A program made the position numbers and the translations under genes. DNA of 41,239 nt, from the NCBI GenBank assembly GCA_028875575.1, contig JAPPDF010000075.1, positions 1-41,239 of the forward strand, in the 5' to 3' direction. This DNA is from Acidobacteriota bacterium. GTDB lineage: Bacteria > Acidobacteriota > Terriglobia > Versatilivoradales > Versatilivoraceae. The notes beneath the pieces were generated by a model that was given only the letters and a program-made list of their open reading frames with translations, had not been told where the DNA came from and did not search any database. Shown one piece after another: positions 1 through 41,239 of the stretch (position 1 is its first letter; the number at the start of each line of letters is the position of its first letter).

Positions 1-2427
1 GATATCCGCAGGATCGTGCTGGGGGTAGGCAGCAATGGAGCCCCCATCCTGCTGGGCGACCTGGCCAGGGTGTCGATGGGTCCCGAAATGCGCCGGGGAC
101 TAGCCGACTGGAACGGCGAGGGCGAAACAGTGGGCGGCATCGTGGTAGTGCGGTACGGCGCGGATGCCTACCAGGTGGTTCAGGACGTCAAGGCCAAGCT
201 CGAACAGGTAAGGCCGGGCCTTCCTGAAGGCGTCGAGATCGAGGTGGCCTACGACCGCTCGGCCCTGATCGAAAGATCCGTTTCCGGCTTGGCCAGGAGC
301 CTCACCAGGCAGTTGATGATCGTGGGTCTGGTGACGCTGGTCTTTCTTGCCCATGTCCGCAGCGCTCTGGTGATCGTCGCCACCCTGCCGGTGGGAATCC
401 TGATGGCCTTCATCGTCCTCAACCTTCAGGGTCTGACAGTCAACATCATGTCCCTGGGGGGAATTGCCGTAGCCATCGGAACCATGGTCGATTCGGGAAT
501 CGTGCTGGCCGACGCCGTTCACGGACGATTGCGGGAACGGGCCGGAAAGGATCCTCACTGGCAAATTGTCGGCGATGCCTGCAAGGAAGTGGGTCCGTCG
601 CTGTTTTTTTCACTGCTGATCATTACCGTTTCATTTCTGCCAGTCTTTACCCTGGAGGAGCAGGAAGGGCGGCTTTTCAAGCCGCTGGCCTTTACCAAGA
701 CCTACGCCATGGCCGCGGCGGCGCTTCTGACCGTGACCTTGGTCCCGGTGCTGGTGGGATTTTGCATCGGCGGCAGCCTCCGGCCCGAGAAAAAGAATCT
801 TCTTCAGCGCTGGACGACTGCGCTTTATCGCCCGCTGCTCGGCTTCGCCTTTCGTTTCAAGTGGCTGGTGTTGGTGTTGGCGTTGCTGCTGATGGTGGTA
901 AGCCTGCAGCCGTTCGCTCAACTGGGCTCCGAATTCATGCCGCCGCTCTGGGAAGGTGACCTCCTCTACATGCCCACCACCCTGCCCGGCATCTCCATCA
1001 CCAAGGCGCGCGAGGTCCTGCAGCAGACCGACAGGATCATCAAGAGCTTCCCCGAGGTCGACCGGGTGTTCGGCAAGGTGGGCCGAGCCGATACCGCAAC
1101 CGACCCAGCGCCGCTCTCCATGATCGAGACCACCATCATGCTCAAGCCCGAGAGCCAATGGAGGGAAGGCATGACCCCGGACAAGCTCATAGAAGCCATG
1201 GATGCGGCCATTCAGGTGCCTGGGCTCACCAATGCCTGGACCATGCCGATCAAGACCCGCATCGATATGCTCTCCACCGGCATCAAGACGCCGGTGGGAG
1301 TCAAGATTTCCGGTCCCGACTTGCGGGAGTTGGAACGCCTCGGCAAGGAGGTGGAGCAGATCGTTCGTCGAGTGCCGGGAACGACCAGCGTTTATGCCGA
1401 GCGAGTGATGGGAGGCAACTACCTGGACTTCCGGATCGACCGCAATGCCCTGGCGGTCTACGGTCTTCAGGTGGATGACGTACAGGAGGTCATCCAGTCC
1501 GCCATCGGCGGCATGAATATCACCACGACGGTCGAGGGTTTGGAACGTTACCCGATCAATCTGCGCTACAGCCGCGAGCTACGGCACAACTTGCCCGCCT
1601 TGAGCGCCACTCTTGTTTCTGCGCCCAACGGCCGAACGGTGCCCCTGGGACAGCTGGGCAAATTCCGCTACGTGAGCGGCCCCTCGGGAATCAAGAGCGA
1701 AAACGGCAAGCCCAATGCCTGGGTCTACGTGGATATCCGAAACGTCGACATCGGCGGCTACGTGGAGCAGGCCAGGCAGCGGGTCAATCAAGCGGTCCGA
1801 GTGCCTCCGGGATACACCATCGCCTGGAGCGGGCAGTTCGAGTCCATGCAGCGGGCCCGGCGGCGACTGTTGCTGGTCGTTCCGCTCACACTGATCCTTA
1901 TCTTTGTCATGATCTATATCAACACCCGTTCGCTGGTGGAGACCGGAATGGTTTTGCTGGGAGCTCCGCTGGCCTTGACCGGGGCCATCTGGCTGCTTTA
2001 CCTCCTGGACTACCAGCTGAGCGTGGCTGTCTGGGTGGGGATCATTGCGCTGGCCGGGCTCTATGCGGAAACGGCCCTGGTCCTGCTGCTCTACTTGAGA
2101 GGCGCCTACCGGAAATTTCGACTGGACGCCCCCCGGCGGGATCGCAACGGCCTCCTGCAGGCCATCGGTAACGGTTCCACGCAACGGCTGCGGCCAATCC
2201 TGATGACCATTGCCACCGATGTGATCGGGCTGATGCCGATCATGTGGAGCCAGGAAGCCGGGGCCGAGATGATGAAGCGGATCGCGGCTCCCCTGGTAGG
2301 CGGGGTGATGACTTCGGGCCTGGTGGTACTGCTGGTGCTACCCCTGATCTATTCCATGTGGAAAAGCCGGGGACTGCCCAGGGGGGAAAAGTTCACGGCT
2401 CTGCATGACCCCGATGAAGAGTCCTGA
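1..2427 (+). CDS. cusA: CusA-type heavy-metal efflux RND pump, C-terminal part (5' truncated)
   Basis: Inner-membrane proton-driven RND pump that exports monovalent copper or silver through a CusCBA-like tripartite complex. The frame is open from base 1, so the N-terminus lies outside the window; about 808 residues are present against about 1040 in the family. The central and C-terminal porter domains and the second membrane-helix bundle are clear. Motifs include GKVGRADTATDPAPLSM, RIDMLSTGIKTPVG and EGLERYPINLRY. The three methionines that bind Cu/Ag in E. coli CusA (M573, M623, M672) have counterparts at codons 970, 1120 and 1267 with identical spacing (50 and 49 residues), favouring Cu/Ag over Zn/Co. 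The relay Asp (IGTMVDSGIV) and Glu (GLYAETALV) are present. The E. coli Lys in 'RPKAMT' is Ile here (RPILMT), as in CzcA-like pumps. It converges on the NosL-like gene, and no strong terminator is seen between them. Confidence 0.93.
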   Translation, partial: DIRRIVLGVGSNGAPILLGDLARVSMGPEMRRGLADWNGEGETVGGIVVVRYGADAYQVVQDVKAKLEQVRPGLPEGVEIEVAYDRSALIERSVSGLARSLTRQLMIVGLVTLVFLAHVRSALVIVATLPVGILMAFIVLNLQGLTVNIMSLGGIAVAIGTMVDSGIVLADAVHGRLRERAGKDPHWQIVGDACKEVGPSLFFSLLIITVSFLPVFTLEEQEGRLFKPLAFTKTYAMAAAALLTVTLVPVLVGFCIGGSLRPEKKNLLQRWTTALYRPLLGFAFRFKWLVLVLALLLMVVSLQPFAQLGSEFMPPLWEGDLLYMPTTLPGISITKAREVLQQTDRIIKSFPEVDRVFGKVGRADTATDPAPLSMIETTIMLKPESQWREGMTPDKLIEAMDAAIQVPGLTNAWTMPIKTRIDMLSTGIKTPVGVKISGPDLRELERLGKEVEQIVRRVPGTTSVYAERVMGGNYLDFRIDRNALAVYGLQVDDVQEVIQSAIGGMNITTTVEGLERYPINLRYSRELRHNLPALSATLVSAPNGRTVPLGQLGKFRYVSGPSGIKSENGKPNAWVYVDIRNVDIGGYVEQARQRVNQAVRVPPGYTIAWSGQFESMQRARRRLLLVVPLTLILIFVMIYINTRSLVETGMVLLGAPLALTGAIWLLYLLDYQLSVAVWVGIIALAGLYAETALVLLLYLRGAYRKFRLDAPRRDRNGLLQAIGNGSTQRLRPILMTIATDVIGLMPIMWSQEAGAEMMKRIAAPLVGGVMTSGLVVLLVLPLIYSMWKSRGLPRGEKFTALHDPDEES

Positions 2428-2483
2428 GACAGATCGTGGTCAGGTGGTTTCCACCGGGGCCGAAACCAGCAGTTCTGAAGGGG

Positions 2484-2969
2484 TCAATTCAGCGGCAGCG
2501 CGCTAAAGGGGAGCAGCCTGCCCCCATGTTCCCGCCGGAAGGTTTCGGCGGCCTGCTGGCTGGAGAATGCCAAGACGCTGGGGGAGCACCTGTCGAATTG
2601 CATGGAGGCCGGTTGTTTTTGTGAGTCCGTGAGCATGGGATGTTGCTGGCAGAGATTGATGTCGCTTCCCTGCACCACGTAGGCTTCATCGGGAGCAATC
2701 CTGGACCCGGTCTCGAAGTCGGTGAGCTCGACCACGGTGACCGCCAGTCCTGCCTGACTGCCGAGGGTAACGGCGCAGCTGGGGCAACAGAACGCTTCCT
2801 TCCGCCCCTGCTGCAGTGCAACCACCTGGCTGCCGGCATGCAGATGGCGCTCGCAAACGCCACAGCTTTCCGACCGGGAGGCGTCGCTCCACTGCCAGGC
2901 GGTGTAGATCAATCCTCCAACCGCCACCAGCAGGGCTAAGAGGATGATTTTTTCTGTCGCGCGTTTCAT
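2484..2969 (-). CDS. NosL/YHS-like thiol-rich, membrane-anchored metal-handling protein
   Basis: 161 residues. An N-terminal hydrophobic segment (about residues 8-27) should anchor the protein or act as a signal. It is followed by CGVC (C36, C39) and FCCPSC (C61, C62, C65), a pattern resembling NosL-type copper chaperones and YHS metal-binding proteins. Further cysteines lie in NLCQQHPM and DRCSPS. The C-terminal sentence 'SVLAFSSQQAAETFRREHGG' matches the usual NosL ending, in which a protein sits next to a 'f.s...A..f...hGG' motif. Likely role: periplasmic copper binding or delivery, consistent with the adjacent copper pump, although the two genes are convergent and not co-transcribed. The start at 2969 (MKRATEK) gives a sensible membrane anchor. 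Confident about the architecture, less so about the metal. Confidence 0.72.
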   Translation of the reverse strand: MKRATEKIILLALLVAVGGLIYTAWQWSDASRSESCGVCERHLHAGSQVVALQQGRKEAFCCPSCAVTLGSQAGLAVTVVELTDFETGSRIAPDEAYVVQGSDINLCQQHPMLTDSQKQPASMQFDRCSPSVLAFSSQQAAETFRREHGGRLLPFSALPLN

Positions 2970-3029
2970 GGCAATGATTCAGGAACTCGGCAGGGTCCTT
3001 GCCACCCTCCACCGATGCTATGGGACAAA

Positions 3030-3118
3030 TGGTGCCCGGGACCGGAGTCGAACCGGTATGGAGGAAAACCTCCGAAGGATTTTAAGTCCTTTGCGTCTAC
3101 CAATTTCGCCACCCAGGC
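3030..3118 (-). tRNA. tRNA-Leu (anticodon TAA)
   Basis: The complementary strand folds as a class II tRNA. The 5' acceptor strand GCCTGGG (from 3118) pairs with CCCGGGC (3034-3040) with one G-U pair. The anticodon loop reads TTAAAAT with TAA anticodon. There is a long variable arm (TTCGGAGGTTTTCCTCC) and a T-arm with GGTTCGACTCC. The discriminator is A, followed by an encoded CCA at 3030-3032. The long variable arm and TAA anticodon identify leucine. Confidence 0.96.
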
Positions 3119-3173
3119 AAACCTTGTCGCCCAGAGGGTCGGTGTGCTGTGGCCGCGCCTGGCAAGTGTCCGA

Positions 3174-3203
3174 GATATAGCACCTTCCGAGCGAAACTGT
3201 CAA
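3174..3203 (-). promoter_or_regulatory. Probable sigma70 promoter of tRNA-Leu
   Basis: On the minus strand TTGACA (3198-3203) is followed after 18 bases by TATATC (3174-3179). Transcription would begin about 50 bases before the mature tRNA 5' end. Confidence 0.6.
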
Positions 3204-3313
3204 TCGGACCTCAAGCGGATCGTGACGATTGAGGAATAAGTGATTGTAGATTTTGGATTTGTGGTTGTTGATCGAGGAGTTGTTACAACTGACCGCGCCT
3301 GAGTCAAACAAGA

Positions 3314-3526
3314 AAGAGCGGTCCACGAAGGGACACGAAGGACGACGAAGGGCCACCAAGCGTGACAGCTGTGCCGCATCGGCCGGGCTGCGGCCCGGCA
3401 AGCCGGCGCATGCCTCCTGGAGGAGCAGGAGTTATGGGAGCAGGCGCTCCCGGGTGGGCTTCATCCACTGACGTCGTCGCAGCAAAGGAGGTCCGTCGGT
3501 CTTTGTGTCAATTCGTGGTTCGTCTT
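3314..3526. repeat. Imperfect inverted-repeat element (MITE-like or dispersed hairpin repeat)
   Basis: This fills most of the roughly 410-base gene-free stretch between the tRNA-Leu promoter and lipA. The left arm (about 3314-3350, 'CCACGAAGGGACACGAAGG') and the right arm (about 3488-3525, 'TTTGTGTCAATTCGTGG') are reverse complements with scattered mismatches over about 30-38 bases. The interior is GC-rich. At 3444-3458 it has a 15-base block (GCGCTCCCGGGTGGG) that recurs in inverse orientation at 34446-34460. No coding frame with protein-like composition is seen. Confidence 0.5.
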
Positions 3527-3617
3527 CAACAACCATCGGCAGTTTCTTCCTCGCATGATCCGCCTGGCTGGCGGGGAGTGGAGCTTGCAATAGTGTCCTG
3601 CTTGCCCAATAATTCCA

Positions 3618-4559
3618 ATGAACCCATTGGAATCAATTGGGACGCACGCAATGGAACAGGCTCAGACTCGCTTCCCCAGACACCCGCCCTGGCTCAAAGT
3701 TCGTTTCCCCGCTGGAGAGAACTACCACAGCCTCAAGAAGCTGGTGCGCTCTCACTCCCTTCATACCGTTTGCGAGAGTGCGCACTGTCCCAATATCGGA
3801 GAGTGTTGGGAAGCCGGCACCGCCACCTTCATGATTCTGGGAAATATCTGCACCCGACGCTGCGGCTTCTGCGCGGTCCAGACCGGCAGACCCGTGGGCT
3901 ACGACCTGGCCGAGCCCTTGCGAGTAGCCGAGGCCGTTCGCACTCTCCACCTCAGACACGCCGTGATCACCTCGGTGGATCGGGACGACCTGGAAGATGA
4001 AGGGTCGCAGGTTTTTGCCCGGACTATTCTCGACATTCGAAAGACCAGTCCGACCACCAAGGTGGAGGTCCTGATCCCGGACTTCAGAAAGACCACCGCC
4101 AACCTCGACCGGGTCATCGAGGCTAGGCCGGACGTGCTGGCCCACAACCTGGATACCGTGCCCCGGCTGTTTGCCAGGGTGAAGCCCCGCGGCTCCTATG
4201 GCCACTCGTTGGAATTGCTGAAATATGTCAAGGAGAGGGATCCGGCCATCAAGACCAAGGCCGGATTCATGTTGGGTCTGGGGGAAGAACTCTGCGAAAT
4301 CGAGCAGGGCATGGAGGACATGCGCTCGGCCGGCGTGGACATCCTGACCATCGGGCAGTACCTGAGGCCTTCAAAGAAGCATCTGCCGCTGTTGAAATAC
4401 TATCGACCGGAGGAATTCCGCGAACTCAAGAGGAAAGGGGAGGCGCTTGGAATTCCCCACGTGGAATCGGGGCCCCTGGTGCGAAGTTCCTATCATGCCG
4501 CCGAACAGGTGGACGACCTCCTGAGCAGGGACAGTCGGCCCTTCAAAATCCTGCAGTAA
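3618..4559 (+). CDS. lipA: Lipoyl synthase
   Basis: Radical SAM enzyme that inserts two sulfur atoms into the octanoyl chain on lipoyl domains such as GcvH and the E2 subunits. 313 residues, normal length. The N-terminal auxiliary-cluster motif CESAHCPNIGEC (C52, C57, C63) and the radical SAM motif CTRRCGFC (C78, C82, C85) are both intact. The C-terminal RSSYHAAEQ motif, which closes the auxiliary cluster, is present. ATG 3618 and ATG 3651 (MEQAQTRF) are both possible starts; neither has a strong ribosome-binding site and conserved sequence begins after the second. It stands alone and converges on rlpA with a 13-base gap. It may supply lipoate to the GcvH-like carrier at 27680, but that link is inference. 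Confidence 0.96.
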   Translation: MNPLESIGTHAMEQAQTRFPRHPPWLKVRFPAGENYHSLKKLVRSHSLHTVCESAHCPNIGECWEAGTATFMILGNICTRRCGFCAVQTGRPVGYDLAEPLRVAEAVRTLHLRHAVITSVDRDDLEDEGSQVFARTILDIRKTSPTTKVEVLIPDFRKTTANLDRVIEARPDVLAHNLDTVPRLFARVKPRGSYGHSLELLKYVKERDPAIKTKAGFMLGLGEELCEIEQGMEDMRSAGVDILTIGQYLRPSKKHLPLLKYYRPEEFRELKRKGEALGIPHVESGPLVRSSYHAAEQVDDLLSRDSRPFKILQ

Positions 4560-4572
4560 GCCAACCTGCCCG

Positions 4573-5238
4573 CTAGTCCCGTCGCGTCACGAACCCTTCC
4601 AAGCCTTTGGACCGGAGCTCTTCCAGCGCTTTTCTCGCTTTTCTCCGGCTCGGAAAGTCGCCTGCCAGAACCCTGTGGAACATTCCCCGGGACGTTCGGA
4701 AGAGGCTGACAGTCACTGGGTCGTAGTCCTTTTCCAATTTCTTCTTGAGTGCGTGAGCCCGGGACCCTTGGATGAATGAACCCACTTGAATGGCCAAACT
4801 CTCGTTGACAGCCTCGATTCTCAGGATTTCGAGGCGGACTCTGGCCGTTCCGGGTCCGACCATGTCGATCTCTCGGGCAGCGGCCCGGGATAGATCGACA
4901 ATGCGGCCCTTGACAAAGGGCCCGCGATCGTTGACGCGGACCTGAACCTTTTTGCCGTTGTCCAGATTGTGCACCCGAACCACGGTCTGGAAGGGCAAGG
5001 TCCGGTGAGCCGCCGTCATGGCATTCATGTCGTAGACTTCCCCGTTGCTGGTCCTTTCCCCGTGGAAGGGGTCACCGTACCAGGAAGCAATCCCGTAGAT
5101 TTCAGAACGCTCCACCCTTAGATCCGGAGATCCGGGAACTGGGATCAGGAGCCGTCTCTTCCCGCATCCGGCAAGGAGCAGCAACAGGACCAGGCAGGAC
5201 CCCAACAAACAGCGGCATTGACGGTTGGACCAGTACAT
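4573..5238 (-). CDS. rlpA: RlpA-like septal lytic transglycosylase lipoprotein with SPOR domain
   Basis: Outer-membrane lipoprotein that cleaves peptidoglycan glycan strands lacking stem peptides and is drawn to the septum by its SPOR domain. 221 residues. The signal peptide ends in lipobox LLAGC (lipid-carrying Cys25). A double-psi beta-barrel spans about residues 48-140 with the RlpA signatures [39 protein letters not shown] and [11 protein letters not shown]-terminal SPOR-like domain (AIQVGSF to GFVTRRD) follows. Single gene, probably with its own promoter. The catalytic activity is inferred from the family. Confidence 0.9.
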
Positions 5239-5376
5239 TAGACGAGAGAAGTCGGAGGAGCTTGAAATCGGGCAAGGTGCCCGGATACTTGGGGGAAAGA
5301 CCGAAGAGGGGAGTGTTCGGCTCGAGCCGGTTGTTCAGGGCTCCGCGGGCCATGCTGTGCCCGGTGAGAACACGGG

Positions 5377-5616
5377 TTAAGCCCTGGCATCGTCTAATGG
5401 CCAGCTATAGAGTCTGCCCTGGCGGCGACTGAATTCCAACTGTCGCTCTTCCTTGTCTATCAGTTCCTGGATGTACTCCAGGACCTGTTCCTGACTGCGT
5501 TCGGAAATCTGTTCCAAGCGATTGATAATGGCGTCACGCAACTGCGTATGATGGGCGCCGGCTGTTCCGGCATCCTGCTGCGAGCAGGGATCGCTCATCG
5601 ACTTCGAATTCTCCAT
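5377..5616 (-). CDS. Small acidic helical protein of unknown function
   Basis: 79 residues beginning MENSKSMSD. The start at 5616 is chosen because AAAGGA lies 6 bases upstream; a longer frame extends to 5745, but the added residues are Pro/Arg-rich and not protein-like. The central part (RDAIINRLEQISERSQEQVLEYIQELIDKEERQLEF) is predicted to form amphipathic helices. It resembles the short DNA-binding or antitoxin-like proteins with an 'i..l..lse..q.evl.yi..L' pattern (DUF2281-like), but the match is too short to name. No toxin partner is next to it. Confidence 0.6.
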   Translation of the reverse strand: MENSKSMSDPCSQQDAGTAGAHHTQLRDAIINRLEQISERSQEQVLEYIQELIDKEERQLEFSRRQGRLYSWPLDDARA

Positions 5617-5765
5617 GCTGGTTCCTTTCCGGAGGGGCTGAACCCCCACTGCTAACCGGCACGCTGGGCAGGGATGGGAATGCCTGTCTGCAGCACCTGG
5701 AGGCGCATTGTTTGGAGGCCTGGAATATCCGCCTCTGGTCGGCAATGCAGGCGAAAAACTGCGCC

Positions 5766-5794
5766 ACTATATTCCGAAATTGACATTTAGGCAA
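5766..5794 (-). promoter_or_regulatory. Probable promoter of the 79-residue gene
   Basis: Minus strand TTGCCT (5789-5794), 17-base spacer, TATAGT (5766-5771). This gives a leader of about 140 bases before the start codon at 5616. Confidence 0.5.
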
Positions 5795-6028
5795 TACGAA
5801 TTTAACCCAATTTTTTTAGGTCTTTTTCTTGTTGAAGTTTAGCCCAAATTTTTGGAGTATTACTCAAGAGTGATTGGTATAAACCAATGGTTACAAAGGG
5901 GTTGTTAAATTTTTCCACAGCTCGACCGCAGCCGCTGGACTTTTTTCGAACTACCAATCCGGTCTTGAGCGTCTCCTCGGGACAGCCAACGCCGGGCACC
6001 CGGCGGCCGCCTTCCCTAGGGGTTGCTC
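5795..6028. other. AT-rich intergenic stretch between divergently and convergently placed genes
   Basis: Markedly more AT-rich than its surroundings. It contains two near-direct copies of a TTTA(A/G)CCCAA(T/A)TTTTT block (near 5800 and 5837) and a short perfect hairpin, TTGGT-ATAA-ACCAA (5874-5887). No gene is supported. It may hold a terminator region for the amidohydrolase operon, which ends at 6029. Confidence 0.4.
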
Positions 6029-7444
6029 TCAGGCCGGACCGGCCGGCGTCATTTTTTGCAGAATCCTTCCAACATGCTTCTTCAAATCAGCCTCGTCCAG
6101 GGTTGTCACAGTCCCCTTCTCAAACAACACCTCTCCCCCCACCATGGTCAGGATCACATCTGAAGATCTGGCAGAATGGACGATTGCGGTCACGGGAGAA
6201 TACACCGGCATGGTATGAATTCCGTTCAGATCCACCGCGATCAGGTCGGCTTGCTTGCCGGTCTCCAGCGACCCGGTCGATCCGGACAAACCCAGGGCCC
6301 GGGCTCCCCCCAGAGTTGCCAAGTGCAGTGCCGTCTCGGCCGCAAAGACCTCCCCGGTGCCGCCGGCGTCCAATGGCCCGTCCCTCCGGCCAAACCAGGA
6401 GGGATTGAACAGACTGAAGCGCATCTCTTCAAACAGATCCATGCTGTTGTTGCTGGCCACGCTGTCGCTTCCCAATCCCAACGGGATTCCGGCGTGGAAG
6501 ACCTGCTCCAGGTCCATCCATCCGTGGCCCAATTTCCAATTGGACTTGGGACAGTGGGCTACCGCGACTCCACTCTGCTTCAGGATAGGGAAGTCCGCGG
6601 CTCGCAGTCGGACACAGTGCACCAGCAGGGTTCCGGGGGAAAGTACCTCCAGACGGTGCAGGTACTGAACCGGGCTGCACTCCGGAGACGACCACTGGAT
6701 CCCCCTTGAGCGCAGGGTTTCCGCCATCGGTCCCCTCCCCTCCTCTATCAGGAGGCTTTCGTCCTCGGACTCGGCCACATGAATGCACACCGGCAAGCCT
6801 CTGGAGGCTGCCCACTGTTGGACTCTCCGAAACAGAGTTCCGCTCACGCTGTAGGGAGCATGGGGGGAAACTCCCAGATTGATCCTGGCGGAACGGTCTC
6901 CGCCAGGGCCATTGCGCCCGGCAGTCGCGGATCCGATCCGTTCCTCCAGATTCGCCAGCTTTGCTTCGAGCTCCGCCAGGCGCTGCTTGGCTTCCTCCGG
7001 CCGGGGAGAAAAAACCTCCTGGTAAAGGACTCCACGCAAGCCGCTGGCGGAGAGAGCGTCCAGGCTGGTGCCCAGATCCATGGCGTCTCCCAGGGTGGTG
7101 ACGCCGGACCGAATGGCTTCGCAGACACCCGCCTGGGCCGAGATTCTGAGATCTTCTCGGGTCAGCAACTCGTACTTGGTCCGAGTGAGACGCTGGATCC
7201 AGTCCCAAAAGGCAAGATCCTCCAGGTAACCCCGCAGGATCGTCAGCTCCAGGTGGGAGTGCACGTTGACCAGGCCCGGCAGCAACGCCGCGCCCCTGAA
7301 GTCACGTACTTCCTGGCCGGGGTAGCTCCTGAGCATCTCGGCAGTCGGACCGAGATCCTGAATCCGCTCACCATCCAGGACAACCGATCCCTCGCAAATG
7401 GGAGGAGAGCTGACCGGTATTACCCAGCTGGAGGAGAGAATCAT
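6029..7444 (-). CDS. Amidohydrolase-superfamily deaminase (ATZ/TRZ or MtaD type)
   Basis: Metal-dependent hydrolytic deaminase, 471 residues. The metal and substrate motifs appear in order: NVHSHLE (H62, H64), SPHAPYSV, HVAESEDE, HCVRL, HCPKSNWKLGHG and GLGSDSVASNN (catalytic Asp). This arrangement is typical of adenosine/S-adenosylhomocysteine deaminases, aminodeoxyfutalosine deaminase, guanine deaminase and chlorohydrolase-like enzymes; substrate cannot be fixed from sequence. The start ATG overlaps the stop of the upstream GNAT gene (ATGA), so the two are translationally coupled. It is the last gene of a five-gene minus-strand run. Confidence 0.88.
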   Translation of the reverse strand: MILSSSWVIPVSSPPICEGSVVLDGERIQDLGPTAEMLRSYPGQEVRDFRGAALLPGLVNVHSHLELTILRGYLEDLAFWDWIQRLTRTKYELLTREDLRISAQAGVCEAIRSGVTTLGDAMDLGTSLDALSASGLRGVLYQEVFSPRPEEAKQRLAELEAKLANLEERIGSATAGRNGPGGDRSARINLGVSPHAPYSVSGTLFRRVQQWAASRGLPVCIHVAESEDESLLIEEGRGPMAETLRSRGIQWSSPECSPVQYLHRLEVLSPGTLLVHCVRLRAADFPILKQSGVAVAHCPKSNWKLGHGWMDLEQVFHAGIPLGLGSDSVASNNSMDLFEEMRFSLFNPSWFGRRDGPLDAGGTGEVFAAETALHLATLGGARALGLSGSTGSLETGKQADLIAVDLNGIHTMPVYSPVTAIVHSARSSDVILTMVGGEVLFEKGTVTTLDEADLKKHVGRILQKMTPAGPA

Positions 7445-8217
7445 GAGGCCAGCACCTGAGTATGGAATGGGACCAGATGATAGCTGACCTCACCGGGAGG
7501 AGAGGCTGATTCAAAGCCGGCGACGCAATAGCCCTTGCCAAACAGATCGGTAGCCTGTCGTTTGAAATCCCGCTGAATGGCCGCTGCCCGGTCAGGATCC
7601 CGAACCCGGATATCAGCGATGTCGGCTGGAAGATGCACGACCGACGATGTCGCCGGAAGCCGGTTCTCTGCCCGGTGCACCCGGCTCTCGACCCGGGAGC
7701 AAACCCGTTGGCTGGCGAGGTGCCATTCGGCCACCAGGCGATCGGTGGGCAGTCGGCCGTGCAGAGAGCTGGTGCTGGGGCCATAGGCGTCGGCAACGTA
7801 CCGCCGGCAAATGACTCCCAGACCTTCCAGATTGAAATGAGCGTTGTGAATTTCGAACGGATCGAAGGTCCATTCGATGCGCTGGAAGCCCCGGCGAATG
7901 GCCTCCTCCCGCTGGGCCAGCTTGAGCGCCTTGCCGATGCCTTTCCGGCGGAAGTCCTGCCGCACCGCCAGCATCTGTGAGTGCAGATAAACCTCCCCTT
8001 CCCGGAAACCGGGGAAAGCGTTGATGAATCCAATCACCAGCTGGTTACGATCCAATGCTCCCAGAACCAGTCCTCCGATCTTGTTGAGGAGCAAAAGCGT
8101 TCTCAAGGGCAGCAGGTCTTCGTCCTTCCAGCCCCAGGTGGCGCGCTGCATCTCGACACATTGACGCAGGTCCTCCGGCGAAGTCAGCTCTTCGATTCGA
8201 ATATTGGGATCCCGCAT
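7441..8217 (-). CDS. GNAT-family acetyltransferase (COG3375-like)
   Basis: 258 residues. The N-terminal half is a GNAT fold: 'MLAVRQDFRRKGIGKALKLAQREEAIRRGFQRIEWTFDP' carries the acetyl-CoA loop (R/Q-x-x-G-x-G/A, here RRKGIG). The motif 'WTFDPFEIHNAHFNLEGLGV' followed by 'YGPSTSSLHGRLPTDRLVAEWHL' is characteristic of a conserved uncharacterised GNAT group often listed as COG3375. The acceptor substrate is unknown. It is coupled by a 4-base overlap to the downstream deaminase, suggesting the two act on related metabolites. Confidence 0.8.
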   Translation of the reverse strand: MRDPNIRIEELTSPEDLRQCVEMQRATWGWKDEDLLPLRTLLLLNKIGGLVLGALDRNQLVIGFINAFPGFREGEVYLHSQMLAVRQDFRRKGIGKALKLAQREEAIRRGFQRIEWTFDPFEIHNAHFNLEGLGVICRRYVADAYGPSTSSLHGRLPTDRLVAEWHLASQRVCSRVESRVHRAENRLPATSSVVHLPADIADIRVRDPDRAAAIQRDFKRQATDLFGKGYCVAGFESASPPGEVSYHLVPFHTQVLAS

Positions 8218-8262
8218 GAGGCGCTAATGGTGGACAGCAAGATCCCCTGAGGAGACCCTGCG

Positions 8263-9030
8263 TTACTCGCCTACGTAGGTGAGATTGAAAAAAATGAAGT
8301 CGGCCACAAAATGGGAGATCAGGGCGGATTCGAATCCCGCTCGCCAGAAGATGCCTCCGAACACGACACCCGCCAGAAAGGCCGTGGTGAAGCCGAAGCT
8401 GCCGTGGATCAGGCCGAACAGCCAGGCGGACAGAAGAATCGAGCCCAGGACCGCCAGCCAATCCAGGCGGGTCCATCCCCGATCTCTCAGGGGCTGGAGC
8501 ATTCGGGTCAATATATAGTAGAAGGCAGCCAACAGGAAGAAGCGAAAGACCACTTCTTCCGTCACCGCAGCCCGCAGCGAAAGCACAAAGCTGTCATAGA
8601 AACTGTCCATCTCCCGCAAATAGGCCGGGATCCGTGGACTGAAGCGAAAGGGAGCGAACATGCGGTGAAAGGAAAGGGCGATGGCCACTCCGGGAATTAC
8701 GCCGAAAATCATCAATTGCCGGCCCTTGCCGAGCCAGGCCGAGGGACGGTTGGCCAGGAAGGGTTCCAGGCCGGTCTTCAGGGCGAAGACCGCCCCCATA
8801 AAGGCACAGGGAGCATAGAGCCAGAACAGTCTCAGGAATTCCCACCAGGGCCACGCCTGGCTCTTCTGGAGGTTCAGGTCCGAAAGGCATTGGCTGAAGC
8901 TGGACAGCAGACCCAGGATAGCTGCGTAGCGGGCCGCCGTGCGCCAGTCGATTCCCTGAAAGAAAAAGGGCGTATGCTTGGTGGGGGCAGAGGCCGTCGT
9001 CGGGGGTATTGAAGATGGATCGGGGTTCAA
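8263..9030 (-). CDS. CPBP-family intramembrane glutamic endopeptidase (Abi/CAAX-protease-like)
   Basis: 255 residues with several hydrophobic segments. The family catalytic motifs are present: TEEVVFR (E158, E159, R163), the His of LFGLIHGSFG (H209), and SHFVADFIFF (H240). The N-terminus (about 25 residues) is Pro/Ser/Thr-rich and cytoplasmic. Proteins of this type cleave membrane-embedded substrates, such as prenylated CAAX-like proteins or bacteriocin leader peptides; the substrate here is unknown. It sits in the minus-strand run with 45 bases to the GNAT gene and 103 to the oxidoreductase. Confidence 0.85.
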   Translation of the reverse strand: MNPDPSSIPPTTASAPTKHTPFFFQGIDWRTAARYAAILGLLSSFSQCLSDLNLQKSQAWPWWEFLRLFWLYAPCAFMGAVFALKTGLEPFLANRPSAWLGKGRQLMIFGVIPGVAIALSFHRMFAPFRFSPRIPAYLREMDSFYDSFVLSLRAAVTEEVVFRFFLLAAFYYILTRMLQPLRDRGWTRLDWLAVLGSILLSAWLFGLIHGSFGFTTAFLAGVVFGGIFWRAGFESALISHFVADFIFFNLTYVGE

Positions 9031-9133
9031 CGGTTACCCTTCCTGGGCCGGGCTGCGAACCCGACGCCGTCCATTACCATGACCAATGCAGCGCCACACC
9101 GTTCCAGGCACAAGGGCGGTCCGTCACGGCGGG

Positions 9134-10312
9134 TCAACCCAGGGGTACTTCGACCTCCTGACCGCGCCTCTCGGCCGAAAGGTAGGAGGCGTACATCACG
9201 GCCAGGGTGTCTTCAGCCAACTCCCCACCGGATTGCGGTTCCCGCCCGGTAAAGATGCACTCCATGAAGTCCTGCAACTCTTGGGGATAGCCGCTCATCC
9301 AGTCCTCGTCCGGCGCCGGGCGGCTCCAACCCTGCTTGGTCCCTATTTTCTCCACGATATAGACATCCCGGAGCTGGTCCTCCCGCGGATTGTAGGTGGT
9401 TACGGAATCGGTCGGATTGATGTTGCAACGGGTCCGATGGTTGTTGGCCATGACTTCCAGCCAGTTGTGCACCCCGCCCATGACGATCTCGCTGGAGAAG
9501 ATGTCGGCCACCATGCCGTCCTCGAAGACCACATGCATCTGGCCGTAGTCCTCGACATCCTGGTAATCGGTCCGTAGCTGTCCGGCATCCCGATAGGTGT
9601 CCAGGCGGGTGATCTCGTGGACCCGGGCGCTGACCGAGCGCGGGCGCAAGGGTCGGCCCAGCCTGGCCAAACCTTCCTCCCGCTTCAGATAGAGCGCCGC
9701 CGTCAGCGGGTGGCACCCCTTGCCCACGATGGAGCCTCCACCGGCCCGGGACCAGTGCCCGTAAGCTTCGGAGTGCGATCCGCTGTGGGACTCCTCCCCC
9801 ATCATCCACAGGATCTGGCCCTTGGTGGAGTGCAAAATTTCCCGCTCTTTTTGAACGGAGGGTGCGTAGACCCAATTTTCCGCGTACATGAGCTGACGTC
9901 CCGATCGGGAGGCCGCCTCCCGCATCCGCCTCGAGCTTGCCAGGGCCTCCTGCATCATTGTTTCCTTGGGAAAACTGCGGGCATCGAAAGGGTCCTGTCC
10001 GGCCCCGAAGTAGCCGGTGAGCGGCTTTTCCACGATGACGTGCTTGTTGAATTTGAAGGCCTCCACGGCCACGGCTTCGTGCACATAGGCAGGCGCGCAG
10101 ACATCGACCACGTCCGCCGCACTCAACAGGCTCTGCAGGGAGTCGAAGGCGTTGAGCCCGTGGGCGCCGGCAAAAGCCTCGGCGCTTTTTCGGGACCGGG
10201 ACACGACTCCCACGACCTCCAGCGGGACGCCGAACACCTGCCGATAGCAGGCCAGGTGAAAGCGGGCCGCGAACTGCGCCCCTACGATACCGACTCGAAT
10301 TTTCGATTGCAT
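9134..10312 (-). CDS. Gfo/Idh/MocA-family NAD(P)-dependent oxidoreductase
   Basis: 392 residues from the start MQSKIRVGIVG, chosen because AGGA sits a few bases upstream and the Rossmann strand begins at once; 27 further upstream codons are in frame but not protein-like. The nucleotide loop is GIVGAQFAARFH. VIVEKPLTGYF carries the EKP motif with its catalytic or structural Lys. The C-terminal half ('GGGSIVGKGCHPLTAAL', 'EDGMVADIFSSEIVMGGVHNWLEV') forms the sugar-binding beta-sheet domain. It probably oxidises or reduces a cyclitol or sugar; substrate not determinable. It lies 64 bases downstream of the aminotransferase stop and is probably in the same transcript. Confidence 0.9.
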   Translation of the reverse strand: MQSKIRVGIVGAQFAARFHLACYRQVFGVPLEVVGVVSRSRKSAEAFAGAHGLNAFDSLQSLLSAADVVDVCAPAYVHEAVAVEAFKFNKHVIVEKPLTGYFGAGQDPFDARSFPKETMMQEALASSRRMREAASRSGRQLMYAENWVYAPSVQKEREILHSTKGQILWMMGEESHSGSHSEAYGHWSRAGGGSIVGKGCHPLTAALYLKREEGLARLGRPLRPRSVSARVHEITRLDTYRDAGQLRTDYQDVEDYGQMHVVFEDGMVADIFSSEIVMGGVHNWLEVMANNHRTRCNINPTDSVTTYNPREDQLRDVYIVEKIGTKQGWSRPAPDEDWMSGYPQELQDFMECIFTGREPQSGGELAEDTLAVMYASYLSAERRGQEVEVPLG

Positions 10313-10376
10313 GAGTTCCTGACCGCTGGTAGGGGGTTGCGGCCCTGACAAGAGGCCCGGGGCCCCTTGGACGGGT

Positions 10377-11561
10377 TCAGGATGCCCCCGCAACTCCGCC
10401 CTCCGCCAAAAAGGTCTTAAACCTCACCAAGGCCTCCCGAAGGATGTCCCGGTCGGCCGCGTAGCATAGTCGTACCGATCCTTCCCCGCCGGCCCCGAAG
10501 GCCACACCGGGAGCAAATCCGACTTGCTTTCCAAGCAGAAACCTGCGGCAGAAGTCGAAAGAGTCCGACAACCCCTCGATTCGGGGAAACAGATAAAAGG
10601 CTCCCAGCGGTTCGGGAAGCGTGACGCCCGGCATGGCATCGAGAGCCAGCCGGCAAAAATCCAGGTTGTCCCGCAACCGCTCTCGCATCGAATCCAACTC
10701 CGATTCCCCGTCCCGGAGAGCCACTTCTCCCGCCTTCTGGGCCATGGCCGGAGCATGGGAGACCACGAACTCGTTCAGTTCGGTGGCCTTTCGGGCCGCA
10801 TCCCGGCGGGTCACCAGCCAACCCAGGCGCCACCCGGTCATGCAGTAGGTCTTGGAGAAAGACTGCACCACGACGACGGCGTCGTCCCGGTCACACAGGC
10901 GCAAAATGGACGGGGCTACGTTGCCGCCGTAATAGAGGCGTTCGTAGACTTCGTCGGCCAGGAGCCAGAGACGGTGACGGCGGCAGAACTCCAGCAGGGC
11001 CTCCTGGTCCTGCCGGGAGGCCACCCACCCCAGCGGGTTGGAAGGCGAGGTATAGAGGAGTAGCCGGGTACGCGGATTCAGGCAGGACCGCAGCCGATCA
11101 AAGTCGATCTCGTAACGGGAGTCCTTTAAAACCATCGGCACTTGCCTGGGTATGGCGTTGAACATCTGGACAATGGCCGAACCGTTGGGCCAGGCCGGAG
11201 TCAGCAGCAGGGCTTCGTCCCCCGGGTCCAGGGCACAGCGAATGCCGACATTGAGCGCCTGCACTCCCGAGCTGGTAATGACAATCTCCGAGCCCGGGTC
11301 CAGGTCCACCTGGTGCAGTTCCCGGTACTTTTCCGCCAGTGCCTTTCGCAGGCTGGGCAGTCCGGCATTTTCGGTGTAGAAGGTGAATCCCTCCGCCAGC
11401 GCTCGGGTTGCGGCCTCCTTGATGTAGTCGGGGGTGGGTTGGTCCGACTCACCGAAATAGAGCTTCAGTACTCCCTCCATTGAAAAAGCAATGTCGGCGA
11501 TCTCGCGAATGCGTGAAGCCGGCACGGCCGTGACCGAAGTGGCCAGGGCAGCTCTATCCAT
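10377..11561 (-). CDS. Class I/II PLP-dependent aminotransferase
   Basis: 394 residues from MDRAALATSVTAVPASRIREI; GAGG lies about 6 bases upstream of this ATG. A GTG 57 bases further upstream (11618) is possible but has no ribosome-binding site. Fold type I motifs: 'ITSSGVQALNVGI' (phosphate cup), 'YTSPSNPLG', 'LLADEVYERLYYGG' and SFSKTYCMTGWRLGW with the Schiff-base Lys237. This resembles aspartate or branched amino-acid aminotransferases (AspC/ArAT group), but substrate is not fixed. First gene of the five-gene minus-strand run, which with the MocA oxidoreductase suggests amino-sugar or amino-cyclitol metabolism. Confidence 0.9.
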   Translation of the reverse strand: MDRAALATSVTAVPASRIREIADIAFSMEGVLKLYFGESDQPTPDYIKEAATRALAEGFTFYTENAGLPSLRKALAEKYRELHQVDLDPGSEIVITSSGVQALNVGIRCALDPGDEALLLTPAWPNGSAIVQMFNAIPRQVPMVLKDSRYEIDFDRLRSCLNPRTRLLLYTSPSNPLGWVASRQDQEALLEFCRRHRLWLLADEVYERLYYGGNVAPSILRLCDRDDAVVVVQSFSKTYCMTGWRLGWLVTRRDAARKATELNEFVVSHAPAMAQKAGEVALRDGESELDSMRERLRDNLDFCRLALDAMPGVTLPEPLGAFYLFPRIEGLSDSFDFCRRFLLGKQVGFAPGVAFGAGGEGSVRLCYAADRDILREALVRFKTFLAEGGVAGAS

Positions 11562-11669
11562 GATGGCCTCAGCCGGTCCGGTGGAGGAGGGACCGGCTTT
11601 TCCGATTGGGGTCGTCACTATTCCGTCCCGCGGCTGTCTCCCCGATCGGGGGAGGACAGGCTGAATTCA

Positions 11670-11698
11670 TTGAAATGGCGTGGAGGCTGTGGTAAAAG
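11670..11698 (+). promoter_or_regulatory. Probable promoter of tRNA-Glu
   Basis: TTGAAA (11670-11675), 17-base spacer, TAAAAG (11693-11698), with transcription expected to start just ahead of the tRNA at 11711. Confidence 0.5.
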
Positions 11699-11710
11699 AA
11701 AACTCTGCGT

Positions 11711-11787
11711 GGCGCTATGGTGTAATTGGTTAACACGCTGCCCTCTCAAGGCAGAGAGTACGGGTTCGATCCCCGTTAGCGCTACCA
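11711..11787 (+). tRNA. tRNA-Glu (anticodon CTC)
   Basis: Cloverleaf: acceptor GGCGCTA pairs with TAGCGCT (one G-U). The D-arm is GTGTAATTGGTTAACAC. The anticodon stem CTGCC/GGCAG encloses loop CTCTCAA with anticodon CTC. The T-arm is ACGGG-TTCGATC-CCCGT, the discriminator A, and CCA is encoded at 11785-11787. No second copy of the 3' end, and no integrase, is seen in the window. Confidence 0.96.
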
Positions 11788-12335
11788 GATTTTTCCCCAG
11801 AGAATTCCTGAGAGCACCATCAAGTAGTCGCTGTCAATCAGTATTGTGCAATGGTCACCTGTCTGGACGATTTCAAAAGCGTCTCTTGACAGCCAGGGGC
11901 AACCGGGGGCATAAGCAGGGATACAAAGGTAGTTACAGCAAAGAGTTGCCCCCAAACGGCTCTCACCGATATTACCATCCGTGGTGTCCAACCCGGCAAC
12001 AAATCCAGAAAATTATAATCGTCGGCCGCGGGCTCAATCCGAAATTCACTCACAGGGGCGTACGGTTCCGAATCATTGCCATCCCGACAATCGGTCTCCT
12101 GATTGAGCCTTGCGGTTGGGTTCCGGCGGGGGGGCATTTCAATATCGGAGCCGCAAGCCCCACCGGACATACGGGACCCTGTTCGAGGTCCGGAAGCAGG
12201 GCCGCGTTCCCGCCGTCCGCTTGAGGTCCAAAGTCCCAGACTCTGGGAAACAGGGGCGGAATGGTTCGAGAATCCGCCGCCGCAGGCCTCAGGACACGCC
12301 GTACCCATTCGGTGCAGGCTCGATCGGGAGTCTTC
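11788..12335. other. Intergenic stretch with no supported gene
   Basis: About 550 bases between tRNA-Glu and the secreted hydrolase. Overlapping frames on both strands lack a consistent start, ribosome-binding site or protein-like composition. GGGAG at about 12325-12330 serves as the ribosome-binding site of the next gene. No clear promoter, terminator or repeat was recognised. Confidence 0.5.
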
Positions 12336-14693
12336 ATGATCAGTCCTCTGCTTAGCTCATTCTTGAGTTCGTTTCTTGCCCTGTGCCTCTTCTTCGCCCT
12401 GTCGCCGGCGCTGACTGGCGGCCCCCCGCCAGAGAACCTCCGCCGCCCGGCGGACGACTCGATCGCCGGACAAGCGCAGGAACAGGGAACGACCATTCTG
12501 TACTTCCCGGATTACGTGGATGGAGGCGGATGGTCGGTGCAGTTGGTCCTCAGCAACGTCGACCCGGGAGCCGCCGCCGAAGTGCGGGTGGCAGTCTACG
12601 ATCCGAACGCACAGCCGGTCCCGGATCTGTTCGATTCCGATATAACCTTGGAGATTCCGTCGCTGGGCAGTCACGTCCTGAAAAGCTCCGGTTCAGGAGC
12701 CATTCGGCAAGGGTGGATCCAGGTCGAGAGCGAGTCGCCCAAAGTCAGTGGGCTGTTGACCTATCGGCATGCCCAATCGGGAATCGAAGTCGGCGTCGAG
12801 CCCGTTCACCTGGGAACCGAATTCGCTCTGTTGGTGGAGGAATCGACGAGCGTGGGCGCTGGATTCGCAGTGCTCATGCCGGAGGCCGCTTCCCGCCTCG
12901 AGCTTCGCATACGCGACGAGGAGGGGAGCGACCCCTTGAACGGTGGGTTCCTCCTCTGGGGGGATTTCCACCAGGAGGCGCGCACGCTCCCGGAATGGTT
13001 CGCCGTGGAAGGAGTCGATGCGGGGTTTCTGGGGAAGTTTCGTGGGCTCCTGTTCCTGAGAAGCGAGGACGATTCTCCCTTCGCTCCGCTCGGGCTGCAG
13101 TTCGGGAAGCGGATCCCTTCACTCTCGGCACTACCGACGATTCGGGTCCCGGACGAAGGCTCCTCCGACGGTGGCCATCCCTTCCCACCGGTGGTGGCGG
13201 GGGTGTCCACCAGTGCGGTGACCTGCCCCATCACGGTGACGGGAACGGGCCGACAGCCCACCCTGACGGGATGTGACCCGGTCAACGTCCCGGTCGATCC
13301 GGTATTCGGAGAGTCGGCGGCCGCGATCCGCGTTGTAGCCGGCGGGGGGCAACGCGCGTTCACCGGGCGCACCCTCGATTTGCCCCTAGTCGTTCGCGTT
13401 CTCGACACCTCAGGGCAGTCTGTTTCCGGAGTGACCGTGAACTTCTTGCCAGCGCTGGGAAGCGGCCGGGTAGATCCCTCGACCGCGGCCACGGACCGGA
13501 ACGGCGAGGTCGCGGTGGAGTGGAGCATGGGGTCCGAGGCTGGCATCCAGACGCTCATGATCGCCGCAGACCTGGCTGTCACGGCTGTCAACGTCGACGC
13601 GATCGACCTGGAGGCCGAGCTCGACAACATTTTTGCCGAGCCGACCGCTGCGGAGATCGAGGCGGTTCGCGCAGACTGGGCCGTGCGCGACATTTCTCCG
13701 GTTGACGTGTCGGTCGAATTCACGGAGGCGTATCCCCTGGACGACACCCCGGCGACCCTGCGCGTGGTTTCGCACCAGGTGGGGGAGGCGCGCCACTACG
13801 GAGCGATCCTTGCGCCCGACTCCGCGGCACCCGGCACCCTGCCCGTCCTAATGTACCTGCACGGCGGCGACAGCGGTGTCGACGTGGGCGATGTCGATGT
13901 CATCGGGTACTTCCTGGGCGAGTTGCGGGACCGCTTCGTCTACGTAATTCCCTCTTTTCGCAGCGAACGGCTTGAGTTTGGCGATCGCGAGTGGATTTCG
14001 ACCGGCCCCGGCAGTCACTGGGACTACGATGTGGACGACGCCCTGGCGCTCCTGAGCGTGGCTCTGGAGCTGACTCCGCAGGCGAAGACGGAAGGTGTGA
14101 GCATCATCGGCGCAAGTCGTGGAGCGGGTGTCGCCATGCTGGCCGGCATCCGCGACGAGCGCATCGAGAACATCGTCGCCTTCTTCGGTCCCACCGACTT
14201 CTTCGACGACTGGGTGCGGCAAATCGTGCGCGAGGCGGCCCTGGGGCGTCCGCGTAAGCTCACGGGCGTGGCCTTCATGGACTCCACCTTTGTTCAGCCC
14301 TACATGAGAGGCGAGATCGATATGGCTCAATTGCGCCTGGAGCTGGTGCGCCGCTCCTCCGCCCTGTTCGCCGAAGGCCTGCCGGCCGTCCAGCTACACC
14401 ATGGCGATTCCGACGAGACCGTCGCCGTCACCCAGGCGTACTCGATGATCCGTGCCATGGAGGCCTTGGGCCGCGAGCCTCCCGAGTTCGAGGCCTTCAT
14501 CTACGAGGGTGGAGGACATGTGCTGTTCAGTCTGACGGGCGCCATTGCGCGGGCGGTGGGGTTCCTGGGGCGTGCCCTGAAAGGGGATGGAACCAATATG
14601 TCCGACCTCACGTCAGTACACCGTTCCGGCACGACTCTCAGCCCACCGACCCGCATGCCAGCGGCGTCTTCTCGGCTTTCCCCTTTCGACTGA
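12336..14693 (+). CDS. Secreted multidomain alpha/beta hydrolase with Ig-like (Big_1-type) domain
   Basis: 785 residues from ATG 12336 (MISPLLSSF), which gives a clean signal peptide and has GGGAG 6 bases upstream. The N-terminal region begins with 'TTILYFPDYVDGGGWSVQLVLSNVDP', a beta-rich domain seen repeatedly in exported acidobacterial proteins. A Big_1-like Ig domain follows (AIRVVAGGGQRAFTGRTLD to IQTLMIAADLAV). The C-terminal third is a prolyl-oligopeptidase or esterase-like hydrolase: VLMYLHGGDSG (oxyanion loop), IIGASRGAGV with nucleophile S594, HHGDSDETVAV with acid D691 or D693, and GGGHVLF with H728. Probable function: exported peptidase or esterase displayed at or released from the cell surface. 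The last 40 residues after the His are low-complexity. The substrate is unknown. Confidence 0.8.
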   Translation: MISPLLSSFLSSFLALCLFFALSPALTGGPPPENLRRPADDSIAGQAQEQGTTILYFPDYVDGGGWSVQLVLSNVDPGAAAEVRVAVYDPNAQPVPDLFDSDITLEIPSLGSHVLKSSGSGAIRQGWIQVESESPKVSGLLTYRHAQSGIEVGVEPVHLGTEFALLVEESTSVGAGFAVLMPEAASRLELRIRDEEGSDPLNGGFLLWGDFHQEARTLPEWFAVEGVDAGFLGKFRGLLFLRSEDDSPFAPLGLQFGKRIPSLSALPTIRVPDEGSSDGGHPFPPVVAGVSTSAVTCPITVTGTGRQPTLTGCDPVNVPVDPVFGESAAAIRVVAGGGQRAFTGRTLDLPLVVRVLDTSGQSVSGVTVNFLPALGSGRVDPSTAATDRNGEVAVEWSMGSEAGIQTLMIAADLAVTAVNVDAIDLEAELDNIFAEPTAAEIEAVRADWAVRDISPVDVSVEFTEAYPLDDTPATLRVVSHQVGEARHYGAILAPDSAAPGTLPVLMYLHGGDSGVDVGDVDVIGYFLGELRDRFVYVIPSFRSERLEFGDREWISTGPGSHWDYDVDDALALLSVALELTPQAKTEGVSIIGASRGAGVAMLAGIRDERIENIVAFFGPTDFFDDWVRQIVREAALGRPRKLTGVAFMDSTFVQPYMRGEIDMAQLRLELVRRSSALFAEGLPAVQLHHGDSDETVAVTQAYSMIRAMEALGREPPEFEAFIYEGGGHVLFSLTGAIARAVGFLGRALKGDGTNMSDLTSVHRSGTTLSPPTRMPAASSRLSPFD

Positions 14694-14973
14694 AACAATC
14701 GAACTCGTGTCGCAGCGGGTGGTATGCACTCACACGCCGACGTGTTTGGGGACAGGCTTTGTCAGCTACGGTCGGCGGCGCTGTGCAATCCGAGACGGGG
14801 GTTCACCTGTTGGGACCATGGAAAAAGCAGCTTTGCTCGGGCATCCAAACAACCGATTTTCGATCCACTTGATTAGTCGGTAACCTCGTACTTCTTCCTT
14901 CCGTTTACCGCCCCCCGCCTCAGATGCAGGCACAACATGAACAAGAGAGTGGCGGAGTGAACCTCGAATCAAA
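14694..14973. other. Intergenic stretch upstream of the Fur-controlled promoter
   Basis: No protein-like frame, tRNA-like fold or strong repeat was recognised in these 280 bases. Confidence 0.4.
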
Positions 14974-14994
14974 TGAAAATGCATATCATTTTCA
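14974..14994. promoter_or_regulatory. Fur-box-like operator 1
   Basis: Perfect 8-base inverted repeat TGAAAATG / CATTTTCA around the spacer CATAT, with the length and AT-rich character of a Fur-family operator. It lies just upstream of the -35 element at 15003. Confidence 0.7.
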
Positions 14995-15002
14995 AAATAG
15001 TA

Positions 15003-15031
15003 TTGACATCCCCACCCATTGGTCGTATGCT
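15003..15031 (+). promoter_or_regulatory. Near-consensus sigma70 promoter of the iron-acquisition block
   Basis: TTGACA (15003-15008), 17-base spacer, TATGCT (15026-15031). Transcription is expected at about 15038. Operator boxes on both sides suggest tight repression when iron is plentiful. Confidence 0.75.
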
Positions 15032-15041
15032 CGCGCTTTAC

Positions 15042-15062
15042 TGAAAGTGAATATCATTTGCA
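15042..15062. promoter_or_regulatory. Fur-box-like operator 2
   Basis: TGAAAGTG / CATTTGCA around AATAT. This has the same layout as operator 1 with two arm mismatches. It covers the first transcribed bases, so a repressor bound here would block promoter clearance. Confidence 0.62.
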
Positions 15063-15109
15063 GTACTTTTCAGATGAGTGAGACGAGGTTGATGAGACCC
15101 GGAGGGGTC

Positions 15110-15337
15110 ATGGACAAACCTAGAGTATTTCTGGCCAAGAAAGAAAAGTTCGGGGCGATTTACCAGTGCGAATGTGGTTGCTACCACCTGCAGGTAGGTC
15201 CTTTCAATGTGGCCCTTGCCGAACAATCCTACCTGGAGCTGGTGAGCCTGGTGAATGAGAGCGCTGCCAATTATGAACTATATCGGGAACAGAATGTGAT
15301 TGATAAGAACGGCGGTTGCGGCGCTACTCCAACCTGA
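15110..15337 (+). CDS. Iron-regulated CxCxC mini-protein of unknown function
   Basis: 75 residues from ATG 15110, chosen because GGAGGGG lies immediately upstream (15101-15107); earlier in-frame ATGs fall before or inside the promoter and operator region. The N-terminal half contains the cluster IYQCECGCYHLQVG (C20, C22, C24, H26), which could bind a metal ion or an iron-sulfur centre. A fifth Cys lies near the C-terminus (GGCG). The pattern resembles small single-domain 'Y.C.CG..HL..G....L...e...L' proteins of unknown function (DUF6686-like), but a formal family assignment cannot be made. First gene after the Fur-box promoter, so probably made under iron limitation. Possible roles: metal sensor, chaperone or regulator of the uptake system. 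Confidence 0.78.
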   Translation: MDKPRVFLAKKEKFGAIYQCECGCYHLQVGPFNVALAEQSYLELVSLVNESAANYELYREQNVIDKNGGCGATPT

Positions 15338-15433
15338 GCCGAATCGAAACATGCCGGAAAATCGGGTTGCGCTAAGCTGCACTCCAGTGAACCGATCACT
15401 GTCGGACCAATCCCGTGTACGCCAAACAGGCCA

Positions 15434-15683
15434 TGAAAGCGGTTGATTCCCAAGCAAAATGGTTGTCAGGAAGCCTGATGGTGTCGTCGCTGGCCGTGCT
15501 GGCTGCGCTTCTCTCATGGTTGTTCCTGTTTTGACGGGTGTCCTCAATGAAGGAATTGCGATTGGAGTGGATCCCCCATGGATACTCGGTCTTGCGTGTC
15601 TGACGCAGGCAATCACTGCAGTATCGATCGGGTACAAGAGTTCGAGACTCAACCGCCAGGAGAGGGCGACAAGCAGTCATTAG
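15434..15683 (+). other. Possible small two-helix membrane protein, apparently split between two frames
   Basis: One frame (15434 to about 15535) reads MKAVDSQAKWLSGSLMVSSLAVLAALLSWLFLF and then stops. An overlapping frame continues to 15683 with VPVLTGVLNEGIAIGVDPP, WILGLACLTQAITAVSIGYK and SSRLNRQERATSSH. Read together through a frame change near 15510-15530, they would make an 80-85 residue protein with two hydrophobic helices. No good ribosome-binding site is seen. It could be a decayed gene, an assembly error or coincidence. Nothing else is recognised between 15338 and 15698. Confidence 0.25.
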
Positions 15684-15698
15684 TCTGAAGGAGGTTCC

Positions 15699-16475
15699 AT
15701 GCAGCCAAACCAAGAAAGAAACAGATGGTCGATCATTCTCGCCGTAGCGATCTTCCTCGCTTCCCTGCCGGTTCTTCTGATCGCAGATTCCAAGCCCACG
15801 GCGACCGAGGAACGGGAAGGAAAAGGTCATACGCTGTTGCAGGGGACCCGCGAACACCGTGAGGCCTTCAGTCCTGAATTCGGTGGTTTTCGCGCAGAAC
15901 TGAAAGTTCGTTTGGATGGAAGTCTGCACACGGGGACTCTCCTGTTCAAGCCGCCCCGCACTGTCGAGGTTAAGGTGGAGGCCGAAGAAGCCCACCGGAG
16001 CGTGGAGGAAACTCTGCGGTCCATGATTTTTCACCGTATGCCGCCGCGGAGACGCGACGGCACCCAACCGCAAAAGTCCCTCCGGCTGGGGCCTCCCGAC
16101 AGCCACCGCCTCGGACGCCTGGTCCATCTGGGTGACAGATACGAGTCGAGTTACAGAATCCGTGACAATCAGATTCGCGAGATTAACCGCCAAATGGGTG
16201 ACACCCGTCTGCTGATCACCGTGATGGAGAATCAGTTCACCCCGACGGGCCGGCACCTGCCGCGGCATTTTCTGGTGACCCTGTTCGACATGGAAAGCGG
16301 AACCCTGAAGTCCGCCAGCGCATATACGGACGAGTACGTCGAGATGGATGGCAATTATCTGCCAAAGCGAAGACAGATTACCAGCACCCGAAAGGGCCGT
16401 ACGCAGAACCTCGACATTTTGATTGAGGAGATCGAACTGTTGGAGGACTTGAAGCTGACCAGTTCAAAGGAATGA
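15699..16475 (+). CDS. DUF3386-family exported protein
   Basis: 258 residues; AAGGAGG at 15688-15694 supports ATG 15699. A hydrophobic N-terminal segment (about residues 11-29) is a signal peptide or anchor. The rest matches the DUF3386 pattern known from cyanobacteria and plastids: 'F.GF.A.l....DG....G.l....', a conserved HR (MIFHRMPPRR), the repeated beta-structure sentence ('HLGDRYESSYRIRDNQIREINRQMGDTRLLITVMEN') and DEYVEMDGNYLPKRRQI near the end. The molecular function is unknown. Its position between the Fur-box promoter and a TonB receptor suggests an accessory role in metal or siderophore uptake. Confidence 0.75.
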   Translation: MQPNQERNRWSIILAVAIFLASLPVLLIADSKPTATEEREGKGHTLLQGTREHREAFSPEFGGFRAELKVRLDGSLHTGTLLFKPPRTVEVKVEAEEAHRSVEETLRSMIFHRMPPRRRDGTQPQKSLRLGPPDSHRLGRLVHLGDRYESSYRIRDNQIREINRQMGDTRLLITVMENQFTPTGRHLPRHFLVTLFDMESGTLKSASAYTDEYVEMDGNYLPKRRQITSTRKGRTQNLDILIEEIELLEDLKLTSSKE

Positions 16476-16718
16476 GGCAGAAAAGCGGGCAGCGTGTGCT
16501 TTGGACGCATGCCGCCTGCAATCCTGCCCCACGAAACAGCCGCGAGAGGATGGCATCCCCGGGCGACCGGTTACCGCTCGGTCATTATAGCCGACAAACC
16601 AGCCATGCGCCATCCTACCTGGCGCGCCCATCGCTCGCCCAGGCCATCCTCTTCCGGCTGTCCAATGCAGAAGTCGTTTTAGAAGGGAAACAACCTTACT
16701 GAGGTGGCAATAGCAGTC

Positions 16719-18971
16719 ATGGGTAGAAATACACTCACATTTCTTATGGCAGTCATTTTCACTTGGGCGCCGCTTCAAGCCCAAAGCGACAGGTTTTTGA
16801 TCGAGGGCACGGTCATCGATTCCACGGGCGGCGTGCTGGTGGGTACGGATGTGTTTCTCCGCGACACCCGTTCCGGGCTTGAAATCCATCAAGTCACCGA
16901 CTGGCAGGGTCAGTACCGATTTCTTGTCGCCCAAGGATCCTACGAACTCACGGCGGCCGAAACCGGGTTCGAGAGCGCGACGGAGAGTGTCACGGTCCAA
17001 CAGGACGTCGAAGTCAACCTGGAGCTGGCTCCCGAGATCCTGGCCGACCAGGTGGTAGTGGTTTCCGGCTCCAGGGAGCAGGAACTGAGCGAGAACTCGA
17101 ACACGAAGGTAGATGTCATCCCCAGCACCATGCTGCACGATACGGGCTACGAGACGGTTCGGGACGTCCTGTCTGAAGAGCCGGGTATCATCACGCGCAG
17201 CGGCTCATCCGGCAACCGGTCCGAAACCCAGATTCAGGGGATCGATTCCCGCCAGTCGCTGATCCTGATCGACGGTCTTCCGATCGTGGGCGCCAAGGGA
17301 ATCAAAAGGGGCATCCTGAACATGGATCGCCAGTCGGTCGGCCGCCTCGAACGCATCGAGATCGTGAAGGGAGCTTCCTCGGCTCTTTACGGTTCCGATG
17401 CCATCGGCGGTGTCATCAACATGATTACCCGTGAACCGACCCAGGCGCTGGAGGGTAGCGTCACTGCCAGCGGTGGGACCCTCAACCGGTTCGATGCCCG
17501 CACAGACATCGGATTCATCAAGGACAAGTGGAGTGGGTTCTTCGAGGTGGAACGTCACAAGCGAAACCCCTACAGCCTTATTGACGACGATATCAGAACC
17601 ACGGGATATGGATTCCACCGCTACGACTATCTCGGCAAGCTGGCCTACAAATTCTCGGAGAACGTTTCGCTGCGGACGATGGCCAATGCTTTCGACAACC
17701 GGGAGAAGGGGAGATACCAGGGAACTTTTGGACCCACGGGTACCATAACCAATGATAGCGCTCAGAACTACAGCACCACAATGGATATCGGACTCTCTCC
17801 GATGACTCAATGGAGTATGCGTGGCTACTACGGCAAGTACGATGAGAGCTCGGCTTTGGATATCCTTGGCCAACCGGGGGAAATCAATGACACCGCCAAC
17901 CTCAACCAGCGCCTCTACCGCTTTGACAGCTCGGTGTCTCAGGTGATTGGCAGCCGGCAGCTTCTGCAGGGAGGGGTCGAGTGGACTCAGGATCAATACC
18001 GCGGTTACAACCGGGTTCTCGGAGACAACGCGGGGCAAGGGATCACGATGGTCGACCTCTGGATCAACGATCGCATCTCCCTTCACAACCGTCTTTCGGT
18101 CACGTTGGGTGGCCGTTTCAACAACCACAGCCGCTACGGAAAACATTTCGTCCCGCGGGCCAGTGCGCTGTTTCGAGTCACCGACAACCTGCGTCTTAGG
18201 GGAGCGGTTGGGCGCGGCTTTCGTGCCCCGGACCTGGGTCAACTCTATTTCCGTTTCCAGAACCCCACCCATTTCTACCAGGTTATCGGTAACACCCATC
18301 TCGAGCCGGAGGAGTCCACCACCTATCAGGTCGGCTTTGACTACAATCCAAGCAAGTTTCGGTTCGCCGTGAACTTCTTCCGCAACGACATCAAGGACCT
18401 GATCCAGGCCGAATACCTTGGCTTTCCCACCAGTCCGCACGCAATGGCGGAACTGCTGGGATCCTTCAGGATCGATCCGGTCTTCAACCCCAGCCTGTTC
18501 CGCGCCTTTTACCACTACCAGAATGTTCAGGACGTCTACACCTCAGGTATCGAGAGCAGGGTGGAACTGAGGTTGACCCGAAACCTGCTCTTGTCCTCCG
18601 GCTACACTTACCTGGACGCGCGGGACAAGGAAACCAATGCCTTCCTGAGCCAGCGCCACCGCCATCACGGCAACTTTCGAATCTTTTACAGCACCGACAA
18701 GTTGGGAGGATTGCGAACCAACTTGCGCGGGACCTATTTCGGCAAGTGGCCCATCGCCGGACGTGGCGGCAGCTCGATCGGCGAGTCCTACCAGATATGG
18801 GACTGGTACCTGGCCAAGCCTCTCAAGCGGGGAATCGAACTGTTTACGTCGCTCGACAACCTGCTTGACAGCCAGGATCCAGGATTGATGTCCATCCAGC
18901 CCACCTTCTTTCGGGCCGATCCGGGACGCCTCGCACGGGTGGGCATCCGCTGGGAATTCGGGGTTGAGTAA
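16719..18971 (+). CDS. TonB-dependent outer-membrane receptor (siderophore/metal type) 1
   Basis: 750 residues from ATG 16719, with GAGGTGG at 16701-16707 as a loosely spaced ribosome-binding site; a GTG at 16704 is also open. Signal peptide MGRNTLTFLMAVIFTWAPLQAQ. An N-terminal carboxypeptidase-regulatory-like domain follows (FLIEGTVIDSTGGVLVGTDVFL to VEVNLELAP). A TonB-box-like VVVVSGSREQE precedes a plug domain (VRDVLSEEPGIITRSGS, IQGIDSRQSLILIDGLP, RIEIVKGASSALYGSDAIGGVINMIT). The rest is a 22-strand beta-barrel, including the 'GRGFRAPDLGQLYF' and 'NTHLEPEESTTYQVGFDY' blocks. Closest in style to BtuB/Cir-like receptors. Energised by TonB-ExbBD, which is not in this window. The substrate is probably ferric siderophore or haem, inferred from the Fur-like upstream operator and the PepSY gene downstream. 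Confidence 0.93.
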   Translation: MGRNTLTFLMAVIFTWAPLQAQSDRFLIEGTVIDSTGGVLVGTDVFLRDTRSGLEIHQVTDWQGQYRFLVAQGSYELTAAETGFESATESVTVQQDVEVNLELAPEILADQVVVVSGSREQELSENSNTKVDVIPSTMLHDTGYETVRDVLSEEPGIITRSGSSGNRSETQIQGIDSRQSLILIDGLPIVGAKGIKRGILNMDRQSVGRLERIEIVKGASSALYGSDAIGGVINMITREPTQALEGSVTASGGTLNRFDARTDIGFIKDKWSGFFEVERHKRNPYSLIDDDIRTTGYGFHRYDYLGKLAYKFSENVSLRTMANAFDNREKGRYQGTFGPTGTITNDSAQNYSTTMDIGLSPMTQWSMRGYYGKYDESSALDILGQPGEINDTANLNQRLYRFDSSVSQVIGSRQLLQGGVEWTQDQYRGYNRVLGDNAGQGITMVDLWINDRISLHNRLSVTLGGRFNNHSRYGKHFVPRASALFRVTDNLRLRGAVGRGFRAPDLGQLYFRFQNPTHFYQVIGNTHLEPEESTTYQVGFDYNPSKFRFAVNFFRNDIKDLIQAEYLGFPTSPHAMAELLGSFRIDPVFNPSLFRAFYHYQNVQDVYTSGIESRVELRLTRNLLLSSGYTYLDARDKETNAFLSQRHRHHGNFRIFYSTDKLGGLRTNLRGTYFGKWPIAGRGGSSIGESYQIWDWYLAKPLKRGIELFTSLDNLLDSQDPGLMSIQPTFFRADPGRLARVGIRWEFGVE

Positions 18972-19160
18972 GGCATTCATTCAATCCTGGGTTTCTTGAG
19001 TCAAACCGACCTTCTTGGTGTAGTCACCGAAAAACTGTGAGCAGGTCTGTCCTTCCGACTTCAATGGGACGGACCTCGTTCAGGAAAACGACACTCTTCT
19101 CGCCGATTGCAGCACTAGGTTCAGGTTCACCTTCGAACCACAACTGGGAAAGACTCATCA

Positions 19161-20396
19161 ATGAGAGGTTTCTGGCATAAGCCTCGAGAACAGCGCTGGC
19201 GTGGTTGGATTTTTCGGATTCACCTCTGGTCCGGCCTCACCATTGGGCTCTGGGCCATTATCATTGGAGTTTCCGGCAGCGTTCTGGTCTTCAAGGATGA
19301 AATTGAATCTCTGGTCGAATCGAAAGTCTTTACCGTTGAACCACAGCCGGGACGTGCCTCACTGGACGCCGTGGTCGCCAAGATCGGAGACCGCTTTCCG
19401 GAGCACACTGTGCTTGGGTTCGGGGGCCTGAACGAAAAAAAACGATCCCACCTGGTCCGCATCGGACGACGGGACACGGATCGCAGGATCGTGAGTCGGT
19501 TCTATGTGCACTACAACCAGTACACCGGCGAGATTTTGGGTTCGTACCCCCACCGGAGCGGCTTTTTCGGTTTCTTTGAGAAGTTGCACTTCTATCTCTT
19601 CATGGGGCGGACCGGGATGAAGGTTAATGCCTTCTTCGGGCTGGCTCTTCTCACGATGTGTGCGACCGGCATCGTGATCTGGTGGCCGGGTGCGAAGAGG
19701 TGGAGAGAGGGGATTCGAGTCAAGTGGGGAGCCGGCCGGAAGCGAGTCAATTACGATCTCCACCGCGCCACCGGTTTCTCGGTTGCGGTCTTGTTGGCAG
19801 TGATGGCGTTTACCGGCTTTTATTTCGGATTTCCCTTTGTTGTCATGGAAGCCTTGACGAGGGTGGCCGGCGCCGATGCCGCCGAGGTCAGGAAGTTCTT
19901 TAGAGGTCCAAAATCGCAGGTTGTGGAGGGTGCGCCGCGAATTTCTCTTGATTTGCTCATCCGCAAAAGTGCGAAGCTGTTTCTACCAGGAACGGAACTG
20001 TCTCGCATCTCCGTCCCCGCCCGGGCCAATGGTGCCTTCACCCTGGCCGGCGTGCGCTCGGGCAACCCGGCGCTTCGGGGGCGAACCGGGGCTTACATTG
20101 ACCAGTACAGCGGACAGGTTCTGGCCTCATTTGATTCACGTGAGCAGTCTCCGGGAATGCGGCTGGCGCTTATGCTCAGCCCCATCCATTTCGGGCTCTG
20201 GGGTGGGATGTGGTCCAAGGGACTCTGGTTCCTGCTCGGCCTTGCCCCGGGAACTCTCATCACCACCGGCTTCCTGATGTGGTGGAATCGGGTTGCGGGC
20301 AAGCGCTATCGCGCCTGGCGACAGTCATCTTTGGATACCCCGGCCAAGGCAGGTCCCGGACTCTCACAAACTGTAACCGACAAAGTTCAGGCATGA
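19161..20396 (+). CDS. PepSY-associated transmembrane protein (iron-regulated, PiuB/FsrB-like)
   Basis: 411 residues. Four membrane helices are visible (about residues 18-42, 153-175, 198-225 and 350-376), separated by a large periplasmic region with PepSY-like domains. The first helix begins 'IHLWSGLTIGLWAIIIGVSGSVLVF', the standard start of the family. Conserved histidines (FRIHLW, KLHFYLF, DLHRATG, PIHFGLW) are the expected haem or metal ligands. Homologues in siderophore loci act as inner-membrane ferric-siderophore reductases. Placed directly after TonB receptor 1, which supports that role. GGAAAG upstream is a fair ribosome-binding site. Confidence 0.9.
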   Translation: MRGFWHKPREQRWRGWIFRIHLWSGLTIGLWAIIIGVSGSVLVFKDEIESLVESKVFTVEPQPGRASLDAVVAKIGDRFPEHTVLGFGGLNEKKRSHLVRIGRRDTDRRIVSRFYVHYNQYTGEILGSYPHRSGFFGFFEKLHFYLFMGRTGMKVNAFFGLALLTMCATGIVIWWPGAKRWREGIRVKWGAGRKRVNYDLHRATGFSVAVLLAVMAFTGFYFGFPFVVMEALTRVAGADAAEVRKFFRGPKSQVVEGAPRISLDLLIRKSAKLFLPGTELSRISVPARANGAFTLAGVRSGNPALRGRTGAYIDQYSGQVLASFDSREQSPGMRLALMLSPIHFGLWGGMWSKGLWFLLGLAPGTLITTGFLMWWNRVAGKRYRAWRQSSLDTPAKAGPGLSQTVTDKVQA

Positions 20397-20402
20397 AACG
20401 GT

Positions 20403-20422
20403 GTACAACGTGCACAATGTAC
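20403..20422. promoter_or_regulatory. Candidate palindromic operator in the PepSY-propeller gap
   Basis: 20-base palindrome with outer arms GTACA / TGTAC and inner self-complementary GTGCAC; two base pairs on each side do not match. It starts 7 bases after the PepSY stop in a 283-base gap that otherwise shows nothing. No known regulator is assigned. Confidence 0.3.
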
Positions 20423-20679
20423 GAACTGTGGGGGCGGGACCCGGGTATAAGAGCCGGTTGCGACCTGAGAAATGTGGTCCAACTTGACGAGCAATAGCCC
20501 TGGTTGTCATTCTAAGCGAGGTTCTCGCCACTGCAAGGACATCCAACGGAGACACATGGCCGAGAATAGCCAGGAGAATTGTCGCGTCTACCGAGAGTCG
20601 GTTCACCGAATGAGTGGCAATCATCGATTGCACGACTTCCCCGCCCGTTTCACTATGCCGTGATAGGAGGTTTCCTTTG

Positions 20680-21921
20680 ATGTCAGAGAATCATTTTGCC
20701 CAACATCTTGGCCGCAGGGCTTTTCTGGGGGCACTCCTTGCCCCGACCGCGGTTGCATTTGCCGACTGGAAAGAGTTTCGCGGAAACGGTTCCAGCTTGA
20801 TTGCCGGCAACGAGCGCCTGCCGATGGAATGGTCGGATCAGGCCAATCTCTCCTGGAATATCGCAACTCCCGGATATGGTCAGTCCAGTCCCGTCATTTT
20901 CAATCGACACATTTTTGTGACGGGTGTCGAAGGGCCTAATAAGGAAACGCTGCTGCTCTCGGCCTTCGATATCTCCGACGGAAGAATACTCTGGACCCAT
21001 CGGTCGGCGCCGGCGCAGTCTATCAAGGAATCGGACTATATCAGCAAGGCAGCGCCGACCCCCATTGTCGATGCTGCCGGTGTTTATGCATTCTTCGAAA
21101 CCGGCAACCTGGTGGCCCTCGACCACCAGGGAAAACTCCGGTGGGAACGCCGGCTGACGGACGAGTTCGGTGAATTCGGGGGACGACATGGCGTTGGCAG
21201 TTCGCTTCGACTTTGCCAGCCGGGCGTGATGGCCCTGGTGGCCCACGACGGCCCTTCCTATCTAATCTGTGTTGATCCGCGGACGGGCAAGACCGTGTGG
21301 AAGACGGACCGGCCCAAGAAGGTTTCCTGGACCACGCCCGCGGTGATGGAGCACCACGGTCGCGAGCTGGCGCTGGTCAGCGGCGGAGACCGCGTAGAAG
21401 CCTACGACACCAGAGACGGTTCCCTGCTTTGGACTCTGGAGGGGTTCGAACGGGCGTCCGTCGCATCACCCACTCCGGTCCCGGGAGGAGCGATCATCGG
21501 TTCCAGCAAGAAGGGCTGGACGTCGGCGATCCGGTTCGGCTCGGCTGTTTCTGAAACCCCCGCGATCGCTTGGCGGGCCTCCGAGGCTACTTCCTATTTC
21601 AGCTCTCCCCTGGTGCACCGCTCGCGCGTGTACATGGTCAACAAGGCCGGGGTCGCCTTCTGCCTGGATCTCAAGACTGGTGAGGAAGTGTGGCGCCAGC
21701 GACTCAAGGGACCCTGCTGGGCCTCCACCATTGCAGCAGGCGACTCCATTTACTTCTTCGGAGTCAATGGAAACGTTGAAGTCTATGGCGCAGCCGATAC
21801 TCTTTCGAAGATTGCCGAGAATCAACTGTCGGAAGAATCCCGCCTCTACGGCATTGCCGTGGACGACGGGAAACTGGTCCTCCGCTTCGGCCGTCGACTC
21901 GCCTGCATCCGGCAAGCCTGA
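20680..21921 (+). CDS. Tat-exported PQQ-like beta-propeller protein
   Basis: 413 residues from ATG 20680, supported by TAGGAGG at 20664-20670; an in-frame upstream extension lacks one. The N-terminus carries a twin-arginine signal (GRRAFLGALLAPTAVAFA). The body is repeated tryptophan-docking blades typical of PQQ-like propellers: 'ISDGRILWTH', 'ALDHQGKLRWERR', 'DPRTGKTVWKTDRP', 'DTRDGSLLWTLEG', 'DLKTGEEVWRQRL'. No PQQ-dehydrogenase catalytic motif is recognised, so it is more likely a binding or scaffold propeller than an enzyme. It sits between the PepSY gene and the second receptor. Confidence 0.85.
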   Translation: MSENHFAQHLGRRAFLGALLAPTAVAFADWKEFRGNGSSLIAGNERLPMEWSDQANLSWNIATPGYGQSSPVIFNRHIFVTGVEGPNKETLLLSAFDISDGRILWTHRSAPAQSIKESDYISKAAPTPIVDAAGVYAFFETGNLVALDHQGKLRWERRLTDEFGEFGGRHGVGSSLRLCQPGVMALVAHDGPSYLICVDPRTGKTVWKTDRPKKVSWTTPAVMEHHGRELALVSGGDRVEAYDTRDGSLLWTLEGFERASVASPTPVPGGAIIGSSKKGWTSAIRFGSAVSETPAIAWRASEATSYFSSPLVHRSRVYMVNKAGVAFCLDLKTGEEVWRQRLKGPCWASTIAAGDSIYFFGVNGNVEVYGAADTLSKIAENQLSEESRLYGIAVDDGKLVLRFGRRLACIRQA

Positions 21922-22006
21922 CCCGCTGCCGTTCCCTCCCGAAGTTTCCTACATAGGCCTCTGCCTTCCAACCCCTGGCCTGGACAGCCACCGCACCGAA
22001 AAAATA

Positions 22007-22035
22007 TTGCAATTGAATTTCAGTTTCATAATAAT
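22007..22035 (+). promoter_or_regulatory. Candidate promoter of TonB receptor 2 with weak Fur-like spacer
   Basis: TTGCAA (22007-22012), 17-base AT-rich spacer, AATAAT (22030-22035). The spacer has only a weak TGAA...TTCA symmetry, so Fur control here is uncertain. The region is clearly more AT-rich than its surroundings. Confidence 0.45.
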
Positions 22036-22114
22036 CGGCTGCAGGTAGCGACTCTCCAGGGAGCACAGTCCGGCGCCCCGTCCCTTCGTCACCACCGCTA
22101 AGGAATTTCCACTC

Positions 22115-24595
22115 ATGCCGAAACCAGGAAACTTCATGCTGCGGGCATTGGTCTGTACGCTCTCGATCATTCTGGCCTCAATCTCCACGGGCTACGCAGC
22201 CACCTTTGGAATCCGAGGCCAGGTGCTCGATCCCTCCGGAACTCCCATGTCCGGGGCTACGGTGACATTGACATCGGGCGATCAGAGCCCCGAAAAAAGT
22301 CTCCAAACCGGAGAGGACGGCCGTTTTCGCTTCGGCGACTTAAGCCAGGGGAGTTATCGAATCACTGCTTCAAGCCGGGGCTATCGCACGGCTGACCGGA
22401 GTCTGAGTCTGCCGGAGGATGCGGCTGATGAGGTCCAGTTGAGGTTGCAGCCCGATCCGAATTTGACCATCTACGAGCGCATCATGGTGGTGGGCGATCC
22501 CGAGCGTGTGGATGAAATCCCCGGTGCAGCCCATATCATTGGTCCGACAGAGTTGAAGAGGCAGAAGCAGGGGCTGGACGATATTCATCGCATGCTGAGG
22601 CAGATCCCCGGTGTCAATATTCAGGAAGAGGAGGGCTACGGGCTACGGCCCAACATCGGGATGCGAGGGACGGGAGTGGATCGAAGCTCCAAGATCACCC
22701 TGATGGAGGACGGTGTCCTGATTGCACCGGCTCCTTACGCTGCCCCCTCGGCCTACTACTTCCCCACCTCGGGACGCATGCGATCGCTGGAGGTTCGAAA
22801 GGGTTCCAGCCAGATCAAATACGGCCCCAGAACCAATGGCGGTGTCCTGAACCTGGTGTCCAGCGAAATCCCGCAAGCGCTGAGCCTGGATGGCAAGCTC
22901 GGTTTCGGGTCCGACTCGGCGGGTCAGGGACACCTCAACCTGGGAGGGACTCACGGCAACTTCGGATGGCTGCTCGAAAGCTACCAGGTGAAAACCGATG
23001 GCTTCAAGGAACTGGACGGCGGAGGGAACACGGGATTCTATATCGGCGATTATATGGCCAAGCTTCGCTTTCAAACGCCTCTGGACGCCAGGATTTTCCA
23101 GCAATTCGAGGTAAAGCTGGGCTCCACCGAACAGGACTCGGAAGAAACCTATCTGGGCCTGACCGACGATGACTTTGCCATCAATCCCAACCGTCGCTAT
23201 GCAGCCTCTCAGATCGACCGATTCGACTCCAACCATCGTCAGTATCAGGCCCGGTATTTCGTTGCCGTTCCCGGTGGTCTGGACGTGACCACCGTTGTCT
23301 ATCGCAACAACTTTGCCCGAAACTGGTTCAAGCTCCAGAGTATTGGCGGCAACAGCATCTCCAGAATTTTCGGGAGTCCCGAAACCTATGCCGACGAGTT
23401 GGCGATCGCCCGGGGAGCAGACAGCGATCCTGACATGCTGAAGGTCAGAGCCAACAACCGCCAGTATTACTCTCAGGGCATACAGTCCGTGTTGGGCCTG
23501 CACCGCCACCTGGGAAACGCTCAACATCGTTTTGAATTCGGCTTTCGCTACCATGAGGATCAGGAAGCCCGACTCCAGCATGAGGATGGTTTCCAGATGA
23601 GTGGCGGCCGCATGAACCGAACCAGCTTTGGCCCTCCCGGTAGCCAGTCCAATCGACTTAGCGATGCTGAAGCGCGATCCTTCTTTTTCCAGGATGAGAT
23701 CCAGTGGGACCGCTGGACGGTCATACCCGGCATCCGCTACGAGAATATCGACCTGACCCGGACGGACTTCTCCAAGACCGATCCCGGCAGAACCGATCCA
23801 ACCCGGGTCAGGACCAATGCCGTGCAGGTGGTGATCCCTGGTGTGGGGGTCAATTTCGATGCCAGTCAAAACGTGCGGCTCTTTGGCGGCGTCCACAAGG
23901 GTTTCTCGCCGCCGGGGCCCGGATCGAACGAATTTACCGAGGCCGAGGACAGCGTCAACTACGAGTTCGGGTTCGGTCTAGGTCAGCTGGGCTTCAACAC
24001 CCAACTGGTGGCCTTTTACAGCGACTACGGCAATCTCCTGGGGGCAGACACGCTGGCAGCCGGAGGACAGGGAACGGGAGACCTCTATAACGGCGGAGAA
24101 GCCCGTGTTGTGGGTTTGGAGGCCTCGGTATCGTTCGACCCGGCTGCAAGCTCGCAGTCCGGAATCTCTTTACCCGTGCAGATCGCCTATACCGTCACCG
24201 ACGGCGAGTTTCGAAACGCCTTCGACAGTGCTTTCGGCCCTTGGGGGGACGTGGTCGTCGGAGACCAGCTTCCCTATCTGCCTCGTCACCAGTTTTATGC
24301 AAGCTTTGGCGTCAGGACCGACAAGTGGGATGCAGGCTTAGACACCCACTGGGGGAGCAGCATGAGAACCGTGGCCGGCCAGGGAGCGGCCCCTTTGCTG
24401 GATCGCACCGACGCCTACGCCGTGCTCAACCTGTCGACGGAATATGAGCTCTCACAACGGGCCAGTCTATTTGCCAACCTGCAGAACGTGACCAACAATC
24501 GTTACATCGTGGCCCGCCGCCCCGCCGGCGTTCGACCGGGACTTCCCCGTCTCTTCATGGCCGGGATTCACTTCAGGCTGGGGAGTGATCGGTAG
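22115..24595 (+). CDS. TonB-dependent outer-membrane receptor (FecA-like) 2
   Basis: 826 residues; AAGGAA about 9 bases upstream supports ATG 22115. Signal peptide to about residue 28 (LASISTGYA). A carboxypeptidase-regulatory-like domain follows (FGIRGQVLDPSGTPMSGATVTL to EVQLRLQP). The plug carries HRMLRQIPGVNIQEEEGYGLRPNIGMRGTGVDRSSKITLMEDGV and 'RSLEVRKGSSQIKYGPRTNGGVLNLVS', very close to FecA-type ferric citrate or siderophore receptors. A long barrel ends 'PRLFMAGIHFRLGSDR'. It lacks the extra FecA N-terminal signalling domain, so it should not signal through an anti-sigma factor. Second receptor of the same uptake block; probable substrate a ferric chelate. Confidence 0.93.
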   Translation: MPKPGNFMLRALVCTLSIILASISTGYAATFGIRGQVLDPSGTPMSGATVTLTSGDQSPEKSLQTGEDGRFRFGDLSQGSYRITASSRGYRTADRSLSLPEDAADEVQLRLQPDPNLTIYERIMVVGDPERVDEIPGAAHIIGPTELKRQKQGLDDIHRMLRQIPGVNIQEEEGYGLRPNIGMRGTGVDRSSKITLMEDGVLIAPAPYAAPSAYYFPTSGRMRSLEVRKGSSQIKYGPRTNGGVLNLVSSEIPQALSLDGKLGFGSDSAGQGHLNLGGTHGNFGWLLESYQVKTDGFKELDGGGNTGFYIGDYMAKLRFQTPLDARIFQQFEVKLGSTEQDSEETYLGLTDDDFAINPNRRYAASQIDRFDSNHRQYQARYFVAVPGGLDVTTVVYRNNFARNWFKLQSIGGNSISRIFGSPETYADELAIARGADSDPDMLKVRANNRQYYSQGIQSVLGLHRHLGNAQHRFEFGFRYHEDQEARLQHEDGFQMSGGRMNRTSFGPPGSQSNRLSDAEARSFFFQDEIQWDRWTVIPGIRYENIDLTRTDFSKTDPGRTDPTRVRTNAVQVVIPGVGVNFDASQNVRLFGGVHKGFSPPGPGSNEFTEAEDSVNYEFGFGLGQLGFNTQLVAFYSDYGNLLGADTLAAGGQGTGDLYNGGEARVVGLEASVSFDPAASSQSGISLPVQIAYTVTDGEFRNAFDSAFGPWGDVVVGDQLPYLPRHQFYASFGVRTDKWDAGLDTHWGSSMRTVAGQGAAPLLDRTDAYAVLNLSTEYELSQRASLFANLQNVTNNRYIVARRPAGVRPGLPRLFMAGIHFRLGSDR

Positions 24596-24676
24596 GACTT
24601 GAGCACTGCTACGGGAAGAACCGCCAACCGCTTGAGGGTAGGTCACACCGTCTTTTCAGAGCCGATCTCAGGTTCT

Positions 24677-25654
24677 TCAGGCTGGGGAGGGAGGATTGGA
24701 CGGGCCCAACAGCCGATCGCACTCCTGCTGAATCAGATCGCAGTGCTCCAACTCTTCCTCGGCAAACTTCTGAAAGATGGCCTTGCCGCGGGTGTCGTTG
24801 AATCTTTCGGCGTAGCGTTTGAAAAAACTGTGGGCTCCCTGCTCCATGGAGAGAGCCAGGTGTAGAGCCTCTTCCAGGCTCAACCGTTCCACACCTCGCT
24901 TCTGGAGCTCTTCGGGACTGGGGAAAAGTCGATTGAGTTCGTTGTAGTCGAAGTGCAGGAATTCGGGAGCCTTCAGTATCCGCTTGTTCCGCTTTATCAG
25001 GGCCTCCCACTCTCCCTCAAGCTCCCTCAGGTGCTTACCCTCTTCGGCCGCCATATCGAGAAAAGCCTTTTTCCCCCGCGGGTCCTTGGCTGCCTTGGCC
25101 AAGGCCTGGTAAAAATTCACGCCGTTTCTCTCGGTCTGCAGGGCGATTTGGAGGGCATCGCGGGCAAAGACCAGGTCGGAGTCGAAATCCTCGTGCCGGG
25201 CCGGGCGATGTTTCAGGCAGTCCTCACATACTCCGAACACCTGGAAGTGGTGGCGCACCGGCCGGAAGCGATAGCGTAAGACGACCTGTTCCTGAAGCTG
25301 CTCCAGCTCGGGGCTGAGGAACTCGATCGTCTTCGGACACTCCACGCATATGATGTGATGATGGTGAGGGCGCTTGTAGAGCGGTTCGAATCGGCTGCGG
25401 CTGTCTCCCAGGTCGATCTCCCTTGCCAGACCCGAGTCGGTCAGGGCCTTCATGGTTCGCGAGACGGTGGCATACCCGATGGTCTTGTCCTTTTGCCGGA
25501 CCTGGTTGTATAGCTCCTCCGTGCTCAGGTGGCCTTCGGTCTTGAGAAAGTTGTCGAGGATGACCTGGCGCTGGCGGGTGATCTTGAGCTTTTTCTTCTT
25601 CAGATAAGCGGCAAAGATTTTCTTCTGTTCGGCCAGGTCTCGGTTCGCAGCCAT
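24677..25654 (-). CDS. Fur-family repressor fused to a rubrerythrin/ferritin-like diiron domain
   Basis: 325 residues from MAANRDLAEQKK (25654); the frame stays open further upstream, but that part crosses the promoter region. Residues 10-90 form the winged helix (KITRQRQVILDNFL, HLSTEELYNQV, GYATVSRTMKALTDSGLA). HHHHIICVECPKTIEF (H97-H100, C103, C106) and CEDC (C143, C146) are the Fur metal-binding and structural zinc sites. Residues 160-325 form a four-helix diiron domain. Its two half-sites are evenly spaced: E175, E205-x-x-H208 and E271, E301-x-x-H304, each first Glu being exactly 30 residues before the ExxH. The diiron domain could let the repressor sense peroxide, oxygen or iron status directly, or bind iron. 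It faces the TonB receptor 2 gene and is divergent from an OsmC-like gene. The function as local regulator is inferred. Confidence 0.9.
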   Translation of the reverse strand: MAANRDLAEQKKIFAAYLKKKKLKITRQRQVILDNFLKTEGHLSTEELYNQVRQKDKTIGYATVSRTMKALTDSGLAREIDLGDSRSRFEPLYKRPHHHHIICVECPKTIEFLSPELEQLQEQVVLRYRFRPVRHHFQVFGVCEDCLKHRPARHEDFDSDLVFARDALQIALQTERNGVNFYQALAKAAKDPRGKKAFLDMAAEEGKHLRELEGEWEALIKRNKRILKAPEFLHFDYNELNRLFPSPEELQKRGVERLSLEEALHLALSMEQGAHSFFKRYAERFNDTRGKAIFQKFAEEELEHCDLIQQECDRLLGPSNPPSPA

Positions 25655-25718
25655 GTTGGAGTCTTTGGAGAGGGTGTCCTGTATGACGATCGATTTAAGC
25701 AGGTTCGCAACGCCGCGA

Positions 25719-25748
25719 AGTATAGCATCTCCTCGGAACGGGCTACAA
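25719..25748 (-). promoter_or_regulatory. Probable promoter of the Fur-ferritin fusion gene
   Basis: Minus strand TTGTAG (25743-25748), 18-base spacer, TATACT (25719-25724), giving a leader of about 58 bases. No clear Fur or PerR operator was recognised in the 213-base divergent region shared with the OsmC-like gene. Confidence 0.5.
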
Positions 25749-25867
25749 CCGGCCCGAGCGGCTGTCAGGAGCCAGGGTATCTCCCGGACAGCGGCAACAG
25801 TCTCCCAAAAATTTGAGTTATGATGCTGGTGGTGGCCCGTACTCCAGGGTCCGACAGGGAGCAATCC

Positions 25868-26311
25868 ATGGCCAAACAGGTGCAGGTCCGTATTGACCAG
25901 GCAGGGCCGGCGACCTCCACGGCCCAGGTACGAGGCCATCGAATTTCAGTGGATCGTCCCCTGGAAAGAGGGGGAGACAACCGAGGCCCCATGGGAGGCG
26001 AGCTGATTCTGGTAGGCCTTGGGGGGTGTTTTACCAGCAACCTTCTGGCGGCCATCCGCGCTCGCCAGGCGGCTGTTTCGGGGGTGTCCACCACCGTCAC
26101 CGCCACCTTGGCCGAGAACCCCTCCCGGTTTGCCGCCATTGACCTGGCCGTATCCGCCGAGTGCGGCGATGCCGCTCTTTTTCACAAGCTGGTCACCATT
26201 GCGGAACGTGGTTGTATCGCGGCCAATACCCTGCGCGACGGCGTGAAATTGACGGTTCGTGTCGCTCAGGCGGAGCCGGCCGTTGCCCCGCCACGCCCCG
26301 GCGACGCTTGA
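25868..26311 (+). CDS. OsmC/Ohr-family thiol peroxidase-like protein
   Basis: 147 residues from MAKQVQVRIDQAG; an earlier in-frame ATG (25820) lies in the intergenic region, and AGGGAGC precedes ATG 25868. The family core is 'MGGELILVGLGGCFTSNLLAAIRARQA' with the first reactive Cys and 'ERGCIAANTLRDGVKLTV' with the second Cys, matching the two-Cys pair of OsmC/Ohr enzymes that reduce organic hydroperoxides. The subgroup is nearer general OsmC than Ohr. Divergent from the Fur-ferritin gene, which fits a peroxide or iron stress unit. Confidence 0.85.
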   Translation: MAKQVQVRIDQAGPATSTAQVRGHRISVDRPLERGGDNRGPMGGELILVGLGGCFTSNLLAAIRARQAAVSGVSTTVTATLAENPSRFAAIDLAVSAECGDAALFHKLVTIAERGCIAANTLRDGVKLTVRVAQAEPAVAPPRPGDA

Positions 26312-26356
26312 TCCAAACCCGCCTGGGACGGTCCGTCTCAGTCGGGCAGTTTTGCC

Positions 26357-26385
26357 TTGCGGGCAATCCATAAATCCAATAAAAT
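26357..26385 (+). promoter_or_regulatory. Probable promoter of the cysteine desulfurase / radical SAM / isoprenoid operon
   Basis: TTGCGG (26357-26362), 17-base spacer, TAAAAT (26380-26385). It lies between the OsmC-like stop and the first operon gene and leaves a leader of about 75 bases. Confidence 0.5.
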
Positions 26386-26467
26386 CCGAAGTTTCTGGGC
26401 AATTACCGATCCGTCAACGCCCGGGAGACCGTTTTCCGGTGCTGTGGGAAAGGGGCCTCATCGAACG

Positions 26468-27655
26468 ATGGCCGTCTATCTGGATTGCGCCGCCACTGCC
26501 CCGCTGGATCCTCGGGTGCAGCGGGAGGTCATGACCTATCTGGAGGTTGAATTCGGCAATGCCGGCAGTCGGCATCACGAGTTCGGTACCAGAGCCCGCA
26601 GCGCCGTGGAAAAGGCGCGTGTCCAGGTGGCGGCGGTGGTGGGCGCCACCCGGGGCGAGATCGTCTTTACCAGCGGCGCTACCGAAAGCAACAACCTGGC
26701 TCTGCTGGGATTGGCCGAACATGGAGCCAAGACCGGCAGGACTCATCTCGTCAGCACCCGGATTGAGCACAAGTCCGTATTGGAGCCCCTGCGGACCCTT
26801 TCCGGCCGGGGTTTCGAAGTCACGCTGGTAGCCCCGGAGCCCGGCGGCTGGGTGCATCCTCGGGCTATCCTGGAAGCGCTTAGAGAGAATACCCTTCTGG
26901 TCTCGGTAATGCAGGTCAACAACGAGACCGGTGTCATTCAGCCCATCCGGGAAATCGCCCGTTTGCTTGAGAACCATCCCGCCTATCTGCACGTGGATGC
27001 CGCCCAGGGTTTCGGGAAGGAAATCGCGTCGCTGCGCGACCGTCGCATCGACCTGATCAGCATCAGCGGACACAAGGTCTATGGCCCCAAGGGCATCGGT
27101 GCCCTGGCGACCCGCCGGCGGAACGGAAAGCGGCCTCCCCTCATCCCTTTAATGCATGGGGGAGGTCAGGAACTGGGATTGCGCCCGGGGACGCTGCCGG
27201 TTCCGCTGATTGCAGGCCTCGGCAAGGCCTCCGAACTGGCTTTGGGGGAGCATCGGGAACGCAATGCGACCTGTCGAAGGTTCCGGGAGATTGTCCTGAG
27301 AAGGTTGCAGCCGCTGAATCCCGTTTTCAACGGGGACCTCGACCGCACGGTTCCACATATCGTCAATTTGACCCTTCCGGGAATCGGCTCGGAGGAAGCT
27401 ATCGAGGCGGTGAGCCAGGTGGCTGCCATCTCCAACGGGTCTGCCTGCACCTCGACCTCCGAGAGTTGCAGCCACGTGTTGAGCGCTCAAGGGCTGGACG
27501 AGGATCGCATGGAGGGAGCCCTTCGCCTTTCCTGGTGCCATCTCAGCCGGCAGCCCGACTGGAACGGATTCATTCGAGCAATTGAAGCGATTCCAGTCGC
27601 GGAGCACCCGGACAGGTCAACCGTGGTAGGGATTGGTCAGGCCGGCGTTGTCTGA
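26468..27655 (+). CDS. DndA-type cysteine desulfurase
   Basis: 395 residues from MAVYLDCAATAPLDP. PLP enzyme that takes sulfur from cysteine as a persulfide. Motifs: FTSGATESNNLA, HVDAAQGFGKE, SISGHKVYGPKGIGAL with PLP Lys203, GGGQELGLRPGTLPVPLIAG, and NGSACTSTSESCSHVL with catalytic Cys327. The phrases EFGNAGSRHHEFG, VMQVNNETGVIQPI and 'GALRLSWCHLSRQPDW' are those of the DndA subgroup (DNA phosphorothioation), not IscS or SufS. No dndB, dndC, dndD or dndE lies nearby. The gene instead heads an operon of lipoyl, Fe-S and isoprenoid proteins, so the sulfur is probably passed to that pathway or used for Fe-S assembly. Confidence 0.88.
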   Translation: MAVYLDCAATAPLDPRVQREVMTYLEVEFGNAGSRHHEFGTRARSAVEKARVQVAAVVGATRGEIVFTSGATESNNLALLGLAEHGAKTGRTHLVSTRIEHKSVLEPLRTLSGRGFEVTLVAPEPGGWVHPRAILEALRENTLLVSVMQVNNETGVIQPIREIARLLENHPAYLHVDAAQGFGKEIASLRDRRIDLISISGHKVYGPKGIGALATRRRNGKRPPLIPLMHGGGQELGLRPGTLPVPLIAGLGKASELALGEHRERNATCRRFREIVLRRLQPLNPVFNGDLDRTVPHIVNLTLPGIGSEEAIEAVSQVAAISNGSACTSTSESCSHVLSAQGLDEDRMEGALRLSWCHLSRQPDWNGFIRAIEAIPVAEHPDRSTVVGIGQAGVV

Positions 27656-27679
27656 GGCGGAACACTGGTTACCATCCGA

Positions 27680-28156
27680 ATGGGACAAGACCGGCAGCGG
27701 CAAATTCGCTACAAGCGATCCAGGTTTTCAACGCGGCTGCCGGTGGATCGACGCTATACCGCCTCTCACTTCTGGACTGTCGAGCAGCAATCCGGCCTGT
27801 GGCGGGTGGGAATGACCAAATTCGCCACACGAATGCTCGGCGATCTTGTAGAATTCGAATTCGACGCCAGGCCGGGCCAGCAGGTCAGCGTTGGCCAGAC
27901 CATCGGCTGGATCGAAGCCTTCAAGGCCCTGACCGACCTTTATTGTGTGGTCGACGGGGTCTTCGAAAGTGTGAACCCCCTGATCGAGCAGGACATCAGC
28001 CTGGTCGACACCGATCCCTACGGAAAGGGCTGGCTCTACAGCGTCAGCGGCACCCTCGAATCCAACAGCGTGGACGTGCAGGGATACGTGGAGATTCTGG
28101 ATCTCACCATCGACAAGATGAAAGAGCAGTCGGGGCACAAGGACGATCATGGATAA
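27680..28156 (+). CDS. GcvH-like lipoyl-carrier protein with C-terminal extension
   Basis: 158 residues. The fold is that of glycine-cleavage H protein: 'RYTASHFWTVEQQSGLWRVGMTKFATRMLGDLVEF', then EAFKALTDLY, which carries the expected lipoylation Lys82 at the hairpin, then DTDPYGKGWLYSV. The N-terminal 20 residues are basic. A roughly 25-residue helical tail (YVEILDLTIDKMKEQSGHKDDHG) is unlike normal GcvH. No other glycine-cleavage gene (P, T or L) is in the window. It lies 24 bases after the desulfurase stop and overlaps the next gene by 8 bases, so it is an operon-specific lipoyl or sulfur carrier, comparable in idea with the LbpA carriers of sHdr systems (inference). Confidence 0.82.
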   Translation: MGQDRQRQIRYKRSRFSTRLPVDRRYTASHFWTVEQQSGLWRVGMTKFATRMLGDLVEFEFDARPGQQVSVGQTIGWIEAFKALTDLYCVVDGVFESVNPLIEQDISLVDTDPYGKGWLYSVSGTLESNSVDVQGYVEILDLTIDKMKEQSGHKDDHG

Positions 28157-29288
28157 AGCCCGCTACATCATGATCGGTGGTTTTCTCGGGGCCGGCAAGA
28201 CTACGGCCGTGTTGCGCCTGGCCGAGCTCTTGCAACGCCGCGGGTCTCAAGTGGGATTGATCACCAACGACCAGAGCCACGGACTGGTCGATACCGCTGT
28301 GCTCGGCTCCAGCGGCTTTCCCGTGGAAGAGATTACGGGCGGCTGCTTCTGCTGCAAGTTCGATTCCCTGGTAGGCGCCTCCGAGCGCCTGTCGAGGGAG
28401 CAACGCCCCGATGTCTTCCTGGCCGAGCCGGTGGGGAGCTGCACCGATTTGAAAGCCACGGTGGACTATCCCCTGCGCCGCATGTATGGCGGCAACTACT
28501 GGATCGCTCCCCTCAGCGTTATGGTGGACCCGGTTCGGGCCCTGCGCATTCTGGAGCTCGAGCCCGGCAAGTCTTTCTCCTCCAAGGTGGTTTATGTCTA
28601 CCGCAAGCAGTTGGAGGAAGCCGACATCATCGTCGTCAACAAGATCGACCTCCTCAGTTCCCAGCGCCTGGAACGACTCAGTCAGGCGCTGCAGGAGATG
28701 TTTTCCCCCGACCGGGTGCTGGCTGTTTCCGCCCGCCAGGGTACAGGGCTGGAGGAATGGTTCGAACGGATTTCCCAACCCCTGGAGTCCATGCAGCGGG
28801 ACCTTGAAGTGGATTACGATACCTACGCCGAAGGAGAGGCGCTGCTGGGTTGGCTCAACTGCAGTTTGCGGGTGGAGGCCAACGCCGGTTTTGACGGCAA
28901 TGCCCTTCTGCACAAGGCGATGACGGCCATCCAGCGACGCCTCCGGTCCCGGGAAATCGCACACTTGAAGATGACCTTGACCCCTGACGAGCAGGGCAAC
29001 GATATCGGCGTGGCCAACCTGACCGGTACCGATGGCGTTCCGGAGCAGTCCCATGTGTTGCAAGACCCCCTGAGTACCGGGGAACTCATTGTCAACCTGC
29101 GAGCGGAGGCCGATCCGCAAGCTCTGAGGAGCCTGGTTCTGGAGGTTTTAGAGGCCATCGGCCGGGATGATGGCGTGGCCGTCAAGATCGAGCACCTGGA
29201 AGCCTTCCGGCCGGCCCGACCCACGCCCACCCATCGACTGCGGGCGTCGCAATCCGGTATGGCGGCCACGCAGGCCACTCCCGTTTAG
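28149..29288 (+). CDS. CobW/G3E-family GTPase
   Basis: 379 residues. Metallochaperone-type GTPase. Walker A is GGFLGAGKTT (residues 10-19). The family metal motif GGCFCCKF (C66, C68, C69) matches the CxCC of zinc or cobalt carriers. Walker B lies in 'DVFLAEPVGSC', and VNKIDLL gives guanine specificity. The C-terminal 170 residues lack a recognisable CobW C-terminal domain. It overlaps the GcvH-like gene by 8 bases (ATG 28149 inside 'GATCATGGATAA'). Possible role: delivery of a metal to a partner in this operon. The identity of the metal cannot be read. Confidence 0.85.
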   Translation: MDKARYIMIGGFLGAGKTTAVLRLAELLQRRGSQVGLITNDQSHGLVDTAVLGSSGFPVEEITGGCFCCKFDSLVGASERLSREQRPDVFLAEPVGSCTDLKATVDYPLRRMYGGNYWIAPLSVMVDPVRALRILELEPGKSFSSKVVYVYRKQLEEADIIVVNKIDLLSSQRLERLSQALQEMFSPDRVLAVSARQGTGLEEWFERISQPLESMQRDLEVDYDTYAEGEALLGWLNCSLRVEANAGFDGNALLHKAMTAIQRRLRSREIAHLKMTLTPDEQGNDIGVANLTGTDGVPEQSHVLQDPLSTGELIVNLRAEADPQALRSLVLEVLEAIGRDDGVAVKIEHLEAFRPARPTPTHRLRASQSGMAATQATPV

Positions 29289-29290
29289 GT

Positions 29291-29698
29291 ATGGCAAACA
29301 ATCACGATGCCAACATGCCGGGTCCCGCAGTCCCGGGACCGGTGACGGCACAGCCGGGAAAAATCCTCTATTGCCGCTGCGCCTATGCCAAGGTGATTGC
29401 TCCGGATGTCAAGGATGAGGTCCTTCAACGGCTTGCCCGGTCGGGTGCAACCTTTGAGGCCGTTCCCGATCTGTGCGAGATGTCCGCCCGGCGTGACCCG
29501 GCGCTCAAGCGGCTGGCGGCGGAGGATAAAATCAGGATTGCAGCCTGCTATCCAAGAGCCGTAAAATGGCTTTTTTCAGCGGCTCAGGCACCTTTGACTA
29601 AAGATACCGTTGAAATTCTGAACATGCGTGTCGACAGCGCCGGAACGGTCGTCGAACGCCTCCTTGAGGGGTGTTCGCGAGGGGAGGAATCGTCGTGA
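29291..29698 (+). CDS. HdrA-like cysteine mini-protein
   Basis: 135 residues. The core resembles the N-terminal segment of heterodisulfide reductase subunit A: 'ILYCRCAYAKVI' (C28, C30), then PDLCEMS (C62), then 'RIAACYPRAVKWLF' (C86), the counterpart of the HdrA 'MCS' and 'vvvAACSPRtHe' motifs. No FAD or ferredoxin domain follows, so it is a stand-alone version. The first 24 residues are Ala/Pro/Gly-rich and unstructured. The stop overlaps the GTG start of the next gene (GTGA), so it is co-translated with the ferredoxin, and the two probably form one electron-transfer unit. Function inferred; no exact family name is available. Confidence 0.6.
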   Translation: MANNHDANMPGPAVPGPVTAQPGKILYCRCAYAKVIAPDVKDEVLQRLARSGATFEAVPDLCEMSARRDPALKRLAAEDKIRIAACYPRAVKWLFSAAQAPLTKDTVEILNMRVDSAGTVVERLLEGCSRGEESS

Positions 29699-30588
29699 TC
29701 GCTCCCAAGACTCCTCTCCGGATTGGTCTCTACCGGAACGGCGGCCGGCCCCTGCCTGGCGACGACCGGCACTACGACCTGACCCGCAGCCTCCTCGATA
29801 AAGGCTATGCGGTTTCGGTCATCCGCTCAAACAGCCAGCTCGGAGACCTGCAGGAAGGCGCATGGCTTCTACTGGGATGCTTCGGCAAGGAAGAACCGCT
29901 TCCCGCCATGGGAAACGGGAACGGAGACAAGCTCTACTTTCGGGACATCGACGGTCTCGAAACCTCCCAGATTCTGGATGCCGTTGAGGAGGTGCGAGGG
30001 CAAACCGAGCTGCCCGATCCCGGTGGCTGGAAACCCTGGTTTCCTGTCATCGATTACAACCGCTGCACCAACTGCATGCAGTGCCTGAGCTTCTGTCTCT
30101 TTGACGTCTACGGGGTGCACGAGGACAAGATCCAGGTCCAGAACGAAAGCAACTGCAAGACGGACTGCCCTGCCTGCTCCCGAGTATGCCCCGAGGTGGC
30201 CATTCTCTTTCCCAAGTACAAGAGCGGCCCCATCAACGGCGATGTGGTCCGCCAGGAGGACATCCAGCGCGAGGCCATGAAGGTGGACATCTCGGCCCTG
30301 CTGGGCGGGGATCTCTACAGTTCCCTGCGCACGCGTCAGACGGAGGCCCGACAGCGCTTCTCCACCGAGCGGGACGAGTCTCGGGCCCTGCTGGAGCGCA
30401 AGAAGTGCCTGCGCAAGCTGAAGAAGGACTTTGACATCCCGGACGAGGTTCTGATGAGCCTGCCCTCGGCCGGCGACATACAGGAACGGGCCGAACGGGC
30501 CAAGGCGAAGCTGGCTGCCCGCCAGGAACGCTCCCAGACCGTTAAGGACAACCGCCCGGCTCCCACCGAAGACGACTGGGGAATCTAG
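29695..30588 (+). CDS. Two-cluster (2x[4Fe-4S]) ferredoxin-like protein
   Basis: 297 residues from GTG 29695, chosen for its GGGGAGG ribosome-binding site and the 4-base overlap; a GTG at 29671 is less well placed. The N-terminal 110 residues form a globular domain without a recognised name. Cluster 1: RCTNCMQCLSFC (C124, C127, C130, C134). Cluster 2: NCKTDCPACSRVCPEV (C154, C158, C161, C165). The rest is a charged, helical tail ending PTEDDWGI. Probable role: pass electrons to the radical SAM enzyme 4 bases downstream or to the HdrA-like partner. Confidence 0.82.
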   Translation: MIAPKTPLRIGLYRNGGRPLPGDDRHYDLTRSLLDKGYAVSVIRSNSQLGDLQEGAWLLLGCFGKEEPLPAMGNGNGDKLYFRDIDGLETSQILDAVEEVRGQTELPDPGGWKPWFPVIDYNRCTNCMQCLSFCLFDVYGVHEDKIQVQNESNCKTDCPACSRVCPEVAILFPKYKSGPINGDVVRQEDIQREAMKVDISALLGGDLYSSLRTRQTEARQRFSTERDESRALLERKKCLRKLKKDFDIPDEVLMSLPSAGDIQERAERAKAKLAARQERSQTVKDNRPAPTEDDWGI

Positions 30589-30592
30589 CCTG

Positions 30593-31798
30593 ATGTTGAC
30601 CACCATGCTCTCCTTTGGCTATCGGATGGTGCGAACCACCGACGCCCGCCTGCTGTGGAAGATCGGCTACAACTTCGGCTACAAGGGCATCCGTTCGGTT
30701 CAGCGGTTCAAGGCCCGGCTCAAGCAGGGGCAGACCTTTCCCCCCTTTCTCTATGTCTCCATCACCAACAGCTGCAACCTGCGCTGTCAGGGGTGCTGGG
30801 TGGACGTCGACAAGCCCCAATCGCTGATCAGCTTCGATGACATGAACCGCTTGATCGAGAATGCCAAGGAGCACGGGAACAGCTTTTTCGGGATCCTCGG
30901 GGGGGAACCGTTTCTCCATCCCGACCTCGTTTCCATTCTGAAGGCTCACCCCGACTGCTATTTTCAGATCTTCACCAACGGTCATGCCATCACCGACAAG
31001 ATGGCCTCGGAACTCCGCAGCGCCGGTAACGCCACGCCCCTGGTCAGCGTGGAAGGAACCGAAGCCGTCAGCGACGTTCGCCGTGGGCGCAAGGGCGTCC
31101 TGAACCGGACCCTGGCCGGCATCGAGGCCTGCCTGCGGCACCGCCTGATCACCGGAGTCGCCACCAGCGTCTGCCAGAGCAACTTCGACGACCTGGTCCG
31201 GGAGTCCTGGATTGACACTCTCATCGAAATGGGCGTTCACTACACCTGGTTTCATACCTATCGCCCGGTGGGGCCCGTCGCCAATCCCCAACTCGCTCTC
31301 ACAGCCGATCAGGGACTCCAACTGAGGCGGTTCGTTCTGGACATGCGCAACCGCAAACCGATCGGGATCGTGGATGCCTACTACGACGACCAGGGGCAAG
31401 CCCTGTGCCCGGCGGCCACCGGGATCAGCCACCACATCAGCCCCTTTGGCGACGTGGAGCCCTGCCCCGTGATTCAGTTCGCCAATGAGTCCATCCAGGA
31501 CAACCGGGGGGACCTGTTCAAGACCATGACCGAGTCTCCCTTGCTGGAGGACTTTCGGCGGACGGCTGCCGGGGCTACCCAGGGCTGCATCGTGCTGGAA
31601 CGGCCCGACCTGCTCAAGCAGGTGGTGGAACGCAACGGGGCTCAAGACACCACCCTGCGGCAGGGAGCCATGCCGGAACTGGAACAGATGGAATCCAGGC
31701 CCAGCCAGTACAACCCCGGGAACGAGCTCCCGGAAGAAAACTGGGCTTATCGCTTCGCCAAGAAACACTGGTTTTTCGGATTTGGAGCCTATACCTGA
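30593..31798 (+). CDS. Radical SAM enzyme, SPASM/twitch-like, unknown substrate
   Basis: 401 residues. The radical SAM cluster motif is SNSCNLRCQGCW in pattern (C61, C65, C68 of CNLRCQGC), and 'FFGILGGEPFLHPDL' is the GGE-type SAM-binding motif. 'TNGHAITDKMA' and 'VSVEGTEAVSDVRRG' are further conserved blocks. The C-terminal half has 'LCPAATGISHHISPFGDVEPCPVIQF', a partial auxiliary-cluster (twitch or SPASM) pattern. It differs from HpnH, the hopanoid radical SAM enzyme, whose cluster region reads 'RCNLACAGC'. An alternative start lies at MLSFGYR (30605). The product is unknown. Confidence 0.85.
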   Translation: MLTTMLSFGYRMVRTTDARLLWKIGYNFGYKGIRSVQRFKARLKQGQTFPPFLYVSITNSCNLRCQGCWVDVDKPQSLISFDDMNRLIENAKEHGNSFFGILGGEPFLHPDLVSILKAHPDCYFQIFTNGHAITDKMASELRSAGNATPLVSVEGTEAVSDVRRGRKGVLNRTLAGIEACLRHRLITGVATSVCQSNFDDLVRESWIDTLIEMGVHYTWFHTYRPVGPVANPQLALTADQGLQLRRFVLDMRNRKPIGIVDAYYDDQGQALCPAATGISHHISPFGDVEPCPVIQFANESIQDNRGDLFKTMTESPLLEDFRRTAAGATQGCIVLERPDLLKQVVERNGAQDTTLRQGAMPELEQMESRPSQYNPGNELPEENWAYRFAKKHWFFGFGAYT

Positions 31799-31828
31799 AG
31801 AGGAATGGGCCAGGAGGGAGTCGACAGC

Positions 31829-33619
31829 ATGATCCGGAAGGTAACGGATGATATCAAGAGGGTGCCGGATTCCGGGAACGGGGTCCTGCTGACACTTCCG
31901 GCCAAGGTTCCCAAGCAAGCCTATCGTCCCGCCCAGTCCAATATTCCCAACGACAAGCTGGTTCGGGTCTTTCTGAAAAAGGTCGTGGCCGATCATGTCC
32001 GCACAGTGGGCGCAGTGCCCCCGCTGACCATGGACGAGCTGCGGGAACATGCCGTCGCCGTGCTCAGGACGGCCAAGCTGGACAGTAAGTACCGGGACTA
32101 CGCGGCCATCCTGGTCAGCAACGAGTCCTGGCGGGATACCTTGGCCCAGATCCCCTACAACCGCCGCCTCCTGCTGCTTCCCAAGTGCCTGCGCGTGGAA
32201 GAGCGCTGTCCAGCGCCCTTTGACGAGTTCGGACTGCTCTGCAAGGAATGCGGGCTCTGCTCGATTCAGGACCTGTCGGTGGAGGCGGAGCGATTGGGCT
32301 ACGCCGTGCTGGTTGCGGAGGGCTCGGCTATCGTGCGTCAGATGATCGAGACCGGCAAGATCGAAGCGGTGGTGGGGGTCAGTTGCATCAACGTGCTGGA
32401 GAAGTGCTTCCCTCACATGGAAGCGGCCGCCGTGCCGGGAATGGCCATTCCGCTGCTCCAGGACGATTGCGTGAACACCACCGTGGACCTGGACTGGGTC
32501 TGGGACCTGATTCACCTGACGGCCGACGACAAGACCTATCGCCTCGACCTGGACGGACTCAAGAGAGAGGTCCAGAGCTGGTTCCACAAGGAGGCGCTGG
32601 CCGAGCTGCTGGGCCAACCGGAAGAGGAGACGGCCGCCATCGCCCGGGGCTGGCTGGCCAAGGCCGGAAAACGCTGGAGACCCTATCTGGCCACCTGCAC
32701 CTATATGGCGCTGCAGAGTCACCGCCAGGAGGCGGCTCCCCAGGCCTCACCCGAGTTGAAGAAGCTGGCGGTGGCCATTGAGTGCTTCCACAAGGCTTCC
32801 CTGATCCACGACGACATCGAAGACGGAGACCTGGAGCGCTACGGCAGCCCGGCGCTGCACGCCGAGGTCGGGGTGCCGGTGGCTCTCAACGTGGGCGACT
32901 TCCTGCTGGGAGAGGGATACCGATTGATCTCGGAGCTCTCCATCGACCCGGTGGTTCAGGTGGAGATGCTGCGGCTGGCCTCGGACGGCCACCTGACCTT
33001 GAGCCGCGGGCAGGGTCTGGAGCTCTGTTGGGCTCGGAGTCCAAAGCCGCTCTCTTCTCTGCAGGTGCTGGACATCTTCCGCAAGAAGACAGCCCCGGCC
33101 TTCGAGGTGGCGTTGCGTCTGGGAGCCTGCCTGGGAGGCGCCGACGACGACACCCACGCCGTCCTGCGCCAGTACAGTCAATCGTTGGGAATTGCCTATC
33201 AGATTCGCGACGATCTGGAGGACTACGATGGGACCAGCGATTCGAACGACCTGGAAGCCCTGCGGCCGTCGCTGATGCTGGCCATTGCCCACAAGCGTGC
33301 CCTGCAGGGCCGGGAGAAGGATCTCATTGCCTCCCTCTTTCGGATGGACTGCCGCTATTCGCAGGTATCCGAAGAGGTCCAGCGAATCCTGGCCGAGCGC
33401 GGCGTTACCGAAAAGGCTCAGGAACTGCTGGAAGCCTACAAAGAAGAGGCGGTGCGTTCCCTGCGCTTTCTCTCCAACCCGACGCTGAAGGGGTTGCTCC
33501 GCCGGGTGGTGGGCAAGATCTTCGGCGAGCAGTTCATCGAGGGCTATTGCAGTGAGTTTGAGGCTCGAAATGCTGCAAGTCGCGCGGCTGGCCCCCAACC
33601 TGCTGCGCGAAGCCACTGA
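31829..33619 (+). CDS. DUF116 domain fused to polyprenyl diphosphate synthase
   Basis: 596 residues from ATG 31829, preceded by GGAGGGAG; ATG 31805 is also in frame. Residues about 30-230 form a DUF116 domain with a cysteine cluster: PKCLRVEERCPAP (C120, C127), LLCKECGLCS (C138, C141, C144) and 'GVSCINVLEKCF'. Residues about 250-596 form a trans-isoprenyl diphosphate synthase: the first Asp-rich motif is DDIED (328-332) and the second is YQIRDDLEDY (D461, D462, D465). The enzyme should make a prenyl diphosphate from IPP and an allylic primer. The chain length is not predictable. Fusion to an iron-sulfur-like DUF116 domain is odd and suggests redox coupling. It overlaps the next gene by 50 bases. 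Confidence 0.87.
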   Translation: MIRKVTDDIKRVPDSGNGVLLTLPAKVPKQAYRPAQSNIPNDKLVRVFLKKVVADHVRTVGAVPPLTMDELREHAVAVLRTAKLDSKYRDYAAILVSNESWRDTLAQIPYNRRLLLLPKCLRVEERCPAPFDEFGLLCKECGLCSIQDLSVEAERLGYAVLVAEGSAIVRQMIETGKIEAVVGVSCINVLEKCFPHMEAAAVPGMAIPLLQDDCVNTTVDLDWVWDLIHLTADDKTYRLDLDGLKREVQSWFHKEALAELLGQPEEETAAIARGWLAKAGKRWRPYLATCTYMALQSHRQEAAPQASPELKKLAVAIECFHKASLIHDDIEDGDLERYGSPALHAEVGVPVALNVGDFLLGEGYRLISELSIDPVVQVEMLRLASDGHLTLSRGQGLELCWARSPKPLSSLQVLDIFRKKTAPAFEVALRLGACLGGADDDTHAVLRQYSQSLGIAYQIRDDLEDYDGTSDSNDLEALRPSLMLAIAHKRALQGREKDLIASLFRMDCRYSQVSEEVQRILAERGVTEKAQELLEAYKEEAVRSLRFLSNPTLKGLLRRVVGKIFGEQFIEGYCSEFEARNAASRAAGPQPAARSH

Positions 33620-34436
33620 GCGGGTCGACGACTTCCTGCGGAACCAGATCAATCCGGACGGGGGATTCCGGGATCGTGCCGGCCACAGCGATCTCTACTA
33701 CACCGTTTTCGGGCTTGAAGGTCTGATCGCCCTCCGCCAACAGCCGCCCTACTCGCGGATACGCCCGTTTCTGGAAGGCTTCGGGGACGGTGAAGGACTG
33801 GATCTGGTCCATCTGGCCTGCCTGGCACGCTGCTGGGCAGCTCTTCCTTCCGGTAGCCTCCCATCCCAAATCGGTCGGCGACTGTCTGAGCGGCTCGGCG
33901 TCTTTCGGACCCGGGACGGGGGATACGCTGCCACTCCGGACAGCCCCACGGGAACCGTCTACCACGGCTTCCTGGTACTGGGGGCTTACCAGGACCTGGG
34001 AGTACCGCTCCCCGACCCGACGGGGTTGGGACGCTCAGTCCAATCGCTTCAGTTGGACAGCGGAGGCTTTTCCGGTCGCCAGGGCCTGGGGGCCGCCTCC
34101 ACTCCCAATACCGCGGCAGCCCTGACCCTTCTGCGGCAGCTCGGAACCCCTGCCCTGCCCGGAGGCTCCGATTGGCTGTTGGGGCAGTCCTGCCCCGACG
34201 GCGGATTTCGGGCGGGCGAGGGCACTCCGATTCCCGACCTGCTGTCTACCGCCACTGCGTTGCACGCTCTTGCCGGGATGCAGGTCTCCTTCGAGCACCT
34301 CAAGGAGCCCACGCTGGATTTCCTGGATACGCTCTGGACCAACCGGGGAGCCTTCTACGGAAACTGGACCGACGACGCGGCCGACTGCGAATACACCTGG
34401 TACGCCCTGCTCGCCCTGGGCCACCTGAGCCTGTGA
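33570..34436 (+). CDS. Prenyltransferase/squalene-oxidase-repeat protein (small alpha/alpha-barrel)
   Basis: 288 residues; ATG 33570 has GAGG 6 bases upstream, and a GTG at 33552 is also open. QW-like and prenyltransferase-type repeats recur: INPDGGFRDRAGHSDLYYTVFGLEGL, FRTRDGGYAATPDS, LDSGGFSGRQGLGAAS, SCPDGGFRAGEGTP and DDAADCEYTWYALLALGHLSL. It resembles the beta subunit of protein prenyltransferases and half of a class II terpene cyclase. The Zn-ligand set of true protein prenyltransferases (Asp, Cys in 'DVCYS' and His in 'DPFHT') is not seen, and there is no DxDD. It may act as a partner for the large cyclase at 35657. Confidence 0.75.
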   Translation: MLQVARLAPNLLREATERVDDFLRNQINPDGGFRDRAGHSDLYYTVFGLEGLIALRQQPPYSRIRPFLEGFGDGEGLDLVHLACLARCWAALPSGSLPSQIGRRLSERLGVFRTRDGGYAATPDSPTGTVYHGFLVLGAYQDLGVPLPDPTGLGRSVQSLQLDSGGFSGRQGLGAASTPNTAAALTLLRQLGTPALPGGSDWLLGQSCPDGGFRAGEGTPIPDLLSTATALHALAGMQVSFEHLKEPTLDFLDTLWTNRGAFYGNWTDDAADCEYTWYALLALGHLSL

Positions 34437-34445
34437 GGCTCATAC

Positions 34446-34535
34446 CCCACCCGGGAGCGCGGGCGTCCCGCCCGCAACCTTACTTCTGCAAACACGTTTC
34501 GACCGACCGCCACTCCTGTGCAAAGCGCACCAAAG
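34446..34535 (+). repeat. GC-rich palindromic repeat, copy 1 (direct)
   Basis: Begins CCCGGGAGCGCGGGCGTCCC and continues with 'GCCCGC', then about 60 less conserved bases, and ends near GCAAAGCGCACCAAAG. It matches copy 2 (35345-35430) along its length, so the repeat unit is about 85 bases. Confidence 0.65.
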
Positions 34536-34541
34536 CGGAGA

Positions 34542-34570
34542 TTGACAGGACGGTGGTATGGCCATAAACT
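34542..34570 (+). promoter_or_regulatory. Promoter of the toxin-antitoxin pair (near-leaderless)
   Basis: TTGACA (34542-34547), 17-base spacer, TAAACT (34565-34570). Transcription would start at 34576-34578, on or next to the ATG at 34578. The mRNA should therefore be leaderless or nearly so, consistent with the absence of a ribosome-binding site. Confidence 0.65.
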
Positions 34571-34583
34571 AATCTTTATGGCC
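34560..34583. promoter_or_regulatory. Antitoxin autoregulatory operator
   Basis: Perfect 9-base inverted repeat GGCCATAAA / TTTATGGCC around CTAATC. It covers the -10 element and the start codon, the expected place for a ribbon-helix-helix antitoxin to repress its own operon. Confidence 0.65.
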
Positions 34584-34859
34584 GTAACGACTGTTAAATC
34601 AACCTACTCGCTGGATGTCGAATCGGTGCGGATGCTGGAGGCATTGGCACGCCATTGGAAGGTGTCGAAGTCTGAAGTGTTGCGTCGCGCCTTGCGGATC
34701 GCAGTAAGGGAGGGAGGACCGGGTAAGGCCGCCACGAGCTCGCTTGACCGAGTACAGGCTTCTCTGCGCGGGCGCAAGGTCAATCTCACGCAGTGGGCGG
34801 CAGATGTGGAGCTTGAGCGCCGCGCGGCAGAAAAGCGGCTGCCCTTCTCGTCGCCATGA
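34578..34859 (+). CDS. Ribbon-helix-helix antitoxin (VapB/CopG-like)
   Basis: 93 residues. The N-terminal 'TVKSTYSLDVESVRMLEALARHWKVSKSEVLRRALRIA' is a typical ribbon-helix-helix DNA-binding domain, with the 'kSEvlRrAl' second helix. The C-terminal part is basic and should bind and neutralise the PIN toxin. The stop overlaps the toxin start (ATGA, 34856-34859). A perfect inverted repeat sits on its own promoter. An upstream in-frame ATG at 34518 lies before the promoter and is rejected. Confidence 0.85.
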   Translation: MAVTTVKSTYSLDVESVRMLEALARHWKVSKSEVLRRALRIAVREGGPGKAATSSLDRVQASLRGRKVNLTQWAADVELERRAAEKRLPFSSP

Positions 34860-35227
34860 TTCACCTGGACACCAGCTTTCTGATTCGCGCGCTGAATCCC
34901 GGGTCGGCTGAAGACCACAAATTACGGGGCTGGATAGAAGGAGGCCAACCCTTGGCTGTGAGTGCCGTAGCTTGGGCAGAGATGCTGTGCGGCCCACTCG
35001 CCCCCTCCGAATTGGATTTGGTGGCTGAATTTGTTGGACAGCACCGTGATTTCACACCGGAGCAGGCGGTAATGGCGGCCCGCCTATTCAATGAGTCAGG
35101 AAGACGGCGTGGATCATTGGTCGACTGCATGATTGCTGCGTCCGCGCTTGCCGATGGCGCGTCCCTTGCGACCGCAAACGAGGCCGATTTTCGCCGCTTC
35201 ACAACCTCCGGCCTGGAACTAACGTAA
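34856..35227 (+). CDS. PIN-domain toxin (VapC-like)
   Basis: 123 residues. Metal-dependent RNase of the PIN fold. The acidic residues lie where expected: IHLDTSFLI (first Asp), AVAWAEML (Glu), SLVDCMIAASAL (third acidic) and TANEADFRRF (fourth). It overlaps the antitoxin gene by 4 bases. VapC-type toxins cleave tRNA or rRNA; the target here is unknown. The pair separates the operon's last gene (34436) from the large cyclase (35657) and is bordered on both sides by copies of the GC-rich repeat. Confidence 0.88.
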   Translation: MIHLDTSFLIRALNPGSAEDHKLRGWIEGGQPLAVSAVAWAEMLCGPLAPSELDLVAEFVGQHRDFTPEQAVMAARLFNESGRRRGSLVDCMIAASALADGASLATANEADFRRFTTSGLELT

Positions 35228-35344
35228 ACCCCACCCATTTTCAGGCAAACTCAAGTCTCCCGGTTCTGCTTGAGGGTGATCGTTTACCTGCGGCACGAGT
35301 TCGAGGGTGCCGGCAGGGGTGGTTTCGGAGCAGATGGTCGTGCC

Positions 35345-35430
35345 CCCGGGAGCGCGGGTGTCCCGCCCGCATCCTTATTCTTGCAGATAGCCTCCCATTC
35401 ACCACCACACCGTTGTCAAGCGCACCAAAC
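35345..35430 (+). repeat. GC-rich palindromic repeat, copy 2 (direct)
   Basis: CCCGGGAGCGCGGGTGTCCC followed by GCCCGC (35345-35370). The tail runs through 'TTCTTGCAGATAG' to GTCAAGCGCACCAAAC, parallel to copy 1 and on the same strand. The two direct copies flank the toxin-antitoxin pair. Confidence 0.6.
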
Positions 35431-35513
35431 CCCCGTTCCCAGGTAAAAAAGGCAACTGCACCGTGACAGTCGATTGAAATCCGCGAGCAAGCCACGATTG
35501 TGCCAAGCCCTGT

Positions 35514-35539
35514 GCGGGCGGGACGCCCGCGCTCCCGGG
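35514..35539 (-). repeat. GC-rich palindromic repeat, copy 3 (inverted, core only)
   Basis: Inverted 26-base core GCGGGCGGGACGCCCGCGCT plus CCCGGG. Only the core is shared, not the 60-base tail. With copy 2 it forms a roughly 195-base inverted unit in the gap 35228-35656, where no gene is supported. Confidence 0.6.
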
Positions 35540-35656
35540 GGGCCTTTCTTCATGAGTTGCATTGCCTCCACCGCGAAAAATGAAGTTAGAATTTCAGGTT
35601 TGGAGCATGCGCCAAGCAGCGGTTTTGAGCACTCGCCAACAGAACGACGATAGTCG

Positions 35657-37531
35657 ATGACCTCTCTCCCAGACCTCGATCGCGAACAACTGAGGCAGAC
35701 CCTTGCCCGCACCACCGGGAAGCTGCTGGATTCACGGGTCCCGGCGGGCCACTGGGAGGGCGAGTTGTCCAGCAGCGCTCTCTCGACCGCCACGGCGGTG
35801 CTGGCATTGTCCGTAGTATTGAGGGAAGGAGAAGGACGGCTGGACCAGGCTCTGCTGGCCGCGTGCCGCGGGATGGCAGCCCGGGGAGCGGACTGGCTGG
35901 TTGAAAACCGGACCCCGGACGGTGGCTTCGGCGATACGGTGGAGAGCCCCAGCAACCTGAGCACCACGGCGCTGGTCTGGGCGGCCCTGACAGCGTTGGA
36001 GAGGAATTCCGAGGAAGCACTGGCGGCTACCCGGTCCTGGATCTGCGAGAAGACTGGAGGCCTAGATGCCGATGCGCTGGCCGCGGCCATTACGGACCGC
36101 TACGGAAAAGACCGGACCTTTTCGGCGCCCATCCTGACCGCCTGTACCCTGGCCGGTGCCTTTGGAGCCGATACCGGCGCGTGGAATCGGGTCCCCCAGC
36201 TCCCCTTCGAACTGGCCGTCTGTCCCCCGCAGTGGTTCAAGTGGCTGCGCCTCCCGGTGGTCAGCTATGCCCTGCCGGCCCTGATTGCCATCGGCCAGGT
36301 CCGCCACCGCTTCCAGCCCACGCGAAACCCCTTACTGCGTGTAATCCGCTCGCTGGCGCGACGGCGGAGCCTGCAGTTGCTGCAGAAGATTCAACCGACA
36401 AGTGGGGGCTACCTGGAAGCGGTTCCGCTCACCAGTTTCGTGATCATGAGCCTGGCGGCCAGCGGCCAGGTAGAGCATCCCGTGGTCTTGCGGGGTCTCG
36501 ACTTTCTGGCGGGAACCGCTCGCAGCGACGGAGCCTGGCCCATCGATACCAACCTGGCCACCTGGGTGACCACGCAGTCTCTTTCCGCCCTGGCCGCCGG
36601 CGGAAACCTTGAATCCCACCTGGCCACGGACCAGCACCAAAACCTTCGTGGCTGGCTGCTGAATCAGCAATATCGCAGCCTACATCCCTTCACCCATGCC
36701 GATCCCGGCGGCTGGGCCTGGACCGATCTCCCGGGAGGGGTTCCGGACGCCGACGATACTGCCGGTGCTCTGCTGGCCTTGAGCCACCTGGGCCCCATCG
36801 ATGCCGAGTCGAGCCGGGCTGCTTGCGCCGGGGTGAAGTGGCTGCTCGACCTCCAGAACACCGACGGAGGTATTCCCACCTTTTGCCGCGGCTGGGGGCG
36901 GTTGCCCTTCGACCGCAGCAGCCCCGATCTGACGGCCCATGCCCTGCTGGCCTGGTCAAGCTGGCAACAGGCTGTTGGGCCCCGACTTCGATCCCGCCTG
37001 CAGTCGGCTCGCAGGGGCGGCGTGAAATATCTGAGTGCTTCCCAGCGAAAAGACGGGGCCTGGGTGCCGCTCTGGTTCGGCAACCAGTCGGCCCCCGGCG
37101 AAGAAAACCCGACCTATGGTACGGCTCGGGTCGTTCTGGCCCTCAACCGCCTGGCCCGCGATGGAGGTGTTCCGGTTGAAGACATGAGGTGTCGCGGCAT
37201 CCATTGGTTGCTGGCCGCCCAGAACGCCGACGGTGGCTGGGGCGGGGCCGAGGGTGTGGGTTCCACCATCGAGGAGACGGCGCTGGCGGTGCAGGCCCTG
37301 GCGGATGTCCTGGAGGAGGGTTCGCCAGCCCGGGGTCTGACGGGTGCCTCCCTTGAGACTGCCGTCTGCAAGGGGGCGAACTGGTTGGTCTCCGAGACTC
37401 GAGGAGGGCGGAACTTCAGGCCGTCCCCCATCGGGCTCTACTTCTCCAAGCTGTGGTACTACGAACGCCAGTACCCGGTCATCTTCAGCGTGGCTGCCCT
37501 GGGCCGCGCGGCCTCCACGGCTTATCGGTGA
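35657..37531 (+). CDS. Squalene-hopene-cyclase-like class II terpene cyclase
   Basis: 624 residues, slightly shorter than bacterial SHC (about 630-720). The protonating DxDD motif is present as GVPDADDTAGALLAL (D364, D366, D367), close to its position in known SHCs. QW repeats recur (NRTPDGGFGDTV, 'LQNTDGGIPTFCRGWGRLPF', ASQRKDGAWVPLWFG, AAQNADGGWGGAEG). The C-terminal PSPIGLYFSKLWYYERQYPVIFSVAALGRA matches the typical ending of bacterial squalene/hopene-like cyclases. It should cyclise an acyclic polyprene supplied by the upstream polyprenyl synthase or by squalene; the product is unknown. It is separated from the operon by the toxin-antitoxin pair and has no good ribosome-binding site. Its last 10 bases overlap the end of the symporter gene. 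Confidence 0.88.
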   Translation: MTSLPDLDREQLRQTLARTTGKLLDSRVPAGHWEGELSSSALSTATAVLALSVVLREGEGRLDQALLAACRGMAARGADWLVENRTPDGGFGDTVESPSNLSTTALVWAALTALERNSEEALAATRSWICEKTGGLDADALAAAITDRYGKDRTFSAPILTACTLAGAFGADTGAWNRVPQLPFELAVCPPQWFKWLRLPVVSYALPALIAIGQVRHRFQPTRNPLLRVIRSLARRRSLQLLQKIQPTSGGYLEAVPLTSFVIMSLAASGQVEHPVVLRGLDFLAGTARSDGAWPIDTNLATWVTTQSLSALAAGGNLESHLATDQHQNLRGWLLNQQYRSLHPFTHADPGGWAWTDLPGGVPDADDTAGALLALSHLGPIDAESSRAACAGVKWLLDLQNTDGGIPTFCRGWGRLPFDRSSPDLTAHALLAWSSWQQAVGPRLRSRLQSARRGGVKYLSASQRKDGAWVPLWFGNQSAPGEENPTYGTARVVLALNRLARDGGVPVEDMRCRGIHWLLAAQNADGGWGGAEGVGSTIEETALAVQALADVLEEGSPARGLTGASLETAVCKGANWLVSETRGGRNFRPSPIGLYFSKLWYYERQYPVIFSVAALGRAASTAYR

Positions 37532-39042
37532 ACCCTGTCCAGCGCCTCGGCCGGCGGAGGCGAAAACAGGTAGCTTGCCGTGTAACCGACGGTCAGGTTG
37601 ACCGCGGTAGCCAGTCCCGCGACCCACATCCAGTTGATTCCACCCAATGGTCTCTCCAGCAGGCCCGGGATGCCGTTGAACAGAATTGAAAACGTCATTC
37701 CCGCCACTGCTCCAATGATCGCGCCCTTGGTGTTGACCCGCCGCGACAATACGCCCAGGGCGAAAAAGGATGGCATGGGAGCTGCGATTACGGCGGTGAG
37801 TCTTCCCAATTTTTCAAAGGCTGTCTGGCCTTGCGCCTGAAGTTGCCAGAGGGAAAAGACCAGCACCACGGCGCCGAAAACAAAGGTCAGCGCCTTGGCC
37901 ACGAAGACCAGCTGCCGCTCCGGCGCCCGAGGTAATAGATATCGACGCACAAAGTCGTTGACTGTCACGCTCCCCATGGAGTTGATGGCCGAGTCCAGGC
38001 TGGACATCAAGGCGGCAAGGACACCCGCCATGATCAGGCTTCTGACCAGATGAGGCAGCTGGGTCGCCACAAAGGCGGGCAGCACCTGGTCCGGATGCGG
38101 AATCGTCGCCTTCAGATCCGGGTGTTGGGCGTAAAAGGCGACGAATCCCCAGGCCGTGGGTATTGAAACAAAAGCAACGAGAATCATGGCCAGCTTGCCG
38201 CCGACCATGGCTTTGAGCATCTCGGGCCGCGAACGGGTGGAGTGAAGGCGCTGGATCTCCCACTGATTGGCGCCGAAGGACAGCACCAGAAACATCTTGT
38301 TGAACAGCAGAACCCAGAAGGTCGCTTCGATGGTCGCGTCCAGCTCGAACGAGATCAACTGCGTGTGGGGATGTCCGGTCTCGGGCGAAATGGTGTTTGA
38401 GGCAATGCGGTAAATCTCCAGCGGCTGCCAATCGAACATTCCCAGCAAGAAAAAGAGAATGGCGGCATAACCCGCTACAAAAATGGAAAACTGGGCTACG
38501 TCGGTCCAGATTACCGCCCGCATGCCACCCACCGCCGTATAAGCTGTTCCCAGCATCGTAATGACAACGATGCACCAGCGCGCGTCGAAGCCGGTCGCCT
38601 GTTCGAACCCCATTCCGGTGGTCGTCATGGCCGTGCCTGCCCAAATGGTGGTGACCATCAGGAAGAGAATCGCACCGGCCGAACGGATCCAGGGGTGGTA
38701 GCGAATTTCCAGATATTCGTAAACTGACAGCACGCGCAGGCGACTCCACAATGGCAGCCAGATGGCGGCCGTCAACGGGAGCAGCACCAATCCAAGGCAG
38801 TCGGCCACCAGGCTGTTACGGCTATCCTTCAAAAAAATCCACCCCGCCACGGCCAGATAGCTGATGGGGCTGAAGGCTGTCGCCAGGTTGGAGATCCCGA
38901 CGGCCCACCACGGGATGGAAGCGCTCCCATGAAAGTATTCCGAGAGCGATTTCTGCCGCCCTGAAAAGTGGGTCGCCAGGGCGACGATTCCCGACAGGTA
39001 AGCAACAACGATGAGGTAATCGACGAATTCAAATGTCGGCAT
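37522..39042 (-). CDS. Sodium:solute symporter (SSS family)
   Basis: 506 residues from MPTFEFVDYLIVVAYLSG. A longer reading frame (to 39072) would take its first residues from the adjacent inverted-repeat element. About 13 hydrophobic segments with SSS-family sentences: 'FSGRQKSLSEYFHGSASIPWWAVGISNLATAFSPISYLAVAGWIF', 'LSVYEYLEIRYHPWIRSAGAILFLM', 'GTAYTAVGGMRAVIWTDVAQFSIFV', 'MAGVLAALMSSLDSAINSMGSV'. The carried solute (sugar, amino acid or carboxylate) is not predictable. Converges on and overlaps the cyclase by 10 bases. A MITE-like element lies 6 bases upstream of the start. Confidence 0.92.
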   Translation of the reverse strand: MPTFEFVDYLIVVAYLSGIVALATHFSGRQKSLSEYFHGSASIPWWAVGISNLATAFSPISYLAVAGWIFLKDSRNSLVADCLGLVLLPLTAAIWLPLWSRLRVLSVYEYLEIRYHPWIRSAGAILFLMVTTIWAGTAMTTTGMGFEQATGFDARWCIVVITMLGTAYTAVGGMRAVIWTDVAQFSIFVAGYAAILFFLLGMFDWQPLEIYRIASNTISPETGHPHTQLISFELDATIEATFWVLLFNKMFLVLSFGANQWEIQRLHSTRSRPEMLKAMVGGKLAMILVAFVSIPTAWGFVAFYAQHPDLKATIPHPDQVLPAFVATQLPHLVRSLIMAGVLAALMSSLDSAINSMGSVTVNDFVRRYLLPRAPERQLVFVAKALTFVFGAVVLVFSLWQLQAQGQTAFEKLGRLTAVIAAPMPSFFALGVLSRRVNTKGAIIGAVAGMTFSILFNGIPGLLERPLGGINWMWVAGLATAVNLTVGYTASYLFSPPPAEALDRVHR

Positions 39043-39048
39043 GAGCGA

Positions 39049-39291
39049 AACCCGCATTTCCCACCAGGCCACTGGACTGATAATGCAAGTCCATTATTTT
39101 CTGCAACTCATTGGTCTGATTGGTCGTCTTGCGGTTACACACGGCGCTGGGCGTGCCCTGGCTTGTCCTTTTCCCCTCAGCGCATCCATGCTCGCTCGAC
39201 CGTAGTGACCGCTAAGCTCTTCGCTCCCGAGCACGCGCTGAGGGAAAAATGCCTGCGCCATGATCACGCCCCCTGGTGAGAAATGCGGGTT
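39049..39291. mobile_element. MITE-like element with 20-base terminal inverted repeats
   Basis: Left end 39049-39068 (AACCCGCATTTCCCACCAGG) and right end 39272-39291 are reverse complements with one mismatch. Inside, CCCTCAGCGC near 39176-39185 pairs with GCGCTGAGGG near 39235-39245, making a large hairpin. No transposase frame is present; a clear target duplication was not found. It fills the 283-base gap between the symporter and the sulfatase-like gene, and it forms the upstream region of the symporter. Confidence 0.6.
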
Positions 39292-39325
39292 AATCAGGAG
39301 ACTCTAACCGATGAGGATTGCGGTA

Positions 39326-40900
39326 TTAGTAGGTCGGCTTCCCTACCCCGCGCGGAGCGTGAAAACTGCCCCGGGTAAGGCCCCGGCCGGCTTCGATGTA
39401 GTCGTCCAGCTTCCGTTTCAGGTCGGCCACCACGTCGGGGTATTTTTCAGCCACGTCGGTCAGTTCGTCGGGATCTCTCTCACGGCTGTAGAGCTGGGGA
39501 GGATATTTGCCGGAGTATTCTTCCGGATTCCACACGGCACTGAAGTTCCATTCGGGGGTTCGCACCGATCCGATCCATCCGTAGGCCATGGTGGCGTAAT
39601 CGTGAACACTCCGGGTTTCCCCGGTGACCAGCGGCCAGAAGTCCTTTCCGGTTACCCGCGGGACCGGCTCCAGCTCCAGTCGTCCCAGCAAGGTCGGAAC
39701 GTAGTCGGGGATCTGGACGAAGCCTCCCACCCTTTGACCGCCGCCCTCCTTGCCGGGCAGACGAACCAGCAAGGGGAGATGGGTCACTTGGCGGCGGATG
39801 CGTTCCGGTCCCTTGCAGAACTGGCCCTGTTCACCGAGAAGGGCTCCGTGGTCCGACATGAACACCACGATCGAGTTGTCGAACAATCCCAGTTCCTGAA
39901 TGGTCTTGAAGACCTCTCCCATCCAGTAGTCCACGCATTCGCTTTCAGCAAAGTAGTTGGCTCTCAGGCGTTTGACTCCCTCCTCCGGAACTTCTACATC
40001 ATCGTAGGGCGGCGTGGCCCAGGTGGGTCCCTTGGCATTGGGCATGTACTTGTCCAGGAATCGCCTGGGCGGGTCCCAGGGTTCGTGGGGATCGAAGGCC
40101 TCCATGTGCAGGAAGAAGGGCTTGTGGCCGTGATTTTCCTTGAGCCAGGCCATGACCTTCCTGGCAGTGATTTCAATGAGGGATTCACCCTCCCGCAGCC
40201 AGCGGCGCATGTTCAGATTTCCCTGGTTGATTTCCCACCGCAGGTCGGCCCTGGAAAAGGGGGTGAACTGTTCCAGATAGGTTTCCGGGACCACATCGGT
40301 AATCTCCGGCAGTTGGTGGGGCAAGGTGGCGTAGTAGTCGAAGGAATGGCCTCTGATCCAGTCGTAATAGCGGTAACCCCGATGAAAGTTGCGCCCGGGT
40401 CGGGTGAAGTGAAGAATGTCGGCGATCAGGGCGGTGGCGTAGCCGGCTTCATGAAGGGTTTCGGCCAGGGTGACGTCTTCAAAGAACAACTGGTGCCAGC
40501 CGGGCATCTGCACCGGGTCGTGCTGCTGGTAGTAGTCGAAGGGCAGGATTCTCCGTCCGGTCATCAGGTTTCGCCGAATGGGAACCGTCGGCAGGGCCTC
40601 CGGGTAAGCCTCCTCGAAGATGACGCTGTCCCGGGCAAAGGCGTTGAGGTTGGGGCAGTCCACCTGGTTTCCCCCGTAGCAGGCCAGGTTGTCGGCCCGA
40701 AAGGTGTCCACGTCCAGCAGGATGAGGTTGAGCCGGTTACCCTTGTCCTTCTGGTCCGGCGGTTTTTCCCAAACTCCCCCGGTAGCACCCCTGGCGCTCT
40801 CCTCCGGCCTGCCGCCGCCGCAGCCCGCCAGGCCGACGGCCGCCGCCGAGGCCGGAGCCCGCGTCAGAAATTCCCTCCTGGTGAAATGTTTGGCGGTCAT
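39326..40900 (-). CDS. Tat-exported sulfatase-superfamily lipoprotein with Thr at the nucleophile site
   Basis: 524 residues. A twin-arginine signal (FTRREFLTR) is followed by a lipobox GLAGC (Cys27), so it is a Tat-exported lipoprotein. It is an alkaline-phosphatase-superfamily hydrolase: LLDVDTFRADNLACYG (metal ligands), 'PTVPIRRNLMTGRR' in the active-site segment, FMSDHGALLGEQG (metal-binding DHG), and late 'PEWNFSAVW' and 'LYSRERDPDELTD' typical of sulfatases. The formylglycine position, normally Cys or Ser in C/S-x-P-x-R, is Thr105 here. Classical formylglycine sulfatase activity is therefore unlikely; a phosphohydrolase or other hydrolase, or a still untested Thr-type member, is more likely. 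AAGGAG 8 bases upstream supports ATG 40900. Confidence 0.88.
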   Translation of the reverse strand: MTAKHFTRREFLTRAPASAAAVGLAGCGGGRPEESARGATGGVWEKPPDQKDKGNRLNLILLDVDTFRADNLACYGGNQVDCPNLNAFARDSVIFEEAYPEALPTVPIRRNLMTGRRILPFDYYQQHDPVQMPGWHQLFFEDVTLAETLHEAGYATALIADILHFTRPGRNFHRGYRYYDWIRGHSFDYYATLPHQLPEITDVVPETYLEQFTPFSRADLRWEINQGNLNMRRWLREGESLIEITARKVMAWLKENHGHKPFFLHMEAFDPHEPWDPPRRFLDKYMPNAKGPTWATPPYDDVEVPEEGVKRLRANYFAESECVDYWMGEVFKTIQELGLFDNSIVVFMSDHGALLGEQGQFCKGPERIRRQVTHLPLLVRLPGKEGGGQRVGGFVQIPDYVPTLLGRLELEPVPRVTGKDFWPLVTGETRSVHDYATMAYGWIGSVRTPEWNFSAVWNPEEYSGKYPPQLYSRERDPDELTDVAEKYPDVVADLKRKLDDYIEAGRGLTRGSFHAPRGVGKPTY

Positions 40901-41159
40901 GGGAAAACTCCTTTCCTTGGCGCGAAGGGGCTGGCCCGTAGTCAGAGAGTGCCGACAGCAGCGCCGCCATCATAGCGCAATGTGAGCGGGGGCGGCACTT
41001 GCCTGAAACCAACGCCTGCAAATGAAGCAGGTACAGCTTGTGGAGCCAGTTCAGAGCCAAGAGATCATGCGGCATCTGTAAGGCCCGCGAGGCGGGGTTG
41101 CCGGACTGATTTGAAGTACCCCTGTTGCAACCGGTTCGAGCCGCCCTGTCGCACGGTCC

Positions 41160-41239
41160 GGAGCCGAGCCCTACCCCCCACCGCATCAGCCTTCGCCTGC
41201 GGCTCGGCTTCTGCGACTCCCCCTCAAGGGGGGAGTGAT
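41160..41239. repeat. Structured palindromic repeat, cut by the window edge
   Basis: GAGCCGAGCC (from 41161) is reverse-complementary to GGCTCGGCTT about 50 bases on. The final bases form a second hairpin, ACTCCCCC-TCAAG-GGGGGAGT. Both elements together resemble the dispersed palindromic units found in many copies in some bacterial genomes. The rest of 40901-41159 holds only the sulfatase ribosome-binding site and no recognised gene. Confidence 0.4.

Follow-up and report, generated by a model that had tools for sequence, protein, structure and literature searches.

A Fur-family repressor joined in one frame to a rubrerythrin-like, predicted diiron domain in Acidobacteriota

Results

The fusion gene and its surroundings

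The window, that is, the whole 41,239-nucleotide stretch of DNA that we analyzed, comes from a sponge-associated Acidobacteriota bacterium and carries on its reverse strand an unbroken frame encoding a complete Fur repressor and, C-terminal to it, a four-helix domain of the rubrerythrin-like (COG1633) type (Table 1). Its start codon agrees with the start in the aligned congeners. Fur is the textbook iron regulator, described as a protein of about 130–170 residues that reads Fe(II), and Acidobacteriota are abundant in soils and sponges; to our knowledge, iron regulation in this phylum has been little studied.

An earlier reading made from the DNA letters (the sequence-only reading) had pointed to the position of the gene opposite an iron-uptake block and divergent from an OsmC-like gene. 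This setting is real in the window, but it holds over a short range: the TonB-receptor neighbor was found beside the fusion in five congeners, a conservation that does not extend beyond the genus, and three of these five also retain the OsmC-like neighbor. A gene neighborhood conserved across the phylum was looked for and not found, and the TonB neighbor is absent beside the distant fusions. In another fusion branch (families f26, f31, and f46), the fusion adjoins a co-directional Fe-S_biosyn (ErpA/IscA-type) gene lying directly upstream (L163:6994-10057, L169:6958-9986, and L170:7015-8587); in two of these three cases, L163 and L169, a class I fumarase gene lies on its far side. Separately, a row of forward-strand genes at 26357-30588 of the window, largely conserved in the congeners, encodes a class-V aminotransferase (cysteine desulphurase-like), a GcvH-like protein, a CobW GTPase, a small protein, and a 4Fe-4S protein.

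Table 1 Features of the fusion locus and of the predicted Fur-box sites in the window.
Feature	Positions	Strand	Details
Predicted Fur box GAAAATGCATATCATTTTC	14975..14993	.	Upstream of the promoter
Sigma-70-like promoter TTGACA-17-TATGCT	15003..15031	+	Between the two predicted Fur boxes
Second predicted Fur box GAAAGTGAATATCATTTGC	15043..15061	.	
TonB receptor, iron-uptake block	16704-18971	+	
PepSY-TM protein, iron-uptake block	19161-20396	+	Block 16704..20396
TonB-receptor promoter footprint TTGCAATTGAATTTCAGTTTCATAATAAT	22007..22035	+	Promoter-like site whose spacer holds overlapping Fur-box heptamers
TonB-dependent receptor gene	22115..24595	+	Convergent with the fusion; PF00593, E 2e-36
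Fur-rubrerythrin fusion gene	24677..25654	-	325 aa; ATG at 25654, stop ends at 24677; conserved as one frame in the phylum
Ferritin-like (COG1633/rubrerythrin-type) four-helix domain	24707..25180	-	Residues 159-316; predicted ligands E175, E205/H208, E271, E301/H304
Interdomain linker, variable	25181..25207	-	Residues 150-158; entropy about 2.1-3.7 bits; low pLDDT at 150-154
Fur domain	25208..25627	-	Residues 10-149; Pfam PF01475; winged helix, regulatory and structural Zn sites
OsmC-like gene	25820..26311	+	Divergent from the fusion; PF02566, E 3.4e-13

A complete Fur repressor

The N-terminal half matches Pfam FUR (PF01475) at residues 21-139 with an E value of 7.5e-30, covering model positions 2-120 of 121, and it matches the NCBIfam Fur/PerR models, all below their cut-offs. 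A sequence search of the PDB aligned residues 14-149 with Campylobacter Fur (E 1e-23), and the structure model of this half has the Fur fold, with Foldseek matches to Fur/PerR structures. In a conservation set of 52 fusions sharing less than 85% identity with each other, the regulatory site H42/E90/H98/H100/E111 is 100% conserved (52 of 52), as is the structural Zn site formed by two CxxC motifs, C103/C106/C143/C146 (52 of 52). The CVEC and CEDC metal sites proposed earlier thus have invariant cysteines, while the HHHH stretch proposed alongside them is present in this genus, with only H98 and H100 conserved in the family.

Residue E111 aligns with the corresponding Glu of Campylobacter Fur, and the PerR-type Asp is absent from this position, where all 52 fusions carry Glu. 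PerR peroxide sensors typically have an Asp here that enables peroxide sensing. The invariant Glu therefore makes it unlikely that the Fur site itself senses peroxide, and any peroxide response would need the diiron domain. By analogy with the families to which the two halves belong, the Cys4 site would hold zinc, the regulatory site Fe(II), and the bundle a diiron center.

A four-helix bundle with a predicted diiron site

Pfam PF02915 (Rubrerythrin) matches the C-terminal half in two stretches (E 1.1e-10, the best at residues 166-212), and DUF2383 is a further Pfam match in the fusion. NCBIfam ferritin-like models (EncB, MbfA, and encapsulin ferritin-like) match the same half, all below their cut-offs, and COG1633-type ferritin-like proteins of the PDB match it weakly in sequence. 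Modeled alone with AF2, the domain forms a confident four-helix bundle (pLDDT 91.8, pTM 0.85) with main helices at residues 159-188, 192-222, 260-282, and 289-316 and a conserved P230-x-FL-x-F in the connection between helices B and C. The full-length model reached a pLDDT of 78.8 and a pTM of 0.54, the placement of the two domains relative to each other being uncertain. The best VIA match of the C-terminal domain was the COG1633 protein 2oh3 (Z 15.1, rmsd 3.3, 138 residues aligned), followed by Dps-like PA4880, ferritins, and bacterioferritins (Z about 12-13.6), and Foldseek gave no match at E < 0.001; the fold assignment rests on the VIA Z scores, the Pfam matches, and the confident model. 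The sequence of the first helix pair recurs in the second, with residues 167-222 aligning to the second pair of a relative, and such internal duplication of helix pairs is usual in the ferritin-like superfamily.

All six ligands of a predicted diiron site are present as two E...ExxH half-sites, and the spacings given in the sequence-only reading proved exact: 175/205 and 271/301 are both 30 residues apart, and the second Glu of each pair is followed by xxH. Rubrerythrin proper carries an additional Glu ligand (ExxE) in helix C; the fusion has no such ligand (E271-QGA, E175-RNG), and Pfam found no rubredoxin-like domain in it.

The six ligand columns have a mean entropy of 0.44 bits, against 1.67 bits for the domain. 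Random column sets were as low in 12 of 100,000 draws, and six-column sets of Glu/His columns in 1 of 100,000. Among the 52 fusions, conservation was 92% for E175, 92% for E205, 94% for H208, 85% for E271, 94% for E301, and 100% for H304, with the complete set in 43 of the 52 non-redundant fusions. The ligands do not vary freely, as losses are confined to genomes of one family, f30.

Spread, selection, and origin of the fusion

The fusion was found at full length in at least 67 of 395 other sampled Acidobacteriota genomes, with 31-57% identity, a minimum count, as the search could have overlooked highly divergent fusions. Together with the genome under study, the fusions span 21 families (numbered within our sample) and about 41 genera. 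The proposed joining of Fur and a ferritin-like domain with a diiron signature is borne out by Pfam FUR and PF02915 in one frame and by conservation across the phylum. Division of the frame into two genes was looked for in relatives: it is single in all full-length ones, which rules out a split gene or an assembly artifact, and the sole apparent split (L084) is interrupted by a run of N. Within the genus, the C-terminal domain gave dN/dS values of 0.04-0.12 and the Fur domain values of 0.03-0.12, which indicates purifying selection on both halves; this and the conservation rule out a chance open reading frame.

Nine fusions of family f30 (L031, L033-L039, and L063) lack at least one diiron ligand and retain the C-terminal domain and all Fur residues, which means that the fold can persist without the site. 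These ligand-poor fusions form a natural contrast group. Each of the nine shares its genome with one or more additional Fur proteins, compared with 23 of the 58 other fusions (Fisher p 7e-4), an association that is only a hint, since the losses belong to one family and are not independent.

In the Fur-domain tree, the fusions stand at three places and need three changes, which fits either one fusion with later losses or several fusions. Stand-alone relatives of the C-terminal domain have the same ligand pattern at about 30% identity. A contig scan with one protein, whose reach is close relatives, gave full-length matches in Acidobacteriota only, and the plasmids searched gave no full-length match.

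The fusion is the only Fur protein of many genomes

In its own genome, for which completeness is estimated at 100%, the fusion is the single PF01475 protein, and no PF02915 protein other than the fusion was found. It is also the only Fur-family protein of the closed single-contig congener G396 (5.1 Mb) and stands alone in the remaining congeners in which a Fur was found. Across the phylum, it is the sole Fur in 31 of 59 high-quality fusion genomes.

Other probable iron regulators were observed in the genome. At L193:3513-7617 (G000:C80:185512-189616), genes for a DtxR-FeoA fusion regulator, for a further protein of DtxR_C-FeoA type, whose N-terminus is hydrophobic, and for FeoB stand in a row, each of the two DtxR-type proteins bearing its own FeoA domain. 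As DtxR-family proteins adjoin feoB, iron control in this organism is probably shared with them.

Predicted Fur boxes at iron-uptake promoters

The region 14974-15062, suggested earlier as a target of the protein, looks like a genuine Fur-box site, with two predicted boxes flanking a sigma-70-like promoter. A scan of the 4.49 Mb genome gave only three sites with at most three mismatches to GAAAATGCATATCATTTTC, two of them being these boxes, and the reversed control gave none at this threshold. The third box-like site precedes a Kelch-repeat protein gene (L088:3207-4322) and recurs in congeners (L106-L108); the gene divergent from the Kelch-repeat gene looks NfeD/SPFH-like. Directly 3′ of the doubly boxed promoter, the forward strand encodes a 75-residue protein (15110-15337) with the Cys motif CECGCYHLQVG and no Pfam match.

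At the promoter of the TonB-receptor gene facing the fusion, 25 of the 33 columns in the block 22003-22035 are invariant in six congeners, compared with 30 of 173 outside it (Fisher p 1e-10). The heptamer inverted repeats of this footprint overlap, 6 bases apart, in the classic Fur-box layout. The promoter itself may explain part of the conservation, yet the spacer is conserved too. In three family members whose only Fur proteins are fusions (G402, G403, and G405), perfect or near-perfect boxes lie about 40-170 bases upstream of TonB-receptor genes, so that predicted 19-bp Fur boxes appear to be conserved at TonB promoters where the fusion is the sole Fur. In other families of the class, Fur boxes precede feoB. 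A search of the interval separating the fusion from the OsmC-like gene found no autoregulatory box, and none of the genes for distant fusions has a Fur box closer than about 7 kb.

Taken with its sole-Fur status, the boxes at TonB-receptor promoters make the fusion most likely the working Fur of the organism.

Discussion

The whole N-terminal half of the fusion resembles Campylobacter jejuni Fur (6d57/4ets) in fold, Zn(Cys)4 site, and regulatory residues, and Fur boxes are its predicted targets. However, the chain of known Fur proteins stops shortly past the second CxxC, whereas the fusion continues for about 175 residues with the diiron domain. That domain shares the four-helix bundle, the doubled E-30-ExxH pattern, and the internal duplication with COG1633 proteins (2oh3, TM1526 1vjx, and 2fzf) and with rubrerythrin, which, unlike the fusion, are stand-alone proteins; the fusion also lacks the rubredoxin domain and the extra Glu ligand of rubrerythrin proper. 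In MbfA, a membrane-bound ferritin-like iron exporter, a COG1633-type domain is likewise joined to another iron-homeostasis domain, and the MbfA model matches the C-terminal half of the fusion weakly (E 1e-6, below the cut-off). MbfA, however, has a C-terminal VIT1-type membrane domain and no DNA-binding domain, while the fusion ends after the bundle. Like PerR, a Fur-family repressor that couples iron to peroxide, the fusion may join these two signals, but in PerR the protein's own mononuclear site is the peroxide sensor and relies on the Asp that is replaced by Glu here. FBXL5 and the plant BTS/BTSL proteins offer an analogy only, in that a diiron four-helix domain serves as an iron sensor limiting iron uptake; they have a hemerythrin fold, are eukaryotic, act through ubiquitin ligase output, and are not homologous as a system.

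The literature searched, which took in a minority of the subscription papers, yielded no account of a Fur-rubrerythrin or Fur-ferritin-like fusion, and automated databases may already show this architecture.

The reading that we favor, at about an even chance, is that of a working Fur that represses TonB-dependent iron uptake through Fur boxes, with the rubrerythrin-like diiron domain as a second input. The fusion would act as a metal-dependent dimeric repressor that shuts off this uptake by binding classic Fur boxes directly. In iron-replete cells, the dimer would repress with Fe(II) bound both at the Fur site (H42/E90/H98/H100/E111) and in the diiron center. Under iron scarcity, or when the diiron center is oxidized by O2 or peroxide, the pair of C-terminal bundles, expected to dimerize like other domains of the same kind, would change state and thereby alter DNA binding. 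It is plausible that the diiron center senses iron, O2, or peroxide in this manner. The ferritin-like domain of MbfA has ferroxidase activity (PMC7762939) and dimerizes (PMC4902296), and the diiron domains of plant BTS/BTSL are iron sensors whose iron is partly labile when reduced and whose centers are oxidized by O2 and H2O2 (PMC12022348). These precedents, together with the Glu at position 111, lead us to place an iron- or oxidant-responsive second input, to which we give roughly one chance in two, before the two explanations of the domain considered next.

The ferroxidase activity of MbfA could also be read as a sign that the C-terminal domain is an enzyme, a tethered ferroxidase or peroxidase that clears Fe(II) or H2O2 from the surroundings of Fur and the DNA, or that passes iron to and from the Fur site, leaving the Fur half alone to govern DNA binding. 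Ferroxidase-active ferritin-like domains indeed have this same ligand set (E, ExxH, E, ExxH), and the iron-sulphur assembly gene adjoining the fusion in f26, f31, and f46 fits a role in iron handling. Yet there is no rubredoxin domain to serve as electron donor, and since regulators are usually low-copy proteins, stoichiometric detoxification by one of them would be weak; we regard this explanation as rather unlikely. Still less probable in our judgment is that the domain is mainly a dimerization or oligomerization scaffold stabilizing the Fur dimer, its metal site only holding the fold. Dimerization of the MbfA domain and the nine f30 fusions that retain the domain without the full ligand set would agree with such a role, but all other lineages, at 31-57% identity, keep the ligands, which rank with the best-conserved positions, and all nine ligand-poor fusions sit in genomes with a further Fur, while 35 of the 58 others are the sole Fur, counts that come from lineages that are not independent.

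The signal itself could also be another one. The Fur family includes Zur and Mur, which have similar metal residues, and two DtxR-type proteins adjoin feoB, so the fusion might respond to a different metal (Zn or Mn) or, in the manner of PerR, to peroxide, with the DtxR-type regulators running iron uptake. We consider this improbable, the lowest in our ranking: Fur boxes stand before TonB receptors in genomes without another Fur protein, and a PerR-like response is opposed by the absent Asp and the invariant Glu.

Returning to the second-input reading, a bolder form of it, which we advance only tentatively, is that a ferritin-type diiron center inside the repressor reports O2 or peroxide as well as iron, so that the roles of Fur and PerR would be merged in one polypeptide across much of the Acidobacteriota. 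The six-residue signature and the lineage without it make the idea of a second input testable. If true, a diiron domain on the only Fur protein of many Acidobacteriota would give this regulator a second metal-redox input and directly join iron and oxygen signals.
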